Positions 1-64,000 of a stretch of DNA of 64,000 bases are shown here, piece by piece. The stretch is from NCBI RefSeq assembly GCF_023101665.1, contig NZ_CP082161.1:5270001-5334000 (forward strand), given 5' to 3'. Positions within the stretch are counted from its first letter, which is position 1. Each line of letters starts with the position of its first letter. The notes under the pieces were generated by a model. That model searched no databases, was not told where the DNA came from, and worked only from the letters and a program-made list of their open reading frames with translations. The position numbers were made by a program, and so were the translations under genes. The DNA comes from Bradyrhizobium sp. 195. GTDB lineage: Bacteria; Pseudomonadota; Alphaproteobacteria; Rhizobiales; Xanthobacteraceae.

Positions 1-83
1 ACGATGGCCCGTCGACCAACCATTGCTACCAGAGCGCGGCCGCCTATGTCGGCCAGGACCGCCGCCGGCACCCCTGCTACTGA
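1..83 (+). CDS. C-terminal end of an unidentified small protein (partial)
   Basis: The third forward frame is open from the window edge to a TGA at 81-83 and encodes a tail containing NHCYQSAAAYVG and ending in RRRHPCY. Two cysteines lie near the end. The start is outside the window, so family and function cannot be assigned. It points toward the host-attachment-like gene on the opposite strand, making the pair convergent. It could be a chance open frame, since only 26 codons are visible. Confidence 0.35.
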   Translation, partial: DGPSTNHCYQSAAAYVGQDRRRHPCY

Positions 84-113
84 GGGACGCTGGCGCGGTC
101 TCTGAGGGCGCCC

Positions 114-575
114 CTATTTGGCGGCGCCCGACAGCAGCAATTGCTTCTCGATCTCGTAGACCGGCAGCTTGACGAGATCCTTGCCGATCTCGCCCCGAAG
201 CGCCTTGCGCATGACTTCCGAATAGTCGGCACGGATCATGCCGAGGGCACGTGGTGAGGCCACCATGGTCAGGGCCGTGGTCTCGCCGGAGTTCACGGCG
301 GCATCGAGCCGACCCGCCAGGCTTCGCAGGAAGGCGCGCTCGGCCTCATCATGCCAGTCGGTCTGCTCGGCCGAGCTGCGCGCCCCGCCGGTAGCGGCAT
401 GCAGGCGGCCCGGCGCGTCGGTCCCTTGCGCACTGGTCGAGGGGTTGGGGTGCTCGTGCACCTCCCTGGTGTGGAGGTTCGGAAACATCTCGTCGCCGAG
501 ATTTTCCAGAATGAGCGCCTTGCGCCCATCGCACACGACCAGCCAGTCGCCCTTGTCGATTCTCATCTTGTCCAT
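114..575 (-). CDS. Host attachment-like protein
   Basis: The 153-residue product resembles the 'host attachment protein' (baeRF-like) family: it opens with MRIDKGDWLVVCDGRKA, has a polar middle rich in His, Gly and Ser, and ends in a block containing TTALTMVASPRALGMIR. This fold is related to release-factor eRF1 domains; the name comes from a plant-attachment phenotype and the biochemical role is unknown. No signal peptide is visible, so it is probably cytoplasmic. The start may instead be three codons in, at the second Met. It lies 39 bases downstream of the DUF3775-like gene on the same strand, so the two may be co-transcribed. Confidence 0.75.
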   Translation of the reverse strand: MDKMRIDKGDWLVVCDGRKALILENLGDEMFPNLHTREVHEHPNPSTSAQGTDAPGRLHAATGGARSSAEQTDWHDEAERAFLRSLAGRLDAAVNSGETTALTMVASPRALGMIRADYSEVMRKALRGEIGKDLVKLPVYEIEKQLLLSGAAK

Positions 576-614
576 TGCAACTCTCCTTGAAACTTATCGA
601 CGCCGCGTCCGGCA

Positions 615-1025
615 TCAGAGATGTTCTTCGAATTCCTCGAAGGACTTGCCGAATTGCGCCATCGCCTCCTCCAGATAGTCAGCGAGCATTGGCGTGCCGA
701 TCAGGTAGGAAGCGGTGCGCTGGTTGTGCGCCTGCGCGGCCTGGGTATGCAATTCCCGCCAATTGGAGAGATCGCCGCCGCCGCGACCAAGCCAGATCAG
801 CGCCACGAGGTCGATCTGCTCGTCGACATTGAGATCGCGGATAAAGCCCGCGAGCTCCGCACGATCGGTGGACCCGCCGCGCCCGCTACGGCCATAGCTC
901 ATGTCATCGTCGCCGAAGTCCACGATGACGCCCCCTCCGGCCGCCTCGCTGTCGGACCGGCGCGATTTCGAGATGACGAAGAAGACTTTCTCCGGCGAGA
1001 TCGACAGATTTGGAATGACCAGCAT
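615..1025 (-). CDS. DUF3775-like protein
   Basis: A 136-residue acidic protein that begins MLVIPNLSISPEKVFFVI and ends in a Glu-rich tail (FEEFEEHL). The segment DLVALIWLGRGG followed by an alanine-rich helix ending in MLADYLEEAM is typical of DUF3775, a family of unknown function in alphaproteobacteria. I chose the ATG at 1025 because AAGGTG lies six bases upstream; a start ten codons earlier has no such site. It precedes the host-attachment-like gene and probably shares its transcript. Confidence 0.65.
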   Translation of the reverse strand: MLVIPNLSISPEKVFFVISKSRRSDSEAAGGGVIVDFGDDDMSYGRSGRGGSTDRAELAGFIRDLNVDEQIDLVALIWLGRGGGDLSNWRELHTQAAQAHNQRTASYLIGTPMLADYLEEAMAQFGKSFEEFEEHL

Positions 1026-1259
1026 CGGTTCACCTTGCCCGGCAGCAAGCACCACGCCGCTGCCACGCCAGCAACACTAAGGGCCGCGGCAGACTTGCGA
1101 ATTGCGCAGGATCAAGGTCTCCGGCACGGCATCGGCCATGCGGTCAAAGCCAGCCGGGCCGATTTGCTGAATTTGTTCATCAGCATTACATTTCGCTTCC
1201 GCCACAATTTGATCAGAACAACTTCGATATTCTGGATCGCGTAAGCGGAGGAAGACATC

Positions 1260-1550
1260 ATGACTCTCAAGATCGGCCTCGTCGCCGCAGCCCTGTTCGG
1301 TGCCACGTTGGGTGCCTTGGCGACATTGCCGGCGGCGTCCGCCATGCCCGTCGCGCCCGCGCCTGCGACACCGCAGGTCTCCGGCGTCGAGCAGGTTCGC
1401 ATGGTCTGCGACGCCTGGGGACGCTGCTGGTGGCGTCCGAACTATTATGGGTATTACGGTCCGCGGCCGTATTACGGCCCGCGGTATTATGGACCACGTG
1501 CTTACGGGCCGCGCTATTACGGCTATGGCCCACGCTATCGCCGCTGGTGA
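1260..1550 (+). CDS. Secreted Tyr/Gly/Pro-rich small protein
   Basis: This 96-residue protein has a clear signal peptide: a hydrophobic stretch after MTLKIG ending in ASA near residue 28. The C-terminal half is built of repeated YYGPR-type units. Two cysteines sit in CDAWGRCWW (about residues 50-55), just before the repeats. GGAGGA lies just upstream of the ATG. Proteins of this composition are common and uncharacterised in rhizobia; a periplasmic or envelope location is inferred. A strong terminator follows directly. Confidence 0.8.
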   Translation: MTLKIGLVAAALFGATLGALATLPAASAMPVAPAPATPQVSGVEQVRMVCDAWGRCWWRPNYYGYYGPRPYYGPRYYGPRAYGPRYYGYGPRYRRW

Positions 1551-1554
1551 CATC

Positions 1555-1583
1555 CGAAGGGGCCTCAGGGCCCCTTCGCTTTT
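1555..1583 (+). terminator. Rho-independent terminator
   Basis: A perfect ten-base-pair stem (1555-1564 with 1569-1578) closes a TCAG loop and is followed by CTTTT. It begins five bases after the stop codon of the secreted Tyr-rich protein. Confidence 0.85.
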
Positions 1584-1680
1584 GCGAGATCATTCCTTGC
1601 GCGGTTGTCGCCGGCCTGGAGCGATTCCAAAACTGATCCAGATCAAAGATGAAATCGGCCCGCACCGTCATTCTGCGGTG

Positions 1681-1854
1681 ATGGCCGAGTTGATCGTTTT
1701 TCGATGCCCTCAGACGGGCATGAACGTGCAGACGCATCTTGAGAAGCAGCCGAGACAGGAGGGACGAAGCTTTGCGTCCTTCGCCTGCCCCGCGTGCATG
1801 CGGCTACATTTCCTCGACGCAGCCTCCGGCCAACCGATGAACCGGGAACGTTGA
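1681..1854 (+). CDS. Small zinc-ribbon-like protein
   Basis: A 57-residue protein starting MAELIVFRCPQTGMNVQ and containing a second cysteine pair in FACPACMRLHFLD. The CPxTG ... CPxCxxxH spacing suggests a minimal treble-clef or zinc-ribbon fold, though the first half has only one Cys. Such proteins are common and uncharacterised in Bradyrhizobium. No strong ribosome-binding site is visible and an in-frame ATG lies further upstream; 1681 was chosen because it begins at the conserved-looking core. Confidence 0.55.
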   Translation: MAELIVFRCPQTGMNVQTHLEKQPRQEGRSFASFACPACMRLHFLDAASGQPMNRER

Positions 1855-2001
1855 CGGTGACATTGATCTTGCGGGCGTCATGGCATGATGTCCGCAATAC
1901 TACGGCCTGGAATTCGATTTACTGAAACGCGATGTTTCGCCATTGATGGCGATGTACCGACGTTCATTTGATTTGTCACATTTCAGCAGCCGGCCAGACG
2001 C

Positions 2002-2967
2002 ATGTTGTTCGACGCCCTCGCTCCATCCTCCGCGCTCCAACTGATCGGCTTTGCCGACGTCGATGCGTTTCGGCCGATCGAGACGATGGAGGACGCGAGA
2101 AGCATTCCGCTCGACATCCCAAGCTTCGCAGCGGCCCGCGCCGTTGTCTCCCTGCCGGCATGCCGCATCGTCGTGATGAGGTCGTTTGCGCGCATCCTCG
2201 ACACCGCCTATCGGATGCCGGGCGGGATGGTAATCCTGTCCATGACCGACGACCTCCAGGTCAACTTCAAGGGTTTGGATCTCGATGCGCGCTTCTTCGT
2301 TGCGCTCCGCGGCAACGATGAATGCCATTTCGTCGAGCCTCAGACCAATCATCATGCCATGATCATCTTCTCCCCCGAGCTGAGAGACCGGGGCTGGTTC
2401 GATCACGCCGACGACTTGCGAGCCCGCGTCGCGAACCGGCCCGCCCTGCTCCACACGCGGCGACTCCTGCTCGACATCCTGCGAACCGCGTCCGTGCAGC
2501 CGTTCCTGTTCGAAACCAGCGAGGTGGCCGCCCATCTCCAGGAGGGTCTGCTGCTCGCGCTCGACGATTTGTTTCGGATCGATTCGATGTCGGATCTGAG
2601 CGCCTCGGCCCAGAGCGAGCGCGCGATCAAGCTCGTGCAGCGGATCGACGACTACGTCGCGGCCCATCCGACCGCGCCGATCTACACCGCCGATCTCGCC
2701 GGCGAGTTCGGCGTCTCGATCCGAACGCTCGGCGGCGCAGTCAGCAAGGTGCGTGGCATGAGCCTGCACCAGTACATTCGCCTCAAGAGGCTGTGGGCGA
2801 CCCGCGGCCGCCTCCTGAGGGGTGGCGGCGCCACCGTCGCGACCTGCGCCCGTGCCCAGGGCTTCCATCATCTCGGTGAATTTGCCGCAGCCTACCGCGC
2901 GACGTTCCACGAGGCGCCCTCGGACACGCTGGCCCGGGGGCGGCAGGTGTCCCGTCGGACTGACTGA
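2002..2967 (+). CDS. AraC-family transcriptional regulator
   Basis: A 321-residue protein with an N-terminal sensing half and an AraC/XylS-type DNA-binding C-terminus (about residues 215-315). The first helix-turn-helix includes IYTADLAGEFGVSIRTLGGA; the second includes the VATCARAQGFHHLGEFAAAYR signature, where the GF..xxxF pattern is characteristic. The linker SLHQYIRLKRL is also typical. The N-terminal half resembles the AraC-binding-like domain of regulators acting on aromatic or fatty-acid stimuli; the ligand is unknown. The ATG at 2002 has only a weak ribosome-binding site. No adjacent target operon is obvious. Confidence 0.88.
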   Translation: MLFDALAPSSALQLIGFADVDAFRPIETMEDARSIPLDIPSFAAARAVVSLPACRIVVMRSFARILDTAYRMPGGMVILSMTDDLQVNFKGLDLDARFFVALRGNDECHFVEPQTNHHAMIIFSPELRDRGWFDHADDLRARVANRPALLHTRRLLLDILRTASVQPFLFETSEVAAHLQEGLLLALDDLFRIDSMSDLSASAQSERAIKLVQRIDDYVAAHPTAPIYTADLAGEFGVSIRTLGGAVSKVRGMSLHQYIRLKRLWATRGRLLRGGGATVATCARAQGFHHLGEFAAAYRATFHEAPSDTLARGRQVSRRTD

Positions 2968-3036
2968 CGCCGCAAGCCCCTCGCGACGGTGACCGGCATC
3001 GGCGTCATCTCGGACATATCTGGAACGCCAGGGGAC

Positions 3037-3113
3037 TGGCGCGCTCGGAAGGATTCGAACCTCCGACCCTCGGAATCGAAATCCGATGCTCTATCCAGCT
3101 GAGCTACGAGCGC
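3037..3113 (-). tRNA. tRNA-Arg (anticodon UCG)
   Basis: The minus strand folds into a full cloverleaf: acceptor arm GCGCTCG paired with CGAGCGC, D-arm with AGCTCAGCTGGATAGAGC, anticodon stem TCGGA/TCCGA around the loop TTTCGAT, and T-arm with GGTTCGAATCC. The anticodon reads TCG, so it decodes CGA and probably other CGN arginine codons. The 3' CCA is encoded at 3037-3039. No integrase gene lies next to it. Confidence 0.96.
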
Positions 3114-3269
3114 CCCGGCCCGGGGCTACCGGGCCGCAAACCGAGACCTGCCCGACCGGCTGCTGACGAGCCAGCACACCGGGGCGGCGTTCGGATGGAT
3201 ACGAATTAGCAGAGAGGCTGACCAATAAAAAGCCCTCCTCGCCTCCCTCGATACGGATCGAGGCTGCTC

Positions 3270-3794
3270 TTACCAGGTCGTGTTGAAGAGGCCGAAATGC
3301 GGCTGCTGGGCGACCATCATCGGCCGGCCCTGAGGCTGTGCCGGATGCGCCCTGGCGACCCTGCGCCTGGGCTGAGCCTGGACCGGAGCAGCCTGGGCCT
3401 GAGAACCCTGGGCCTGAGAGCCCTGCGGCTTGGCCTCGGGCTTCCTGGCCGCGGCAGCATCGGCCTTCGGCGGCGTGAACTGGGCGAATGTCTCGCGCAC
3501 CCGCGCCTTGGCCGATAGCTCGGCCAAGGCCGGCGACAGGCCCTCCTGCACCAGCGGCCGGGGAGGCACGACTGCGGCGGTCTGCACCGCGGGCGCGGCA
3601 ATCGTGGGCTGGGTCGTATCCAGCACGACACGCTCCGGCAGATGGCGGTCGGAGCGGATCCGGATCAGCGGCTGATCATTGCTTACGGTGGCGACAGCCT
3701 GCGCAACCGGTTGCGATGGCAGAACATAGTTCGCTGCAAACAGCAGTGCGAGCAAGGCTCCACCGACAAAGACGAAATACCGAAAGATGGGCAT
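3270..3794 (-). CDS. Membrane-anchored Pro/Ala/Gln-rich protein of unknown function
   Basis: A 174-residue protein with one N-terminal membrane segment (FVFVGGALLALLFAANYVL, about residues 7-25). A long low-complexity periplasmic or cytoplasmic tail follows, with GSQAQ repeats and a basic patch (PRRRVARAHPAQPQG). The ATG at 3794 was chosen because the reading frame upstream of it lacks protein-like composition and the membrane segment begins at once. No family recognised. The next leftward gene upstream is also membrane-anchored, with a 161-base gap. Confidence 0.65.
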   Translation of the reverse strand: MPIFRYFVFVGGALLALLFAANYVLPSQPVAQAVATVSNDQPLIRIRSDRHLPERVVLDTTQPTIAAPAVQTAAVVPPRPLVQEGLSPALAELSAKARVRETFAQFTPPKADAAAARKPEAKPQGSQAQGSQAQAAPVQAQPRRRVARAHPAQPQGRPMMVAQQPHFGLFNTTW

Positions 3795-3955
3795 TGGCCG
3801 AGCTCCGCCCCCCGCATCCCCGCGTGGGCTCTTCGCCTTCAACAGGCGATCATTTAATTGGTTCCTGACCCAGCCGTTCGGTTCAAATGGCGACGCCAGG
3901 TTTTTTTGCCAAGCACTAGGGAGGGTAACTTTTCCGCTACCGGAACATGCCGTGC

Positions 3956-4528
3956 TTACGCGCGACGTGCCGCAACCAACGAGCATTTCGCCTGATCGGC
4001 ATTGACGTTGACAAAGCCCACGGAGATTCGGGCAAAGGTCTTGCGGCTCTTCATGCTGACCGGATCTGCCAGCACGCGGCTCCGATCGGTGAGATGACTG
4101 CCGTCGCGCCGCGAAAAGGCGCAAACGATCTCGACATTCTTTACGGCATAGTCATTGTCGTTTCGCAGCGTGAGCGTCACCAGGGCTTTCGAGCCAAGGC
4201 CGCCCCGCCGCCAGGTCTGCGATGAAATCCTGAGACGATCGAGGTCCGCCATAGCCGGGACCTGAGCTTCGGAAGCCAACGAGGCCGATGCCGCCGGATC
4301 GCCCGAAGGAGAAGGCTCGGCTGCCGCCAGCTCCGACTTCAGGGGCTCAGCACTATTGCCTTTGGAGAGGGGCAGCAGCATCCAGACCCCGCAGCCGACA
4401 ATGACGGCGGCCATCAGCCACAGCAGGCTTCGGCCAAATGAGACGCTCGCCAACGTCACGGCCCGCGCCAGTCGCTCGCCGGTTCCGGCGAAGCGCTCCA
4501 ATACCATCCGGTGGAGCCTGGCGTTCAT
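3956..4528 (-). CDS. Single-pass membrane protein of unknown function
   Basis: A 190-residue protein starting MNARLHRMVLERFAGTGE. It has a transmembrane segment near residues 34-55 (LLWLMAAVIVGCGVWMLLPL), a low-complexity acidic linker, and a C-terminal domain that looks beta-rich (ALVTLTLRNDNDYAVKNVEI ... CAFSRRDGS). The pattern of a beta-sandwich with conserved 'N.N.Y.VKNVEI' resembles immunoglobulin-like or FxLYD-type domains; this is inference. An earlier in-frame ATG exists 17 codons upstream. No function is assignable. Confidence 0.62.
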   Translation of the reverse strand: MNARLHRMVLERFAGTGERLARAVTLASVSFGRSLLWLMAAVIVGCGVWMLLPLSKGNSAEPLKSELAAAEPSPSGDPAASASLASEAQVPAMADLDRLRISSQTWRRGGLGSKALVTLTLRNDNDYAVKNVEIVCAFSRRDGSHLTDRSRVLADPVSMKSRKTFARISVGFVNVNADQAKCSLVAARRA

Positions 4529-4710
4529 GATTGCATCACCGATAGCGGCTGAGCACGTCCGACGACGGACTTGCGACACAGACTCGGCCGCAGCTTACTT
4601 CAATCCAGAAGACGAACTAAGGTTCCCTCCGAATCGGCAAGGATGGCGATCACCGGCCGGGACCGTTAACATGCGCCGCAACATCGAACGATCGCGTTGG
4701 GAGAATTGGA

Positions 4711-5097
4711 ATGCCAGTCGTCGTCACTTGGGATCACGTCCATCTGCGCAGCCCCGATCCGGAGGCCACGGCAGCTTGGCTGCGGGACATCCTCGGTGGC
4801 GAGATCGTGCATGCGCCGGGACGGATCGACGTGAACCTTGGCGGCGCCAGGATTTTCATCGCACCGCTCGAGGGCGATAGCGCCGTCAACCCGCCGCCTC
4901 CGCACCCGCATCAGGGCCTCGATCATTTTGGCCTGACGGTGAAGGACATCGATGCCGTCGCGGCCGAGATCAAGGCCAAGGGCGTCACCTTCACGCGTGA
5001 GCCGACCACGATCCGGCCCGGCGTGCGCATCTGCTTCATCCGCGGCCCCGAAGGCATCTCGATCGAGCTGCTGGAGCGCGATAAGAAATACACCTGA
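4711..5097 (+). CDS. VOC-family (glyoxalase/dioxygenase fold) protein
   Basis: A 128-residue protein covering one complete VOC module pair. It starts VVVTWDHVHLRSPDPEATAAW, where the early His is the usual first metal ligand. HQGLDHFGLTVKDIDA carries the second His, and GPEGISIELLER near the end carries the Glu ligand. The metal site therefore looks intact. Members include lyases, isomerases and dioxygenases, so the reaction cannot be named. It stands alone, with convergent genes on its right. Confidence 0.85.
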   Translation: MPVVVTWDHVHLRSPDPEATAAWLRDILGGEIVHAPGRIDVNLGGARIFIAPLEGDSAVNPPPPHPHQGLDHFGLTVKDIDAVAAEIKAKGVTFTREPTTIRPGVRICFIRGPEGISIELLERDKKYT

Positions 5098-5138
5098 CGC
5101 GGCGCGTGCCGCACCGGACGACATTCCGTCCGATGCGG

Positions 5139-5540
5139 CTAAGTCATGCTGCCGGGCATGAAGCAACGGATGGTGACGCCCATATAGCCGTAGATCGGCC
5201 ACACCATGGTGCGCCCCACCCGGTTCGGCTCGGAAATCACGGCCTCCTCGGGGACCTCGACCCAGACAAGCTCTTGCGGCCGCCCTTCGAGCCCGGAAGC
5301 ATAGCGCGGGAGGCGGACACGATAGTGCCCGTCCTTGCTGTCCCAGTCGGTATCCGAGAGCGCCGAACCGTCGGCATCGGAGCAGCATGGTCCCTTGCCG
5401 CTGCGAAGGCCGTCGAACCAGGCTTTCAAATCCGCATTGGTATTGACGAACTGGCCGCGGTCGCGCGCATGCCCGAACGGAGCGGCGAGCGCAATCAGGG
5501 CCAAAACGCAAGCCAGCCTCACGGAAGCCAGCCCTGTCAT
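5139..5540 (-). CDS. Secreted protein of unknown function with adjacent cysteines
   Basis: A 133-residue protein whose N-terminus is a good signal peptide (LACVLALIALAAPFGHA). The mature part contains GKGPCCSDADG, a pattern seen in a small family of periplasmic rhizobial proteins of unknown role, and a single later Cys. The ATG at 5540 was preferred to one 37 codons upstream because it places the signal peptide at the start. It is convergent with the VOC gene. Confidence 0.65.
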   Translation of the reverse strand: MTGLASVRLACVLALIALAAPFGHARDRGQFVNTNADLKAWFDGLRSGKGPCCSDADGSALSDTDWDSKDGHYRVRLPRYASGLEGRPQELVWVEVPEEAVISEPNRVGRTMVWPIYGYMGVTIRCFMPGSMT

Positions 5541-5908
5541 GCTTCGCCAGCGTGTTGCGCTACCGGAGCGCCGTCGTTCGCTTGTGCAATTCGTGGGGCG
5601 CGCACTGTACAGACGCGGCTCATCGCCGCCGGAATCGATCCAGTTGCTCATCGTCGTGCTCCAGCACCCCGCGGCCAGTGCAGCAAATTTTATGCATTTC
5701 GCGGGCCAACTCTGATTCGCAACGACCGGCCTCGCCCCATCATCAGACCGTCATGCGGGCGTCACGCACAAGCCGGGACAACTACGGCTCGAAGCGGAAA
5801 CTCCCGCCGCTGGCAGGCAAACTGCCGCGTTGCGCGAGCGGATGCGCTTTGGCATAAAAGCAGGATTGGTTGCGCCATTGGGCGATGGCGGCCGGCCTGC
5901 GGGACGTT
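5541..5908. other. Non-coding gap, nothing recognised
   Basis: This 368-base stretch separates the secreted protein from the GrlR-like gene, which are divergent, so it should hold both promoters. I see no convincing -35/-10 pair, hairpin or conserved small gene here. Confidence 0.4.
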
Positions 5909-6262
5909 ATGAAGAACGGTCTCTATTCGATTCATGTGACCCTGCTCGATGGTCGAGCCGGCAAGGGCAGCGGCGTCATTCTTTTTCGCGACGGCAAGAT
6001 TCTTGGCGGCGATGCCTACCTCTATTACACCGGCAGCTACGTGGTGAAGGATGACACCACCTTCAAAGGCGAGGTGCTGGTGCAACGGCACACCTCGCCG
6101 CGGGGCGACGACAATCCGCTATTCGGCGGCCCTGCCCCGGTCGGCATCGGTGTCAGCGGGACCTACACGGACACCCGCGCGGAGATGACGGGCACCGCGC
6201 TGGTCGGCAAGGCCAGCCTGATTTTCGGCGCAACGCTGCACAAGCTCGCCGAGGCTGATTAG
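5909..6262 (+). CDS. GrlR-family regulatory protein
   Basis: A 117-residue protein beginning MKNGLYSIHVTLLDGRAGKG and continuing with GVILFRDGKILGGDAYLYY. This matches the GrlR family, first known as the repressor partner of GrlA in type III secretion islands; it folds as a small calycin-like beta-barrel. Homologues occur widely in rhizobia without type III genes nearby, as here, so the role is probably different. The start was set at the Met that opens the family's conserved N-terminus. It abuts the kinase gene tail to tail without a spacer. Confidence 0.75.
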   Translation: MKNGLYSIHVTLLDGRAGKGSGVILFRDGKILGGDAYLYYTGSYVVKDDTTFKGEVLVQRHTSPRGDDNPLFGGPAPVGIGVSGTYTDTRAEMTGTALVGKASLIFGATLHKLAEAD

Positions 6263-8950
6263 CTATTCCGCAGCCTGCTCGAGCGGCGCCGTGCGTGGCA
6301 GGATGATCTGGATGCGGGTGCCGCTGCCCGGCTCGGAATCGAGATCGAGCCGCCCGCCGAGCCGGTTGGTGACAATGCTATAGACGATGTGCAATCCGAG
6401 GCCGGTGCCGCCCTGGTCGCGCCGCGTCGTGAAGAACGGATCGAAGGCACGGCGGCGGACGTCGAGCGACATGCCGCAGCCATTGTCGGAGAAGATGATC
6501 CCGACATTGTCCTTGCCGGACTCCCGCACCTGAATGTCGATGGTCCCGGGCCGGCCGTCCGGGAAGGCGTGCGCCACCGAATTGAGAAACAGATTGGTCA
6601 GCACCTGGCCGTACGGGCCCGGATAGCTGTTCATGGTCAGATCCGGCTGGCACTCGACGTTGAGCGTCAGATTGTGCTTGCGCAGGCCCGGCCGCAGACT
6701 CATCACCACCTGCTCGGTGAGGTCGCCGAGGTCGAAGTTGCGCTGGTCCGAATAATTGCGGTCGGCCGCGACCTGCTTGAACGACTGGATCAGCTCGGCG
6801 GCGCGGTTGAGATTGGAGACGAGCTGCGAGGATGCGTCGCGGCTGGTGCTGAGGAAGTCGTTGAGCGTGGAGCGGCGCAGCTCGCCGCGCTCGACCTCGG
6901 CGGTGAACATCGCGGTCTTGCGCTCCAACGCGGAAGCGACCGTGAGACTGATGCCGACGGGATTGTTGACCTCGTGCGCAACGCCGGCGACGAGGCGGCC
7001 GAGCGCCGCGAGCTTCTCGGCCTCGATCAGCGAAGCCTGCGTCTCGCGCAGATTGCGCAGCGCGGTCTCGGCGGATTCCTTGGCCTTGCGCATCTCCTGC
7101 TCGCCGCGCTTGCGCTCGCCGATGTCGAGCGCGACGGTGACGATCCGCTCGATCTCGCCCTCGGCATCGAGCAGCGGCAGCTTGTTGACGAGCCATTGCC
7201 GCATGTTGCCGGAGGCGTCCTTGTACTCCTCCTCGTAGAAGCCAAGGCCTTTGCGGAGCTTGAGCACCCTCTTGTCGCTCTCGTCGGACTTGGCCGCGCC
7301 ATAGCGCGACATCAGGTCGGCCGTGGTGCGGCCGAGCGCATCGCCCGGCTCGATGCCGAAGATGCCGGCCATGTAACGGTTCATCAGCACATAGCGCAGG
7401 TCGCGGTCCTTGACGTTGATCACCGCGGGCACGGTGTCGATGACCTGCTGGAGCAGGCGCCGGCCTTCGGCGATGGCATCTTCCGCGCGCTTCTGGTCGG
7501 TGATGTCGCGCAGCGTGCCCTCGTAGCGGACGATATTGCCCGCTTCGTCGCGCACGCCGGTGGCGCTGTCGGAGAGCCAAAGGATGTCGCCGCTGCGCTG
7601 GCGCACCTGATACTCGAACTCGCGCACCATGCCGTCGCGCGTCATCAGCCGCTGGTATTCGACGCGCGCCTCGGGATGGACGTAGATGGTGTGGGCGATG
7701 TCGTTGATGCTGTCGATCAGCTGCTGCGGGCTGTCGTAGCCCATCATTCGCGCCAGCGCCGGATTGGCGTTGAGCAGATCGCCGGCCGGCGTCGTCACAT
7801 AAATGCCGTCGACCGAGCCCTCGAACAGTTTCCGGTAGCTCTCTTCGGCGAGGCGCTGCTCGGTGAGTGCGCGCACCGCCGCCTCGCGCGCCGTATCGGC
7901 CTCCTCCAGCGCACGGCGGAACACTTCGGCCGCACGCGCGATGTCGCCGATCTCGTTGTCGAGGTCGGCGGACGGGATGGAGGTGTCTTTCTGGCCCGCC
8001 GCAAGCGCGCGAATGGAGCGTGCGATCTGGGCGAGCGGACGGACCGTCCTGCGCACCACGAAGCCGGCCGCGAGAATGCCGATCAGAACCCCGATGGTGC
8101 CAAGCACGATGCTCTGCCATCGCGCTTCCGTCAGCGTACGGGCAAAGTCACGCGACAGCACGTGGCCGCGCCGGTCGCTGACTTCGCGCAGCAATTCGGT
8201 GACGCGGCCGATCAGCCGGCCCTCGGTTCCCAGCACCTCGCGGTCGATGTCGGCGATCTGCCGCTCGCGGACGGCCACGGCCATGATGGCCTCGGCATAA
8301 TCGTTCACCGCCGACCTCAGCCTGGCATCGCCAATATTCAGCGCCCGCATGTTCTGCGCGGCCTGCTCTGCCGCGGACGGGTTGCGCGCGAGCAGCCCGA
8401 GCGCGATGCGGCTCTGCGCCTCGGACAGGCGCGAGGCCAGCTCGCGGTCGGCGGTGCCTGCGACGACGGCGTCGAACTGCTCGCGCAGCGGCGGCAGGTT
8501 GGCGAGCAGCTGGGCGCGACGATCGATCAGGGTCGAGATCCGCTCGAGGCCGGTGCGATAAGTGGCAAGCCGCTCGGTGACCCCGTCGATCATGTCCTGC
8601 TGCTCGGGCGCGAGCTCGATGCGGGTCTTCTTCAGGATGTCGCTGAGCGTCGAGGCCGCCTCGCCGACCTGCTGGAACTGGGTGCCGGCGCCGGGATCGG
8701 TGACGAAGTCGCGCGCGGCAAGGCGCAGTTCGTTCATGCGGCGGTCGATGTCCTCGGCGAGGTCGCCGACGCTCTGGAGCCGCTGCAGCTCCGCAAAGGT
8801 CGTGTCGATGTGCCGAATCGCGATCACGCTCGCGGTCGATGTGACGATGATCACCGCCAGCACGAGCAAGAAGCTGCCGAAGGTGAGCTGGCCGATGGAG
8901 AGCGAGAAGGTTCGCTTTTTCTCAGGGGTCGGCGTCAATTCGGCGGACAT
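6263..8950 (-). CDS. Transmembrane PAS-domain sensor histidine kinase
   Basis: An 895-residue inner-membrane kinase. Order: transmembrane helix at about 22-44, a helical periplasmic sensor region to about 280, second transmembrane helix 281-299, HAMP linker about 300-352, PAS domain from about 371 (ending in EGTLRDITDQKRAE), second PAS from about 500 (ending in TVALDIGERKRGE), then the kinase core. The phosphoacceptor is His659 in VAGVAHEVNNPVG. The N box is NLFLNSVAHAF (786-796), G1 is DNGCGM (822-827) and G2 is GGTGLGL (847-853), so all catalytic boxes are present. No receiver domain and no adjacent response regulator are seen, making it an orphan kinase with an unknown signal and partner. 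Confidence 0.95.
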   Translation of the reverse strand: MSAELTPTPEKKRTFSLSIGQLTFGSFLLVLAVIIVTSTASVIAIRHIDTTFAELQRLQSVGDLAEDIDRRMNELRLAARDFVTDPGAGTQFQQVGEAASTLSDILKKTRIELAPEQQDMIDGVTERLATYRTGLERISTLIDRRAQLLANLPPLREQFDAVVAGTADRELASRLSEAQSRIALGLLARNPSAAEQAAQNMRALNIGDARLRSAVNDYAEAIMAVAVRERQIADIDREVLGTEGRLIGRVTELLREVSDRRGHVLSRDFARTLTEARWQSIVLGTIGVLIGILAAGFVVRRTVRPLAQIARSIRALAAGQKDTSIPSADLDNEIGDIARAAEVFRRALEEADTAREAAVRALTEQRLAEESYRKLFEGSVDGIYVTTPAGDLLNANPALARMMGYDSPQQLIDSINDIAHTIYVHPEARVEYQRLMTRDGMVREFEYQVRQRSGDILWLSDSATGVRDEAGNIVRYEGTLRDITDQKRAEDAIAEGRRLLQQVIDTVPAVINVKDRDLRYVLMNRYMAGIFGIEPGDALGRTTADLMSRYGAAKSDESDKRVLKLRKGLGFYEEEYKDASGNMRQWLVNKLPLLDAEGEIERIVTVALDIGERKRGEQEMRKAKESAETALRNLRETQASLIEAEKLAALGRLVAGVAHEVNNPVGISLTVASALERKTAMFTAEVERGELRRSTLNDFLSTSRDASSQLVSNLNRAAELIQSFKQVAADRNYSDQRNFDLGDLTEQVVMSLRPGLRKHNLTLNVECQPDLTMNSYPGPYGQVLTNLFLNSVAHAFPDGRPGTIDIQVRESGKDNVGIIFSDNGCGMSLDVRRRAFDPFFTTRRDQGGTGLGLHIVYSIVTNRLGGRLDLDSEPGSGTRIQIILPRTAPLEQAAE

Positions 8951-9071
8951 TGGTGTCTTTGGGGGGACCGGGCTACTGGAGGCCCAATATACGACGTATT
9001 GCCGCCCGGGGGAAACATGCCTCGGGCCGCCGATTATCCTTAATATTGCGGTCTTCGGAGCCCCCGTCCCC

Positions 9072-9986
9072 CTATGACGGTTTGACGCTTGCCTGCCGCC
9101 GGGCCGGGATCGTCATGGCGGCGACGCCGAGGACGACGCAGGCAAGCCCGATCCAGGCAGTCTGGCTCAGGCTCTCGCCGAGAAGGGCGACGCTGATGGC
9201 GACACCGATGGGCACGCGGAGATAGGCCTGCGCCGTGGTGCCGACCGAGCCCAGGGTCTGGATCAGGCGGAAGTAGATCGCAAACGCTGCGGCCGTCGAG
9301 AACACGGCGAGCGCGAGCAGCGCCAGCACTGAGCTTTGCGAGGGCGACAGCGTCCAGGGCTGCTCGACCACGAGCGAGGCCGGGATCAGGACGGCGGCCC
9401 CGGCCAGCAGCGAGCCGGCTGCCGGCGCCATGGGATCGAGCCCCTTGAAGCTGCGGCCGAAGATCGCGGCGCATGCATAGCAGATGGTGGCGGCGACGAT
9501 CGCGGCCTCCGCGACGAGGCCGCCGCCAATGTCATGGAAGGCATCGACGCCGACGATCAGCAGGATGCCGGCCATGCCGGCGACGACGCCGAACAGCTTT
9601 CGCGGTGTCGTCGCTTCGTGACGGGTCACGATTGCAGTGAGCAGGAAGGTGAAGATCGGTCCGGCCGAGTTGAGGATGGTGGCCAGCGCGGCATCGACGT
9701 GGCGCTCGCCCCAGGCGATCAGCGTCCAGGGGATCACGCTGTTGAGTACGGCCTGGAACGCGAACCGCCGCCAGGTCGCGGCATCCGTCGGCATTCGGAT
9801 GCCGCGTGCCCACATGACGGCCAGCAGCAACAGGCCCGCGATCGTGGTGCGCGCCGCGATCAGCGTGATCGGCGGGATGGTGGCAACGCCGAGCTTGATG
9901 AAGGTGTAGGACCCGCCCCAGAGCGTTGCGAGCGCGACCAGGAGCGCCAGCTCGACGGCGATGTTGGTGTCCTGCCGGTTGTCCAT
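9072..9986 (-). CDS. EamA/DMT-superfamily transporter
   Basis: A 304-residue protein with about ten hydrophobic helices and the internal duplication of the EamA (drug/metabolite transporter) family. The opening LLVALATLWGGSYTFIKLGV and the late PIGVAISVALLGESLSQ are typical signatures of the two halves. These are inner-membrane exporters of amino acids or other metabolites; the substrate cannot be inferred. It is monocistronic in appearance, with an 80-base gap to the NUDIX gene downstream. Confidence 0.9.
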   Translation of the reverse strand: MDNRQDTNIAVELALLVALATLWGGSYTFIKLGVATIPPITLIAARTTIAGLLLLAVMWARGIRMPTDAATWRRFAFQAVLNSVIPWTLIAWGERHVDAALATILNSAGPIFTFLLTAIVTRHEATTPRKLFGVVAGMAGILLIVGVDAFHDIGGGLVAEAAIVAATICYACAAIFGRSFKGLDPMAPAAGSLLAGAAVLIPASLVVEQPWTLSPSQSSVLALLALAVFSTAAAFAIYFRLIQTLGSVGTTAQAYLRVPIGVAISVALLGESLSQTAWIGLACVVLGVAAMTIPARRQASVKPS

Positions 9987-10066
9987 TCTGTGCGTCCCAT
10001 CCGTTCGCGACGGACGGAACCTAGCGCGACCGCAGTCCTTGATACTTCGTCGGGTGTCGAAGTGTC

Positions 10067-10882
10067 TTAGCCCAGTGCCCCCACCTCGAACACCTCGCCG
10101 TCATAGCCGGCCTCGCGGGGGATGCGGAGCTGGCGGCCGGTTTCGGTCTTGGTCATGACCGGCATCACCGTGACGATCGACATGCCGCGGGCATGCTCCA
10201 TCGCGGCCTGCACCGTTGCCTGCTTCGCCAGCCGGATCAGATTACGCGTGGTCGGGAACGGCAGCTTGAAGCGGCCGCTTTCGCCGCCGTCCACCGCCTC
10301 GCGCGGCGAAATCCAGATCGAATCCGTCGACTCCCGGCCGTCATGGGCGCCGAGCTGGTCGGGCGGCGCTGCGGCAAGGAAGAACCAGGTGTCGAAGCGT
10401 TTTGGCATGCCCTCGGGCGTGATCCAGTGCGCGTAAGGCACCAGCGTGTCGAGCGCGAGCTGCAGATTGTTGTCGGCCAGGATGCTCAGGAAGCTGACCT
10501 TGTGCTCGTTGAGCGCGACGCGGTGTTGATCTGCGAGTTCGCCGGCACGCTTGGCATCGACAGGCGCACCAGTCCCCCTCGAGCTCGCCAGCAGGATGCC
10601 GCTTTCCTCAAAGGTCTCGCGGATCGCGGCGATGCGGAAGCCGCGGTCCGCTTCGCTCAAGCCCTCGCCGCCCGAATACAGATCGGTGCGGGCGACGATC
10701 TCCTTGTCACCGGCATCGACGCTGCCGCCGGGAAACACCAGCGCGCCCGAGCTGAACTCGATCTGATGATGGCGAACCATCATGAAGACTTCAATTTCGC
10801 CGCGGCCCTTGCCGTCGGCCCTCGCGCCATCGCGCAGCAGGAGGATCGTCGAGGCCGGGCGTGATGCTGATGTCTCGGCCAT
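10067..10882 (-). CDS. NUDIX hydrolase (NUDT19-like)
   Basis: A 271-residue protein with a NUDIX fold: SSGALVFPGGSVDAGD is the conserved strand before the box, and RETFEESGILL is the core of the NUDIX box (REUXEEXGU). The spacing between the two is longer than in MutT, as in the NUDT7/NUDT19-like CoA-diphosphatase group; hydrolysis of CoA or acyl-CoA is therefore possible. I placed the start at the ATG at 10882. It follows the DHDPS-like gene by four bases, so the two are co-translated. Its place behind an acyl-CoA cluster fits a CoA-related role, by inference. Confidence 0.85.
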   Translation of the reverse strand: MAETSASRPASTILLLRDGARADGKGRGEIEVFMMVRHHQIEFSSGALVFPGGSVDAGDKEIVARTDLYSGGEGLSEADRGFRIAAIRETFEESGILLASSRGTGAPVDAKRAGELADQHRVALNEHKVSFLSILADNNLQLALDTLVPYAHWITPEGMPKRFDTWFFLAAAPPDQLGAHDGRESTDSIWISPREAVDGGESGRFKLPFPTTRNLIRLAKQATVQAAMEHARGMSIVTVMPVMTKTETGRQLRIPREAGYDGEVFEVGALG

Positions 10883-10886
10883 GCGA

Positions 10887-11840
10887 TTAACCCGCGGCGC
10901 TGGATTGCGGGCCGAGATTGGCGCGCTTGTCGACACGGGCGACGCGCGACAGCAGGTATTCGACCTCCGCCTTCGCCATCGCCGTGATGGTCGCGCCGGG
11001 CTTGCGCTGGGCGCTGGAGGCGATGATGCCGCGCTTCTGGAGCACGTATTTGCGGATGGTCAGGCCGACACCGGGCTGCTGCTCGTAGCGGATCAGCGGC
11101 AGGTGCGCGTCGAACAGATCATGCGCGGCATCGCGCTTGCCGGCCTTGGAGAGATTCACGACGTCGATCAGAAGCTCCGGGAAGGCGTAGCCGGTCATGG
11201 CGCCGTCGGCACCGCGCTCCATCTCGAAGTCCAGGAACGTGCCGCCATTGCCGCAGAGAATGGAGAGCGGACGGAGCGAACCGTCCTTCTGGAAGCCGCG
11301 CAGTGTCGTGATCTTCTCGAGCCCCGGCCAGTCCTCATGCTTGAGCATCACGCAATTCGGATTGTCCATGACGATCTTGCGGATCACGGCGGGCGTGAAC
11401 ACCACCGACAGCGTCAGCGGATAATCCTGCAGCACCCAGGGCACATCAGGCCCGATCGCTTCGGCCGCCTGCTTGAAATAGCCGACGATCTGGTCGTCGG
11501 TGCGAAGCGACGGCGGCGGCGCGATCATGACGCCGGCCGCACCCGCATCCATGGACGCCTTCGCCAGCGAGCGCATGGTGGCAAAGCCCGGCGCGGAGAC
11601 GCCGACGATCACCTGCATCTTCTTGGCGCGCTTGACGAAGCGCACCGCGACCTGCTCGGCTTCAGCGGCGTCGAGCTTGGGCGCTTCGCCGAGGATGCCC
11701 AGCACCGTGACGCCGTCGCAGCCGACCTCCTCGTAGAAATCGGTCAGGCGGTCGATCGAGCGCTCGTCGATCCGGCCGTCGTCGTGGAACGGCGTCGGCG
11801 CGATTGCGAAAGTGCCCTTGGCGTCGGCGGTGAGTTTCAT
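10887..11840 (-). CDS. Dihydrodipicolinate synthase-family aldolase/lyase
   Basis: A 317-residue protein of the DapA/N-acetylneuraminate lyase family of class I aldolases. It opens with GTFAIAPTPFHDDGRID and has the GVTVLGILGEAPKLD strand-turn. The Schiff-base lysine is in CVMLKHEDWPG, and a tyrosine is present in VLQDYPL at the usual place. The sequence diverges from true DapA, and genome context is not lysine synthesis, so another 2-oxoacid substrate is likely. Four bases separate it from the NUDIX gene. The ATG at 11840 was chosen over upstream alternatives because those lie inside a palindromic repeat. Confidence 0.88.
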   Translation of the reverse strand: MKLTADAKGTFAIAPTPFHDDGRIDERSIDRLTDFYEEVGCDGVTVLGILGEAPKLDAAEAEQVAVRFVKRAKKMQVIVGVSAPGFATMRSLAKASMDAGAAGVMIAPPPSLRTDDQIVGYFKQAAEAIGPDVPWVLQDYPLTLSVVFTPAVIRKIVMDNPNCVMLKHEDWPGLEKITTLRGFQKDGSLRPLSILCGNGGTFLDFEMERGADGAMTGYAFPELLIDVVNLSKAGKRDAAHDLFDAHLPLIRYEQQPGVGLTIRKYVLQKRGIIASSAQRKPGATITAMAKAEVEYLLSRVARVDKRANLGPQSSAAG

Positions 11841-11861
11841 CAGTCCTTGTATCCTTTGTTT

Positions 11862-11940
11862 CGTCATTCCGGGACGATGCGTCAGCATCGAACCCGGAAT
11901 CTCGAGGTTCCGGGTTCACGCTTCGCGTGCCCCGGAACGA
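11862..11940. repeat. Palindromic repeat, family C (CGTCATTCCGGG... type)
   Basis: An inverted repeat with arms CGTCATTCCGGG and CCCGGAACGA, and inner arms AACCCGGAATC and GGTTCCGGGTT. A second copy lies at 12853-12943. It fills the gap between the dehydrogenase and DHDPS-like genes. Confidence 0.85.
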
Positions 11941-11949
11941 CAAATCACG

Positions 11950-12828
11950 CTAAAACCGCCGTGCTCCCATCTTGATCTGCTCCTCGGAGAAGAAGATCTC
12001 CTTGGCATGATCGGCGATGTCCTGGGCCTTCCAGCCCGTGTGCGGCGGTTTCCAGCCTTCCATTTCCATCATCCGCATCTCGCGCACGCCGCGGGGCCCG
12101 GACACGCCCAGCACCTTGCCGGTCTGGTCGCCCGACAAGTCGCTGACCATGTATAGCACGGCCGGCGCGATGCCGTCCGGCCCCAGCGCCGCGCCCGGGT
12201 TCTCCTTATAGCGGGGCAGGTCTGCGGTCATGCGGGTCAGGGCGCCCGGCGCCAGCGTCCAGATCCGGATGTTGTACTTGCGGCCCTCGATCGCCAGCAC
12301 GTTGGACAGGCCCCAGATGCCGCCCTTGGCAGCTCCATAATTGGTCTGGCCGAAATTGCCGATCAGGCCCGAGGTCGAGGAGGTGTTGACGATGACGCCG
12401 CCGCCGTTTTCCCGCATCCAGCGAAACACCGGCAGGGTGCAACAAAAGGTGCCTTTCAGATGCACCTTGATCACCTTGTCCCAGTCCGATTCGGTGGCTT
12501 TTGCGAAGGTCTGGTCGCGCAGGATACCGGCATTGTTGACCAGGATGTCGGCGCGGCCGAAGTGCTTGATGGCGTCGTCGAACACCGACTGGCCGCCCTC
12601 CATGGTGGAGATGTCGGCGCCGTTGGCGACCGCCTTGCCGCCCTCGGCCGTGATCGCGTCCACCACAAGCTGCGCCATGGACTTGTCGGCACCGGAGCCG
12701 TCGCGGGGCCCGCCGAGGTCGTTGACCACGACCGAGGCCCCTTCCCGCGCGAACAGCTTTGCGTAGGCCTCACCGAGGCCCCCGCCCGCGCCGGTGATCA
12801 GCGCAACCTTGCCGTCGAGTAGTCCCAT
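11950..12828 (-). CDS. Short-chain dehydrogenase (3-hydroxyacyl-CoA dehydrogenase-like)
   Basis: A 292-residue classical SDR resembling the dehydrogenase part of peroxisomal multifunctional enzyme type 2. The NAD-binding loop is TGAGGGLGEAYA (from residue 12), NNAG lies at 98-101, and the catalytic set is Ser151, Tyr164 and Lys168 (YGAAK). The insertion NDLGGPRDGSG after the second strand is a hallmark of MFE-2-like enzymes. It should oxidise a 3-hydroxyacyl-CoA. It sits in a leftward group with a MaoC hydratase and a thiolase, which supports a beta-oxidation-like route for an unusual acyl chain or steroid side chain. Confidence 0.9.
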   Translation of the reverse strand: MGLLDGKVALITGAGGGLGEAYAKLFAREGASVVVNDLGGPRDGSGADKSMAQLVVDAITAEGGKAVANGADISTMEGGQSVFDDAIKHFGRADILVNNAGILRDQTFAKATESDWDKVIKVHLKGTFCCTLPVFRWMRENGGGVIVNTSSTSGLIGNFGQTNYGAAKGGIWGLSNVLAIEGRKYNIRIWTLAPGALTRMTADLPRYKENPGAALGPDGIAPAVLYMVSDLSGDQTGKVLGVSGPRGVREMRMMEMEGWKPPHTGWKAQDIADHAKEIFFSEEQIKMGARRF

Positions 12829-12852
12829 GGTGGCCTCTCCCTTTTTGTTATT

Positions 12853-12943
12853 GTCATTCCGGGGCAGCGCGCAGCGCTGAACCCGGAATCCGGAGGTCCT
12901 AGCGCGAGATTCCGGGTTCGCGCTTCGCGCGCCCCGGAATGAC
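12853..12943. repeat. Palindromic repeat, family C
   Basis: The arms are GTCATTCCGGGGC and GCCCCGGAATGAC, and the inner arms are GAACCCGGAATC and GATTCCGGGTTC. It lies between the MaoC and dehydrogenase genes. It is the fuller of the two copies in this window. Confidence 0.9.
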
Positions 12944-12951
12944 AGCGGAGA

Positions 12952-13812
12952 CTAACCCAGCACCGTCTTGCCGTTCTTGATCACCGTAACCCCGCGCGCC
13001 TTCACCTTGGCTTCGAACGAGATCACGTTGCCGTCCTTCCAGAGGTCCATGGTCACGGTCTCGCCGGGATAGACCGGCGAGGAGAACCGCGCGACATGCT
13101 GGCGGAACGCGGAGGCGTCGTAGTCGGCATAGGTCTGGAGCACGCCGCGGCAGGTGATGCCGTAGGTGCACATGCCGTGCAGGATCGGGCGCGGAAAGCC
13201 GGCCTTCTTCGCAAACTCGGGGTCCGAGTGCAGCGGGTTGCGGTCGCCGCAGAGGCGGTAGACCAGCGCCTGATCGGGGCGCGTTACGATGTCGATGGTC
13301 TTGTCGGGGTTGCGTGAGGGGATCTTGTGCGGATCGGGCTGGGTCAGGTTGGGCCCGCCAAAGCCGCCGTCGCCGCGGGCGAAGCGCGAGGCGACCAGCG
13401 TTGCCAGCTTCTCGCCCTTCTCGTTCTTGAGCACGGTCTGATGGGCGATGACGACGCCCTTGTCCTTGCCCTTGTCGTAGACCTCGACGACGGAGGAGTC
13501 GGCGGTGATGTTCGCAGCGACCGGCAGCGGCTGGTGGAAGGTGATGTCGCGCTCGCCGTCCACCACCATGACGCGGTTGAGATTCATCTCGCCCGGCCCC
13601 GAGCCCCACGCGGCGACGGACGCGAACGTCGGCACCACCTTCAGCGGCCGCGGCGTCAACGTGCCCTCGTTGACAAAGGCAAGCTCCTTCTCGTCCATGG
13701 GATCGGCGCCGAGGCCGATGCCGTAGGCGTAGAGCATCACCTCCCGGTCGGTGTAGGCATATTTTTGGCCGAGGTTCTTGAGGGACTTCAGTTCTTCGTA
13801 TCTGGCGGACAT
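12952..13812 (-). CDS. MaoC-like (R)-specific enoyl-CoA hydratase
   Basis: A 286-residue double hot-dog protein of the MFE-2 hydratase-2 type. The active-site motif appears in the C-terminal half as YRLCGDRNPLHSDPEFAKKA, with Asp and His in the D..N.H pattern, followed by FPRPILHGMCTYG. It should hydrate a trans-2-enoyl-CoA to the (R)-3-hydroxyacyl-CoA that the neighbouring dehydrogenase could oxidise. A repeat of family C separates the two genes, so whether they share one transcript is uncertain. Confidence 0.92.
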   Translation of the reverse strand: MSARYEELKSLKNLGQKYAYTDREVMLYAYGIGLGADPMDEKELAFVNEGTLTPRPLKVVPTFASVAAWGSGPGEMNLNRVMVVDGERDITFHQPLPVAANITADSSVVEVYDKGKDKGVVIAHQTVLKNEKGEKLATLVASRFARGDGGFGGPNLTQPDPHKIPSRNPDKTIDIVTRPDQALVYRLCGDRNPLHSDPEFAKKAGFPRPILHGMCTYGITCRGVLQTYADYDASAFRQHVARFSSPVYPGETVTMDLWKDGNVISFEAKVKARGVTVIKNGKTVLG

Positions 13813-13864
13813 TTTTCTGGTTTCCTTCCCGGACTCTCCGCGAGCAGCGGCGCTCGTTAATGTG

Positions 13865-14011
13865 CCCTCTCCCCTTGTGGGAGAGGGCCAGATGCTGCCC
13901 GCAACAAACTCATTTGGGTGAGGGGTTGCTTCCTCATCGAGCAGTCTCTCTGCGGAGACAAACCCCTCATCCGGCGCTTCGCGCCACCTTCTCCCACAAG
14001 GGGAGAAGGAA
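13865..14011. repeat. Palindromic repeat, family F (CCCTCTCCCCTTGTGGGAG type)
   Basis: The left arm contains CTCTCCCCTTGTGGGAGAGG and the right arm CTTCTCCCACAAGGGGAGAAGG, so each arm is itself a small palindrome. In between are AACCCCTCATCCGG and TGAGGGGTT. This is a single copy in this window; the motif is familiar from many alpha- and betaproteobacterial genomes. Confidence 0.8.
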
Positions 14012-14021
14012 GAAAGAATTC

Positions 14022-14092
14022 GTAGGATGGGTAGAGCGAAGCGAAACCCATCATTGCGAGCGTCGGTGGGTTTCGCTTCGCTCTACCCACCC
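14022..14092. repeat. Palindromic repeat, variant of family A
   Basis: Starts GTAGGATGGGTAGAGCGAAG and ends CTTCGCTCTACCCACCC, giving a long inverted repeat. It is similar in layout to the GTAGGGTGGGCAAAG family but with AGAGCGAAGCGAAACCCATC inside. It lies directly after family F, before the DUF35 gene. Confidence 0.8.
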
Positions 14093-14107
14093 AACGCAGC
14101 CTCGCGC

Positions 14108-14497
14108 TCAAGCCACGGTGAAGAACGGCAATGGCGCGCCATCCGTGGGCTTGAACACCACCTTCACCTTCTGGCCGATCTTCAGCGTCGTGAGATCGCA
14201 GTCGACGAAATTGGTCTGCACCGACGGCCCCTCCTTCAGCGTGACATAGCCGATGGCATAGGGCCCGGTCGGCGACTTCCGCATCAGGCTCCAGGTGTAG
14301 ATCGTGCCCTCGCCCGAAGCTTGCTCCCACACCGTCTTGTCGGAATAGCAGAACGGACAGATCGAGCGCGGGAAGTAATGCGCCTCGCCGCACGCCGTGC
14401 AGCGCTTGATCATGAACTTGCCCTCTTTGGCCGCGTCCCAGAACGCGGCGGTCTCGGGGTTCGTGACCGGGGCCGGATATTTCTTCGCTTCACTCAT
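14108..14497 (-). CDS. DUF35 OB-fold/zinc-ribbon acyl-CoA-binding partner protein
   Basis: A 129-residue protein with a rubredoxin-like zinc ribbon (Cys33, Cys36, Cys47, Cys50 in CTACGEAHYFPRSICPFC) followed by an OB-fold. This is the DUF35 (ChsH2-type) layout. Family members pair with SCPx-like thiolases or MaoC-like hydratases and help hold the CoA substrate. The stop codon of the thiolase and this start share one base (TGATG), indicating translational coupling and, by inference, a physical complex. Confidence 0.9.
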   Translation of the reverse strand: MSEAKKYPAPVTNPETAAFWDAAKEGKFMIKRCTACGEAHYFPRSICPFCYSDKTVWEQASGEGTIYTWSLMRKSPTGPYAIGYVTLKEGPSVQTNFVDCDLTTLKIGQKVKVVFKPTDGAPLPFFTVA

Positions 14498-15654
14498 CAC
14501 ACGCGCTCCAGAATGGCGGTCGAGGCGGCGTGGCGAACACCCAAAAGGCCGCCGGTGCCGTGGGCGATGGCGAGATCGCAATTCTTGACCTGCACCTTCG
14601 GATGCGCCTCGCCGCGCAGCTGCCGCACAGCCTCGATGATCTTGGTCATGCCGCCGCGGTTGACGGGATGGTTGCTGCAAAGGCCGCCGCCATCGGTGTT
14701 GAACGGCAGCTTGCCGACGCCAGAGATCAGATTGCCGTCGGCGACGAACTTGCCGCCCTCGCCCTTCTTGCAGAAGCCGAGGTCTTCGAGCTGCATCAGC
14801 ACCGTGATGGTGAAGCTGTCATAGATGGAGGCGTATTTGATGTCCTTCGGCGTGATGCCGGCTTCCTCGAAGGCGCGCGGACCGGACCAGATGCCGGCGG
14901 AGTACGTGAGATCGAGATCCTTGCCGCCGCGCGGCCCCTTCATCGCCTCGCCGTGGCCGATCAGCGTGACCAGCGGCTTCTTCAGGCTCTTGGCGATCTC
15001 CGGCGTCGTCACGATCAGCGCGCCGCCGCCGTCGGAGACGACGCAGCAATCCATGCGATGCAGGGGATCGGAGATCATCGGCGAGTTCAGCACGTCCTCG
15101 ACGGTGACGACATCTTTCAGCATCGCATGCGGATTGTATTGCGCGTGATGCGAGGCCGCGACCTTGATCCAGGCGAGCTGCTCTGAGGTGGTGCCGTAGT
15201 CGTGCATGTGGCGCATGGCACACATGCCATAGGCATTGTGCGTGGTCGCGCCGTAAGCGGACTCGAAATCGGCTTCCGCGCCAGCGGCACGCGGCGGCAT
15301 CACGCCGGTGCGCGGCTTGCCGGCGAGCGTGATCAGCGCGATCGAGCACTTGCCCGCCGCGATCGCCTCGGCGGCATGGCCGAGATGGATGATATAGGAA
15401 CAGCCGCCGGTCTCGGTGGAATCGACGTGGCGGAGCTTCTTGGTGTTCAGGCCGAGATAATCGACCATCGGCCAGGCGCCGCCGGGCGCATCGCCTGCGC
15501 AGAAATAGCCGTCGACATCGTCCTTGGAGAGCCCGGCATCCTCGATCGCGCCCTTGGCGACCTCGGCATGGAGCTGCGCGGTGGATTTGTCCGGCGCATG
15601 CCGGGTCGGGTGTTCAAAAATCCCGGCAATGTAGGCCTTGCCCTTGATGGTCAA
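14497..15654 (-). CDS. SCPx-like thiolase / acetyl-CoA acetyltransferase
   Basis: A 385-residue non-decarboxylating thiolase-like enzyme. The likely nucleophile is Cys85 in TETGGCSYI, and the C-terminal catalytic region includes GGGLCSNHPVNRGG and HGTGGLLG. This subgroup needs a DUF35 partner, which is encoded just downstream with a one-base overlap. It would cleave a 3-ketoacyl-CoA, completing the sequence hydratase, dehydrogenase, thiolase encoded in this cluster. It is the first gene of the leftward group; upstream lie only repeats, so the promoter should fall within 15655-15775. Confidence 0.9.
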   Translation of the reverse strand: MTIKGKAYIAGIFEHPTRHAPDKSTAQLHAEVAKGAIEDAGLSKDDVDGYFCAGDAPGGAWPMVDYLGLNTKKLRHVDSTETGGCSYIIHLGHAAEAIAAGKCSIALITLAGKPRTGVMPPRAAGAEADFESAYGATTHNAYGMCAMRHMHDYGTTSEQLAWIKVAASHHAQYNPHAMLKDVVTVEDVLNSPMISDPLHRMDCCVVSDGGGALIVTTPEIAKSLKKPLVTLIGHGEAMKGPRGGKDLDLTYSAGIWSGPRAFEEAGITPKDIKYASIYDSFTITVLMQLEDLGFCKKGEGGKFVADGNLISGVGKLPFNTDGGGLCSNHPVNRGGMTKIIEAVRQLRGEAHPKVQVKNCDLAIAHGTGGLLGVRHAASTAILERV

Positions 15655-15775
15655 ACTTCAGGTCTCCGCTGGCGTTTCTTCTTCGCTCTTTTTTCTGAAC
15701 CGCGGTGGCCGGATTGGCAAGCGCGGAAATATTCCGCCCCGCGAGAGGGCAGCGGGTGAGCGCAACTCCCCGCCC

Positions 15776-15953
15776 CGTCATCCTGAGGCGCGGGTGGCGC
15801 GATGCAAAGCATCGCGCCGGGAGCCTCGAAGGATGAACGGCCCGGCCATCTCGACAGCCGCGCCGCGACAGCCGGGCTGTCGCCCCTTCGAGGCTCGCCG
15901 AAGAGGCGAGCGCCTCCAGCGACAACGACTTCGCCGTTGCAAGGGGATGACGG
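15776..15953. repeat. Palindromic repeat, family G (CCGTCATCCTGAGG type)
   Basis: Starts CCGTCATCCTGAGGCGCG and ends AAGGGGATGACGG. Inner parts include GAGCCTCGAAGGATG and CCCCTTCGAGGCTC, which are complementary over most of their length. One copy in this window. Confidence 0.75.
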
Positions 15954-15979
15954 TCAGACATGGCTCGGTGCCTCCACAT

Positions 15980-16061
15980 CGTCATTGCGAGCGCAGCGAA
16001 GCAATCCAGGAGTTTCTCCGCGGATACATTTCTGGATTGCTTCGCTGCGCTCGCAATGACG
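15980..16061. repeat. Palindromic repeat, family B (CGTCATTGCGAGCGCAGCG type)
   Basis: Near-perfect palindrome: CGTCATTGCGAGCGCAGCGA at the left, CGCTCGCAATGACG at the right, with CAATCCAG and CTGGATTG inside. Other copies are at 22583-22662, 35896-35982 and a decayed one at 40167-40249. Confidence 0.92.
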
Positions 16062-16525
16062 GCCAGACACACCCCCGCATCCTCGCGGCGCTTCTCGCCC
16101 GAGCTTTGCGTCCGTCTGGCTCCCTCCCGAAACAGAGGGCGCAGGGAAGACCGGGTGCCGGCTGGGCACCCACGGTCCGCTGTGCGCAAATGCGCGAAGC
16201 ACAGATGCACAGCGGCATACAGGTGCGGCCAAACATCCGGCCTTCCCTGCGCAGTGGTTTGACGGCTTATGTCGTGCTCTCCCCGGGGAGCGTTGCACTA
16301 TTGCCCCCGTCGCCTTGCGGATGATCGATGCGCGGACCCGGTCGGGCCTCCACATCACCGCAAGCCTTGACGCACAGACCCCGGGCGTCAGGACCACACG
16401 ATTTTGCCGTACGCGAGACCGCGCCGGTCGTGTGCGCGCCGGCGTTGCTCACGGTGTGACCCGCCCTGCAACCGCCTCCGCGCCGACGCCGCCTGCGTCC
16501 ACCGCCGCTCACCCCGCGTTCGTGA
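16062..16525. repeat. Mosaic dispersed-repeat-like block
   Basis: A non-coding block with nested complementarity: GCAGGGAAG (16141-16149) pairs with CTTCCCTGC (16242-16250), and GGGTGCC with GGGCACCC inside it. The text resembles long mosaic repeats I associate with Bradyrhizobium intergenic regions; this cannot be confirmed within the window, where only one copy is present. No protein-like frame is supported. Confidence 0.45.
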
Positions 16526-16674
16526 CGATCGCGATACGCCCCTCTGACTGGGATGAGGTGGCGGATCGATACGACCTTTCCGAATTTCGGTCAATCGGAA
16601 TATTTTGGCGCGAATGGATTGCCCCACGGCGTGGATGTTTTGCCCGTCGGGCAACACAAGGGATGGTGTCACAA

Positions 16675-16759
16675 GGTGGTAAGGCGCAACGCGCCCTGCC
16701 CACCATGTCGCCGAGATCAATCCCGAAGACGTGGGCACGCTTCGCTTTGCCCACCCTAC
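16675..16759. repeat. Palindromic repeat, family A (decayed left arm)
   Basis: The right arm, CGTGGGCACGCTTCGCTTTG then CCCACCCTAC, is intact; the left arm is diverged (GGTGGTAAGGCGCAACGCGCC). The stop codon of the adjacent DUF4262 pseudogene is the TAG read from CTAC at its right end. Confidence 0.75.
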
Positions 16760-17243
16760 GAGACCCTGCGCAGGCCTTGCCAGTTGCCTTCCGTCAAATC
16801 GGGCTGCGCAGCGCGGGCTTCACCAGAGGCGTCCACGGCCCAGGGAAAATACCCGTCACGATCGGGGTACACGACCTGCAGACATTCGAACTCGTCATTG
16901 CCGTAGAACCACCTGCTCCATCCGAGATGCGAGCGATAGTGCTGCGACGACACCGGAAGAAGCACAGCGGCGGCATTCTGAAACAGCGCATCGGTCGCCG
17001 TCCAGCGTCAAGCTCACGGTAGATCGTCCAGAACGTATCCTGCGCCGTCTGCTGCCGCATCGAAAACACGATCACCTCTGGAAACCTGAACTTCAGCCAG
17101 AAGCCGGTGGTGTAGGCGAAGCCCGATCCTTCTTCGTCCGGCATGACATGCGTGCCGAACCAGCCGTGCTTGCGGACTTTCTCGACGAAGTTCTGCTCAT
17201 GCTTATCGAGCCGGTCAGGAGGGGCATCAAGGGCTGTGAACAT
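16756..17243 (-). pseudogene. DUF4262 protein gene, frameshifted
   Basis: The first part, from the ATG at 17243, reads through HGWFGTHVMPDEEGSGFAYT, TTGFWLKFRFPEVIVFSMRQ and TFWTIYRELDAGRR, which fits the DUF4262 family. After about 17005 the frame changes: the matching continuation (ALFQNAAAVLLPVSSQHYRS, then FYGNDEFECLQVVYPDRDGY) is in another frame and runs to the TAG at 16756. A small deletion near 17000-17010 explains the break, and the last codon lies in a family A repeat. A sequencing error is possible but the junction also seems to lack a few residues. Function of the family is unknown. Confidence 0.75.
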
Positions 17244-17355
17244 CGCAGCAGCATCCAGTCATAGACGGTGAGGATACACTGCGACGAACCAGCTTGGAAT
17301 GACACTGGCTTGCTGAGGTTGTGGTCCGGATGGAGCGCAGCAGGAGCAACCCTCC

Positions 17356-17446
17356 GTAGGGTGGGCAAAGCGAAGCGTGCCCACGTCTTCTCGTGCAATC
17401 CTGGTGAAATGGTGGGCACGGCGCTTTGCGCCTTTGTCCACCCTAC
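17356..17446. repeat. Palindromic repeat, family A
   Basis: Left arm GTAGGGTGGGCAAAGCGAAG, right arm GCGCCTTTGTCCACCCTAC with one T in place of C in the GCCCACCC core. Located in the gap between the DUF4262 pseudogene and the oxidoreductase. Confidence 0.9.
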
Positions 17447-17494
17447 TGGAGCGCCCTGATTGGTTGTGATCTGCCTCGGAGCCAGCGCCAGCTC

Positions 17495-17582
17495 GTAGGG
17501 CGGATTAGCCGAAGGCGTAATCCGCCGCTTTGATCTCGGCGCCAACAGACGTGGCGGATTACGCTTCGCTAATCCGCCCTAC
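17495..17582. repeat. Palindromic repeat, family D (GTAGGGCGGATTAGC type)
   Basis: Left arm GTAGGGCGGATTAGC and AATCCGCC; right arm GGCGGATTACGC then GCTAATCCGCCCTAC. It ends ten bases from the stop codon of the oxidoreductase and could act as its transcription terminator. A second copy is at 28982-29069. Confidence 0.92.
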
Positions 17583-17591
17583 GAGACTGCC

Positions 17592-20500
17592 CTACTCCGC
17601 CGCGATCTGCCTTGGCGCGGGCGGCGGGTTCGCCAAGTCCGCCGCGAGCTGGGCGTAACGCACCTTGGCGTCCGCAACGGCCTTCTCCTTCACCGGGCCG
17701 TAGCCGCGGATGCGGTCGGGCAGCGAGAGCAGTTCGACGGCGGTGTCGATCGTCACGGGCGACAACAGGCCGAGCACGGTGGCGACGTCCTTCTCGTAGC
17801 CGGCGATCAGATCGCGCTCGAGCTTGCGGTCGGCGCTGCGGCCGAAGATGTCGAGCGCGGTGCCGCGCAGGAATTTGAACTTTGCCAGCACGCGGAAGAC
17901 GTTCAGCATCCACGGGCCGAACGCGCGCTTCTTCGGACGACCGAGCGCGTCGACGCCGCTCGCCAAAATCGGCGGTGCCAGGTTGAAGTTGAACTTGAAG
18001 TCACCCTCGAATTGGTCGCGAAGCTGCTGCTCAAAGGCCCCGTCGGTGTAGAGGCGCGCGACTTCGTACTCATCCTTGTAGGCCAGGAGCTTGGCGTAGT
18101 TCACCGCGACCGCGCGCGGCAGCGCCTCGCCATAGCCGCCCTTCGCCGCGACATCGCGGACCTGATCGACCAGCTTGCGGTAACGCTTGGCGAGGCGGCC
18201 GTTCTGATAGGCGGTCAGATGCTTGGCGCGGTGCTCGATAACCTCGTCCAGCGTCATTGCGTCGAGGGTCTTGGGCGCGACGAGCTCGTCCGTCCCCTTC
18301 AGCATGTCGGCGAGGCGCTGAGGGTCGGCGACAGCGAGGCGGCCGAGGCGGAAGGCTTCCTTGTTCATCTTGATCGAGACGCCGTTGACCTCGATCGCCT
18401 GCTCGATCGCCTCCGCCGACAGCGGGAACAGCCCCTTCTGATAGGCATAGCCCATCATCATCATGTTGGTGGCGATGGCATCGCCGAGCAGCTGCTCGGC
18501 CGGCTTGGTGAAGTCGAAGAAGACGGAGTCCTTGTGCAGCGCGGTTTCCAAGAGCCCGTTCAGCTTGCGGGTCTGGAAGTTGAAGTCGCGGTTGAGGACG
18601 AAGTCGGCGGTCGGGATGACGTGGCTGTTGATGATGCCGCGGGTGCGGCTGCTATCGCAGAGCGAGATCGTGTCCTTGGCGACCGCGACCACCTCATCCG
18701 CGGCGAGCACCAGATCGGCCGTGCCGGTGACGATGCGCGAGCAGGTCACCTCCGCCGGATGATCCGACAGGCGGACGTGGCTGAGCACCGCCCCGCCCTT
18801 TTGCGCAAGGCCCGACATGTCGAGGATCATCGAGGCCTTGCCCTCGATATGGGCGGCCATGCCGAGCAGTGCGCCGATGGTGAGAACGCCGGTGCCGCCG
18901 ACACCGCCGACGGCGATGTTGTAGGGCTTGTCGAGCGTCGGGCGCGAGGCCGGCTCGGGCAGCTCACCGATATCAGCGAGCTCGCCAGGCGCGCGGTGGC
19001 GCGGCTTGCCGCCATCCACGGTGACGAAGGACGGGCAAAAACCCTTGAGACAGGAATAATCCTTGTTGCAGGACGACTGGTTGATGGCGCGCTTGCGGCC
19101 GAACTCGGTCTCCAGCGGCTCGACCGAGATGCAGTTCGACTGCACCGAGCAGTCGCCGCAGCCTTCGCAGACGGCCGGGTTGATCATGACGCGGCGCGCC
19201 GGATCTTCCATCAGGCCGCGCTTGCGGCGGCGGCGCTTCTCGGCGGCGCAGGTCTGCACGAAGACGATGGCCGAGGTGCCCTTGTGTTCCCGGCACATCT
19301 TCATGACGTTCTGCAGTTGATCGCGATGATACAGCTTCACGCCGGGCGCGATGGTGTCGGCCGGATAAGCGTCAGGCGCTTCCGAGACCAGATAGATCTC
19401 GCGGATGCCTTCGGCGTGGAGCTGATGCGTGATCTGCTGCGGCGAGAGATCGCCGTCATGGCGCTGGCCGCCGGTCATGGCCACCGCGTCGTTGTAGAGG
19501 ATCTTGTAGGTGATGTTGGCCTTGGACGCCACCGCCTGGCGGATCGCCAGAAGCCCGGAGTGGAAATAGGTGCCGTCGCCGAGGTTCGCGAAGATGTGGT
19601 TCTCGTTGGTGAACGGCGCGATGCCGACCCACGGCACGCCCTCGCCGCCCATATGCGTAAAGGTCTCGGTCGAGCGGTCCATCCACAGCGCCATGAAGTG
19701 ACAACCGATGCCGGCCAGCGCGCGGCTGCCTTCGGGGACTTTCGTGGAGGTGTTGTGGGGACAGCCGGAGCAGAAATACGGGGTGCGTGAAACGGGTGCG
19801 ACCGCCTGCATCTGGGTCGCCTGGCGGCCGTTGAACCAATCGGCCTTGACACGGAGCATCTCCGCGATCTCTGGATTGAGATTCAGCCTTAGAAGCCGCT
19901 CGGTGAGCGAGGTCGCGAGCGAGGCGACGCTGAGCTCGGCGGCGAAGGTGAGGAAGCGCTTGTCGTGCTCGTCCATCTTGCCGACGATGCGCGGACGAAC
20001 ATCGTCGCGCCAGTTGAACAGCACCTGCTTGACCTGGTTCTCGACGATCTCGCGGCGCTCCTCGACGATGAAGATCTCCTCCAGGCCGACCGCGAATTCA
20101 TGCACGCCTTCCGGCTCCAGCGGCCAGGGCATGCCGATCTTGTAGAGGCGAAGGCCGATCTTTGCGGCGACCTCCTCGGTAATCCCGAGCTCGCGCAGCG
20201 CCTGCCGCACGTCCTCGTAGCTCTTGCCCGAGGCCATGATGCCGAAGCGGGCGTTCGGCGAGTCCATGGTGACGCGGTTGACCCTGTTGGCGCGCGCAAA
20301 GGCGATGGCGGCAAAGCCCTTGTAGTCCTGCAGGCGGCGGTCCTGCTCGAAGCGGTCGTCGGGCCAGCGCAGATTGAGGCCGCCGGGCGGCAGCTCGAAA
20401 TCGCTGGGGATGATGAACGGCTTCATCTCGTCGGTGAGGTCGATCTCGGCGGTGGTCTCCACCGTCTCCGTGATCACCTTCATGCCGACCCAGCAGCCGG

Positions 20501-21083
20501 AGTACCGCGACATTGCGATGCCGAGCAGGCCCATCTCGATCATCTCGTGGATGCTCGATGGATACAGATACGGCATCAGCGCCGACATGAAGGCATGGTC
20601 GGATTGATGCGGGACGGTGGAGGATTTTGCGCCGTGGTCGTCGCCGGCAAGGCACAGCACGCCGCCGTTCTTGGCCGAGCCTGCGGCATTGCCGTGGCGG
20701 AACACGTCGCCGCAACGGTCGACGCCGGGGCCCTTGCCGTACCAGATGCCGACCACGCCGTCGTGTTTGGCGCCGGGCGAGAGGTTAAGCTGCTGCGAAC
20801 CCCAGACGGCGGTGGCCGCCAGATCCTCATTCACGCCAGGCTGGAACTTGATGTTGTACGCTTCGAGATGCTTGCGGGCGGCAAAGAGCTGCTGGTCGTA
20901 GCCGCCGAGCGGCGAGCCGCGATAGCCGGAGATGAAGCCCGCGGTGTTGAGGCCGCTGGCGCGGTCGCGCCGGATCTGGGCCATGGGCAAGCGGACCAGG
21001 GCCTGGATGCCCGTGGTGAAGACGTGCCCGGTTTCCTGGGTGTATTTTTGATCGAGACTGATCGGACCCTGGTTGATGCCCAT
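17592..21083 (-). CDS. Indolepyruvate:ferredoxin oxidoreductase, fused subunits
   Basis: A 1163-residue protein that joins the IorA-like and IorB-like parts of a 2-oxoacid:ferredoxin oxidoreductase. The N-terminal part is the pyrimidine-binding half (SGYRGSPLGGYD). The thiamine-diphosphate site is near residue 497 (ANLGDGTYFHSG). A cysteine-rich segment near 638 (CEGCGDCSVQSNC) and SSCNKDYSCLKGFC hold iron-sulfur clusters. The gamma-type domain starts near 722 (GGVGGTGVLTIG). Family members convert aryl-pyruvates plus CoA to aryl-acetyl-CoA, reducing ferredoxin. Length fits the fused form common in alpha- and betaproteobacteria. It stands alone, 281 bases from a divergent cytochrome gene. Confidence 0.95.
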   Translation of the reverse strand: MGINQGPISLDQKYTQETGHVFTTGIQALVRLPMAQIRRDRASGLNTAGFISGYRGSPLGGYDQQLFAARKHLEAYNIKFQPGVNEDLAATAVWGSQQLNLSPGAKHDGVVGIWYGKGPGVDRCGDVFRHGNAAGSAKNGGVLCLAGDDHGAKSSTVPHQSDHAFMSALMPYLYPSSIHEMIEMGLLGIAMSRYSGCWVGMKVITETVETTAEIDLTDEMKPFIIPSDFELPPGGLNLRWPDDRFEQDRRLQDYKGFAAIAFARANRVNRVTMDSPNARFGIMASGKSYEDVRQALRELGITEEVAAKIGLRLYKIGMPWPLEPEGVHEFAVGLEEIFIVEERREIVENQVKQVLFNWRDDVRPRIVGKMDEHDKRFLTFAAELSVASLATSLTERLLRLNLNPEIAEMLRVKADWFNGRQATQMQAVAPVSRTPYFCSGCPHNTSTKVPEGSRALAGIGCHFMALWMDRSTETFTHMGGEGVPWVGIAPFTNENHIFANLGDGTYFHSGLLAIRQAVASKANITYKILYNDAVAMTGGQRHDGDLSPQQITHQLHAEGIREIYLVSEAPDAYPADTIAPGVKLYHRDQLQNVMKMCREHKGTSAIVFVQTCAAEKRRRRKRGLMEDPARRVMINPAVCEGCGDCSVQSNCISVEPLETEFGRKRAINQSSCNKDYSCLKGFCPSFVTVDGGKPRHRAPGELADIGELPEPASRPTLDKPYNIAVGGVGGTGVLTIGALLGMAAHIEGKASMILDMSGLAQKGGAVLSHVRLSDHPAEVTCSRIVTGTADLVLAADEVVAVAKDTISLCDSSRTRGIINSHVIPTADFVLNRDFNFQTRKLNGLLETALHKDSVFFDFTKPAEQLLGDAIATNMMMMGYAYQKGLFPLSAEAIEQAIEVNGVSIKMNKEAFRLGRLAVADPQRLADMLKGTDELVAPKTLDAMTLDEVIEHRAKHLTAYQNGRLAKRYRKLVDQVRDVAAKGGYGEALPRAVAVNYAKLLAYKDEYEVARLYTDGAFEQQLRDQFEGDFKFNFNLAPPILASGVDALGRPKKRAFGPWMLNVFRVLAKFKFLRGTALDIFGRSADRKLERDLIAGYEKDVATVLGLLSPVTIDTAVELLSLPDRIRGYGPVKEKAVADAKVRYAQLAADLANPPPAPRQIAAE

Positions 21084-21364
21084 GCTGTCCTCGTTTCGCC
21101 CTGTTCAGGTCTTGCTGACTTAAGCCGTTGCCTTCCCGTTGTTTTTAGCTAGGGCGCGCCGACCATCTCCGCCACTCTATGTCGGATATTTCACGATCCG
21201 CATCACAAATCTGGACCAAAGGGAGGCCTGAGTAAAAATCGCAATTTCGTGGCCTGAAACACGCTGGGCATTTTCAATTTGTGTCACCATACCCCCGCCG
21301 CCGCGAAATGAATTGACGCGGCCTCGTGCGGGGATGCGGGCGATTGGTCGCAGGAGTGGCTTTG

Positions 21365-22573
21365 ATGCGGACGATTCTGGCTGTGATCGCGTTGTGCAGT
21401 GCGGTTGTGAATGCCGCCCCTGCTGCCGAGCCGTCACCGGAGCTGATCGCCTACGGCAAGACGCTGGTCGAGGCCGGCGACTGCGCGGGTTGCCACACCG
21501 CCGATCCCGCAAAACCGTTCGCGGGCGGCAAGCGCATCGACACGCCCTTCGGCGCGATCTACGCGCCGAACCTGACCCCAGACCGCGACACCGGGATCGG
21601 CGCCTGGCCAGATGCCGATTTCACCCGCGCCTTGCGCACCGGCATCGCGCCTGACGGCTCGAACTATTATCCGGCCTTCCCCTACCCCTACTTCACGAAG
21701 ATGACGAAGGGCGACACGCTGGCGATCCGCGCTTATCTCGGCACGCTGGCGCCCGTCGTCAGCCGCAACAAGCCGCCGGAGTTGCGCTGGCCGTTCGGCT
21801 ATCGCGGCTTGGTGCGGGTCTGGAATGCCATGTATTTCAAGCCCGGCCTGTTCGAGCCGGACCAGAGCAAAAGCGCGGCCTGGAACAGGGGCGGCTATCT
21901 CGTCACCGGGCTCGGCCATTGCGGCGCCTGCCACACGCCGAAGAATTATTTCGGCGCCGACAGAGACGCGCAGCCGCTGTCCGGCAATGAGATCGGCGGC
22001 TGGTTCGCCCCGCGCCTCGATGGCGCCACCCGCACCGGGCTGAAATCGTGGAGCGAGGCTGATATCACGGAGTATCTGCAAAGCGGACGCAACGCCAGGA
22101 GCCACGCAGGCGGGCCGATGGCGGAAGTGGTCGTCAACTCGACCTCGAAGATGAGCGATGCCGACGTGCGCGCGATCGCGGTTTACCTGAAGAGCCTGCC
22201 GCCGGCACGGCGCGAGACGATCGTGACGCCGCCCGACGACGCCGAGATGAAGGCCGGCCAAGCGGTCTACGCAAAACTCTGCATCGCCTGCCATGAGGCC
22301 GACGGCTCCGGTGCACCGCGCATCTATCCGCCGCTGCCCGGCAATGCGCTGCTGCAATCGATCAATCCGTCCTCCACCTTGCGCATCATCCTCGACGGCG
22401 CCCACACCGTCACCACGGCGCGCGCGCCCAACACCGGCGAGATGCCGGGCTATGCCAAGCAATTGTCCAATGAGGAGATCGCGGCAGTCACGAACTACAT
22501 CCGCAATTCCTGGGGCAATGCCGGCGTGCTGGTGACGTCGGCGCAAGTGGCGAAGGCGCGGAAGGAAGAGTAA
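21365..22573 (+). CDS. Triheme cytochrome c, alcohol/aldehyde dehydrogenase subunit type
   Basis: A 402-residue exported protein: signal peptide in the first 21 residues (TILAVIALCSAVVNAAPAA), then three CxxCH haem sites at about 40-44 (CAGCH), 186-190 (CGACH) and 306-310 (CIACH). Motifs such as YAPNLTPDRDTGIG and FPYPYFTKMTKGD are those of the cytochrome subunits that carry electrons from periplasmic dehydrogenases (alcohol, gluconate, aldehyde) to ubiquinone. No dehydrogenase gene is next to it, so its partner is unknown. I chose the ATG at 21365, which opens the signal peptide. Confidence 0.92.
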   Translation: MRTILAVIALCSAVVNAAPAAEPSPELIAYGKTLVEAGDCAGCHTADPAKPFAGGKRIDTPFGAIYAPNLTPDRDTGIGAWPDADFTRALRTGIAPDGSNYYPAFPYPYFTKMTKGDTLAIRAYLGTLAPVVSRNKPPELRWPFGYRGLVRVWNAMYFKPGLFEPDQSKSAAWNRGGYLVTGLGHCGACHTPKNYFGADRDAQPLSGNEIGGWFAPRLDGATRTGLKSWSEADITEYLQSGRNARSHAGGPMAEVVVNSTSKMSDADVRAIAVYLKSLPPARRETIVTPPDDAEMKAGQAVYAKLCIACHEADGSGAPRIYPPLPGNALLQSINPSSTLRIILDGAHTVTTARAPNTGEMPGYAKQLSNEEIAAVTNYIRNSWGNAGVLVTSAQVAKARKEE

Positions 22574-22582
22574 TTCCATCCC

Positions 22583-22662
22583 CGTCATTGCGAGCGCAGC
22601 GAAGCAATCCAGACTGCCTCCGCGGAAAGATCCTGGATTGCTTCGCTACGCTCGCAATGACG
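22583..22662. repeat. Palindromic repeat, family B
   Basis: Left arm CGTCATTGCGAGCGCAGCGA, right arm TCGCTACGCTCGCAATGACG, with CAATCCAG and CTGGATTG inside. It fills the space between the convergent cytochrome and channel genes and can fold into one long hairpin that could terminate both transcripts. Confidence 0.93.
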
Positions 22663-22690
22663 ACGTGGATAAAGCTGTGCGCGTGAAGCG

Positions 22691-23335
22691 CTACTTCTCG
22701 TCTTGCCCCCTGAACACGAATTTCGGCATCTCCCATTTGTAGCGCACCGCGAGCAGGCGGAAGCTGATGCCGAGGACGAAGGTCAGGATGGTCCAGAGCT
22801 CGGCGTTGAGCTTGAGGCCGAACGCGGTGGCGTAGAACAGGCCCGTCACGACCGAGACGCTGGCATAGAGCTCGGAGCGAAACAGCAGCGGCACGTCATT
22901 GCAGAGCACGTCGCGGAGCACGCCGCCGGCGCAGCCCGTCACCATGCCGGAGACGATCACGATTGGCAGCGAGGCATCCATCTGCCAAGCAACATCGCAG
23001 CCGATCATGGTGAAGACGACGAGCCCGATGGCGTCGAGCACAATGAAGGCGACCTTCAACCGGTGCACCAGACGCGCGAACAGGATGGTGAGGAAAGCGG
23101 CACCGCCTGCGAGCGCGAGGTAGGTCGGGTTTTGTACCCAGGCCAGCGGGTAATGTCCGAGGAAGAGATCGCGCAACGTACCGCCGCCGAGCGCGGTGAT
23201 GCAGCCGAGAAAGCAGACTCCTAGCCAGTCCATGCTGCGGCGTCCGGCAGCCAGCGCCGCCGTCATGCCTTGGGCGGCTATCGCGACCAGGGACAGGAAA
23301 TGCAGTACGCTATCTGTCGGCGGCAGACTCCACAT
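22691..23335 (-). CDS. TRIC-family (UPF0126) membrane protein
   Basis: A 214-residue protein with about seven hydrophobic helices and two related halves, each with a glycine-rich turn: ALGGGTLRDLFLGHYPL and CAGGVLRDVLCNDVPL. This duplicated GG.LRD motif defines the UPF0126/TRIC family of trimeric cation channels; E. coli YadS/YicG are the usual references. Inner-membrane location is expected. Its physiological role in bacteria is not settled. Confidence 0.92.
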   Translation of the reverse strand: MWSLPPTDSVLHFLSLVAIAAQGMTAALAAGRRSMDWLGVCFLGCITALGGGTLRDLFLGHYPLAWVQNPTYLALAGGAAFLTILFARLVHRLKVAFIVLDAIGLVVFTMIGCDVAWQMDASLPIVIVSGMVTGCAGGVLRDVLCNDVPLLFRSELYASVSVVTGLFYATAFGLKLNAELWTILTFVLGISFRLLAVRYKWEMPKFVFRGQDEK

Positions 23336-23346
23336 AGCTTATTCCC

Positions 23347-23374
23347 TTGGGCTTGTTCCGTTGGGCTTGTTCCC
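23347..23374. repeat. Tandem 14-base duplication
   Basis: Two adjacent units of TTGGGCTTGTTCC followed by G or C, in the 190-base intergenic region between the divergent TRIC and membrane-protein genes. It is one of three short tandem duplications found between 23 and 28 kb. Confidence 0.8.
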
Positions 23375-23527
23375 TTCGTCGCGGCGATGGAACTCGCGTC
23401 CAGTTCCCTGCTAGACAGGTTCCCGATTCCCGGGATGAGAGCAACATGCAACGAAAGCATAGGGAGCGCGGAACAGAATCTCGCACCTGAGGGTTGTCCG
23501 GGCGTCATAACCGAGGAGACCCAATCG

Positions 23528-23950
23528 ATGGCTGACGACCGTTTTCCCAACGATCCGTACCGCCCGAACCTCGCCGACGATGAGTATCTTCGCGCGGCGC
23601 GCCGGGATGCCGACCTTCAGGCCGATCCCGAGCTTGGCGAAGGCCCCGCCTCCAGCGGCAAGGTTGCGTTGTTTGCCGTTGCGATTGCACTGGTGCTGGG
23701 TGCCGTGTTCTACGGCCTGAACAATACCAGCACGACCAATCAGGCCAGCAACGCACCGGCCTCGCAGACGGCACAGACGCAGCCCGCCAATCCGGCCACG
23801 CCTCCCGGCATGCGCGACGTGACGCCGCGCACCAATACCGGCCCGGGCGTGACCACGGGTGCTGCACCGAGCAAGCCGGCGGCTCCGGATACGCCTGCCG
23901 CAAAGCCGGCGCCGGATACGCAGACGCCGTCTGACGGCGCGAAGCAATAG
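23528..23950 (+). CDS. Membrane-anchored Pro/Ala/Thr-rich protein of unknown function
   Basis: A 140-residue protein: an acidic N-terminus (FPNDPYRPNLADDEYLRAAR), one membrane helix at about 47-63 (VALFAVAIALVLGAVFYGL), then a low-complexity tail of Pro, Ala, Thr and Gln. Topology suggests the tail is periplasmic. Upstream in-frame start codons exist but lack the composition of a coding region. A strong terminator follows. No family recognised. Confidence 0.75.
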   Translation: MADDRFPNDPYRPNLADDEYLRAARRDADLQADPELGEGPASSGKVALFAVAIALVLGAVFYGLNNTSTTNQASNAPASQTAQTQPANPATPPGMRDVTPRTNTGPGVTTGAAPSKPAAPDTPAAKPAPDTQTPSDGAKQ

Positions 23951-23964
23951 TTCGCTGAGACGTG

Positions 23965-23993
23965 AGAGCGGCGGGACAATGTCCCGCCGCTCT
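23965..23993. terminator. Bidirectional terminator between convergent genes
   Basis: A perfect stem of 13 base pairs (23965-23977 with 23981-23993) closes a three-base loop. It lies between the membrane-protein stop and the stop of the PEP-mutase-like gene on the other strand, so it can serve both. The T-run is short (CGTTTGTT). Confidence 0.8.
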
Positions 23994-24000
23994 TCGTTTG

Positions 24001-24810
24001 TTAGCTGAACATCTTGTTGAGCTCGCCGCCGGAATAGCCGCCGCCGAGCTCGGTGAATGTGCCCTTCTCCGCCATCTCTTTCGCCGCACGCATGAAGCCG
24101 CCCCAGGCGGCGCGCGCAAGCGACCCACCGACGCTGATCCGGCGTACGCCGAGGTCGGCGGCTTCCTGCAACGACAGGCCGGGTGCACCGATCAGCAGGT
24201 TGAATGGTTTTGGTGCGACAGCCTTCACCACTGCGGCGATATCCTCGCGGGTCTTGAGGCCTGGCGCGTAGAGGCAGTCGGCGCCGGCGTCCGCGTAAGC
24301 GGTGAGCCGGTCGATGACCAGTTTGAGATCGGTCACGCCCCATAAATAGGCTTCGCAGCGGCCGACCAGCAGCGTGCCGCTGTCGCCGATCGCCTTGCGC
24401 GAGGCCTTGATGCGCTCGACCGCGAGCGTGCGCTCGTAGATCGGCTTGTCCTTGTCGCCGGTGGAATCCTCGATCGACAGACCGGCAACGCCGGTGCGCA
24501 CGCAGCGCTCGACATTGTCCGCGACCCTGTCCGGCTCGACCGCGAAGCCGCCCTCGAAATCTGCGTTCACCGGAATATCGACCGCCGAGCTCAATGCTGC
24601 CAGATGCTGACAGACGTCCTCGACGGTAACGTGGTTGTCGGCCTTGCCGATGGTCCAGGCAAAGCCCGCGCTCGATGAGGCAATCGCCTTGAAACCGAGA
24701 TGCTGCAACGCCTTGGCGCTGCCGACATCGACCGGATTGGGCAGGATGAAGCATCCGCTCTCGTGCATCTTCTTGAACGCCGCGCGCTTGTCAGCGGTTG
24801 TCACGTGCAT
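24001..24810 (-). CDS. Isocitrate lyase/PEP mutase-superfamily protein
   Basis: A 269-residue protein of the PEP mutase/ICL superfamily: FILPNPVDVGSAKALQHLGF near the start, the metal-binding strand VNADFEGGFA, and SIEDSTGDK and ADCLYAPGL further on. These match the uncharacterised carboxyvinyl-carboxyphosphonate-like or oxaloacetate-decarboxylase-like branch rather than true isocitrate lyase, whose KKCGH loop is absent. The start at 24810 is supported by AGGGAGAG upstream. It is the downstream gene of a leftward group with two alpha-beta barrel proteins. Confidence 0.88.
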   Translation of the reverse strand: MHVTTADKRAAFKKMHESGCFILPNPVDVGSAKALQHLGFKAIASSSAGFAWTIGKADNHVTVEDVCQHLAALSSAVDIPVNADFEGGFAVEPDRVADNVERCVRTGVAGLSIEDSTGDKDKPIYERTLAVERIKASRKAIGDSGTLLVGRCEAYLWGVTDLKLVIDRLTAYADAGADCLYAPGLKTREDIAAVVKAVAPKPFNLLIGAPGLSLQEAADLGVRRISVGGSLARAAWGGFMRAAKEMAEKGTFTELGGGYSGGELNKMFS

Positions 24811-24881
24811 GTTTCTCTCCCTTGATAGCCGCGCAGACATAGGCACGTTCACGCGGCAGCGCCAGAGCGCGCCCGGCAGCG

Positions 24882-25232
24882 CTAGTGCGCGTCGTGCACG
24901 GCGCGACTGTCCTTCGGCGCCTGCTCGCGATCATTCATGCTGTAATCCCTGACGACGCTGGCGATGCGCAGATGATAATCGGCAAAGATCTGCGCCCTGC
25001 CCTTGGCCTGGGTGCGGCGGTGCTCCATCGTGTTGCGCCAGGCCTGCACCGCCGCCTCGTCCCGCCAGAACGACACCGACAGGATCTTGCCCTTCTCGGT
25101 CAGGCTCTCGAAACGCTCGACCGAGATGAAGCCATCGATGGTTTGCAGCAGCGGCTTCAGATCGGCTGCGAGGTCGAAATAATCCTGACGATGTTCCGGC
25201 TTGGGCCAGACCTCGAAGATCACGGCGATCAT
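24882..25232 (-). CDS. Antibiotic biosynthesis monooxygenase (ABM)-domain protein
   Basis: A 116-residue dimeric alpha-beta barrel protein. MIAVIFEVWPKPEHRQDYFD and SVSFWRDEAAVQAWRNTMEH are typical ABM features. Members include small monooxygenases and haem-degrading enzymes; the catalytic set is not conserved enough to name a reaction. Two ATGs lie six bases apart. The inner one (25232) has AGGAG six bases upstream, while the outer ATG directly abuts that motif, so the inner start was chosen. Confidence 0.8.
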   Translation of the reverse strand: MIAVIFEVWPKPEHRQDYFDLAADLKPLLQTIDGFISVERFESLTEKGKILSVSFWRDEAAVQAWRNTMEHRRTQAKGRAQIFADYHLRIASVVRDYSMNDREQAPKDSRAVHDAH

Positions 25233-25256
25233 GGGCATCTCCTGCTGCTATTTCGC

Positions 25257-25565
25257 CTACAATACCACCTTGCGCAGGAAGGTGCGCTCTTCGGCGAGGA
25301 TGAATTTGTGTTCCTCGGCGAAATGGAAATTGGCCATGCCTTCGGCGTCCTGCCGCAACCGGGTCCGATAGGCTTCATAGGCGGCGAGACTCTCGAAGGT
25401 GATCAGCCCAAAGGCAATGTTGTTGGTGCCCTCGTGCGGCATAAAATAGCCGATCAGATCGCCACCGCATTTCGGGATGATGGTGAGCCAGCGCTTTGAA
25501 TATTCCTCGAACTGCGCGCGCTTGAAAGGGTCGAGCTGGTAGCGAATGAAGACGGTGACGGACAT
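25257..25565 (-). CDS. NIPSNAP-family protein
   Basis: A 102-residue protein starting [20 protein letters not shown], with [20 protein letters not shown] in the middle and a [15 protein letters not shown] end. This is the NIPSNAP fold, another dimeric alpha-beta barrel of unknown function. It lies 24 bases upstream of the ABM gene on the same strand, and these with the PEP-mutase-like gene probably form an operon. Confidence 0.85.
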
Positions 25566-25592
25566 GATGGGCTCCTGGTTTTGCGAAGTCTC

Positions 25593-25680
25593 GTAGGGTG
25601 GGCAAAGCGAAGCGTGCCCACGTCATTTGTCGGCAACGACGAATGGTGGGCACGTCGCTACGCTCCTTTGCCCAGCCTAC
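25593..25680. repeat. Palindromic repeat, family A
   Basis: Left arm GTAGGGTGGGCAAAGCGAAG; right arm CGCTCCTTTGCCCAGCCTAC, with one change (CCCAGCC) in the core. A fragment of family B (TCGCAATGACGAC) follows at 25692-25704. It lies between divergent NIPSNAP and ArsR genes. Confidence 0.9.
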
Positions 25681-25736
25681 GGCTTCGCTCCTCGCAATGA
25701 CGACTTGGCAACACGCTACGCCCTTGCCCGACCGCA

Positions 25737-25760
25737 ATGCTTCGGCTATCATCGAAGCAT
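25737..25760. promoter_or_regulatory. Dyad at the ArsR start codon, candidate operator
   Basis: ATGCTTCG (25737-25744) and CGAAGCAT (25753-25760) form a perfect eight-base inverted repeat with an eight-base spacer. The right arm contains the first two bases of the regulator's own ATG. Binding there would block its promoter or ribosome access, giving autoregulation by inference. Confidence 0.5.
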
Positions 25761-26457
25761 GAAATCAGGACCCGACATCGCCCTGGTCGCTTCGCTGGTC
25801 GGCGACCCCGCCCGCGCCAACATGCTCACCGCGCTGATGAACGGGCGCGCGCTGACTGCGAGCGAGCTGGCGCAGGAGGCCGGCATCACGCCGCAGACGG
25901 CGAGCTCGCACCTGGCCAAGCTTGAGGCCGGCGGGCTGGTCGAGCCGGAGAAGCAGGGCCGCCACCGCTACTATCGCCTCACCGACGACGACGTCGCCGG
26001 CGTGCTCGAAGGTCTGGCGGGACTTGCGGCGCGGACCGGCCACATGCGGGTGCGCACCGGGCCAAAGGATCCGGCGTTGCGGCGCGCGCGAATCTGCTAC
26101 GACCATCTCGCCGGCGATCTCGGCGTGCAAATGCTCGATTCCCTGCGCGAGCGGAATCTGGTCAGGCAGAAGAAGCAGGACATCGAGCTGACGGCCGAGG
26201 GCGAGCGCTTCCTCGCCAAACATCTGCAGATCTCGCCCGATATGCTGAGCCACCCGCGCCGCCCGGTGTGCAAGGCCTGTCTCGACTGGAGCGAGCGGCG
26301 GCATCACCTCGCGGGCACGCTGGGAGCCGCCATGATGCAGCGATTCGCCGAGCTGAAATGGGCGGCGCGCGACGCCACGCCCGGCAGTCGCGTCGTGAAT
26401 TTCACCCGCACCGGCGAGAAGCAGTTTGCCGTGCTGTTCGGTAATGGAAAGGACTGA
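25759..26457 (+). CDS. ArsR-family transcriptional regulator
   Basis: A 232-residue protein with an N-terminal winged helix-turn-helix at about residues 10-80: LVGDPARANMLTALMNGRAL, then ASELAQEAGITPQTASSHL and a basic wing GRHRYYRL. The extra C-terminal part of about 130 residues includes a pair of cysteines (VCKACLDWSERRHHL), which may sense metals or redox state. It resembles the longer ArsR type seen next to oxidoreductases. The start is placed at the Met before KSGPDIALVA; a dyad overlaps it. Confidence 0.92.
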   Translation: MKSGPDIALVASLVGDPARANMLTALMNGRALTASELAQEAGITPQTASSHLAKLEAGGLVEPEKQGRHRYYRLTDDDVAGVLEGLAGLAARTGHMRVRTGPKDPALRRARICYDHLAGDLGVQMLDSLRERNLVRQKKQDIELTAEGERFLAKHLQISPDMLSHPRRPVCKACLDWSERRHHLAGTLGAAMMQRFAELKWAARDATPGSRVVNFTRTGEKQFAVLFGNGKD

Positions 26458-26660
26458 CCGCGCGCGCTTCAGGTGCTGAGGCCGGGCTTTCCCGTCCGCC
26501 TGCGTCAGTTTCTGTCGTCCCAGACCGCACGCGGCGAACGTTCATGCCGCATTCAGGTCATGATTGGCAGGTTTGGATCGCGCCGTGTCGATGTGTTGCA
26601 AGATTTGACATGTCGAATCGTGTCTTTTGATTCACTGTGCGCCGGAAGCGCCAAACCCAA

Positions 26661-26700
26661 AGACTTGCCCCCAAGACTTGCCCCCAAAGACTTGCCCCCA
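26661..26700. repeat. Triplicated 13-14-base unit
   Basis: AGACTTGCCCCCA occurs three times head to tail (26661, 26674, 26688), with one extra A in the second unit. It lies just upstream of the GCG-type secreted protein's ribosome-binding site. Confidence 0.85.
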
Positions 26701-26720
26701 AGGACGAGAAGGAAGATCAA

Positions 26721-26969
26721 ATGAAATACCTGTTCGCCGCCGCCATGCTCGCCAGCGCGGTCGTTGGTTTCAGCGAGGCGGCCAGCGCCGCCGAGGGCTG
26801 CGGCCGAGGGTTCTATCGCGGTCCCTATGGCAATTGCCGCCCGATGCGTGGCGCGGTCGTGGTGCGTCCCGCCCCCGTGGTGGTGGCTCCGCCGGTCGTC
26901 GTCGTGCCCCGCGCGCGCGTGTGCCCCTATGGCTTCCGCTGGTACGCTGGCCGCTGCCGCCCGTTCTGA
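26721..26969 (+). CDS. GCG/CRPN-type small secreted protein
   Basis: An 82-residue exported protein. The signal peptide (LFAAAMLASAVVGFSEAASA) ends near residue 24; the mature start AEGCGRGFYRGPYGNCRPM then a valine-proline stretch and CPYGFRWYAGRCRPF are the marks of the GCG_CRPN group, known mainly from Rhizobiales. Four cysteines in two GxC/CRP units suggest two disulfide-linked knots. Function is unknown. GAAGGA lies ten bases upstream of the ATG. Three tandem AGACTTGCCCCCA units precede it. Confidence 0.85.
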   Translation: MKYLFAAAMLASAVVGFSEAASAAEGCGRGFYRGPYGNCRPMRGAVVVRPAPVVVAPPVVVVPRARVCPYGFRWYAGRCRPF

Positions 26970-26990
26970 TCTCGTCCATTAACGTTTGCG

Positions 26991-27027
26991 AAATGGCCGC
27001 GCGGCGAAAGCCTGCGCGGCCATTTTT
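26991..27027 (+). terminator. Rho-independent terminator
   Basis: AAATGGCCGCGC (26991-27002) pairs with GCGCGGCCATTT (27014-27025), with a small GGCGAAAGCC hairpin at the tip, and TTTTT overlaps the end. It is placed 22 bases after the stop codon of the GCG-type gene. Confidence 0.88.
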
Positions 27028-27080
27028 CGTTCTGGGGGTGCCTGACGATTCGCCGCGAATTGGAGCACCTCGGAATCGAA

Positions 27081-27107
27081 ACGGGGACCGCTGGCTGCGA
27101 TCCCCGT
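27081..27107 (-). terminator. Probable terminator of the Tat-signal protein gene
   Basis: Read on the minus strand, ACGGGGA pairs with TCCCCGT and is followed by TTCG. It lies 24 bases past the stop codon at 27131. The T-run is weak. Confidence 0.5.
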
Positions 27108-27130
27108 CCAATTCACGCGCTGCGGCGAGC

Positions 27131-27409
27131 TTACCAGTGATGGCGGCGGTGCCAGCGCCGACGATGCCGGCGCCAATGACGGTGGCCCCAGCCGCGATGG
27201 CGGCCATGCCAGTGAACCTGTTCGGGAGTCAGCTTGGCGGCTTCCTCGCTGGTGGTGACGGCCGGATGAGCGTCGGGATTGCCTTGCGGCGTGCGAGCGG
27301 GATCACTGAGCGGCTGCGGCGACAGCGGCGCGGCCTGCGCCGTCGCGGCGAAGGCGGCAGCGCCCGCCGTCACCCCCAATGCAAGTTTCAAAAAGTTCCG
27401 ACGCTCCAT
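27131..27409 (-). CDS. Tat-exported His/Arg/Trp-rich small protein
   Basis: A 92-residue protein with a twin-arginine signal (MERRNFLKLALGVTAGAAAF, cleavage after AQA near residue 26). The mature part has a proline-rich linker, LTPEQVHWHG, then a run of His, Arg, Trp and Gly to the end (GWGHRHWRRHRRRWHRR). A Tat route suggests folding with a cofactor or metal before export; histidines make metal binding plausible. This is inference from composition only. Uncharacterised family common in Bradyrhizobium. Confidence 0.8.
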   Translation of the reverse strand: MERRNFLKLALGVTAGAAAFAATAQAAPLSPQPLSDPARTPQGNPDAHPAVTTSEEAAKLTPEQVHWHGRHRGWGHRHWRRHRRRWHRRHHW

Positions 27410-27468
27410 GACATATCCTCTAGGCTATCGAGCAAGTGATGCAGAGGAAGTGTTGCGCTCACGACATG

Positions 27469-27498
27469 AACCAAGGCTGAATCAACCAAGGCTGAATC
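27469..27498. repeat. Tandem 15-base duplication
   Basis: AACCAAGGCTGAATC is repeated exactly, head to tail (27469-27483, 27484-27498), upstream of the Tat-signal gene. Confidence 0.85.
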
Positions 27499-27537
27499 AT
27501 GGGTTCGCATTCACACGCGAAGCGACATGGAGAATTC

Positions 27538-27619
27538 GTAGCCCGGAGGAGCGCAGCGCAATCCGGGATTCGTGCTTGGGGCAAAGACCCCGGATTGCGC
27601 TGCGCTCCATCCGGGCTAC
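27538..27619. repeat. Palindromic repeat, family E (GTAGCCCGGAGGAGCGCAGC type)
   Basis: Left arm GTAGCCCGGAGGAGCGCAGC and CAATCCGGG; right arm CCCGGATTGCGCTGCGCTCC and ATCCGGGCTAC. A related copy is at 29442-29512. It lies ten bases from the stop of the EthD-like gene and may end its transcript. Confidence 0.9.
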
Positions 27620-27628
27620 AGGACTTCG

Positions 27629-27943
27629 CTACTTCACAAACTCCTGCGCCAGCACCAGCGTCTCGCGCGTACGCTTCACGTCGGGCCAGTCGCGGTTGAA
27701 ATCGGCGACGAGCTTTTGCAGCGCGTCACCCTTCAGCATCGCCGCGAGCCTGGCCTCGTCATCGAACTGATACATCGCCTGGTGCAGCGAGGGATCATCA
27801 AGGCTCCAGAACCGCCAAGCCTTGTTGACGCCAAATGCCTTCACCGCGTCGGGCAAATGTTCCGTCTCGTACCATCTGTCGAAGGCGGCGCGCTTGCTGG
27901 CGTCGGGGACGGTGGCGCGGACGACGAAGAACGCTGATGGCAT
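27629..27943 (-). CDS. Small alpha-beta barrel protein (EthD-like)
   Basis: A 104-residue protein starting MPSAFFVVRATVPDASKRAA, then FDRWYETEHLPDAVKAFGV, which is the typical 'WY..EH.P' element of EthD-like dimeric alpha-beta barrels. The family includes proteins linked to ether degradation; most are of unknown role. The start at 27943 is supported by GAGGAGG upstream. Divergent from the GST gene. Confidence 0.78.
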   Translation of the reverse strand: MPSAFFVVRATVPDASKRAAFDRWYETEHLPDAVKAFGVNKAWRFWSLDDPSLHQAMYQFDDEARLAAMLKGDALQKLVADFNRDWPDVKRTRETLVLAQEFVK

Positions 27944-28071
27944 CGGGTTTCCTCCTCTTGTTTGAACCAACACTAACCGCTTCGGCCGCCGGCGACAAAA
28001 AGGTTGCTACCGGTGTCGGAACGGGCGCCCTTCACTCGTCCTTTGCTTCGAGCCAGACACGGAGACATCTA

Positions 28072-28725
28072 ATGGCCGACCTCACCCTGACCACCTTCGA
28101 TTGGGTTCCCGAACCGCCGCGAGGTTTCGTGCGTGATCTGCGCGTGCGCTGGGCCCTCGAAGAAGCCGCGCTGCCCTATCGAGTCGCCAGCGCGCCTTTC
28201 GAAGATCGCGGGCCTGCGCATTTCGCGCACCAGCCGTTCGGCCAGGTGCCGTGGCTGACCAACGGCGACCTCTCGATCTTCGAGAGCGGCGCGATTCTGC
28301 TGCATCTCGGCGAGCGCAGCGCGAAGCTGATGCCCACGGACCCGCACGGCCGCGCCGAGACGACGGAATGGGTGTTCGCGGCGCTCAATTCGGTGGAGAT
28401 GGCCAGCCTGCCCTGGGCGATGTCGAAGTTCATGGGACATCCGACGGACACGGCGGCGTGGAAATTCGTCGACGACTTCCTCAAGCTTCGGCTCAAGCAT
28501 CTCGAGCCGGTGCTGGCCGGCCGCGAATGGCTGGCGGGCTCGTTCTCCGTCGCCGACATCCTGATGTCGGACGTGCTGCGCGTCGTCGATGGTTTCGAAG
28601 GGCTGGCGGACAGTCCTGCCTGCCGCGCCTACGTCGCACGCTCCACCGGCCGCCCGGCGTTCGCCAAGGCGCACGCGGACCAGATGGCGCATTTCGCTGC
28701 GGCGGATAAGGCGCGCGGAGCGTGA
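28072..28725 (+). CDS. Glutathione S-transferase-family protein
   Basis: A 217-residue protein with both GST domains. The thioredoxin-like part has RVRWALEEAALPYRV, FGQVPWLTNGDLSIFESGAI (cis-Pro and the glutathione-contacting ESGAI), and the helical domain follows with WLAGSFSVADILMSDVL. Cytoplasmic; likely conjugates or isomerises an electrophile, with substrate unknown. The catalytic N-terminal residue is not clear, since the usual Ser/Cys position is occupied by PRGFVR. Confidence 0.9.
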   Translation: MADLTLTTFDWVPEPPRGFVRDLRVRWALEEAALPYRVASAPFEDRGPAHFAHQPFGQVPWLTNGDLSIFESGAILLHLGERSAKLMPTDPHGRAETTEWVFAALNSVEMASLPWAMSKFMGHPTDTAAWKFVDDFLKLRLKHLEPVLAGREWLAGSFSVADILMSDVLRVVDGFEGLADSPACRAYVARSTGRPAFAKAHADQMAHFAAADKARGA

Positions 28726-28800
28726 TGCGCCTCACATAATCGTTCCGGTGCCCGGCCTACAGTCGTCGCAACCGGACAGAAGCAATTCGACAGGTGACAC

Positions 28801-28953
28801 ATGGTCCGCATCGAATATCTCAAGCGACAGATCGCCCGCGCCGAGCGGCTGGCCAAAGCCATCCTCGACCGGCAAACCGCCGATCGGCTGCAAGCCTTCG
28901 CCGCCGAATGCCGCACGGAATTGTCGGAGCTGACGCTCAAGACCGCCGCTTGA
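28801..28953 (+). CDS. Small helical protein of unknown function
   Basis: A 50-residue protein (MVRIEYLKRQIARAERLAKA at the start, ending in LKTAA). It is charged, cysteine-poor (one Cys) and predicted to be helical throughout. It follows the GST gene by 75 bases on the same strand. Short proteins like this occur widely in Bradyrhizobium, but I cannot name a family. Confidence 0.55.
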   Translation: MVRIEYLKRQIARAERLAKAILDRQTADRLQAFAAECRTELSELTLKTAA

Positions 28954-28981
28954 GGCGTGGTGGGCCGGATGCGTGAGATAC

Positions 28982-29069
28982 GTAGGGCGGATTAGCGTCA
29001 GCGTAATCCGCCACTTCTCCATCCGACGACGCAATCTTGGCGGATTACGCTATCGCTAATCCGCCCTAC
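28982..29069. repeat. Palindromic repeat, family D
   Basis: Left arm GTAGGGCGGATTAGCGTCAG with CGTAATCCGCC; right arm GGCGGATTACGC and GCTAATCCGCCCTAC. It ends four bases from the stop codon of the neighbouring leftward gene. Confidence 0.93.
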
Positions 29070-29072
29070 ACC

Positions 29073-29420
29073 TCACACCAGCTTCAGCGGCGCGTCCGCG
29101 ACGACGCGCAGGTCGATGCTGCCGATCAGGGCCGCACGCCGCGCCTCCGCAGCACTGATGGCCTCGTCCGTCTGCCGCAGCGTCGAGACGTTCGAGCCGA
29201 GCGACACGATCCCGCCCAGCACCAGCGCAATCGATCCGAGCGCTGCGGTCTGACCAAAGCCAAGCACACCCAGGATCGTGATCAACAGCAGCGCGGCCCC
29301 GCCGCCGATGGCGATCTTGGACGCCAGGATGTACTTCCGGCACCGCTCGGCGATCTCGGCGAGCCGCTCGATCCGATCTTCGATATCGGAGATTTCGTCG
29401 GTCGGATCGTCTTCAGTCAT
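29073..29420 (-). CDS. Small two-helix membrane protein of unknown function
   Basis: A 115-residue protein with an acidic, coiled-coil-prone N-terminus (DEISDIEDRIERLAEIAERC), two membrane helices at about 37-56 and 60-77 (IAIGGGAALLLITILGVLGF; ALGSIALVLGGIVSLG), and a short amphipathic C-terminus. No family recognised. It lies alone between two repeats. Confidence 0.7.
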   Translation of the reverse strand: MTEDDPTDEISDIEDRIERLAEIAERCRKYILASKIAIGGGAALLLITILGVLGFGQTAALGSIALVLGGIVSLGSNVSTLRQTDEAISAAEARRAALIGSIDLRVVADAPLKLV

Positions 29421-29441
29421 GCCAATTCAAGAGAATTAGTC

Positions 29442-29512
29442 GCCCGCATGAGCGAAGCGACCTGCGGGACCTAGGCAAAGTCCCGGATGTCGCTGCGCTC
29501 ATCCGGGCTACG
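29442..29512. repeat. Palindromic repeat, family E (diverged)
   Basis: Left arm CCCGCATGAGCGAAGCGAC; right arm GTCGCTGCGCTCATCCGGGC and TACG. It is diverged from the copy at 27538-27619 but keeps the GCTGCGCTC...ATCCGGGCTAC end. It lies just past the stop codon of pccB. Confidence 0.75.
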
Positions 29513-29517
29513 TGCGT

Positions 29518-31050
29518 TCACAACGGCAAATTGTCGTGCTTCTTCGCCGGCGTTTCCACCTTCTTGTCCTTCAGCATCGACAGCGCGCGTGCGATCCGCT
29601 TGCGGGTCGAGTGCGGCATGATGACGTCGTCGATATAGCCGCGCTCGGCGGCGATGAAGGGGGACAGGAAGCGGTCTTCGTATTCCTTGGTGCGTGCGGC
29701 GATCTTGTCGGGGTCGCCGATGTCTGAGCGGAAGATGATCTCGACCGCGCCCTTGGCGCCCATCACTGCGATCTGGGCGGTCGGCCAGGCGTAGTTCATG
29801 TCCGCGCCGATCTCCTTGGAGGCCATGACGTCGAAGGCGCCGCCATAGGCCTTGCGGGTGATGATGGTGACCAGCGGCACGGTGCACTGCGAATAGGCAA
29901 ACAGCAGCTTGGCGCCGTGCTTGATCAGGCCGCCATATTCCTGCGCGGTGCCGGGCAGGAAGCCCGGCACGTCGACGAAGGTGACGATCGGGATGTTGAA
30001 GGCGTCGCAGAAGCGCACGAAGCGCGCGGCCTTGCGCGAGGCATCGCTGTCGAGCACGCCGGCCAGCACCATCGGCTGGTTGGCGACGAAGCCGACGGTG
30101 CGCCCCGCGATGCGGCCGAAGCCGGTGACGATGTTCTTGGCGAACATGTCGGCGATCTCGAAGAAGTCGCCCTCGTCCACGACCTTCAGGATCAGCTCCT
30201 TCATGTCGTAGGGTTTGTTCGGATTGTCGGGGATCAGCGTGTCCAGGGACATGTCGACCCGGCCGATGTCGTCGAAGCTCGGCCATTCCGGAACGCCGTC
30301 GGTGTTGTTGGACGGCAGGAAGTCGATCAGGCGCCGCATCTGCAACAGCGTCTCGACGTCGTTCTCGAAGGCGCCATCGGCGATCGAGGAACGCGTGGCG
30401 TGCACCGAGGCGCCGCCGAGCTCTTCGGCCGTGACGACCTCGTTGGTGACGGTCTTCACCACATCGGGGCCCGTGACGAACATGTAGCTGGTGTTCTTCA
30501 CCATGAAGATGAAGTCGGTCATCGCCGGCGAATAAACGTCGCCACCGGCGCAGGGGCCCATGATGACGGAGATCTGCGGGATCACGCCCGAGGCGAGCAC
30601 GTTGCGGCGGAACACGTAGGAGTAGCCGGCGAGCGCCGCCACGCCTTCCTGGATGCGGGCGCCGCCCGCGTCATAGAGGCCGATGATGGGCGCCCTCGCC
30701 TTCATCGCCATGTCCTGCAGCTTCGTGATCTTCAGCGCGTGCGTTTCCGAGAGCGAACCGCCGAAGACCGTAAAATCCTTCGCGAACACGAACGTCTTGC
30801 GGCCGTTGACGGTGCCCCAGCCGGTGACCACGCCATCGCCGGGGACCTTGGTCTTCTCCATGCCGAACTCGGTGGAGCGGTGCTCGACGAACATGTCGAA
30901 TTCCTCGAACGATCCCTTGTCGAGCAGCAGCTCGATGCGCTCGCGCGCGGTCAGCTTGCCGCGGGCGTGCTGCGCCTCGATGCGCTTCTCCCCGCCGCCG
31001 AGCTTTGCGCCGGCACGACGATCTTCAAGGGCGTCCAGGATGTGTTTCAT
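29518..31050 (-). CDS. pccB: Propionyl-CoA carboxylase beta chain
   Basis: A 510-residue carboxyltransferase. It begins [20 protein letters not shown] and [17 protein letters not shown], then the CoA-binding ADMFVEH...[10 protein letters not shown] region, and oxyanion-hole glycines in [18 protein letters not shown] and [18 protein letters not shown]. These features and the length match PccB, which transfers carboxybiotin to propionyl-CoA to give methylmalonyl-CoA. The biotinylated alpha chain is not in the window. GGGAG lies upstream of the ATG at 31050. The odd-chain acyl-CoA role fits the acyl-CoA cluster at 11-15 kb, but the two are not adjacent. Confidence 0.95.
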
Positions 31051-31424
31051 TTGCTCCCGCCAGTTCTTAGGCCTTAAGATGCCGGGGGTTCTAACACGGC
31101 ATTTTGCGAAGCGGGAAGCCGCTTTCGGCGTCGCAGGGCTGCCCTGAAGCAGCGTGAAAGCGCAAGGAATTACAAAGTTTTGCCTGGGAGCCGATCGTGG
31201 ACGCGGGAATGGCGGGACGGGCCGGGCTTCGGCTTCACCCGTCACGGCCGGATTGGCTGGCATAAGAGCGCCTGATCCCGGCTGTCTCCAGCAAATTGGT
31301 GTCCCCGCCCGGTTGACCGGGCCCGCCGATTCAGGCTTGCTCCGACCTTACGATCAGGCGCCGAATGTTGCGTGAGCCCAGTCGGTACGGCGGCGGTCAC
31401 CAAGCCTTGGCTTTGGCATCACAC
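31051..31424. other. Non-coding gap between divergent genes
   Basis: 374 bases holding the promoters of pccB and of the coiled-coil protein gene. I see one tight hairpin (CCCGGT/ACCGGG at 31308-31321) and no repeat or small gene. Confidence 0.4.
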
Positions 31425-32021
31425 ATGTCCGCGACGGTCGTTCCCCTGCTGCCGAACTCATCGTCCGCAACCATCGACTTCCTGCGGCGGATGGCCAGCA
31501 TGGTGTCGGGGCGGAACGGCGAAATGCTGCTGCGTGCCGCAAGCCTGATCGAGTCGCTGGCACAGCGGGCGATGTCGGCCGAGCAGCTCTATCACGAGCA
31601 GCAGGTCGAGGGCAGGCGCAATTCCGAGCTGCGCGAGGCCGCCGAGCTCGCCTCCGATGCCATGGTCGGCCAGATCGAGGGACTACGGGCGCAGCTTGCC
31701 GAGGTCACCGCGGCAGCCGCAGCGGAGCGCGCCGCCTTCGATGCCGAGCGCGGCAAGCTGATCGGCCTGATGCAGAATGCCGAGAGCCATATCGGCAAGC
31801 TCACAACCGAGCTCGACAGCTTGCGCGCCTCCGTCGACAGTTTCAACGAGACCGCGGTCTCCGTGCCGATCGAGGTGCTGCGGCTGGCGCGGACACAGTT
31901 CGATTTCCTCTCCGACGGCTTTGCCCGCAAGGGCGACGTGATCTCGCACGCGATGAGCGAGATCGGCGGCTTTGCGATCGACAAGGCGCTGACGGCGAAG
32001 AAGACCGCCGGTCCCGCCTGA
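31425..32021 (+). CDS. Coiled-coil protein of unknown function
   Basis: A 198-residue protein rich in Ala, Glu and Leu. Long heptad-like stretches run from about residue 40 to 140 (AEQLYHEQQVEGRRNSELRE, then LREAAELAS and GQIEGLRAQLAEV), ahead of a helical C-terminus. No membrane segment or signal peptide. Its convergent neighbour is the LysR gene. The ATG at 31425 is my preferred start; another ATG lies 20 codons upstream. Function unknown. Confidence 0.65.
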   Translation: MSATVVPLLPNSSSATIDFLRRMASMVSGRNGEMLLRAASLIESLAQRAMSAEQLYHEQQVEGRRNSELREAAELASDAMVGQIEGLRAQLAEVTAAAAAERAAFDAERGKLIGLMQNAESHIGKLTTELDSLRASVDSFNETAVSVPIEVLRLARTQFDFLSDGFARKGDVISHAMSEIGGFAIDKALTAKKTAGPA

Positions 32022-32056
32022 GGTCCTCGGCCCGGCCGCCGAAGCTGATCCCCGGA

Positions 32057-32989
32057 TTACCCGTGATATTCCCAAGTGGACGCACCGTCCGAGAGAACCC
32101 GCAACAGACTGCGGATTCGTGTGGGCATCTGTTTACGGCTGACTTGCACGGCATGGATCGGCGTATTCGGCACCCGCCAGCGGCGCAACAATTCGACAAT
32201 GCGTCCACCTTCGAGATCCTTCAGGCCGCACCATGCCGGAAGCCAGGCTATTCCAAGGCCGCGCGAGACCATCGCCCACGCCACCGACATGTCCTCGACG
32301 ACCACGCGCTTTCGCGGCACCATCCTGATCAGCGCGCCGTCCGAGGGATCCTGAAACTGCCACGGCATGAGCTGCCCGGTTGCCGGATCACGAAAACCAA
32401 TCTGATGATGCGCCTTGAGGTCTCGAATCGAGCGCGGTTCTCCCATGAACTCAACGTAGCGGCGGGTCGCGACCAGCACCCAGGGGAACGTCGCCAGCCG
32501 CTTCGCGGTGACGCCCGGATGGCGATCGAGGGGGCCGAAGCGGATAGCGACGTCAATCCCCTCGGATCCCAGATCGAGGCCGAAATCGTCCACCTTCAGC
32601 TCGAGCTCGAGCGCCGGATTGGCCTTGAGAATGGCCGGCAGCTTCGGCGCGATGCAGGCCCTGAGGAAAGCGCCCGGCGCTGCAAGGCGCACGCGTCCGG
32701 CTTCGCCCCCGGTGGCTTCGTCCAGCATCACGTTGAGTTGCTCGGCCTGCCGCAACAGATCGCGGGCGCTCTCCAGCAGGCGTTCGCCGTCATGCGTCAG
32801 CGAGATCGCATGCGTGGTCCGATGAAGCAGCTTCACGCCCCGCATCTGCTCGAACCGCGCAATCGCCTTCGACATCGCCGAGGTCGACGTTCCGGCGCGG
32901 CGGGCGGCTTCGGCGAACGAGCCAGCTTCGACGACGCGGACGAACTGGAGCAGATTGAGGAGCTGCTGATGGCTGCGTGGTGTTGCCAT
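32057..32989 (-). CDS. LysR-family transcriptional regulator
   Basis: A 310-residue protein with a winged helix-turn-helix (residues about 8-66, including VVEAGSFAEAARRAGTSTSA) and a substrate-binding-like effector domain from about 95. Close in style to the LysR group that controls a divergent neighbour. The adjacent gene at 33085 starts in the other direction, and the shared gap holds a good LysR-type dyad, so that gene is the likely target. Confidence 0.93.
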   Translation of the reverse strand: MATPRSHQQLLNLLQFVRVVEAGSFAEAARRAGTSTSAMSKAIARFEQMRGVKLLHRTTHAISLTHDGERLLESARDLLRQAEQLNVMLDEATGGEAGRVRLAAPGAFLRACIAPKLPAILKANPALELELKVDDFGLDLGSEGIDVAIRFGPLDRHPGVTAKRLATFPWVLVATRRYVEFMGEPRSIRDLKAHHQIGFRDPATGQLMPWQFQDPSDGALIRMVPRKRVVVEDMSVAWAMVSRGLGIAWLPAWCGLKDLEGGRIVELLRRWRVPNTPIHAVQVSRKQMPTRIRSLLRVLSDGASTWEYHG

Positions 32990-33046
32990 GGTGTCATCAT
33001 AGCAATGACATTAAGCCCACTACAAGACCGGCTGCGAGGGCTGATA

Positions 33047-33069
33047 TCAGATCGCAACAATGCATCTGA
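33047..33069. promoter_or_regulatory. Candidate LysR binding site (T-N11-A dyad)
   Basis: TCAGAT (33047-33052) and ATCTGA (33064-33069) are a perfect inverted repeat with an 11-base spacer, giving the standard T-N11-A form of LysR boxes. It lies in the gap between the LysR gene and the divergent gene, ending 15 bases before the latter's GTG. Confidence 0.6.
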
Positions 33070-33084
33070 CAATTGGAGAGAACA

Positions 33085-33504
33085 GTGTTTGTTGAAATCG
33101 GCGAAGCATCACTCGCCTCAGCGGCAGCGAAATTAAAGGAAGATCAGCCGATCTTCATGCTCAACCTTCTCCGTTATCGGGATGAGGCCTTGTACCGGGC
33201 GAGCCCGAAGCTTCCCGCCTGCAGTGGCCGCGAAGCCTACTACACGCGATATGTTCCTGCATTTCGCAAGCTGGCGCTCAGCCAAGGGGTCGTGCCAAAC
33301 TGGCTTGGATCGGTCGGAGCTCTGCTGGTGGGAGCGGAAGGCGAAGCTTGGCACGACGCGGCCATCGTCCGCTATCCCGACTTCGCAACCTTTCAGCGCA
33401 TTGTTTTGAGCGCGGATTATCGCCGCGACGCCGAACCGCACCGCTTGGCCGCGCTCGCCGACTGGCGCCTGATTGCGACGACCGAAGTGCAGGTGCCGGG
33501 CTGA
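33085..33504 (+). CDS. Alpha-beta barrel protein (DUF1330-like)
   Basis: A 139-residue protein with IFMLNLLRYRDEALY and AAIVRYPDFATFQRIVLSAD, features of DUF1330/NIPSNAP-like alpha-beta barrels. The GTG at 33085 has GGAG six bases upstream; the alternative TTG at 33073 lies before that site and is less likely. It is divergent from a LysR gene and probably under its control. Function unknown. Confidence 0.75.
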   Translation: MFVEIGEASLASAAAKLKEDQPIFMLNLLRYRDEALYRASPKLPACSGREAYYTRYVPAFRKLALSQGVVPNWLGSVGALLVGAEGEAWHDAAIVRYPDFATFQRIVLSADYRRDAEPHRLAALADWRLIATTEVQVPG

Positions 33505-33578
33505 CGGGCAAATTGCACGCATCAATTGACAGCGCGCGGGCCCATTGTTCTACTGACAAAAACTCAGGGGAGCATCCA

Positions 33579-34583
33579 ATGGCCACGACATGGCGCGCTT
33601 TCGCAGTGCTGATCGCGCTGTGCGTTTCGAGTTCGTTCGCCGGCGGCGAAGCCGCCGCGCAGTCGCTGCCCAAGGAAGTCGCCACCCGCGCCGAGATCTA
33701 TCCGATCCCCTCGCTCACGCTCTCCGACCAGCAATTCCTCAGCGGCGATGCCGCCGCCGGCAAGGCGGTGACGGTGGCCGGCGAATTCCGCGTGGCCCAG
33801 GGGACCGGCAAGCTCCCGGTCGTGGTGCTGATGCACGGCTCGAGCGGGGTCGGCGCGACCACCGAGGCCTGGGTGCACGCTTTCAACGCCATGGGCGTCT
33901 CGACCTTCGTGATCGACGGTTTCACCGGCCGCGGGCTGACCGTGGTGGGACCGAACCAGGCGCTGCTTGGCCGGCTCAACCTGATCGTCGACATCTACCG
34001 CTCGCTCGAAATCCTGGCGAAACACCCGCGCGTCGATCCGGACCGTATCGTGCTGATGGGCTTTTCGCGCGGCGGACAGGCGACGCTCTATGCAAGCCTC
34101 GACCGCTTCCACAAGCTCTGGAACAAGTCAGGCATCCAGTTCGCGGCTTATATCCCGTTCTATCCGGACTGCTCCACGACCTACGTTGGCGACAGCGAGG
34201 TCACCGCACGCCCGATCAGGATCTTCCACGGCACGCCCGACGACTACAATCCCGTCAAGAGCTGCAAGGCCTTCGTGGAGCGGCTCAAGACCGCCGGGCG
34301 CGATGTGGTGCTGACCGAATATCCTGATAGCGCGCACGGGTTCGACAGCGGCCTGCTCGGCGTCAGCACCGTCGCCGTATCGGCCAATGCGCAGACCGTG
34401 CGCAACTGCCACATCAGGGAAGGCGACGGCAGCGTGCTGATGAACGGCGACACCAACGCGCCCTTCTCCTACAAGGACGCGTGTGTCGAGCTCAACCCGC
34501 ATGTCGGCGGCAATCCGAAGACGGCTGCGGAGTCGCGGAAAGCGGTCGTGGAGTTCTTGCTGGCGCTGTTCAAGCTGGGGTGA
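33579..34583 (+). CDS. Secreted dienelactone hydrolase-family protein
   Basis: A 334-residue alpha/beta hydrolase with a signal peptide (AFAVLIALCVSSSFAGGEAA, cleavage near residue 28). The oxyanion region is VVVLMHGSSGVG, the nucleophile Ser lies in LMGFSRGGQA, the acid residue in FHGTPDDYNP, and the His in YPDSAHGFDS, so the triad is complete. DLH-like enzymes usually carry Cys as the nucleophile; here it is Ser. The substrate is unknown. It follows the DUF1330-like gene by 74 bases and may share its transcript. Confidence 0.9.
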   Translation: MATTWRAFAVLIALCVSSSFAGGEAAAQSLPKEVATRAEIYPIPSLTLSDQQFLSGDAAAGKAVTVAGEFRVAQGTGKLPVVVLMHGSSGVGATTEAWVHAFNAMGVSTFVIDGFTGRGLTVVGPNQALLGRLNLIVDIYRSLEILAKHPRVDPDRIVLMGFSRGGQATLYASLDRFHKLWNKSGIQFAAYIPFYPDCSTTYVGDSEVTARPIRIFHGTPDDYNPVKSCKAFVERLKTAGRDVVLTEYPDSAHGFDSGLLGVSTVAVSANAQTVRNCHIREGDGSVLMNGDTNAPFSYKDACVELNPHVGGNPKTAAESRKAVVEFLLALFKLG

Positions 34584-34608
34584 AACCGCCTGCTCCGAAT
34601 GCGGTCTT

Positions 34609-34695
34609 GTAGGGTGGGCAAAGCGTAGCGTGCCCACCTAACGGTCACTACAGAGGAAGATCGTGGGCACGGCGCTACGCGCCTTTGCCCACCCT
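34609..34695. repeat. Palindromic repeat, family A, interrupted by the IS110 element
   Basis: Left arm GTAGGGTGGGCAAAGCGTAG; right arm GCGCCTTTGCCCACCCT, after which the repeat breaks off. The missing bases ACGG are found at 35866-35869, on the far side of the insertion. Copies at 47759-47848 and 49051-49145 show the uninterrupted form. Confidence 0.92.
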
Positions 34696-34713
34696 TGTAA
34701 TAGCGCGATCGTT

Positions 34714-34719
34714 TATTCT
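34714..34719 (+). promoter_or_regulatory. Candidate -10 element of a junction promoter
   Basis: TATTCT lies 18 bases inside the left end. In the excised circle, where the right end TTG joins CT and the left end T, the hexamer TTGCTT would sit 17 bases upstream of it. The -35 hexamer is therefore complete only when the ends are joined. Transcription would begin near 34726, ahead of the first RNA stem. Confidence 0.4.
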
Positions 34720-34725
34720 CGACCC

Positions 34726-34900
34726 GTTCCATGAGGAATGGCCTGCCGCGGTTTGCACCCCGCGACAGGCCGCTGGCGATCGGATCGAGCCCACCCAGAG
34801 CAGTTTGTGGCTGCCCCGTAGCGTGATCGCGTCAGCACCTTCATCGGACCCGGATGGTTGCCGGAACAACTTGGTTCGCTTCACAAGGCAGGGTCGACGA
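34726..34900 (+). ncRNA. Putative IS110 bridge RNA
   Basis: Three structures follow in order. First, a stem-loop at 34740-34771 (GGCCTG/CAGGCC, CGCGG/CCGCG). Second, a target loop: stem GCTG-GCGATC (34772-34781) with GATCGC-GT-CAGC (34825-34836), inner hairpin GCAG/CTGC (34800-34803, 34811-34814), and guides GCCCACCC (34789-34796) and CCGTAG (34816-34821) in the internal loop. Third, a donor loop: stem GACCC/GGGTC (34847-34851, 34891-34895), inner hairpin GAAC/GTTC (34864-34867, 34874-34877), and guides ATGGTTGC (34854-34861) and ACAAG (34883-34887). The guides match the flanks of the insertion and the element's ends. RNA limits are estimated. Confidence 0.85.
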
Positions 34901-34902
34901 AG

Positions 34903-35850
34903 ATGACACAGACTAACATAACGACGGCCGGGATCGATACGTCCAAGGCTAAACTGGACATCGCGGTTCATGGTCGAACCGAACGCTGGCAGGTCGCCAA
35001 TGCTTTACCGGGTTGGCGCGCTCTGGCAGCAAACCTGGCCAAGGCCGGCGTCACGCGGATCGGGATCGAGGCCACTGGCGGCTATGAACGTGGCGTGGTG
35101 GAGCATTTGCGATCGGCCGGTTTTACCGTGCTGTTGCTGCAGCCGCTTCAGGTCAAGGCCTTCGCCAAGGTGCATTTGCGCCGGGCCAAGAACGATGCGC
35201 TCGACGCCGTATTGATCGCCGCCTGTGCTGCGGCGCTCGATCCCCCTGAGATCGCGCCGGATCCGCGATTGACGGAATTGGCCGACTATCTGACCTTCCT
35301 TGAGCAGATCGAGGAAGATATCCGGCGCTTCAAGACGCGTCTCGAGCACATCGACGAGCCTGCGTTGCGACGCATCATCAACAGCGACATCGCCCGGTTG
35401 AAGGCACGCAAGGCCGCGCAGATTCGTGACATTGCCAAGCGCCTTCGTGCCCACGACGCCCTAGCCATGCGGCTCAAGCTGGTGCTGAGCATTCCCGGCA
35501 TCGGCGAGCGGACGGCGCTGGCGATCGTCATCCGCATGCCCGAACTCGGACGCGTCAGCCGGGAGCAAGCCGCAGCCCTGGCCGGGCTGGCTCCCTTCGA
35601 TTCCGACAGCGGACAGCACAGAGGACAGCGCAAGATCGCCGGAGGCCGCAGCCGCCTACGGCGCTCCCTGTTCGCCGCGGCCCTTCCAGCTGCCTTCCGC
35701 TGGAACAAGGCCTTGATCGCGCTCTATGCACGCCTCATGGCAAGGGGCAAAGTCCACAACGCAGCACTAATCGCCTGCGCCAGGAAACTCCTGATCTACG
35801 CCAATACTGTCGTACAACGCGGCACGCCCTGGACCGAAAAAGTCGCCTAG
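34903..35850 (+). CDS. IS110-family transposase (recombinase)
   Basis: A 315-residue protein with the two IS110 domains. The RuvC-like DEDD part shows Asp12 (AGIDTSKAKLDIAV), Glu56 (IGIEATGGYERG), Asp98 and Asp101 (AKNDALDAVL). The C-terminal part has LSIPGIGERTALAI and AALAGLAPFDSDSGQHRGQR, where Ser235 in SGQHRG is the likely nucleophile. No frameshift or truncation is visible, so the enzyme should be active. The start at 34903 immediately follows the bridge-RNA region. It works on circular intermediates with the RNA choosing donor and target. Confidence 0.96.
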   Translation: MTQTNITTAGIDTSKAKLDIAVHGRTERWQVANALPGWRALAANLAKAGVTRIGIEATGGYERGVVEHLRSAGFTVLLLQPLQVKAFAKVHLRRAKNDALDAVLIAACAAALDPPEIAPDPRLTELADYLTFLEQIEEDIRRFKTRLEHIDEPALRRIINSDIARLKARKAAQIRDIAKRLRAHDALAMRLKLVLSIPGIGERTALAIVIRMPELGRVSREQAAALAGLAPFDSDSGQHRGQRKIAGGRSRLRRSLFAAALPAAFRWNKALIALYARLMARGKVHNAALIACARKLLIYANTVVQRGTPWTEKVA

Positions 35851-35895
35851 CCTTTAATGGTTGCTACGGCATCTGCGCCGGCGCTCGATATACTC

Positions 35896-35982
35896 CGTCA
35901 TTGCGAGCGCAGCGAAGCAATCCAGACTTTTCCCGCGGCGGCAGTCTGGATTGCTTCGTCGCAAGGGCTCCTCGCAATGACG
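35896..35982. repeat. Palindromic repeat, family B
   Basis: CGTCATTGCGAGCGCAGCGA at the left, GGGCTCCTCGCAATGACG at the right, with CAATCCAGACT and AGTCTGGATTG inside. Beside the IS110 right end. Confidence 0.92.
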
Positions 35983-36015
35983 AGGACGCTGGAGAGAGGC
36001 GCCGGCGTAATGACG

Positions 36016-36834
36016 CTAGATCGCGCCGATCTCGGCAAGGCAGGCTTGCGTCAGCGGCATGCGCTCACTGATGAGACGCGGCTCCTTGCAGTCCATGTTG
36101 AGCGCGAACACGGTGTGCGCTTCGCCCTTCTCGGCCCAGCCGACCATCCAGCCAAGCGACGGCTCGCCGCGCTCGGCGCCGAGCAACCCAGACTTGGCGC
36201 GGATGACGCTGTCGCCCACCTTGGTGACCGGCAGGATGTCAGCGACGAGATCCTGGCTGCGCTTGCTGATCGGCAGCGCACGGCGGCGCAGCCGATCGAC
36301 GAAATCGATCTGCTCGACCGGATCGATGCGCAGCGCCCCGGTGAGCCAGAACTGGTCGATACCGCCGCCGATATCGCGATTGCCGTAGTCGAACTCGTCG
36401 ACGTATTTCTGCATGCGCTCCTGCCCGATGCGCCGCGCGATCTCCTGATAGACCGGCACCGCACTCACCGCGATCGCACTGCGTAACGTGTGATCCTTGT
36501 TCCAGGCCTCGATCGGGCGCTTCACGCCATCCCAGGGAAACACATCCTTGTCGGGGTCGGCGACCACGCCGGTCTCCAGCGCGATCAGCGAGTTGGGAAT
36601 CTTGAAGGTCGAGGCCGGCAGCTTCCCCTCGCCCGAGCGCTCCTTGTCGCTGGCGACGACCAGATAGTCCTCGACCTTGTAGCCGACGAAGGTGCCTGAC
36701 GTGCCAAGGTCGGTGAAGCGCTTTGCCAGGCTGTCGCGGATCTCGTTGCGCGGCGGCGCGACGTGGGCGAGCACGCGCGAGGGCACGATTGTGGCTGCGG
36801 CGAGCAGGCCGAGAGTGGAACGGCGGGTGATCAA
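36016..36834 (-). CDS. Class D beta-lactamase
   Basis: A 272-residue periplasmic enzyme with an export signal (MITRRSTLGLLAAATIVPSR; the RR and hydrophobic stretch suggest a Tat signal). The active-site serine is Ser75 in STFK (75-78), SAV is at 124-126, YGN at 150-152, KSG at 214-216 and a WxxG at 229-232. These are the class D (OXA) motifs in the right order and spacing, so it should hydrolyse beta-lactams; spectrum is unknown. It is probably a chromosomal enzyme. The neighbouring IS110 element lies downstream of its 3' end and cannot drive it. Confidence 0.93.
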   Translation of the reverse strand: MITRRSTLGLLAAATIVPSRVLAHVAPPRNEIRDSLAKRFTDLGTSGTFVGYKVEDYLVVASDKERSGEGKLPASTFKIPNSLIALETGVVADPDKDVFPWDGVKRPIEAWNKDHTLRSAIAVSAVPVYQEIARRIGQERMQKYVDEFDYGNRDIGGGIDQFWLTGALRIDPVEQIDFVDRLRRRALPISKRSQDLVADILPVTKVGDSVIRAKSGLLGAERGEPSLGWMVGWAEKGEAHTVFALNMDCKEPRLISERMPLTQACLAEIGAI

Positions 36835-36902
36835 GAGCGATGTCCGTTGAACGATGAAGGTGACGGCTACACTGCCGTCGATATCTGGTCAAACGATGAC
36901 AG

Positions 36903-37166
36903 CTACCGCCCTCGGCCCGACAGCCGCAGCACGAAAACCAGCACCTCGGCGACCGCCTTGTAAAGGTCCGGCGGGATCTCCTCGCCGAGCTCGACCTTGG
37001 ACAGCGCGCCGGCCAAGACCTCGTTTTCCTCGATCGGAATGTCGTGGGCCTTGGCGATCTCGACGATCTTTTCGCCGATCGTGCCCCTGCCCTTGGCGAC
37101 GACGACCGGCGCGTTGGTGCCCTTCTCGTAGTGCAGGGCAATCGCAAGCTTGGAGGAATCGCTCAT
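36903..37166 (-). CDS. FlhB C-terminal-domain-like protein (FlhX type)
   Basis: An 87-residue protein that matches the cytoplasmic tail of FlhB/EscU export-gate proteins: [20 protein letters not shown], then [19 protein letters not shown] and [15 protein letters not shown]. It has no membrane segments and no NPTH self-cleavage site, so it equals the post-cleavage fragment alone. Such orphans (sometimes called FlhX) can substitute partly for FlhB-CC. The start overlaps the stop of the FliK-like gene by four bases (ATGA), so the two are translationally coupled. Confidence 0.85.
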
Positions 37167-38755
37167 GTGGCGCGATCCAGGAAATGGCCGGCGCGGGCCG
37201 GCGCCGGTTGTGGTGGCGTGCCCTCGCGAACCACGATATCGCCGGGCTTGAGCTCGGCTCGCGTCAAAGCCTGGTTGAGCTCGCCGATTCCGGCGCGGAG
37301 CTGCTGCGCCGTCGCCGGCCGCTCCGCCCACATCCGCACGAAAGTCTTGTCGCCGTTCAGTGTGATCAGCGCATGCACCGGGCCGGCCGGCTCGACATTG
37401 AGCGAAAAGCGCGCGCGCCAGGCTTGCTTGGCGGGATCGGGGGATTCGTTGCCACCGTCACGCGAGATCTCGAACTGCGCCATCGCGGTGCCTTGCGGCG
37501 TCGCAAAGGGAATTTCGAAATTCCACTGCGGCACGGCCGGATCAACGCGGTGACCGCTGGCATCCGCGCGATCGGGAAGCGAAGCGACCTGCAGCAGGGT
37601 CTGCCGCGCGATCGCGGCATCGGTATCGTCGAGCAGGCGATGCACGGTCGCGGAGAGCGGCGTATCCGGCGCGAGCGATGGCGAGGCAATGGATTGCGGC
37701 GACGGCAGCGCGCCACGGAACGGCGGCGGTGTCGTGCGCGCCGCTGCCTCGAAGATATGGCCGTCAGGCACGGCTCTGTTGGAGCCGGGCACGCTGCCGG
37801 TCAGGCGCGGCAGGCTTTGCGTGACCTCCTGCAGGAGGCTCGCGGCAAGGCCGACGGACATGAGCCGCGGCATCGCTGGTTGCGGCGCGTCTGACGCCAT
37901 GTCGGCCAGCACGGCGGCCGCGAGATTGGGACTGCGCGGCATTTGCGGCTGTTGGGCGATTTCCGGCTCGGTCGACGACGCCTGAGCAGGCGCGGCGGCA
38001 ACCTGCGGTGATCCCGTGGTGCTGCCCGGAAGCGCGGCGCCTTGCGCCTGCGGCGCAGCGGACTCGAGTGTGGCCAAGGTCTGGCGCAGCACCAGCAATG
38101 CCGCTTTCAGGTCGGGCATCGTGCCGGAGGGCGGCGTCCCGCCCGCGGCCAGCGAGGCCTCGAGGAACAAGCCGGACTTCTGGAATGCGGACTCGACATC
38201 GGCGCCATCGAGCCCGGGATTGAGCGGCGTCTGCTGCGCCAATACGTCCAGCACCGCCTGCTTCAAGCCTGCGGGCAGATTGCTGCCGGTGACGACGGAG
38301 GCCAGATTGGCGAACAGCGGCGCCTGGCTGCCCTGCTTCGTCGCGGCCTCGGCCGAGGCCAATGTGACTGCAATCTGCTCGGTCGGCGTCAGGGCAGTGC
38401 GTGCCGCATTGACCGAGGGCGCAAGCGGCGGGCTTTCCACCAGCGAAGCCGCACGCGGCGTCAGCGTGATCTGATCGGTGGCCGCCTCGCCTGCCCCGCC
38501 CAATACAGCGAGGCGGATGGTGCCCTCGTTCTGAGACACGGCCAGCTGGAGATTCTGCCCGGGCGTCAGCGATACCTCCGACATCACGTCCATCGAGAGG
38601 TTGGCGATCGCAATCCGCACCAGATTGTCGGCGAGCACGCTCACCACCCTGGCATCGACGACGCTGCCGGCCTGAAGCACGAGGTCAGGCGTCGCCGCAT
38701 CCGCCACGGGGCTGGCGGCACTGACGGGAACGATGGAAGTGACCGGCGTCGGCAT
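37163..38755 (-). CDS. FliK-like flagellar hook-length control protein
   Basis: A 530-residue protein with a low-complexity Ala/Pro/Gln-rich middle and a C-terminal FliK-type domain: [20 protein letters not shown], then [20 protein letters not shown] and [11 protein letters not shown]. In flagellar systems this domain interacts with the FlhB tail to switch export specificity. The gene for an FlhB-tail protein overlaps its end. No other flagellar gene lies in the window. It may therefore act as a spare or alternative switch rather than in a full flagellar operon. Confidence 0.85.
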
Positions 38756-38823
38756 CTCAGGGAGCCCAAAGGAGCACGGGATGGAGCACGGGCCACCCTA
38801 ACGCCGCCGTCGTAAACCTCTCG

Positions 38824-39618
38824 TTAAGGACCTTCGGCCACGGGCGCCTTCAGGGCCGCCAAAACCGCCACGGCGGCCTCGAAATCCCTGAGGCGGGTGG
38901 CCCGGCGGCTGGCTGCCTCCTCGTCCACGCCCCATTGGTCGGCGTTCCAATCCTCATCGACATGGGCGGCAGCCCAGACCTGGCCGGCGTCCCGCGCGCC
39001 ATGCGCCAGGGCCAGCGCCAGCAGCGCTGAGCCGGTCAGGGTCGTCATCACGTGGAGTGCGGCCACTGACCAGGCGTCCCCTGGCAGCGCGGCGCGCGCG
39101 GCTGCGACGGCCTCGTCGGGCTGCTTCACGTGCATGACGCCCTCAGACAGGATGAAATGCGCCCCCAGCGCCTCCGCGGCCCAGAACAGCACGGGATCCC
39201 AATGCGCGGCCTCGCGGGCGACCAGCCCTTCGGGATGGCCGGCACGATAGAACAGCAAATCGGACTCGAAGTATTTTGCGAGGTCTTCGCTGACGAGTTC
39301 GACCCGATCGACGACGCCTTCCACGACGCTGTTGGCTATCCGCGTCAGCGGCATGGTCACGGGATCGATCGTCTCCCCCTGGGCTGACCATTCCCCAGCC
39401 ACCGCATCGGCCAGCGCGCGAGAGGGGATCACCACCTGACGGCCGGAGGGCGTGCGGATCGGCTTGCCGTCGAGGCTGATGGCGAAGCCGCCTTCGACAT
39501 CGGTGACGCCTGCGTCTTTGTAGAAGCGCTTGCGCTGCGGCGGGCGCGCGGCCTGCCGGATCGCGCCTTGCGGATCGAGCGGGGTCTGTCCCGCGGCTTC
39601 TTCGAACAATTCACGCAT
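38824..39618 (-). CDS. ATP12-family F1-ATPase assembly chaperone
   Basis: A 264-residue protein with the ATP12 layout: RFYKDAGVTDVEGGFAISLD, then GKPIRTPSGRQVVIPSRALA, MPLTRIANSVVEGVVDRVEL and the later SDLLFYRAGHPEGLV and WDPVLFWAAEALGAHF. ATP12 binds the alpha subunit of F1 in mitochondria and alphaproteobacteria. Start at the Met before RELFEEA; an in-frame ATG far upstream lacks support. Confidence 0.92.
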   Translation of the reverse strand: MRELFEEAAGQTPLDPQGAIRQAARPPQRKRFYKDAGVTDVEGGFAISLDGKPIRTPSGRQVVIPSRALADAVAGEWSAQGETIDPVTMPLTRIANSVVEGVVDRVELVSEDLAKYFESDLLFYRAGHPEGLVAREAAHWDPVLFWAAEALGAHFILSEGVMHVKQPDEAVAAARAALPGDAWSVAALHVMTTLTGSALLALALAHGARDAGQVWAAAHVDEDWNADQWGVDEEAASRRATRLRDFEAAVAVLAALKAPVAEGP

Positions 39619-39691
39619 ATAGTTTCGGCCCCGGTCGCTGGATGCTAGGCTTTTAAGATAAGATCGGCGGCCGATAAAGCGAGCGGCGGGC

Positions 39692-40138
39692 ATGAGGGAA
39701 CTTGCGGGCATTGTGGCCCTGTTCGCCGGGCTTTGGCTGGCCGCGGCGGAGGCCGGCTTTCGCAGCCCGGAATCGCTGGTTCGCAACGTCTATGCCCATT
39801 ACGGCGAAGGCGCGCCTGAACTGTCCAAGGGACTACCAAGGGATGCTGCGACCGCCCGGCAATTCTTCGATCCTCCCCTTCGCAAGGCCTGGAGCACGCC
39901 GCGGGTCGAGCCCTACGATTTCCTGGTGCAGAGCCACAGCTGGAGGCTGGGCCCGGTCGCAATCGCGGTCGTCCGCAGGCAATACGACAAGACCTATGTC
40001 GCGGCGAATTTCGACAATCGCGGCAGGCGGATGGTGCTGAACTTCGTCCTGGTGAACGGGCCCGAGGGCTGGCTGATCACGGATGTCGAGAGCCCGCACG
40101 ATTCCTTGCGGATGTTTTTGGAGCAGTTTCGGAATTGA
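39692..40138 (+). CDS. Secreted DUF3828-like protein
   Basis: A 148-residue protein with a short signal peptide (LAGIVALFAGLWLAAAEAG). The rest resembles DUF3828/NTF2-like exported proteins: SPESLVRNVYAHYGEGAPEL, LVQSHSWRLGPVAIAVVRRQ and NGPEGWLITDVESPHDSLRM. Function unknown; a ligand-binding cone fold is possible. Divergent from the ATP12 gene. Confidence 0.75.
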   Translation: MRELAGIVALFAGLWLAAAEAGFRSPESLVRNVYAHYGEGAPELSKGLPRDAATARQFFDPPLRKAWSTPRVEPYDFLVQSHSWRLGPVAIAVVRRQYDKTYVAANFDNRGRRMVLNFVLVNGPEGWLITDVESPHDSLRMFLEQFRN

Positions 40139-40166
40139 GGGTGACAACCACCCGCTATCTCCATTC

Positions 40167-40249
40167 CGTCAGAGCGCAGCGAAACAATCCAGAATGCATG
40201 TGCGGTGGGACTCTGGATTGCTTCGTCGCAAGAGCCCCTCGCAATGTCG
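40167..40249. repeat. Palindromic repeat, family B (decayed)
   Basis: The left arm CGTCAGAGCGCAGCGAAACA and right arm CGCAAGAGCCCCTCGCAATG no longer match fully, but CAATCCAGA and TCTGGATTG inside still pair. It lies just before the stop codon of the pseudouridine synthase. Confidence 0.75.
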
Positions 40250-40272
40250 GGGCTGGCAGCGGAACTCGCGCC

Positions 40273-41487
40273 CTACTCCTCCGGCGCGTTCTCGATCGGA
40301 TCAAACCGGCTCGCATCGAGCCCAAGCAGATTCCACGACTGCTGCATGTGCTGCGGCAATGGCGCGGTAGCGTCGATCACGCCGCCGCGCGGATGCGGGA
40401 TGACGATGCGGCGCGCGAGCAGATGCAGCCGGTTTTGCAGGCCGCCCGGCAGCTGCCAGTTCTCGATGTTGAAGTATTTGGGATCGCCGATGATGGGATG
40501 GCCGATATGGGCCATGTGGGCGCGCAGCTGGTGGGTGCGACCCGTCACCGGCTTCAGCGACACCCAGGTCAGCTTGTTGCCGGCGGTCTCGACCATCGCG
40601 TAATAGGTCACCGCGTGGCTCGCGCCCTCGTCGCCATGCTGGGCGACGCGCATGATGGTGTCATCCTCGCTCTCTTCCTTGGCGAGGAAGGTCGAGATAC
40701 GACCCTGCTTCGGCTTCGGCAGGCCCGGCACCAGCGCCCAATAGGTCTTGCGCGCCGACCGCGAACGGAATGCGCCGGTTAGATGCGAGGCAGCAAAGCG
40801 CGTCTTGGCGATCAGGAGACAGCCCGACGTCTCCCGGTCGATGCGGTGCACAAGGCGCGGCTTCTGGCCCTTGGCATCGCGCATCACCTCGAGCATCTGG
40901 TCGATGTGCCGCGTCATGCCGGAGCCGCCCTGCACGGCAAGGCCCGCCGGCTTGTTCAGGACGAGGACGTCGTCATCCTCAAAGATCGTCATCTCCTTCA
41001 GCGCGGCGAGCGTCTTTTGCGCGGCGTCCGACAGCGGGCCGGCCGTCTTCGGCGTGTCGAGCTTCAGCGGCGGAATGCGGACGCTCTGGCCCTCTTCCAG
41101 GCGGTCCTTGCTGTCGACGCGCTTGCCGTCGACGCGCAGCTCGCCTTTGCGCACGACGCGCTGGATGTGGGAGAACGACAGGCCGGGAAAGCGCGCTTCG
41201 AGGAAACGGTCGACACGCATGTTGTTCTCGTCGGCCGTCACCGTGACGGTCTGCACCTTGGTCGGCAGCAATGCCTCCACGGGTTTTTCCGGCGCGGCTC
41301 TCTCCTGTTCAGCCTTGGGCGCACGTCGCTCGGCGCGCTCGCCCCCAAAGCGCGGCGGCTTGCCACTCGGCTTGCCGCCCGGACGCGGGCCGGCTGTCTT
41401 CGCGCTGCGCGCCTTGAACGGGCGCGCCTCCTTGCGCTCGTCGCGCGAACGGGGCTTTGGATCGGTTCTTTTGATACGGCGGCTCAT
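40273..41487 (-). CDS. RluC/RluD-family pseudouridine synthase
   Basis: A 404-residue RNA-modifying enzyme. A basic low-complexity N-terminus of about 70 residues precedes an S4 RNA-binding domain (about 90-137, including RVDRFLEARFPGLSFSHIQR) and the synthase domain, where the catalytic Asp is residue 217 in HRIDRETSG. Later motifs include GRTHQLRAHMAHIGHPIIGD. It should convert uridine to pseudouridine in 23S rRNA; RluC is the nearest reference, though the site is not certain. The long basic head is likely an RNA-binding extension. Confidence 0.93.
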   Translation of the reverse strand: MSRRIKRTDPKPRSRDERKEARPFKARSAKTAGPRPGGKPSGKPPRFGGERAERRAPKAEQERAAPEKPVEALLPTKVQTVTVTADENNMRVDRFLEARFPGLSFSHIQRVVRKGELRVDGKRVDSKDRLEEGQSVRIPPLKLDTPKTAGPLSDAAQKTLAALKEMTIFEDDDVLVLNKPAGLAVQGGSGMTRHIDQMLEVMRDAKGQKPRLVHRIDRETSGCLLIAKTRFAASHLTGAFRSRSARKTYWALVPGLPKPKQGRISTFLAKEESEDDTIMRVAQHGDEGASHAVTYYAMVETAGNKLTWVSLKPVTGRTHQLRAHMAHIGHPIIGDPKYFNIENWQLPGGLQNRLHLLARRIVIPHPRGGVIDATAPLPQHMQQSWNLLGLDASRFDPIENAPEE

Positions 41488-41539
41488 GGCTGCCTGCGTA
41501 CCCTAAAAGCCGGCTGCCGTCACGGCGAAATGGCCGCTT

Positions 41540-42877
41540 CTAGCCTGAGCCGCCCCGCTCCTTCCGCAGCTTCGCCCAGTAATCCAGCCGCTTTCTGATC
41601 TCGCGCTCGAAGCCGCGCTCGGGCGGGTCGTAGAAGGTCTGGCGGCCCAGGGCTTCCGGGAAGTAGTCCTGGCCGGAGAAGGCATCCGGCGCGTCGTGGT
41701 CGTATTCGTAAGATGCGCCGTAGCCTTCCGACTTCATCAGCTTGGTCGGGGAATTGAGGATGTGCTTTGGCGGCAGCAGCGAGCCTGCCTGTTTTGCCAC
41801 CTGCATCGCGGTCCCGAAGGCGGTATAGACCGCGTTCGATTTCGGTGCGGTGGCGAGATAGACCACGGCCTGCGCGATCGCGAGCTCGCCCTCGGGATGG
41901 CCGAGGAAGTCGAAGGCGTCCTTGGCCGCATTGGCGATGACGAGCGCTTGCGGATCGGCAAGCCCGATGTCTTCCACCGCCATGCGCACGACGCGGCGGG
42001 CCAGGAACAACGGGTCCTCGCCGGCATCCAACATGCGCGCGAGATAATACAGCGCCGCGTCGGGATCGGAGCCGCGCACCGATTTATGCAGCGCCGAGAT
42101 CAGATTGTAGTGGCCATCGGCCGATTTGTCGTAGATCGGTGCACGGCGCTGCAGGATGTCCTGTAACTGCGCGGCGTTGAAAATCTCGTCCGTCCGCGCC
42201 GAGCGCCAGACCTCTTCGGCGAGCGTCAGCGACGCCCTTCCGTCGCCGTCGGCCATGCGCACCAGCACGGCGCGCGCCTCTTCATCGAGCGGCAGCTTGC
42301 GGCCCTCGACCTCCTCGGCGTGCGCGAACAGTTTTTCAATTGCCGCCGCGTCGAGCGAGCGAAACACCAGCACCCGCGCGCGGGACAGAAGCGCCGCGTT
42401 GAGCTCGAACGACGGGTTCTCGGTGGTGGCGCCGACCATCACCACCGTGCCGTCTTCCATGACCGGCAGAAACGAATCCTGCTGGGCACGATTGAATCTG
42501 TGCACCTCGTCGACGAATAGCAGCGTGCCCTTGCCCATCTCGCGGCGGGCGCGCGCGGCGTCGAAGGCCTTCTTCAGATCGGCAACGCCGGAGAACACCG
42601 CGGAGATCTGCTCGAAATGCAAATCCGTCGCATCCGCCAGCAGCCGCGCCACCGTGGTCTTGCCGGTGCCCGGCGGTCCCCAGAACACCAGCGATCCCAG
42701 CGTGCGAGTCTCCAGCATGCGCGTGAGCGCCCCGTCGGGGCCGAGGATATGGTCCTGGCCGACGACCTCCGACAATGCGCGCGGGCGCAGCCGGTCCGGC
42801 AGCGGATGCGGGGCGTCGTGGTCGAGCCCCGCCGCGGCGAAGAGAGTTGGCGTCTCCTGTGGTCGCTTCGGACTCAT
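41540..42877 (-). CDS. rarA: RarA/MgsA-family AAA+ ATPase
   Basis: A 445-residue replication-repair ATPase. Walker A is GPPGTGKT (67-74), Walker B FVDEVH (121-126), and the sensor region includes VGATTENPSFELNAALLSRA. The C-terminal MgsA domain has IYDKSADGHYNLISALHKSV and SDPDAALYYLARML. RarA acts at stalled replication forks and interacts with SSB. The stop of the upstream Do-type protease gene and this start overlap (ATGA), so the two are co-translated. Confidence 0.95.
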   Translation of the reverse strand: MSPKRPQETPTLFAAAGLDHDAPHPLPDRLRPRALSEVVGQDHILGPDGALTRMLETRTLGSLVFWGPPGTGKTTVARLLADATDLHFEQISAVFSGVADLKKAFDAARARREMGKGTLLFVDEVHRFNRAQQDSFLPVMEDGTVVMVGATTENPSFELNAALLSRARVLVFRSLDAAAIEKLFAHAEEVEGRKLPLDEEARAVLVRMADGDGRASLTLAEEVWRSARTDEIFNAAQLQDILQRRAPIYDKSADGHYNLISALHKSVRGSDPDAALYYLARMLDAGEDPLFLARRVVRMAVEDIGLADPQALVIANAAKDAFDFLGHPEGELAIAQAVVYLATAPKSNAVYTAFGTAMQVAKQAGSLLPPKHILNSPTKLMKSEGYGASYEYDHDAPDAFSGQDYFPEALGRQTFYDPPERGFEREIRKRLDYWAKLRKERGGSG

Positions 42878-44280
42878 CCGCCCAGCGTGACGTTGATCTG
42901 CTGGCCGCCCCGCACCAGCGTGATGCGCCAGATCCTCGGGCGCTCGCCGGCCGCCTTTTCGAGGTCGCCGGTCTTGCCGATCTTCTGGTTGTTGACCGCG
43001 AGAATGATGTCGCCCTTCTGGAAGCCGACATTGGCGGCCGCACTGTCGCCGCCGAGATCGGTGATCACGACACCCTCGGTATCGGCGTCAAGATGCAGCT
43101 CGTCGGCGACCGCCGGCGTGATGGTCGAGACCTTCGCTCCCTGGAACGGCGAGCGCGCGGTGACGACGAGTTCGTTGCGCCCCGTATCGGGAGCGGTCTC
43201 CAGCGCCACCGCCAGCTTGAGCGGCTTGCCGCCGCGCTGCACGTCGATCTGCGCGCTGCCGCCGAGCGGACGGGTGGCGAAGCGATAATCGAAAGCGTTG
43301 GGATCATCCACGGTCTGGCCGTCGATCCCGATGATGAGATCGGAGGATTTCAGGCCGGCCTTCGCCGCGGGGCCGTTCGAGACCACGCTCGCGACCAGCG
43401 CACCGGTCGGCGAACGCAAGCCGAGGCTCTCGGCGATCTCCGGCGTCACCACCTGCAACTTTGCCCCGAGCCACGGCCGCTTCACCGCCTTGCCGCCGCT
43501 CTTGGCGGAGGCGACGACGACGCGCACCATGTTGGCAGGGATCGCAAAGCCGATTCCTTGCGAGCCGCCGGAGCGCGAATAGATCGCGGTGTTGATGCCG
43601 GCGAGCTTGCCGCTCATGTCGACCAGCGCGCCGCCGGAATTGCCGGGATTGATCGCAGCGTCAGTCTGGATGAAGAACTGGTAGTCGGTGATCCCGACCT
43701 GCGTGCGCGCGAGCGCCGAGATGATGCCGTGGGTCACGGTCTGGCCGACGCCGAAGGGATTGCCGATCGCAAGCACGACGTCACCGACCAGCAATTCGTC
43801 GGAGTTGGTGAAATCGAGGGTCGGGAACTTCTCCTTGGTGTCCTTCAGGCGGAGTACGGCGAGATCGGTGCGGGAATCCTTCAGCAGGATCTCGGCTTCG
43901 AACTCGCGCTTGTCCGACAGCGACACCTTCACCTGGTCCGCGCCCTCGATGACATGGACGTTGGTGACGACGAGGCCGGAGGCGTCGACGATGACGCCCG
44001 AGCCGAGCGAGCGCTGCATCTGCTCAGGCTGCTGGCCAGGCACGCCGAAGAAGCGGCGGAAGATGGGGTCATCGAGCAGCGGATTGCGGTTCTGGACCAC
44101 CTTGGCGGCATAGACGTTGACCACGGCCGGCTGCACCCGCTGCACGATCGGCGCATAGGACAGCCGCAGCTCGGCCGGCGAGGACGGGACACGGCGGTCC
44201 TGCGCCGCAGCCGGATTGAAGTGGGCGGAAAAGCCTATGCACAATGCCGTAACGGCGGCGGTCCAGGTCGATCGAAACAT
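42874..44280 (-). CDS. Do-type (DegP/DegQ-like) periplasmic serine protease
   Basis: A 468-residue protein with a signal peptide (residues 1-26, ending AAA), a trypsin-like domain with His109 (VTNVHV), Asp139 (SRTDLAVL) and Ser215 (NPGNSGGAL), and two PDZ domains (about 275-365 and 385-465). It degrades or refolds damaged envelope proteins, probably as a trimer or larger cage. It overlaps the rarA start by four bases, an odd pairing of envelope and replication functions that also occurs in related genomes by my recollection. Confidence 0.94.
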   Translation of the reverse strand: MFRSTWTAAVTALCIGFSAHFNPAAAQDRRVPSSPAELRLSYAPIVQRVQPAVVNVYAAKVVQNRNPLLDDPIFRRFFGVPGQQPEQMQRSLGSGVIVDASGLVVTNVHVIEGADQVKVSLSDKREFEAEILLKDSRTDLAVLRLKDTKEKFPTLDFTNSDELLVGDVVLAIGNPFGVGQTVTHGIISALARTQVGITDYQFFIQTDAAINPGNSGGALVDMSGKLAGINTAIYSRSGGSQGIGFAIPANMVRVVVASAKSGGKAVKRPWLGAKLQVVTPEIAESLGLRSPTGALVASVVSNGPAAKAGLKSSDLIIGIDGQTVDDPNAFDYRFATRPLGGSAQIDVQRGGKPLKLAVALETAPDTGRNELVVTARSPFQGAKVSTITPAVADELHLDADTEGVVITDLGGDSAAANVGFQKGDIILAVNNQKIGKTGDLEKAAGERPRIWRITLVRGGQQINVTLGG

Positions 44281-44587
44281 TCCTACCTCTTGGAAAAGAC
44301 GCCGGAATATAGGCGCGTTCGCCCCTCAATAGAAGGGCGCCGGGCGGCAATTCGGGGCCCTTTCCGGTGTGTCCGGGATGCAAGCTGAACGTGCGAATCG
44401 GCAATTGGCCTGAGGGCTCGATTGGCATGATGTGCATCCTCCCTCATTGTAACGCCGAGCGGATTCGGTTGCGGCGAATTTGCATCAGCAGGAACCCACG
44501 CAACCGGGCGCAGCGTCGCGGGGCAGTCATCGATCATACCTAGGCTCTCCGCCAGCGACTTGGCAAAGTTAACGATGGAGGCGTGAC
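44281..44587. other. Non-coding gap between divergent genes
   Basis: 307 bases that should hold the promoters of the protease and porin genes. GGAGG at 44578-44582 is the porin's ribosome-binding site. I see no repeat, small gene or clear operator. Confidence 0.4.
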
Positions 44588-46195
44588 GTGAGCAGGAGCA
44601 AAACAAGAATTGCAGCGACGGCAATTGGTCTCGCCAGCGCGCTGACGGCCTCGCAAGCCCAGGCCCAATCAGCAAGCAGCAGCGAGCAGGAGATCGCGCT
44701 GCTCAAGCAACAGTTGAAGATGCTGGAGCAGAAGCTCGACAAGCTCCAGAGCCAGACCGCCGCAAACACGGCGGCCACGGCAAAGGCCAGGGCTGAAGCG
44801 AAGGCCGACGCGCGATCGGAGGCGAAAGCGGTCGTGGCCAATGCCAACGCAGCGATCCCGCTCAAGGGGCCGGCGCCGGCCTCCGGCGTGGTCGTGACGA
44901 TGCCGAACAACCGGCCGACCATCTGCACCGCCGACCAGGCAAATTGCGTCGCCATCACCAGCCGCGTGCACTGGGATGTCGGCGGCTACGACTATCGCCC
45001 CAACACGGCGGCGACCGTGCCGCAGAAGCTCGACAGCGGCGAGAACGTCCGCCGCGCGCGCATCGGCGTTACCGGCAAATTCTTCAACGACTGGAATTTC
45101 GCACTGGTCTACGATTTCGGCGGCTCCTCCGACGGATTTGGTGGGACGGCTCCGGGATCGCTCCCCGGCGGCGGTGTCTCCGGCGTCGAGAACGCCTATC
45201 TCAGCTACACCGGCTTGAAGCCGTTCGGCGGCAAGATGGCGATTGAGGCCGGCATCATGGACCTGCCCTACACCATGGACGAGGCCACGAGCTCCAACGA
45301 CATCATGTTCATGGAGCGCGCCTCGCCCGGCGTGATCGCGACCAACATCGCCGCCGGCGACTTCCGCTCCGCGGCGGGCACACGCTGGTACACCGACCAG
45401 CTCTGGATCGGCGGCTACGTCACCGGACCATCAACGGGCGCGATCCACTCCGCCTCGAGCGCGACACCAGCCGGCACGAGCGAGCAATATGGCGCCGTGG
45501 CGCGTATTGCCGGCAATCCGGTCAGCGGCAAGGACTATTCCATTCATATCGGCGCCGACGCGCAGTGGCTGATCCAGCCGCCGCGCAACCTCATCGCCAA
45601 CACGCAAACGGTGACGCTCAGCGACCGCCCGGAACTGCGGCTTGATCCAACGACGCTGATCTCGACCGGCGCGATCGCCAACGCTTCGGGCGCGCAGGTC
45701 TACAGCGTCGAAGCTGCTGCGACATATGGCCCGCTCATCGTTCAGGGCGAGTACTTCTGGTACAATGTCGATCGCAGCGCCAACACTGGCGTGCCGCTGG
45801 TCGGCGCGCCCAGCCTCAAATTCCAGGGCGGCTATGCGCAGGCCGGCTATGTGCTGACGGGCGAAGGCCGGACCTACAACGCCGCCAACGCCGCCTATAA
45901 CGGCGTCAAGCCGGCGCATCCGTTCTCGCTCGAAGGCGGCGGCTGGGGCGCGTGGGAGATCGCGGGACGCTTCTCGACGATCGACCTCAACAATCAGCTG
46001 GGAACGGCGACCGGCATCGCCGGCGGCCGGCAGACCGTCTACACGCTGGCGCTGAACTGGTACGTCAACGGCAACGTCCGCTTCATGCTCGACTACCTGC
46101 ATGGCACGGTCTCGAGGCAGGCCTCGCCGGTCTCGACCGCAGACGTCGGTTCGAAGTTCAATGCCGTCGCGATGCGCACGCAATTCGCGTTCTGA
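44588..46195 (+). CDS. OprO/OprP-type outer-membrane porin
   Basis: A 535-residue outer-membrane protein. A signal peptide (IAATAIGLASALTASQAQAQ) is followed by a coiled-coil of about 35 residues (SEQEIALLKQQLKMLEQKLD), then a beta-barrel from about 135 with alternating strand pattern and the usual terminal Phe (MRTQFAF). ENVRRARIGVTGKFFNDWNF is the hallmark of phosphate-selective porins. Substrate may be phosphate or pyrophosphate by homology. Starts with GTG; GGAGG sits six bases upstream. A strong hairpin follows. Confidence 0.9.
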   Translation: MSRSKTRIAATAIGLASALTASQAQAQSASSSEQEIALLKQQLKMLEQKLDKLQSQTAANTAATAKARAEAKADARSEAKAVVANANAAIPLKGPAPASGVVVTMPNNRPTICTADQANCVAITSRVHWDVGGYDYRPNTAATVPQKLDSGENVRRARIGVTGKFFNDWNFALVYDFGGSSDGFGGTAPGSLPGGGVSGVENAYLSYTGLKPFGGKMAIEAGIMDLPYTMDEATSSNDIMFMERASPGVIATNIAAGDFRSAAGTRWYTDQLWIGGYVTGPSTGAIHSASSATPAGTSEQYGAVARIAGNPVSGKDYSIHIGADAQWLIQPPRNLIANTQTVTLSDRPELRLDPTTLISTGAIANASGAQVYSVEAAATYGPLIVQGEYFWYNVDRSANTGVPLVGAPSLKFQGGYAQAGYVLTGEGRTYNAANAAYNGVKPAHPFSLEGGGWGAWEIAGRFSTIDLNNQLGTATGIAGGRQTVYTLALNWYVNGNVRFMLDYLHGTVSRQASPVSTADVGSKFNAVAMRTQFAF

Positions 46196-46203
46196 GGCTC
46201 GTT

Positions 46204-46236
46204 CATCCGGGAGCGGCACACTGCTCCCGGATGTTT
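46204..46236. terminator. Bidirectional terminator after the porin gene
   Basis: CATCCGGGAGC (46204-46214) pairs perfectly with GCTCCCGGATG (46223-46233), followed by TTT. It sits between the convergent porin and HxlR genes; the last bases overlap the HxlR stop codon. Confidence 0.8.
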
Positions 46237-46612
46237 ACGCCGCGCGCTTGGGCTTCTTCACGACAACCGGCGCCGGCGCACAGGACGATCGCTGCTGATG
46301 GCTCTCGCCCCAAGCCTTCAGGATATCGATCACCGGCTTGAGGCTCTCGCCGAGCTCGGAGAGGCAATAGTCCACCCGCGGCGGCACTTCCGCATACACC
46401 TTGCGAATGACGAGCTTGTCCTCTTCCAGCGCGCGAAGCTGTTTCGTCAGCATGCGCTGGGTGATGCCGGGCATCCGGCGGCGCAGTTCGCCGAAGCGCT
46501 GGGTGCCGTCTTGCAGATGATACAGGATCACGCCCTTCCACTTGCCGTCGATCAGATCCAGCGTCGCCTCGACCGAGCAGCCGGGACGACGGGCAAAGTC
46601 TCGCCGTTTCAT
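46235..46612 (-). CDS. HxlR-family transcriptional regulator
   Basis: A 125-residue winged helix protein: RPGCSVEATLDLIDGKWKGV, then RFGELRRRMPGITQRMLTKQ and the wing IRKVYAEVPPRVDYCLSELG. The leading Cys in PGCSVE is the redox sensor position in several HxlR members such as HypR and YodB-type proteins. It is divergent from an oxidoreductase gene, and the shared gap contains a dyad, so it likely represses that gene in response to electrophiles or oxidants. Confidence 0.92.
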   Translation of the reverse strand: MKRRDFARRPGCSVEATLDLIDGKWKGVILYHLQDGTQRFGELRRRMPGITQRMLTKQLRALEEDKLVIRKVYAEVPPRVDYCLSELGESLKPVIDILKAWGESHQQRSSCAPAPVVVKKPKRAA

Positions 46613-46625
46613 GCGTGTTTTCCCA

Positions 46626-46647
46626 ATAGTATCCAAACAGGGACTAT
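46626..46647. promoter_or_regulatory. Candidate HxlR operator
   Basis: ATAGTATCC (46626-46634), AAACA, then GGGACTAT (46640-46647) form an imperfect dyad, with one extra base in the left arm. It lies 14 bases upstream of the regulator's ATG and 87 bases before the oxidoreductase start, where binding could affect both. Confidence 0.5.
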
Positions 46648-46733
46648 ATCCCCGAATTTACAGTACTTGCCAAATCGGAGCCATAGCGACAGTTAGGACC
46701 GCAGGCGAGCACGCCATCTGATGGAGACAAGCC

Positions 46734-47747
46734 ATGAAGGCCGTCGGCTACAAGAAATCGCTTCCGATCGAGGATCAGGACGCGCTGTTCGATTTCGAGA
46801 CCGCCAAGCCAGATCCCAAAGGACGCGACATCCGCGTCGCCGTGAAGGCGATCTCGGCCAATCCGGTCGATTACAAGGTGCGCAAGCGCGCCGCCCCGCC
46901 CGAGGGCGAGACGAAGATCCTGGGCTATGACGCGGCCGGCGTGGTCGACGCAGTCGGCCCCGAGGTTACGTTGTTCAAGCCGGGCGACGAGGTGTTTTAC
47001 GCCGGCTCGATCCTGCGCCAAGGCACCAATGCCGAATTCCATCTGGTCGACGAACGCATCGTCGGCAACAAGCCGAAGAGCTTGTCGTTCGCGCAGGCCG
47101 CCGCCCTTCCCCTCACCTCCATTACGGCATGGGAGCTGCTGTTCGACCGGCTCGGCGCGGTGCCCGGCAAGAGCGTCGATCCACGCACGCTGCTGATCAC
47201 AGGTGGCGCCGGTGGCGTCGGCTCGATTTTGATCCAGCTTGCCCGCCGCCTCACCGGGCTGACGGTGCTCGCGACCGCGACGCGGCCGGAATCGCAAAAA
47301 TGGTGCCTCGATCTCGGCGCGCATGCGGTGGTCGATCACGGCAAGCCGATGAAGGAGCAGATCGAGAAGCTCAAGCTGCCGCCGGTCGCATTGGTGGCGA
47401 GCCTCACCTTCACCGACCAGCACTACAAGGCGATCGCCGAGTTCATGGCGCCGCAGGGCAAGTTCGGCCTGATCGACGATCCCCCGGAGTTCACGGTTGC
47501 CGCCTTCAAGGGCAAGGCGATCTCGGTGCATTGGGAATCGATGTTCACGCGCTCCTCGTTCCACACGCCGGACATGATCGCGCAGCATCACCTGCTCAAT
47601 GACGTCGCCGACCTCATCGATAAGGGCGTCTTGCGCACCACGCTCGACCAGACCTTCGGCACGATCAACGCAGCCAACCTCAAGCGCGCGCACGCGCTGC
47701 TCGAGAGCGGCAAGTCGCGCGGCAAGATCGTGCTGGAGGGGTGGTAG
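46734..47747 (+). CDS. Zinc-type alcohol dehydrogenase-like / quinone oxidoreductase
   Basis: A 337-residue MDR-family NAD(P)H-dependent oxidoreductase: an N-terminal GroES-like part with ISANPVDYKVRKRAAPPEGE and ILGYDAAGVVDAVGPEV, and the nucleotide-binding loop LLITGGAGGVGSILIQLARR. No catalytic or structural zinc ligands are obvious, so quinone oxidoreductase-like chemistry fits best (TIGR02817-type group). It is divergent from an HxlR regulator, a pairing typical of quinone or aldehyde stress responses. Confidence 0.9.
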   Translation: MKAVGYKKSLPIEDQDALFDFETAKPDPKGRDIRVAVKAISANPVDYKVRKRAAPPEGETKILGYDAAGVVDAVGPEVTLFKPGDEVFYAGSILRQGTNAEFHLVDERIVGNKPKSLSFAQAAALPLTSITAWELLFDRLGAVPGKSVDPRTLLITGGAGGVGSILIQLARRLTGLTVLATATRPESQKWCLDLGAHAVVDHGKPMKEQIEKLKLPPVALVASLTFTDQHYKAIAEFMAPQGKFGLIDDPPEFTVAAFKGKAISVHWESMFTRSSFHTPDMIAQHHLLNDVADLIDKGVLRTTLDQTFGTINAANLKRAHALLESGKSRGKIVLEGW

Positions 47748-47758
47748 GCGAAGGGCTC

Positions 47759-47848
47759 GTAGGGTGGGCAAAGGCGCACTTGCGCCGTGCCCACCATCTT
47801 CTCAACAGCACTCGAAGAGGTGGGCACGCTACGCTTTGCCCACCCTAC
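47759..47848. repeat. Palindromic repeat, family A (intact target form)
   Basis: Left arm GTAGGGTGGGCAAAGGCGCA; right arm CTACGCTTTGCCCACCCTAC, followed by GG. At 47838-47850 it carries the complete GCCCACCCTACGG site identical to the reconstructed pre-insertion site of the IS110 element, but is not occupied. Confidence 0.93.
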
Positions 47849-47859
47849 GGCAGCTACAT

Positions 47860-48150
47860 TTAAGCCGCGCCCTCGACGAATAGCAGCCGTCGCTCGAGCG
47901 CCGTCTGCCGCAGCTTGAGCGCCTCGGCGTATTCCGGCGAGGCGTACCATTCCTTCAGCCTCGCCATCGAAGGGAATTCGACGATCACGATGGCCTTCGG
48001 CGGAAGATTGCCCTCCGCCAATTCGGCTTTGCCGCCTCGGACGAGATAGTGCCCGCCGTACTGCGCGATCGTCTTCGCGGCGAGCGTCCGATAGGCATCA
48101 AATCCGTCGGGATCGCGTATCTCGACTTCGGAGATCACGTAGGCAGCCAT
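47860..48150 (-). CDS. DUF1330-family protein
   Basis: A 96-residue alpha-beta barrel protein: MAAYVISEVEIRDPDGFDAY, YGGHYLVRGGKAELAEGNLP and EFPSMARLKEWYASPEYAEA are the three conserved elements of DUF1330. Function unknown. It lies nine bases downstream of a dehydrogenase gene on the same strand, indicating an operon. Confidence 0.9.
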   Translation of the reverse strand: MAAYVISEVEIRDPDGFDAYRTLAAKTIAQYGGHYLVRGGKAELAEGNLPPKAIVIVEFPSMARLKEWYASPEYAEALKLRQTALERRLLFVEGAA

Positions 48151-48159
48151 TTCGCTGCC

Positions 48160-48948
48160 TCAGGCGATCGTGTTGACGATGCCGCCTTCCGCGCGGAGCG
48201 CCGCGCCGTTGGTGGCAGACGCCTGCTTCGAAGCAACGTAGACCACCATGTTGGCGATCTCGTCGACGCTGGCGAAGCGCTGAATCAACGAGCTCGGGCG
48301 ATGCTGCTTGACGAAATTGGCCGCGGCCTCGTCCACGGATTGTCCGTTTTGCTTCGCGAGATCCTTCACGAAGGTCTCGACGCCCTCCGACATGGTCGGG
48401 CCCGGCAGCACGGAATTGACGGTGACACCGGTGCCGCGGGTGAGCTGCGCCAGGCCTCGCGCGACCGAGAGCTGGGCCGTCTTGCTCATGCCGTAGTGGA
48501 TCATCTCGACGGGAATGTTGAGCCCGGACTCCGAGGAAATGAAGACGATGCGGCCCCAATTGCGCTTGAGCATGCCCTTCATGTAGGCCCGCGACAGCCG
48601 CACGCCGCTCATGACGTTGACCTCGAAGAAACGGCTCCAGTCCTCGTCGGGGATGTCGAAAAAATCCTTCGGCTCGAAGATGCCGGCATTGTTGATGAGG
48701 ATGTCGACGTCCGGCAGCGCAGACACGAGCGCCTTGCAGCCCGAGGCGGTCGAGACGTCGGCGGCGATGCCGCGGACCTTGGCGCCCGTCCCTTCCAGCT
48801 TGCGTACGGCGGCATCGACCTTGTCTTGGCCACGGCCGTTGATCACGACGCTCGCGCCCGAGCCGGCAAGGCCTTTTGCAATGGCGTGGCCGATGCCGGC
48901 GGTCGAGCCGGTCACGAGCGCGGTCTTTCCGGAAAGGTCGATCTTCAT
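48160..48948 (-). CDS. Short-chain dehydrogenase/reductase
   Basis: A 262-residue classical SDR. The cofactor loop is TGSTAGIG (13-20), NNAG lies at 86-89, the catalytic residues are Ser139 region (FISSESG), Tyr152 and Lys156 (HYGMSKTAQ). FabG-like overall; substrate is unknown. It is followed closely by the DUF1330 gene. Upstream are only a short gap and a family A repeat. Confidence 0.92.
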   Translation of the reverse strand: MKIDLSGKTALVTGSTAGIGHAIAKGLAGSGASVVINGRGQDKVDAAVRKLEGTGAKVRGIAADVSTASGCKALVSALPDVDILINNAGIFEPKDFFDIPDEDWSRFFEVNVMSGVRLSRAYMKGMLKRNWGRIVFISSESGLNIPVEMIHYGMSKTAQLSVARGLAQLTRGTGVTVNSVLPGPTMSEGVETFVKDLAKQNGQSVDEAAANFVKQHRPSSLIQRFASVDEIANMVVYVASKQASATNGAALRAEGGIVNTIA

Positions 48949-49050
48949 GCGTCATCTCCATTTGAAGGTGGTGCGGATATCGTGCGCAGCGCAGACAGAT
49001 GCAATCGCCACTCACCGACGCGTGAGGATCGGCCGCCACAATGAGGAATC

Positions 49051-49145
49051 GTAGGGTGGGCAAAGCGGAGCGTGCCCACCATTTCGAGACGGTGCTAGAC
49101 CGATGGTGGGCACGGCGCGCGAAGAGCGCGCCTTTGCCACCCTAC
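49051..49145. repeat. Palindromic repeat, family A
   Basis: Left arm GTAGGGTGGGCAAAGCGGAG; right arm GCGCGCCTTTGCCACCCTAC, missing one C in the GCCCACCC core. It lies just past the stop of the diheme cytochrome. Confidence 0.92.
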
Positions 49146-49151
49146 GGTCCG

Positions 49152-49988
49152 TCATCGCGGCGGCAGCGTCCTGAGAAAGGCGACGATCGCATCGAGATCC
49201 TGGGCCGTCATGCTGGCATAAGCAGCATAAGCCATCGGCGGCTTGAGCCTGTGACCATCGCGCGCGATGCCTTGCGTAATCGCACGTTTAATTTCGTCGT
49301 CGCTCCATTGGCCCAGGCCGACCGCTCGATCGGGGGTGATGTTGGGAGAGACGGACTCGCCCCACGGCCCCCTGAACGTCCGGCCGCCCTTGCCGCTCGC
49401 TGCGGCGAAATCGTGCACGGCGGACGGGCCTTCCGGCGTATGGCATTCCAGGCAATGGGCAATGGTCAACAGATAACGGCCGCGCGCGAGCTGGTCGGAC
49501 AGCTCCTGCTCGCTCGCCTGCTTGCCGGCATAGATCGGCACCTCCGGCTTCAGCGCGATCTTGTATTCCGGCGCCGGCGTCTCATGGCGCACGGATGGTA
49601 CCGAGCGCAAATAAGCCGTGAGCGCGTCGAGATCGCGGCCCGTGAGCACGGTGTAGAACGCGGTCGGCATGATCGGCGCGACCTTGGTGCCGTTCGGCCT
49701 GATGCCGCTGACGAGGAAATGCTTCAGCTCCGCATCGCTCCAGTTGCCGATGCCGGTGTCCTTGTCCGGCGTGATGTTGGAGCCGGTGACCTTGAACGCG
49801 GGCTCGTCGAAAACCTGGCTCCCGCCAGAGAGCGCGCGCGAGAGATCGAGCCCTTGCGGTCCGCGCGGCGTGTGGCAGTTATGGCAGACCATCACGCTGC
49901 CAACCAGATAGGCGCCCCGCTCGAACAGCGTTTCGCCAGCGGCCGGCGACATCAGCAGCGCCAACACGAATCCAAACACAATCCTCAT
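49152..49988 (-). CDS. Diheme cytochrome c
   Basis: A 278-residue exported protein with a short signal peptide (IVFGFVLALLMSPAAG) and two CxxCH sites, CHNCH (35-39) and CLECH (179-183). Each half has the ITPDKDTGIGNWSD or ITPDRAVGLGQWSD motif seen in the cytochrome subunits of periplasmic dehydrogenases, so it is a two-haem relative of the triheme protein at 21 kb. It is next to, but transcriptionally separate from, the ribosomal operon. Confidence 0.9.
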   Translation of the reverse strand: MRIVFGFVLALLMSPAAGETLFERGAYLVGSVMVCHNCHTPRGPQGLDLSRALSGGSQVFDEPAFKVTGSNITPDKDTGIGNWSDAELKHFLVSGIRPNGTKVAPIMPTAFYTVLTGRDLDALTAYLRSVPSVRHETPAPEYKIALKPEVPIYAGKQASEQELSDQLARGRYLLTIAHCLECHTPEGPSAVHDFAAASGKGGRTFRGPWGESVSPNITPDRAVGLGQWSDDEIKRAITQGIARDGHRLKPPMAYAAYASMTAQDLDAIVAFLRTLPPR

Positions 49989-50052
49989 GAGAGCCCCCGC
50001 CCGGAATGCGTTCAACAAAACGATGCGCAGCATGAGATGTCGCCGCGCCATA

Positions 50053-50082
50053 CAAAAAAGCGGCGCCCAGGGGCGCCGCTTT
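50053..50082 (-). terminator. Terminator of the ribosomal protein operon
   Basis: On the minus strand AAAGCGGCGCCC pairs with GGGCGCCGCTTT across a two-base CT tip, running into TTTTTT. It lies 25 bases past the rplQ stop codon and closes the whole alpha operon. Confidence 0.93.
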
Positions 50083-50106
50083 CTGAAAACTTAAGTGCCG
50101 GTCGGC

Positions 50107-50523
50107 TTACGCCGCCTCGGCTTCCTTCTCCTGCACCGGACCGGAATCCTGGCCCTTGGCATCGACATCACGATCGACGAACTCGATCACGGCCATCGCG
50201 GCGTTGTCGCCGTAGCGGAAGCCGGCCTTGATGATGCGGGTGTAGCCGCCCTGACGATCCTTGTAGCGGGGCGCCAGGACGTCGAACAGCTTCTTGACCT
50301 GGTCCTTGTCGCGCATCTCGGAGATGGCCTGGCGGCGCATGGCCAGCCCGCCCTTCTTGCCGAGGGTGACCAGCTTCTCGACGATCGGACGCAATTCCTT
50401 CGCCTTCGGCAGCGTGGTGACGATCTGCTCGTGCTTGATCAGCGCGGCGCACATGTTGGCGAACATCGCGCGGCGATGCTCGGCAGTGCGGTTGAGCTTA
50501 CGATGAACCTTGCCGTGACGCAT
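50107..50523 (-). CDS. rplQ: 50S ribosomal protein L17
   Basis: A 138-residue protein beginning [20 protein letters not shown], with [20 protein letters not shown] and [20 protein letters not shown], all typical of L17 at the large-subunit exit-tunnel region. The C-terminus carries an acidic extension ([11 protein letters not shown]). It is the last gene of the operon after rpoA, with a hairpin-bearing 142-base gap between them. Confidence 0.98.
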
Positions 50524-50602
50524 GTGTGTAGTCCTTTTTCGATTGTGTCGCGGTGGTTCAGCGACTGGTTTTCAGGTGGGCTTCCTGCGTTCGCCCTGGG
50601 TC

Positions 50603-50665
50603 GCGAATAGCGAATGGCGAGTAGCGAATGGATGTTCTATTCGCTATTCGCCACTCCCAATTCGC
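50603..50665. repeat. Hairpin element after rpoA
   Basis: TGGCGAGTAGCGAAT (50615-50629) pairs with ATTCGCTATTCGCCA (50639-50653) apart from one wobble pair, and an outer GCGAAT pairs with ATTCGC. It directly follows the rpoA stop codon. A related element lies after rpsM at 52274-52315, built from the same GCGAATGGCGA/TAGCGAAT words. Confidence 0.75.
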
Positions 50666-51697
50666 TTAGTAGTGATCCTCGAAGCGCTTGGCGAGCTCGT
50701 CGATGTTCTCCGGCGGCCAGCCCGGCACTTCCATGCCGAGGTGCAGACCCATCTGGGCCAGCACTTCCTTGATCTCGTTGAGCGACTTGCGGCCGAAGTT
50801 CGGGGTGCGGAGCATTTCCGCTTCGCTCTTCTGCACGAGGTCGCCGATGTAGACGATGTTGTCGTTCTTCAAGCAGTTGGCCGAACGCACCGACAGCTCG
50901 AGCTCGTCCACCTTCTTGAGGAAGGCCGGGTTGAAGGCGAGGTCCGGGATGATCTCCTGGGCGACTTCCTTGCGGGGCTCTTCGAAGTTGACGAACACGT
51001 TGAGCTGATCCTGCAGGATGCGGGCGGCGTAAGCCACCGAATCATCCGGCGAGATCGCGCCGTTGGTCTCGATCGTCATGGTCAGCTTGTCGTAGTCGAG
51101 GATCTGGCCCTCACGGGTGTTCTCGACCTTGTAGGAGACCTTGCGGACCGGCGAGTACAGGCTGTCGACCGGGATCAGGCCGATCGGCGCGTCCTCGGGA
51201 CGATTGCGCTCGGCGGGCACGTAGCCCTTGCCGGTGGCGACCGTGAACTCCATGCGGATCTCGGCGCCCTCGTCGAGGGTGCAGATCTGCAGGTCCGGGT
51301 TGAGCACCACGACGTCGCCGACGGTCTGGATGTCGCCGGCGGTGACGACGCCCGGGCCGGACTTCTTCACGACCATGCGCTTGGGGCCTTCGCCCTGCAT
51401 CTTGATCGAGATGTCCTTGATGTTGAGCACGATGTCGGTGACGTCCTCACGAACGCCCGCGATCGAGGAGAACTCGTGCAGCACGCCGTCGATATGCACC
51501 GACTGCACCGCCGCGCCCTGGAGCGAGGAGAGCAGGATGCGGCGCAGCGCGTTGCCGAGCGTCTGGCCGAAGCCGCGCTCGAGCGGCTCGGCGACGATGG
51601 TCGCGAAACGGTTCGAATCGCTGCCGGGCGTGACCTGGAGCTTGTTCGGTCGAATCAGTTCTTGCCAATTTTTCTGGATCGTCACTGTTTCACCCAT
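50666..51697 (-). CDS. rpoA: RNA polymerase alpha subunit
   Basis: A 343-residue protein. The N-terminal assembly domain includes [20 protein letters not shown]; the C-terminal DNA/UP-element-binding domain has [40 protein letters not shown] and [17 protein letters not shown]. Length is normal. It follows rpsK by about 110 bases and precedes rplQ, as in other proteobacteria. A hairpin lies just after its stop codon. Confidence 0.99.
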
Positions 51698-51809
51698 ACA
51701 GGCCAGTCAATTTGAAAGTTCAAATACTGGCGTTGGAGAAAGGCCGCAGATCATTCCTGCGGCTTCTTAGAAAAGTCATTGCGGGCGCCAATGCGCCCGC
51801 AATTTGGTA

Positions 51810-52199
51810 TCAAACGCGCCGACGCTTGCGGGGACGGCAACCGTTGTGCGGGATCGTGGTCACGTCGCGGATCGAGGTGACGGTGAAGCCTGCGGCCTGA
51901 AGCGCGCGGAGCGCCGATTCGCGGCCCGAACCGGGACCGGCAACTTCGACTTCCAGCGTGCGCATGCCGTGCTCCTGCGCCTTCTTGGACACGTCCTCGG
52001 CGGCAACCTGCGCGGCGTACGGGGTCGACTTGCGCGAGCCCTTGAAGCCCATCGTGCCGGCGGAAGACCAGGCAATCGTGTTGCCCTGCGCGTCGGTGAT
52101 GGTGATGGTCGTGTTGTTGAACGACGAGTTCACGTGCGCGACGCCGGAGGCGATGTTCTTGCGCTCACGACGACGAACGCGGGTGGCTTCCTTGCCCAT
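51810..52199 (-). CDS. rpsK: 30S ribosomal protein S11
   Basis: A 129-residue protein with [40 protein letters not shown] and the ending [18 protein letters not shown], all near-universal for S11 of the small-subunit platform. It lies between rpsM and rpoA. Confidence 0.99.
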
Positions 52200-52273
52200 A
52201 GAGTACCTTTCCTGAAGATCTCAAACGCCGCCGTAATGCCAGCGGCTACACCTGTGAAAGCGAAATAGCGAGT

Positions 52274-52315
52274 AGCGAATGGCGAATAGGGAAAGCTCCC
52301 TACTCGCCATTCGCC
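52274..52315. repeat. Hairpin element after rpsM
   Basis: GCGAATGGCGAATAGGGA (52275-52292) pairs with TCCCTACTCGCCATTCGC (52297-52314) apart from one wobble, across an AAGC loop. It lies in the rpsM-rpsK gap, 19 bases past the rpsM stop codon. It shares its building words with the element after rpoA. Confidence 0.75.
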
Positions 52316-52332
52316 ACTCTCAATTCGCCAGT

Positions 52333-52701
52333 TTACTTCTTCTTGCCGGCGATGGCCTTCGCCGGGCCCTTGCGCGTGCGCGCATTGGTGTGGGTGCGCT
52401 GGCCGCGCACCGGCAGGCCGCGACGATGACGCAGGCCGCGATAGCAGCCGAGGTCCATCAGACGCTTGATGTTGATGCCGACCTCGCGACGCAGGTCGCC
52501 CTCGACGAGATAGTCGCGGTCGATCACTTCGCGGATCTGGAGCACTTCGGCATCGCTGAGCTGATTGACGCGACGATCCACGGGGATCTTCACCTTCTCC
52601 AGGATCTCACCGGCGATCTTCTGACCGATGCCATGGATGTACTGGAGCGCGATCAGCACGCGCTTGTTGGTGGGAATGTTCACGCCGGCAATACGGGCCA
52701 C
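52333..52701 (-). CDS. rpsM: 30S ribosomal protein S13
   Basis: A 122-residue protein: [20 protein letters not shown], then [20 protein letters not shown] and [18 protein letters not shown]. It starts with GTG, preceded by GGAG at eight bases. A hairpin (52719-52738) lies just upstream of the ribosome-binding site. Confidence 0.98.
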
Positions 52702-52718
52702 GGCCTTCTCTCCTGTCG

Positions 52719-52738
52719 CCGATCCTCGTCAGGATCGG
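52719..52738 (-). promoter_or_regulatory. Hairpin in the rpsM leader
   Basis: CCGATCCT and AGGATCGG form a perfect eight-base stem with a four-base loop in the untranslated leader, 18 bases before the start codon. In some bacteria S4 controls the alpha operon at this place; whether this hairpin takes part is only a suggestion. Confidence 0.35.
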
Positions 52739-52849
52739 GCTTAAGTGCTTGTGTTCTCGGGCAGGTGTTCACAAACGCGAACACGACGCCCACCCCTGGT
52801 CTTCCTGGGGCCCGGCATCGTCTGAAACTATCCGACTTGGATGCGGGGC

Positions 52850-52879
52850 TTATTAAGGGATTCCAGGGGCTTTCGTCAA
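52850..52879 (-). promoter_or_regulatory. Possible internal promoter before rpsM
   Basis: On the minus strand TTGACG (52874-52879) and TAATAA (52850-52855) are 18 bases apart, just past the adk stop codon. They resemble -35 and -10 elements and could feed the alpha operon genes independently of the long upstream operon. The -10 match is only fair. Confidence 0.35.
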
Positions 52880-52885
52880 CCGCTG

Positions 52886-53791
52886 CTAGCGCTTGGCTCG
52901 CTTTTTCGTGACCTTTTTTGCAGCCTTCTTGGCACCCTTTTTGATTGCCTTCTTGGCGGTCTTTTGGGCTGCCTTTTTCGCTGCCTTCTTGACGGTCTTC
53001 TGGCCGGCTTTCTTGGCCGTCTTCTTGGGGCCCTTCACCGCCGTCTTGGCTGCCTTTTTAGCCGATTTGGCGGGTTTTCTGGTCGTTTTCGCCGGCTTTT
53101 TGGCTGTTTTCCTGGTCGCCGCCTTGCTCACCGTCTTGCCCGCCCTGGCCTTCTTGGCCGGCGCCGCCTTGGCTGCGCTTCTGGCGTGGGTCTTCGGCTC
53201 GACCGCGCCCAGCGCCAACAGCTGCCGATGGATGGCGCGGGTGACCTCGTCGATGGCCATCATCCCGTCGATGGTCGAGAGCTTCCGCCGCTCGGAATAG
53301 TAGTGAATCAGCGGTTCCGTCTGATTGCGGTAGCTGGCTAACCGCTTGGTCAGGACCTCCGGGGTGTCGTCGAGTCGGACCTCCTCCCCGCGCTCACGCA
53401 TCTGGGCGACGCGAGTCTCGACGCGGCTCAGCAGCGCGCTCTCGTTGACGCGGAGCTCGATCACGGCATCGAGCTTGAGGTGCTTGTGCTTGAGCAACTC
53501 GTCCAGCGCCTCGGCCTGCGGCACGGTGCGCGGGAAGCCGTCGAGGATGAAACCGTTTTTGGCATCAGGCTGGTCGATTCGGTCGGAGATGATTCCGACC
53601 ACGACCTCGTCGGGCACGAGGCCGCCGCTGGCCATGATCTCCTTGGCCTTCAGCCCGACCGGCGTTCCTGCCGCAACAGCCGCGCGCAGCATCTCGCCGG
53701 TCGAGAGCTGGACGATGCCATAGCGATGCACCAAGAGCTGCGCCTGGGTCCCCTTGCCCGACCCCGGCGGTCCCAGAAGTATAATTCTCAT
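52886..53791 (-). CDS. adk: Adenylate kinase with histone-like lysine-rich tail
   Basis: Residues 1-195 form a complete short-LID adenylate kinase: P-loop [10 protein letters not shown] (7-16), [10 protein letters not shown], then [10 protein letters not shown] and [20 protein letters not shown]. It converts ATP plus AMP to two ADP. Residues 201-301 are a tail with 36 Lys, many Ala, Thr and Pro, six Arg and no Asp or Glu, made of KKAAKK/KTAKK-type units like histone H1 or AlgP. Ordinary bacterial adenylate kinases end near residue 215. It may bind nucleic acid or ribosomes. It sits between secY and rpsM as usual. Confidence 0.96.
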
Positions 53792-54053
53792 CGGCGTACG
53801 CCCCCCGGATTGGTGAGCGATACGTCGCGCACCTGTGTTTGAAGATCAAGAACGGTGCAAACCACAATCAGCGCCGCACCGCTACCCATATCATAAGGGA
53901 GCGAATGGGCGGACGCCAAGGAGGCTTTGAAATCAGGGATTGCGCCGCAGTGAGAGCAGCTCTGCCGACGCGGCCGGTGGCCCGCTGACGGCGCAGCGGC
54001 GCATTGCTTGCGCCGCGAATCGGCGGCGCATTGGCGCCGCCGAGAGAACGCAT

Positions 54054-55385
54054 TTAGCGGCGGCGGCCGCGCAGCTTCGACTTGCGGATCAGGCCTTCAT
54101 ACTGATGCGCCAGCAGATAGCCCTGCACCTGCGCCACGGTGTCCATGGTGACACTGACGACGATCAGCAGCGAGGTGCCGCCGAAGTAGAACGGCACCGA
54201 GGCGTAGGAGATCAGGATCTCCGGGATCAAGCAGACGATCGCCAGATAGACCGCGCCGAGCACGGTGACGCGCGAGAGCACGTAGTCGATATATTCCGCG
54301 GTGCGCTCGCCGGGACGGATGCCCGGAATGAAGCCGCCGTGCTTCTTGAGATTGTCCGCGGTCTCGGTCGGGTTGAACACGATCGCGGTGTAGAAGAATG
54401 CGAAGAACACGATCAGCGCCAGATACATGATCAGGAACAGCGGACGGCCGTGGCCGAGCTGGGTGGTGATCCACTGGAACCATTCCGGCCCACTGCCCGC
54501 ATTGAAGTTCGCAACCGTGGTCGGCAGCAGCAGCAGCGAGGACGCGAAGATCGGCGGGATCACGCCCGAGGTGTTGAGCTTGAGCGGCAGGTGCGAGGAC
54601 TGGCCCTCGAACATCTTGTTGCCGACCTGACGCTTCGGATACTGGATCAAGAGGCGGCGCTGCGCGCGCTCCATGAACACGATGAAGGCGATCACGGCGA
54701 CCGCCATGATGATGACGACCAGGATCAGGCCGGTCGACATCGCGCCCTGACGGCCGAGCTCGAGCATGTTGGCGAGCGCGGCGGGGAGCTCGGCGACGAT
54801 GCCGGCGAGAATGATCAGCGAGATGCCGTTGCCGATGCCGCGCGAGGTGATCTGCTCGCCCAGCCACATCAGGAACATGGTGCCGCCGGTGAGCGTGATC
54901 GCGGTGGACAGGCGGAAGAACAACCCGGGGTCGCTGACGACGTTGCCGGCGCCCTCGAGACCCACCGCAATACCGTAGGACTGGAACGCGGCCAGGATCA
55001 CGGTGAGATAGCGGGTGTACTGGTTCAGCAGCTTGCGGCCGGACTCGCCTTCCTTCTTCAGCGCCTCGAGTTGCGGCGAGACGGTGGTGAGGAGCTGGAT
55101 GATGATCGAGGCCGAGATATACGGCATGATGTTCAGCGCGAAGATCGCCATGCGGTGGATGCCGCCGCCGGCGAACATGTTGAACATGCCGAGGATGCCG
55201 CCCGCCTGGGAACGGAACACCTGCTCCCATATATTGGGATCGATGCCGGGGAGCGGGATGTAGGTCCCGAGCCGATAAACGAGCAGCGCACCCAGGGTGA
55301 ACCAGATGCGCTTCTTCAGTTCGTCAGCCTTGGCAAACGCACCGAAATTGAGATTGGCTGCCAGTTGTTCCGCTGCAGAGGCCAT
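54054..55385 (-). CDS. secY: Preprotein translocase subunit SecY
   Basis: A 443-residue polytopic inner-membrane protein with ten predicted helices. It contains RLGTYIPLPGIDPN, GIGNGISLIILAGIVAELPA and NTSGVIPPIFASSLLLLPTT. With SecE and SecG it forms the export channel. The gene is in its usual place after rplO; the 148-base gap holds a short hairpin. Confidence 0.99.
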   Translation of the reverse strand: MASAAEQLAANLNFGAFAKADELKKRIWFTLGALLVYRLGTYIPLPGIDPNIWEQVFRSQAGGILGMFNMFAGGGIHRMAIFALNIMPYISASIIIQLLTTVSPQLEALKKEGESGRKLLNQYTRYLTVILAAFQSYGIAVGLEGAGNVVSDPGLFFRLSTAITLTGGTMFLMWLGEQITSRGIGNGISLIILAGIVAELPAALANMLELGRQGAMSTGLILVVIIMAVAVIAFIVFMERAQRRLLIQYPKRQVGNKMFEGQSSHLPLKLNTSGVIPPIFASSLLLLPTTVANFNAGSGPEWFQWITTQLGHGRPLFLIMYLALIVFFAFFYTAIVFNPTETADNLKKHGGFIPGIRPGERTAEYIDYVLSRVTVLGAVYLAIVCLIPEILISYASVPFYFGGTSLLIVVSVTMDTVAQVQGYLLAHQYEGLIRKSKLRGRRR

Positions 55386-55501
55386 CTTGGACTTTCTCCC
55401 GCCGCCTATTGCGCCGTCATGCCCGCGGCCGGGCTACTCTCGCGGACGCCGGACATTATCTGGGGCTCGGCTTCGATAAGTCCACGTCCCGCATGCGTAA
55501 A

Positions 55502-55520
55502 GGCCCGCGAGCCGCGGGCC
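55502..55520 (-). terminator. Attenuator-like hairpin between rplO and secY
   Basis: GGCCCGCG pairs with CGCGGGCC, followed on the minus strand by TTTACG. The T-run is short, so partial read-through is expected. It may lower secY expression relative to the ribosomal genes. Confidence 0.4.
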
Positions 55521-55533
55521 AATGACGCAGTTG

Positions 55534-56019
55534 TTACGCCGCCTCGCCTTCTTCCTTGGCAGGGGCGAGGATCTTTACCGAACCGCCGGCCTTCTCGACC
55601 GCGGCGATCGCGGTCTTGGTGGCGCCGTGCACTTCGATGTTGAGCTTGGACTTGAGCTCGCCACGGCCGAGCAGCCGCAGGCCGCCCTTGGCGCGGCGCA
55701 GCACGCCGCCCTTCACCAGGGCCTCGACGTTCACGACGCTGCCAGCGTCGATCTTCTTGGCATCGACCGCTTCCTGGAGCCGGTCGAGATTGATCTCGGC
55801 GAACTCGACGCGGAAGATGTTGTTGAAGCCGCGCTTGGGCAGACGGCGATGCATCGGCATCTGACCGCCTTCGAAACCCTTGATGCGCACGCCCGAACGC
55901 GCAGTCTGGCCCTTGCCGCCGCGGCCGGACTGCTTGCCCTTGCCCGAACCGATGCCGCGGCCGACGCGCATACGCTTCTTGCGCGAGCCGGCGTTGTCGG
56001 CGATATCGCTGAGCTTCAT
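55534..56019 (-). CDS. rplO: 50S ribosomal protein L15
   Basis: A 161-residue protein: [40 protein letters not shown] and [15 protein letters not shown] are the classic glycine- and basic-rich L15 head. Follows rpmD. Confidence 0.99.
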
Positions 56020-56094
56020 CGCCCTTCTCCTTGTGTCTTGCGCACGATCTTCGCCGAAAAACGGTGCCCGCTCTTCGGGATCATGCGCCTTTGC

Positions 56095-56289
56095 TTACTT
56101 CTCGTCGACGATGCGGACGAGATGGTGAACCTTCTCGATCATGCCGCGGACCGCCGGGGTGTCCGGCAGTTCACTGGTGCGACCGATCTTGTTGAGCTTG
56201 AGCCCGATCAGCGTCGAGCGCTGCGAGTGATGGCGGCGGATCGCGCTGCCGGTCTGCTCGAGCTTGATCGTCTTTGCGGCCTTGGCCAT
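56095..56289 (-). CDS. rpmD: 50S ribosomal protein L30
   Basis: A 64-residue protein with [20 protein letters not shown] and [20 protein letters not shown], the standard L30 core. Located between rpsE and rplO. Confidence 0.98.
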
Positions 56290-56314
56290 GGGAGTCTACT
56301 CCGAAAAGCTTCCG

Positions 56315-56908
56315 TTAGTCGGCAGCCGCCTCGGCGTCGCCGCCAATACGGCGAGACTGGAGGGTGGACACCTTGATGTTGCGGCGGGCAGCGACCGAGC
56401 GCGGCGAATCCTGATGCTTCAGCGCGTCGAAGGTCGCGCGCACCATGTTGTACGGGTTCGACGAGCCGATCGACTTCGCCACCACGTCCTGGACGCCGAG
56501 CGTCTCGAACACGGCGCGCATCGGACCGCCGGCGATGATCCCGGTACCGGCCGGAGCCGCACGCAGGTAGACACGGCCCGCGCCATGACGGCCGGCGATG
56601 TCGTGATGGAGGGTGCGGCCCTCGCGCAGCGACACGCGAGTCAGGTTGCGCTTGGCGGACTCGGTTGCCTTGCGGATCGCCTCGGGCACTTCGCGCGCCT
56701 TGCCGTGACCGAAGCCGGCCCGGCCCTTCTGGTCGCCGATCACGACCAGCGCGGCGAAACCGAAGCGCTTGCCGCCCTTGACGACCTTGGCCACGCGGTT
56801 GATGTGGACGAGCTTGTCGACGAACTCGCTGTCGCGCTCCTCGCGCTCCCTGCGTTCACGTCCGCCGCCGCGTTGATCGCGTCCACCACGCTGTTCGCGT
56901 TCTGCCAT
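56315..56908 (-). CDS. rpsE: 30S ribosomal protein S5
   Basis: A 197-residue protein: an Arg/Glu-rich head ([15 protein letters not shown]), then [40 protein letters not shown] and [20 protein letters not shown]. The head is longer than in E. coli S5. Mutations in the first loop affect decoding accuracy in other species. Confidence 0.99.
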
Positions 56909-56952
56909 TTTTCCAATCCTTCAGAGGCTTACGCCTCAATCCTCAAATTCCG

Positions 56953-57315
56953 TTAGAAGCTCAGCCCGCTCTCACGCGCCGCGTCGGCCAGAGCCTTGAC
57001 GCGCCCGTGATAGAGGTAGCTGCCGCGATCGAAAACGACTTCCTTGACGCCCTTCTCGGCGGCGCGCTCGGCCAGCAGCTTGCCGACTGCCTTCGCCGCA
57101 TCGATGTCGGCGCCGGTCTTGCCGCCGTCGCGCATCGACTTCTCGAGCGACGAGGCCGAGGCCAGCGTCTCGCCCTTCAGGTCGTCGATGACCTGGGCGT
57201 AGATGTGCTTGGACGAGCGGAACACCGACAGACGCGGACGACCACCGCCGGAGCGGCGCAGCTTCAGCCGCACACTCCGCTTGCGCCGGGCATTGGTAAC
57301 CTTGGCTTTGGACAT
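56953..57315 (-). CDS. rplR: 50S ribosomal protein L18
   Basis: A 120-residue 5S rRNA-binding protein: [30 protein letters not shown] and [20 protein letters not shown]. It follows rplF and precedes rpsE. Confidence 0.99.
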
Positions 57316-57326
57316 GACCGGCTCCG

Positions 57327-57860
57327 TTACTTCTTCTTGCCTTCCTTGCGGAAGATGAATTCGCCAACATACTTCACGCCCTTGCCCTTGTAGGGCTCCG
57401 GCGGGCGATAGCTGCGGATCTCGGCCGCGACCTGGCCGACACGCTGGATGTCGCTGCCCGAGACCGTGATCTCGGTCGGTTTCGGCACGGTGATCGTGAT
57501 CCCTTCCGGGATCGCGTAGACCACGTCGTGGCTGTAGCCGAGCGCGAGCTGCAGGTTCTTGCCCTGCATCGCGGCGCGGTAACCGACGCCGGTGATTTCG
57601 AGCTTCTTCTCGAAGCCCTTGGTGACGCCTTCGACCAGATTCGCGACCTGGGCGCGAGCGGTACCGTACAGCGCGCGCGCGCGGTTGGTCTCGGCCCGCG
57701 GGTTCACCTTCACCTGGCCGTTCTCAAGCTTCACCTCGACGTCGTCATGGACGACGAACTGAAGCTGGCCCTTCGGCCCCTTCATCTTGACGGTCTGCCC
57801 ATCGACGGTCGCGGTCACACCCGACGGAACCGGAACAGGCCTTTTGCCAACTCGTGACAT
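57327..57860 (-). CDS. rplF: 50S ribosomal protein L6
   Basis: A 177-residue protein with the duplicated L6 fold: [20 protein letters not shown] at the start and [20 protein letters not shown] near the end, the conserved rRNA contact. Eleven bases upstream of rplR. Confidence 0.99.
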
Positions 57861-57876
57861 GGATCAAAAATCCTTC

Positions 57877-58275
57877 TCAGAACACCGTGAAGAGAACTTC
57901 ACCGCCCACGTTCGCTTCACGCGCACTGTGATCGGCCATGATTCCCTTCGGCGTCGACAACACCGAAATGCCGAGTCCGTTGTTCACACGCGGCAGGTTC
58001 TTCACCGAGGCGTAAACGCGACGCCCGGGCTTGGAGACACGTTCGATCTCGCGGATGACGGGCTCGCCGTCGAAATACTTCAGCTCGATCTCGATCTCGC
58101 TGCGTCCCGAGGAATGCTCGAGCGTGGCGTAACCGCGGATGTAGCCCTCGCTCTTGAGGACCTCGAGCACGTTCTCGCGCATCTTCGAGCCAGGCGTGGA
58201 GACCTTGTTCTTGGAGCGCATCTGCGCGTTGCGGATACGGGTGATCAGATCGCTGATTGGATCGTGCGTAGACAT
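57877..58275 (-). CDS. rpsH: 30S ribosomal protein S8
   Basis: A 132-residue protein: [40 protein letters not shown] and [21 protein letters not shown]8 binds central-domain 16S rRNA and, in E. coli, represses the spc operon. Confidence 0.99.
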
Positions 58276-58289
58276 CTAAACGACCCTCC

Positions 58290-58595
58290 TTACCAGCTGG
58301 ACTTCACGAGGCCCGGGACCATGCCCTTGGAGCCAAGTTCGCGCAGCGCGATACGGGACAGCTTGTTCTTGCGGTAATTCGAGCGCGGGCGGCCCGACAG
58401 CTCACAACGCAGGCGGATGCGGGTTGCCGACGAATTGCGCGGCATTTCCGCGAGCTTCAGGGTGGCGGCGAACCGCTCCTCCATCGGCAGCTTCTTGTCG
58501 GCGATGATCGCCTTCAACCGCTCGCGCTTCGGGGCGGCGTTCTTCACCATCCGCTTGCGCCGGTTGTTCTTCTCGACTGAACTCTTCTTTGCCAT
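58290..58595 (-). CDS. rpsN: 30S ribosomal protein S14
   Basis: A 101-residue long-form S14: [20 protein letters not shown], then [20 protein letters not shown] and [19 protein letters not shown]. The zinc-ribbon cysteines of the short form are absent (only one Cys), so it does not need zinc. Confidence 0.99.
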
Positions 58596-58641
58596 GCTTG
58601 GCTCCTGGGTATCCGCGTTTGAGAGGCTTTAGGTCAGCGTC

Positions 58642-59191
<550 letters not shown>

Positions 59192-59199
<8 letters not shown>

Positions 59200-59506
59200 C
59201 GATCTCAGCTCCCGAGCTCTTGGCGATGCGGACCTTCTTGCCGTCCGCCAGAATCTTGAATCCGACGCGGGTCGGCTTTCCATCCTTGCCGACATACGCG
59301 ATGTTGGACAGTTGGATCGGCGACTCCTTCGAGATGATGCCGCCCTCCTGGGCCTGCGTCTGCTTCTGGTGACGCTTGACCATGTTGATGCCGCGCACGA
59401 GTGCCGTGCCGGCGCCGGGACGCACTTCGAACACTTCGCCGGTGCGGCCCTTGTCGCGGCCGGTCAGCACGACGACCTTGTCGCCCTTGCGGATCTTCGC
59501 AGCCAT
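59192..59506 (-). CDS. rplX: 50S ribosomal protein L24
   Basis: A 104-residue protein with a KOW motif ([20 protein letters not shown]) and [20 protein letters not shown]. The start shares one base with the rplN stop (TGATG); its end overlaps the rplE start. Confidence 0.99.
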
Positions 59507-59874
59507 CACAGCACCTCCGGCGCGAGCGAGATGATCTTCATGTGGTTCTTCGCGCGCAGCTCGCGCGGCACGGGCCCGAAGATACGGGTACCGACCGGCT
59601 CGGACTGGTTGTTGATCAGGACGGCGGCGTTGCGGTCGAAGCGGATGACCGAACCGTCGGCGCGGCGAATGTCCTTGCGGACGCGCACCACGACGGCCTT
59701 CATCACGTCGCCCTTCTTCACCTTGCCACGCGGAATCGCTTCCTTGATCGAAACGACGATGATGTCGCCGATCGTGGCGTAGCGGCGCTTGGAGCCCCCG
59801 AGCACCTTGATACACATGACACGGCGTGCGCCAGAATTATCGGCCACGTCGAGGTTGGTCTGCATCTGAATCAT
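59506..59874 (-). CDS. rplN: 50S ribosomal protein L14
   Basis: A 122-residue protein: [20 protein letters not shown] and [20 protein letters not shown], typical of L14. It joins rplX through a TGATG overlap. Confidence 0.99.
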
Positions 59875-59957
59875 TGATGCACCTCGTCCTCTTCTATTTG
59901 CGCCAGCCCAGCCGGCGCTCAACATTTCCCTGAAGTCAGTCGGCTAAAGCCAACAGA

Positions 59958-60206
59958 TCAGGCGCTTTTCTTGTGTTCGCCCCGGATCACGACCCAGCGC
60001 TTCAACTTCGAAATCGGCTTCGATTCCTCGATCCACACCATGTCGCCCGGCTTGAACTCGTTGCTCTCGTCGTGCGCGTGGTAGTTCTTCGAACGGCGGA
60101 TCGTCTTCTTGTAGATCGGGTGCGTGAAGCGGCGATCGACGCGCACCACGATGGTCTTGGCTTGCTTGTCGCTGACGACCACGCCCTGCAAAGTACGTTT
60201 CGGCAT
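59958..60206 (-). CDS. rpsQ: 30S ribosomal protein S17
   Basis: An 82-residue OB-fold protein: [40 protein letters not shown] and [18 protein letters not shown]. Follows rpmC by 13 bases. Confidence 0.99.
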
Positions 60207-60219
60207 CTTCGTAAGCCTC

Positions 60220-60426
60220 TTACTTCTTCTTCGCGCGCGACTGCGCGGCGACGGTCTTGATCCGGGCGATGTCACGGCGGGCCTCGCGCAGGCGCGAGGT
60301 ATTCTCGAGCTGCCCGGTGGCGCGCTGGAAGCGCAGGTTGAAGCGCTCCTTCTTCAGGTTCAGGACGGCGTCGTCCTGCTGGTCGGGGCTCATCGCGCGG
60401 ATGTCTTCGATCTTCATCTGGGCCAT
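60220..60426 (-). CDS. rpmC: 50S ribosomal protein L29
   Basis: A 68-residue helical protein: [20 protein letters not shown] and [24 protein letters not shown] lies eight bases from the ATG at 60426 and only two from another ATG at 60432 (which overlaps the rplP stop as TAATG). I chose the inner start for the better spacing; the outer one is possible. Confidence 0.97.
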
Positions 60427-60431
60427 GGCCA

Positions 60432-60845
60432 TTACTCCGCAATGCGCTCGACGAAGCGCGTCTTGATCGGCAGCTTGGCGGCCGCCAGGGTCAGCGCCTC
60501 ACGCGCCGTCTGGGTGTTGACGCCGTCGATCTCGAACAGCACCCGGCCCGGCTTGACGCGGGCGACCCACAATTCCGGCGAACCCTTGCCGGAGCCCATG
60601 CGGACTTCGGCCGGCTTCTTCGACACCGGAACGTCGGGGAATACGCGGATCCAGACGCGGCCGGCGCGCTTCATGTGGCGGGTCAGCGCGCGGCGAGCGG
60701 CTTCGATCTGGCGCGCGGTGACGCGCTCAGGCTCGGTCGCCTTCAGGCCGAACTGGCCGAACGCCAACGTCGCGCCCGACGACGCAACGCCGTGGATACG
60801 GCCCTTATGCGCCTTCCGGAACTTCGTCTTCTTAGGTTGCATCAT
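60432..60845 (-). CDS. rplP: 50S ribosomal protein L16
   Basis: A 137-residue protein: [40 protein letters not shown] and [20 protein letters not shown], the L16 signature near the A site. Two ATG codons in tandem open the gene. Confidence 0.99.
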
Positions 60846-60875
60846 GGCTTTAAGCCCTCAAATTCTCAGTGCGGA

Positions 60876-61601
60876 TCAGGCCGCAGCGTTGTCACGGCGC
60901 CCACGGCCACCGCGATCACCACCACCGCTGGTCTCGCCTTCGGCCATTCTCTTGTCCTGGGCCATCGGATCGTGCTCGAGGATCTCGCCCTTGAAGATCC
61001 AGACCTTGACGCCGCAGGTGCCGAAGGTCGTGAACGCGGTCGCAACGCCGTAGTCGATGTCGGCGCGCAGGGTGTGCAGCGGCACGCGACCTTCGCGATA
61101 CCACTCCATACGCGCGATTTCCGCGCCACCCAGACGACCCGAGCAGTTGATGCGGATGCCTTCCGCGCCGAGACGCATCGCCGACTGAACGGCGCGCTTC
61201 ATGGCACGGCGGAACGCCACGCGGCGCTCCAGCTGCTGCGCGATCGACTCGGCCACCAGCGTCGCATCGAGCTCCGGCTTGCGGATTTCGACGATATTGA
61301 TGACGACGTCGGACGAGGTGATGTCCGCGACCTTCTTGCGCAGCTTGTCGATGTCTGCGCCCTTCTTGCCGATCACCACGCCCGGACGGGCCGAGTGGAT
61401 GGTGACGCGGCACTTCTTGTGCGGACGCTCGATCACGATGCGGGCGACGGCCGCCTGCTTGAGCTCCTTGTGCAGGATCTCACGGATCTTGACGTCCTCG
61501 TGCAGCAGCTTGCCGTATTCCTGCTTGCCGGCGAACCAGCGGGAATCCCAGGTACGGTTGATGCCGAGGCGCAGACCGATCGGATTGATCTTTTGACCCA
61601 T
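60876..61601 (-). CDS. rpsC: 30S ribosomal protein S3
   Basis: A 241-residue protein with a KH domain ([20 protein letters not shown]) and the C-terminal S3 domain ([20 protein letters not shown]). The C-terminus has a Gly/Arg-rich extension ([16 protein letters not shown]). Confidence 0.99.
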
Positions 61602-61618
61602 CGTGTTCTCCTGCGCCC

Positions 61619-62005
61619 TTAAGCGGCGGCTTCAGCTTCGACCTGACGAACGATGATCGTCAGCTGCGAAAATGGTTTGTAGACACGGCCCGAGCGGCCA
61701 CGGCCGCGAGCGGCAAAGCGCTTCATCACGAGACCGTTGCCGACGAAGGCCTGCGCCACGACGAGATCGTCGACGTCGAGATCGTGGTTGTTCTCGGCGT
61801 TGGCGATAGCCGATTCCAGGCACTTCTTCACGTCGACCGCGATCCGCTTGCGCGAAAACTGCAGATCGGCGAGCGCAGCAGCTGCCTTCCGGCCGCGAAT
61901 GAGCTGGGCGACCAGGTTGAGCTTCTGCGGGCTCACCCGCAGCATCCGGGCGACCGCCTTGGCCTCGTTCTCGGCGAGGCTCCGTTCGCGCTTAGGTTTG
62001 CTCAT
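61619..62005 (-). CDS. rplV: 50S ribosomal protein L22
   Basis: A 128-residue protein: [40 protein letters not shown] and the exit-tunnel loop [20 protein letters not shown]. The loop is where macrolide-resistance changes occur in other species. Confidence 0.99.
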
Positions 62006-62015
62006 CGTTTAATCC

Positions 62016-62294
62016 TCAAGCCTTCTTGGCTTTCTTGTCGCCGGAGTGGCCATGGAAGGTCCGGGTCGGCGAAAACTCGCCGAACTTGTGACCGACCATT
62101 TCCTCGTTGACGGCCACCGGCACGTGCTTCTGACCGTTGTAGACGCCGAAGGTCAGGCCGACGAACTGCGGCAGGATCGTCGAGCGACGGCTCCAGATCT
62201 TGATGACGTCGTGACGGCCGGACGCGCGGGCGGCATCTGCCTTCTTGAGCAGAGAACCCTCGACGAACGGGCCTTTCCAGACTGAACGAACCAT
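62016..62294 (-). CDS. rpsS: 30S ribosomal protein S19
   Basis: A 92-residue protein: [40 protein letters not shown] and [20 protein letters not shown] are standard S19 motifs. Confidence 0.99.
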
Positions 62295-62306
62295 GTCCGG
62301 CGTTCC

Positions 62307-63140
62307 TTACTTCTTCCGCTTGTGGCGGCTTAGGAGAATGAATTTGTTGGTCGACTTGTTGGTGCGGGTCTTCTTGCCCTTGGTCGGCTTGCCCCACGGA
62401 GTGACCGGGTGGCGGCCGCCCGAGGTACGACCTTCACCACCGCCGTGCGGATGGTCGATCGGGTTCATCGAGACACCGCGGTTATGCGGCTTGCGGCCCA
62501 GCCAACGGTTACGGCCGGCCTTGCCGATCGAGGTGTTCATGTGATCCGGGTTCGACACCGCGCCGATCGTGCCGCGGCAACGGCCGTGCACCAGGCGCTG
62601 CTCGCCCGAGTTCAGGCGGATGATCACGTAGTCCTGGTCGCGGCCGACGAGCTGAGCATAGGTGCCCGCGGAACGGGCAAGCTGGCCGCCCTTCCCGATC
62701 TTGACCTCGATGTTGTGGATGATCGTACCGACCGGCATGTTGCCGAGCGGCATGACGTTGCCCGGCTTCACGTCGACATAGTTGCCGGCGACGACGGTGT
62801 CACCCACGGCCAGGCGCTGCGGCGCCAGGATATAGGCCTGGGTGCCGTCCTCATACTTGACCAACGCGATGAACGCGGTGCGGTTCGGATCGTATTCCAG
62901 CCGCTCGACCGTCGCGGGCGCATCGACCTTGTCGCGCTTGAAGTCGACGATGCGCAGGGTCTGCTTGTGACCGCCGCCGCGGAAGCGCACGGTGATGCGA
63001 CCGGTGTTGTTGCGGCCGCCCGAGGAGTGCTTGCCCTCGGTGAGCGCCTTGACCGGCTTGCCCTTGTAGAGGGCCGAACGATCGACCATGACCAGCTGGC
63101 GCTGGCCCGGCGTCGTAGGATTGAATGTCTTCAGTGCCAT
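62307..63140 (-). CDS. rplB: 50S ribosomal protein L2
   Basis: A 277-residue protein: [20 protein letters not shown], then [20 protein letters not shown] and [20 protein letters not shown], which includes the His residue important for peptidyl transferase. Twelve bases separate it from rplW. Confidence 0.99.
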
Positions 63141-63152
63141 CGTCGTACGACC

Positions 63153-63455
63153 TTACAGACCGGTGGTGACGTCGATCCGGTGGCCCTCTTCGAGGGTCAC
63201 GATCGCGCGCTTGGTGTTCGACTGCGAGCCGAGATTGCCGCGGAAGATCTTGGTCTTGCCCTTGCGGACAAGCGTGTTGACGCTCTTGACCTTGACGTCG
63301 AACAGCTTCTCGATCGCTTCCTTGATCTGCGGCTTGGTCGCCTTGGCGGCCACCTTGAACAGAACCTTGTTGTGCTCGGAGGCGATCGTCGCCTTTTCGG
63401 TCACGACCGGCGACACGATCACGTCGTAGTGGCGAGCCTCGATGTTCTTCGTCAT
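63153..63455 (-). CDS. rplW: 50S ribosomal protein L23
   Basis: A 100-residue protein: [40 protein letters not shown] and [20 protein letters not shown]. It docks SRP and trigger factor at the tunnel exit. Its start overlaps the rplD stop by four bases (ATGA). Confidence 0.99.
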
Positions 63456-64000
63456 TTGAAGCGCGCCTCCAGCGCATCGATGGCGGCCTTGGTCAGAACG
63501 AGCTTCTGACGGCGCAGGATGTCGTAGACGTTGATGCCCTGGATCGGCAGCACGTCCATGTTCGGGATGTTGCGAGCCGCAGCGGCGAAGCCGTTGTTGA
63601 GCTCGGCGCCGTCGATGATCAGCGCGTTGGTCAGGCCGAGACCCGAGAAGTGACCGAGCAGCGCCTTGGTCTTGGCGGCTTCCAGCGCGGCCTTCTCGAT
63701 CACGACGAGATCGCCGTCCTTGGCCTTGGCCGAGAGCGCATGCTTCAGCGCCAGTGCGCGGACCTTCTTCGGCAGGTCGGTGGCGTGCGAACGCACCACC
63801 GGCCCGAAGGCACGGCCGCCGCCGCGGAACTGCGGCACGCGGGCCGAACCGTGACGAGCACCGCCGGTGCCCTTCTGCTTGTACATCTTCTTGCCAGTGC
63901 GCCAAATCTCGGCGCGGCCCTTGGCCTTGTGCGTGCCGGCCTGACGCTTGTTGAGCTGCCATTGCACGCAACGCGCAATAATGTCCTGGCGCGGCTCGAG
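63452..64000 (-). CDS. rplD: 50S ribosomal protein L4 (5' part missing at window edge)
   Basis: The frame is open to the window edge, with 182 codons visible: [20 protein letters not shown] leads in, then [20 protein letters not shown], the basic tunnel loop [20 protein letters not shown] and the conserved C-terminal [24 protein letters not shown] at 63967 could mimic a start, but the sequence before it is clearly L4. The true start, with rplC and rpsJ, should lie to the right of the window. Confidence 0.98.

What the first reader, a model, noticed from the sequence alone, without database searches (positions are those of the whole stretch)
34772..34836. Bridge-RNA target-binding loop whose two guides match the actual insertion site
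Seen: upstream of the IS110 transposase a stem (GCTG-GCGATC with GATCGC-GT-CAGC) closes an internal loop around a small GCAG/CTGC hairpin. The 5' side of the loop contains GCCCACCC and the 3' side CCGTAG. The insertion site reads GCCCACCC-T on the left (34687-34695) and CTACGG on the right (35864-35869); CCGTAG is the exact complement of CTACGG. Known: bridge RNAs of IS110 elements such as IS621 use a left guide that copies the top strand and a right guide that pairs with it. The match of both arms at once, in the expected positions, makes a functional guide RNA very likely. I am not aware of a description of this element, but could not check.
Basis: partly seen in the sequence, partly recalled or inferred. 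Interest (0 to 1): 0.93.

Follow-up and report, generated by a model that had tools for sequence, protein, structure and literature searches.

The report
IS110 bridge RNA targeting bacterial REPs
A small jumping gene in a Bradyrhizobium genome appears to carry its own guide RNA that reads the repeated palindrome it inserts into; relatives whose guide letters differ sit in correspondingly different palindromes, so it is a well-supported new member of a mechanism first described in 2024.

Summary
The element (34694-35863, 1,170 bp, CT core at both ends) is an IS110-group insertion sequence with five near-identical copies in its Bradyrhizobium genome, all in one REP-type palindrome. Upstream of the transposase lies a conserved RNA structure (34726-34905) with target and donor loops. 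Comparative tests support guiding: in 83 clade copies the left guide equals the left target in 74, and in 80 allowing G-U. Weighed against same-genome site abundance, 70 of 76 match, 37 expected. A later set, mostly other genera, gave 20 exact plus 9 G-U-compatible of 32 (11 aligned by eye). Guide type is scattered over the transposase tree, and one orthologous locus holds the intact, empty REP. Nothing was tested at the bench, and well-supported independent guide switches number only three. Bridge RNAs, REP targeting and natural re-programming are already published: a new member of a known kind.

The parts
34609..34693 (+). REP-type palindrome (inverted arms GTAGGGTGGGC...GCCCACC) that serves as target; GCCCACC at 34687-34693 is the left target
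   Evidence: 37 further places in the genome match this part (only 40 of 424 candidates were scored there); GCCCACCCTACG occurs 248 times in the genome against 1 for the reversed control
34694..34695 (+). left copy of the CT core dinucleotide
   Evidence: junction constant in all five own copies
34696..34902 (+). left non-coding end (LE), 207 nt
34714..34719 (+). -10-like TATTCT, 17 nt after TTGCTT once RE and LE are joined in a circle
   Evidence: TTGCTT-17-TANNNT in 22 of 22 clade lineages listed, no shuffled control made
34726..34905 (+). predicted bridge RNA region (R1 match; last 3 nt are the tnp ATG)
   Evidence: (172.5 bits, but this sequence is one of the 23 in the model)
34772..34836 (+). 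target-binding loop with closing stem
   Evidence: helices 3 and 4, 97.4% and 99.1% of cells paired
34789..34796 (+). left target guide (LTG) GCCCACC+C
34816..34821 (+). right target guide (RTG) CCGTAG, complement of CTACGG (core CT + right target)
34847..34895 (+). donor-binding loop with closing stem
   Evidence: helices 5 and 6
34854..34861 (+). left donor guide (LDG) ATGGTTGC, copy of RE ...ATGGTTG + core C
34883..34887 (+). right donor guide (RDG) ACAAG, complement of core CT + LE TGT
34903..35850 (+). IS110-family transposase/recombinase, 315 aa (the ORF is also open from TTG 34858)
   Evidence: PF01548 and PF02371; NF033542 'IS110 family RNA-guided transposase' 176.7 bits, cut-off 140; IS621 and ISCro4 by sequence
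35851..35863 (+). right non-coding end (RE), 13 nt, ending AATGGTTG
35864..35869 (+). right copy of core CT and right target ACGG

Best explanation
This is an IS110-group insertion sequence whose left end encodes a bridge RNA. Proposed cycle: (1) the recombinase excises the element as a circle, joining RE to LE; (2) the junction places TTGCTT (TTG of RE, core CT, T of LE) 17 nt before TATTCT, making a promoter for the RNA; (3) the RNA folds into a 5' stem-loop, a target loop and a donor loop; (4) LTG GCCCACC pairs with the target's bottom strand and RTG CCGUAG with its top strand, while LDG AUGGUUGC and RDG ACAAG read the RE-LE junction; (5) the recombinase exchanges strands at the CT cores, inserting the element in fixed orientation into a REP arm with nothing but CT on both sides. 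Shown by sequence here: the termini, the conserved RNA structure, guide matches, target choice, co-variation and an empty orthologous site. Inferred from the IS621 work: transcription, RNA binding, the circle and catalysis.
For: Five near-identical own copies at the same site type. Guide = left target in 74 of 83 clade copies, 80 of 83 allowing G-U. Against same-genome abundance of three site families: 70 of 76 match, 37.0 expected, P 1.2e-25 with copies taken as independent. By guide, pooled over genomes: GCCCACC-guided, 48 insertions in GCCCACC sites and 0 in 477 other sites; ACCCATC-guided, 18 in ACCCATC, 6 in ACCCACC, 0 in 266 GCCCACC sites; ACCCACC-guided, 4 in ACCCACC and 0 in 82 others. 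Later set: 20 exact and 9 G-U-compatible of 32; guide shuffles among 16 lineages reach the observed score in 0 of 20,000. Consensus fold with 10 pairs showing two-sided changes; 98.7% of cells paired against 25-52% when slid. Donor guides match the ends in 23 of 24 clade lineages, one with a paired change (G009). Intact REP at the orthologous locus in L167.
Against: No transcript, circle or recombination was observed. Three of 83 discovery copies break the rule: L061 (three mismatches), L114 (one C missing at the junction), L158 (guide GCCACCC in a GCCCACC site). Three of 32 in the later set break it (L189, L192, L203). In 35 distant copies the match is weaker: 13 exact, 21 with G-U. The fourth right-target base often does not pair with the RTG. 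Only 3 guide switches rest on well-supported branches; over random pairings the target goes the same way in 2.8 of 3 on average, too few for significance. One of the five structure measures, the number of further pair types, did not exceed shuffles (17 against 18.3).
Confidence: 0.95

Rival explanations
1. The transposase protein alone recognises the REP, and the guide-like letters in the left end are a chance or captured fragment of the target.
For: For two REP-targeting elements of another family (IS1397, ISKpn1) experiments suggest that the transposase itself sets the target (PMC1525189, passages). A short match can arise by chance: 34 of 20,000 shuffles hold both guides.
Against: The GCCCACC guide type needs 7 changes on the transposase tree, 4 of them forced by well-supported branches, yet the target follows the guide. 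A captured fragment would not give a reverse-complement right guide or a second, donor-matching loop.
Confidence: 0.03
2. The structured 5' region is mainly a leader that regulates transposase translation, and the guide matches are secondary.
For: The predicted structure ends 7 nt before the start codon. The ISPpu9 transposase is regulated by small RNAs and its 5' UTR (PMC8450116, title and start of abstract in a search listing).
Against: It is letters of the internal loop that track the targets. The two roles are not exclusive.
Confidence: 0.02
3. Copies were spread by homologous recombination between REPs, so the flanks only look targeted.
For: REPs are abundant and similar.
Against: The junction is exact to the base, the flanks outside the REP differ between copies, and the type of REP used follows the guide rather than abundance.
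Confidence: 0.01

Closest known systems
IS621 (E. coli) bridge RNA and recombinase (PMC11208160, PMC11208158; passages read)
   Same: DEDD plus serine recombinase; CT core; bridge RNA in the left end; LTG copies the top strand, RTG pairs with it; donor loop; RE-LE junction promoter; REP target whose core plus right target is CTAC.
   Different: Transposase only distantly related (phmmer 85.9 bits); left target GCCCACC instead of ATCAGGC; the LTG base facing core T is A here, U58 in IS621. The two RNAs were not aligned.
ISCro4 transposase (PDB 9t56)
   Same: Best PDB match by sequence (94.2 bits).
   Different: Its RNA and target were not compared here.
Natural re-programming in IS1111/IS110: ISEc11/ISXne4 and ISEc21/ISMch6 (PMC11187229, passages)
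   Same: Relatives whose guide bases and targets changed together.
   Different: Two pairs there, with few known copies of ISXne4 and one of ISMch6; here several specificities in related elements, with site choice weighed against competing REPs in the same genome.
REP-targeting IS110 members (ISPpu9, ISPpu10, ISPa11, ISRm19; PMC1525189, passages)
   Same: All copies in that paper's table lie in REPs (7/7, 7/7, 6/6, 4/4).
   Different: Pre-dates knowledge of the guide RNA; other hosts.
GTAG-type REPs of Bradyrhizobium (PMC3733652, passages)
   Same: The target ends in CTAC, i.e. GTAG on the other strand, and among the places listed occurs largely as inverted pairs about 80 bp apart.
   Different: Assignment to one of the paper's families was not made; its figures are not held.

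Membership tests
IS110 family, IS110 group | N-terminal DEDD RuvC-like (PF01548) and C-terminal PF02371 domains | tested here: met
   77.9 and 64.5 bits, cut-offs 29 and 21.3; NF033542 above cut-off
IS110 family, IS110 group | Catalytic residues equivalent to IS621 D11, E60, D102, D105, S241 | tested here: met
   alignment; query D12, E56, D98, D101, S236; published numbers; the 2-residue chain offset is my inference
IS110 family, IS110 group | Long left and short right non-coding end | tested here: met
   207 nt and 13 nt
IS110 family, IS110 group | Insertion at a shared core, no further target duplication | tested here: met
   filled site against the empty site in L167, homologous on both sides; L169 also has an intact REP but only its left side is homologous
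IS110 bridge RNA | 5' stem-loop, target loop, donor loop with conserved pairing | tested here: met
IS110 bridge RNA | LTG matches top strand, RTG complements top strand around the core | tested here: met
   right target begins AC, complementary to the RTG, in 83 of 84 clade copies (74 ACG, 6 ACA, 2 ACT, 1 ACC, 1 GCT)
IS110 bridge RNA | LDG and RDG match the RE-LE junction | tested here: met
   ATGGTTG and ACAAG in 23 of 24 clade lineages; G086 deviates in both; in the distant set G137 has one LDG mismatch
IS110 bridge RNA | Promoter restored at the RE-LE junction | tested here: inconclusive
   TTGCTT-17-TANNNT in 22 of 22 clade lineages, TTGCTT-17-CAGAAT or CAAGAT in 8 distant ones, not in G118; activity not testable
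IS110 bridge RNA | RNA is made, binds the recombinase and directs recombination | not testable with these tools
   needs experiment
Rfam family | Match to a curated RNA model | tested here: not met
   no match at E up to 1 in window 34500-36000; says nothing against the bridge-RNA reading

The most novel reading that the evidence does not exclude
In this alphaproteobacterial IS110 clade the target guide is a fast-changing module that walks between the REP families of its hosts in single-base steps (for instance GCCCACC, ACCCACC, ACCCATC), and one-way G-U wobble is the stepping stone: a guide U still uses sites with C, while a guide C almost never uses sites with T. The right guide meanwhile reads the GTAG end shared by REPs, as the IS621 right guide also does, so a change in the left guide alone is enough to move between REP families.
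Probability: 0.45. Interest if true: 0.62.

Novelty: new member of a known kind. Interest (0 to 1): 0.5.

Why it matters
It adds a compact 1,170-bp element and its relatives as a natural data set on bridge-RNA specificity: several guides, competing sites in the same genomes, and insertions that record which sites are used. Such data show in nature what has otherwise been measured in reporter screens, including tolerance of G-U pairs, and suggest how an RNA-guided insertion sequence changes its target without changing its protein. The recombinase is short and the right end only 13 nt, which may interest tool builders, though neither property was tested.

Tried and rejected
Rfam gave nothing. 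Single-sequence folding did not give the open loops; the alignment fold did. No relative was found in viral contigs and no near match in plasmid records. The 17-genome counts used exact 12-mers only. The first automatic right ends for the middle group were wrong and were redone with a stricter motif. L045 had no readable guide by the rule. G118 and G004 copies (6 loci) were fetched but not scored for guides. Clade copies listed but truncated or not fetched are outside the counts; itself cut its list. Protein-only targeting, leader-only function and recombination between REPs were considered and rejected as told under rivals. No structure prediction was run: the sequence match to IS621 and ISCro4 made it unnecessary. 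For the tree, the long branch of G145a was left in, with the tool's warning about long branches. In one search the tie in G047 was set by hand to ACCCATC; ties in G075 and G121 fell on their odd copies. In one search G414 was represented by its majority target and the tie in G448 by L203.

Full report
WHAT IS THERE. The element runs from the CT at 34694-34695 to G at 35863, with the second CT at 35864-35865 belonging to the right junction; 1,170 bp counting one CT. It encodes one protein, 34903-35850, 315 aa, with the two IS110 domains, above cut-off for NCBI's 'IS110 family RNA-guided transposase', and with ISCro4 and IS621 as the two distinct PDB sequences matched at E 0.001. The residues aligned to IS621's catalytic D11, E60, D102, D105 and S241 are D12, E56, D98, D101 and S236 (the two-residue offset of the PDB chain is my inference). 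A protein search scored 8,000 candidates and found 5,932 relatives at E 1e-10; the 120 listed are 83-94% identical.

OWN COPIES. The genome holds five copies, 98-100% identical. All five have left flank GCCTTTGCCCACC, core CT, and right flank CT-ACG, and differ outside the repeat. The target GCCCACCCTACG occurs 248 times in the genome, the reversed control once. The 100 places listed there lie largely as inverted pairs about 80 bp apart, as GTAG-type REPs described for Bradyrhizobium often do (PMC3733652, passages).

EMPTY SITE. Ten of 41 genomes, the own one included, hold the upstream gene. Of eight other loci searched for the repeat letters (L173 was left out), two, L167 and L169, carry a whole REP there without the element; the other six showed none of the four motifs. 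L167 is homologous on both sides; L169 on the left only. In L167 the REP reads ...GCGCCTTTGCCCACCCTACGGCGG... and is followed by the end of the same downstream gene. Insertion therefore split GCCCACC-CT-ACGG, leaving only CT on both sides. The right flank of the filled site also has a further dispersed repeat that L167 lacks.

THE RNA. Twenty-three left ends, the own one and 22 of relatives, were aligned. Their consensus fold has 5' hairpins, a stem closing the target loop, and a stem closing the donor loop, with 10 pairs changed on both sides and kept. Of cells, 98.7% pair; with the partner slid by 1-3 columns 25-52% do. Four of five measures are reached by 0 of 500 shuffles; the fifth, further pair types, is not raised (17 against 18.3). 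A model built from it hits the window at 34726-34905 with 172.5 bits, as it must, since that sequence is in it. In 11 of 12 distant IS110 loci tested it hits at the same place upstream of the transposase, E 3e-8 to 5e-4; L143 was missed, and four weaker or partial hits elsewhere had E 0.002 to 0.75.

DONOR LOOP AND PROMOTER. ATGGTTGC (34854-34861) copies the right end plus core C, and ACAAG (34883-34887) complements core CT plus TGT of the left end; the finding did not mention these. ATGGTTG and ACAAG hold in 23 of 24 clade lineages, G086 deviating in both; in the middle group the base facing core C is A. In G009 the left end reads TGTCT and the guide AGACAAG, a paired change. In the distant set 8 of 9 lineages have ACAGTTG in both guide and end; G137 has one mismatch. 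When RE and LE are joined, TTGCTT stands exactly 17 nt before TANNNT in 22 of 22 clade lineages listed (TATTCT here; TATAAT in two) and before CAGAAT or CAAGAT in 8 distant ones; G118 differs; in the integrated copy the TTG is replaced by target letters. No shuffled control was made for this. It agrees with the IS621 circle promoter (PMC11208160 and PMC11208158, passages).

GUIDE AND TARGET, FIRST SET. I fetched 120 copies by place besides the five own ones: 84 belong to the window element's clade (own five included), 35 to a distant set, 6 were not scored. One clade copy (L063) lacks its left end. Of 83, the 7-nt left guide equals the 7-nt left target in 74, and in 80 if guide U facing target C, or guide G facing target A, is allowed. 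The exceptions are L061, L114 and L158. By lineage, 18 of 23 match in every copy and 22 of 23 in at least one. Three site families exist in all 17 genomes counted. If each copy chose sites by abundance, 37.0 of 76 would match; 70 do (P 1.2e-25, copies treated as independent, which overstates it). The 76 leave out L061, L114, L158 and four copies in genomes not counted. The sharpest single case is G055: 7 uninterrupted GCCCACC sites against 113 of the other two families, yet all six GCCCACC-guided copies sit in GCCCACC. In G086 all four ACCCATC-guided copies sit in ACCCATC with 8 such uninterrupted sites against 118 others.

INDEPENDENCE. On the transposase tree the GCCCACC type needs 7 changes, 4 of them forced by well-supported branches; shuffled labels need 8.4 on average and 127 of 500 shuffles need as few. 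So the guide changes readily while the protein stays similar. Strict independent pairs are few: 3 on supported branches (6 on all), the target going the same way in 2.8 of 3 on average, which cannot reach significance.

LATER SET. The RNA model was searched in 296 genomes of the family; 18 had matches at E 1e-12, in 8 of 47 genera, own genome included. Leaving out G000, G009 and G086, which are in the model, I examined 32 of 33 match places (G497:C522 was not fetched) plus the MAG locus L040, which I had already looked at. One of the 32 (L189, G054) is from the own genus. With a guide rule written before looking, 21 could be scored: 13 exact, 18 with G-U. Twelve remained: 11 were aligned by eye, with the target in sight, and L202 has lost its target loop. 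Together 20 are exact, 9 G-U-compatible and 3 not (L189, L192, L203) of 32. New guides appear with their targets: ATCCGCC (G428, G497), ACCCGCC (G366), GCGCACC (G393). In G503 and G400 the left guide UGGGCUU faces CGGGCTC, and in L191 (G400) the right guide CCTGAG faces CTCAGG, so both guides have changed. Shuffling guides among the 16 lineages never reached the observed score (0 of 20,000, also without G503 and G400). G428 has 48 ATCCGCC sites and none of ACCCGCC.

WOBBLE. In the clade and later sets, guide U facing target C occurs in 13 copies from 6 lineages; guide C facing target T occurs only in L061, inside a triple mismatch. ACCCATC-guided elements occupy 18 of 65 ACCCATC, 6 of 196 ACCCACC and 0 of 266 GCCCACC sites (wobble against mismatch Fisher P 0.006). 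Against: in the distant set L130 shows a single C-to-T difference, and GCCCACC guides did not use the G-U-compatible ACCCACC sites in the first set (0 of 303), although L206 in the later set does. A G-T pair between left guide and target bottom strand was seen in the IS621 structure (PMC11208158, passages).

DISTANT SET. In 35 copies 34-40% identical in protein, 13 are exact and 21 G-U-compatible; the mean match is 5.94 of 7 against 3.04 for other guides of that set.

COMPARISON. Bridge RNAs in IS110 (PMC11208160), their structure (PMC11208158), natural re-programming (PMC11187229) and REP targeting (PMC1525189) are all in print; I read passages of each. Searches on bridge RNA and IS110, on Bradyrhizobium with IS110 or REPs, and on IS110 with GTAG and RAYT listed nothing that names this element; subscription papers, ISfinder and preprints were not searchable. 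The E. coli REP queries quoted in PMC11208160 also end in CTAC or CTACG, so the right guide of both elements spells the GTAG end of the repeat; that link is my inference.

VERDICT. Observation confirmed, interpretation supported, mechanism inferred by homology and strong comparative evidence. It is a new, unusually well-documented natural member of a known kind.

Noticed in passing
L046/L051 and L049/L053 (genome G101): Both inverted arms of a single REP are occupied by two different IS110 relatives standing back to back, 73-74 bp between cores, at two places with different flanks.
   Followed up: partly
window 36016-36834, minus strand: Class D beta-lactamase gene about 150 bp right of the element: above the general class D cut-off (254.2 against 250), below the cut-off of every named family among the 25 of 69 shown.
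   Followed up: no
window 36903-37331 and 37163-38755, minus strand: FlhB-like C-terminal protein (below curated cut-offs) beside a long ORF with no NCBIfam match.
   Followed up: no
window 35895-35950: The right flank begins a dispersed repeat (CGTCATTGCGAGCG...), with four other matches in the own genome.
   Followed up: no
L193, L202, L063: Damaged elements: an ACCCATC-type REP lies within the RNA region of L193, L202 has lost its target loop, L063 its left junction.
   Followed up: partly
L076-L115 group against window element: Relatives 51-55% identical are some 200 bp longer (1,371-1,417 bp); where the extra length lies was not worked out.
   Followed up: no
L158 (genome G023): Single copy with guide GCCACCC in a GCCCACC site; a sister copy in the same genome has GCCCACC. 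Possibly a guide changed after insertion.
   Followed up: no
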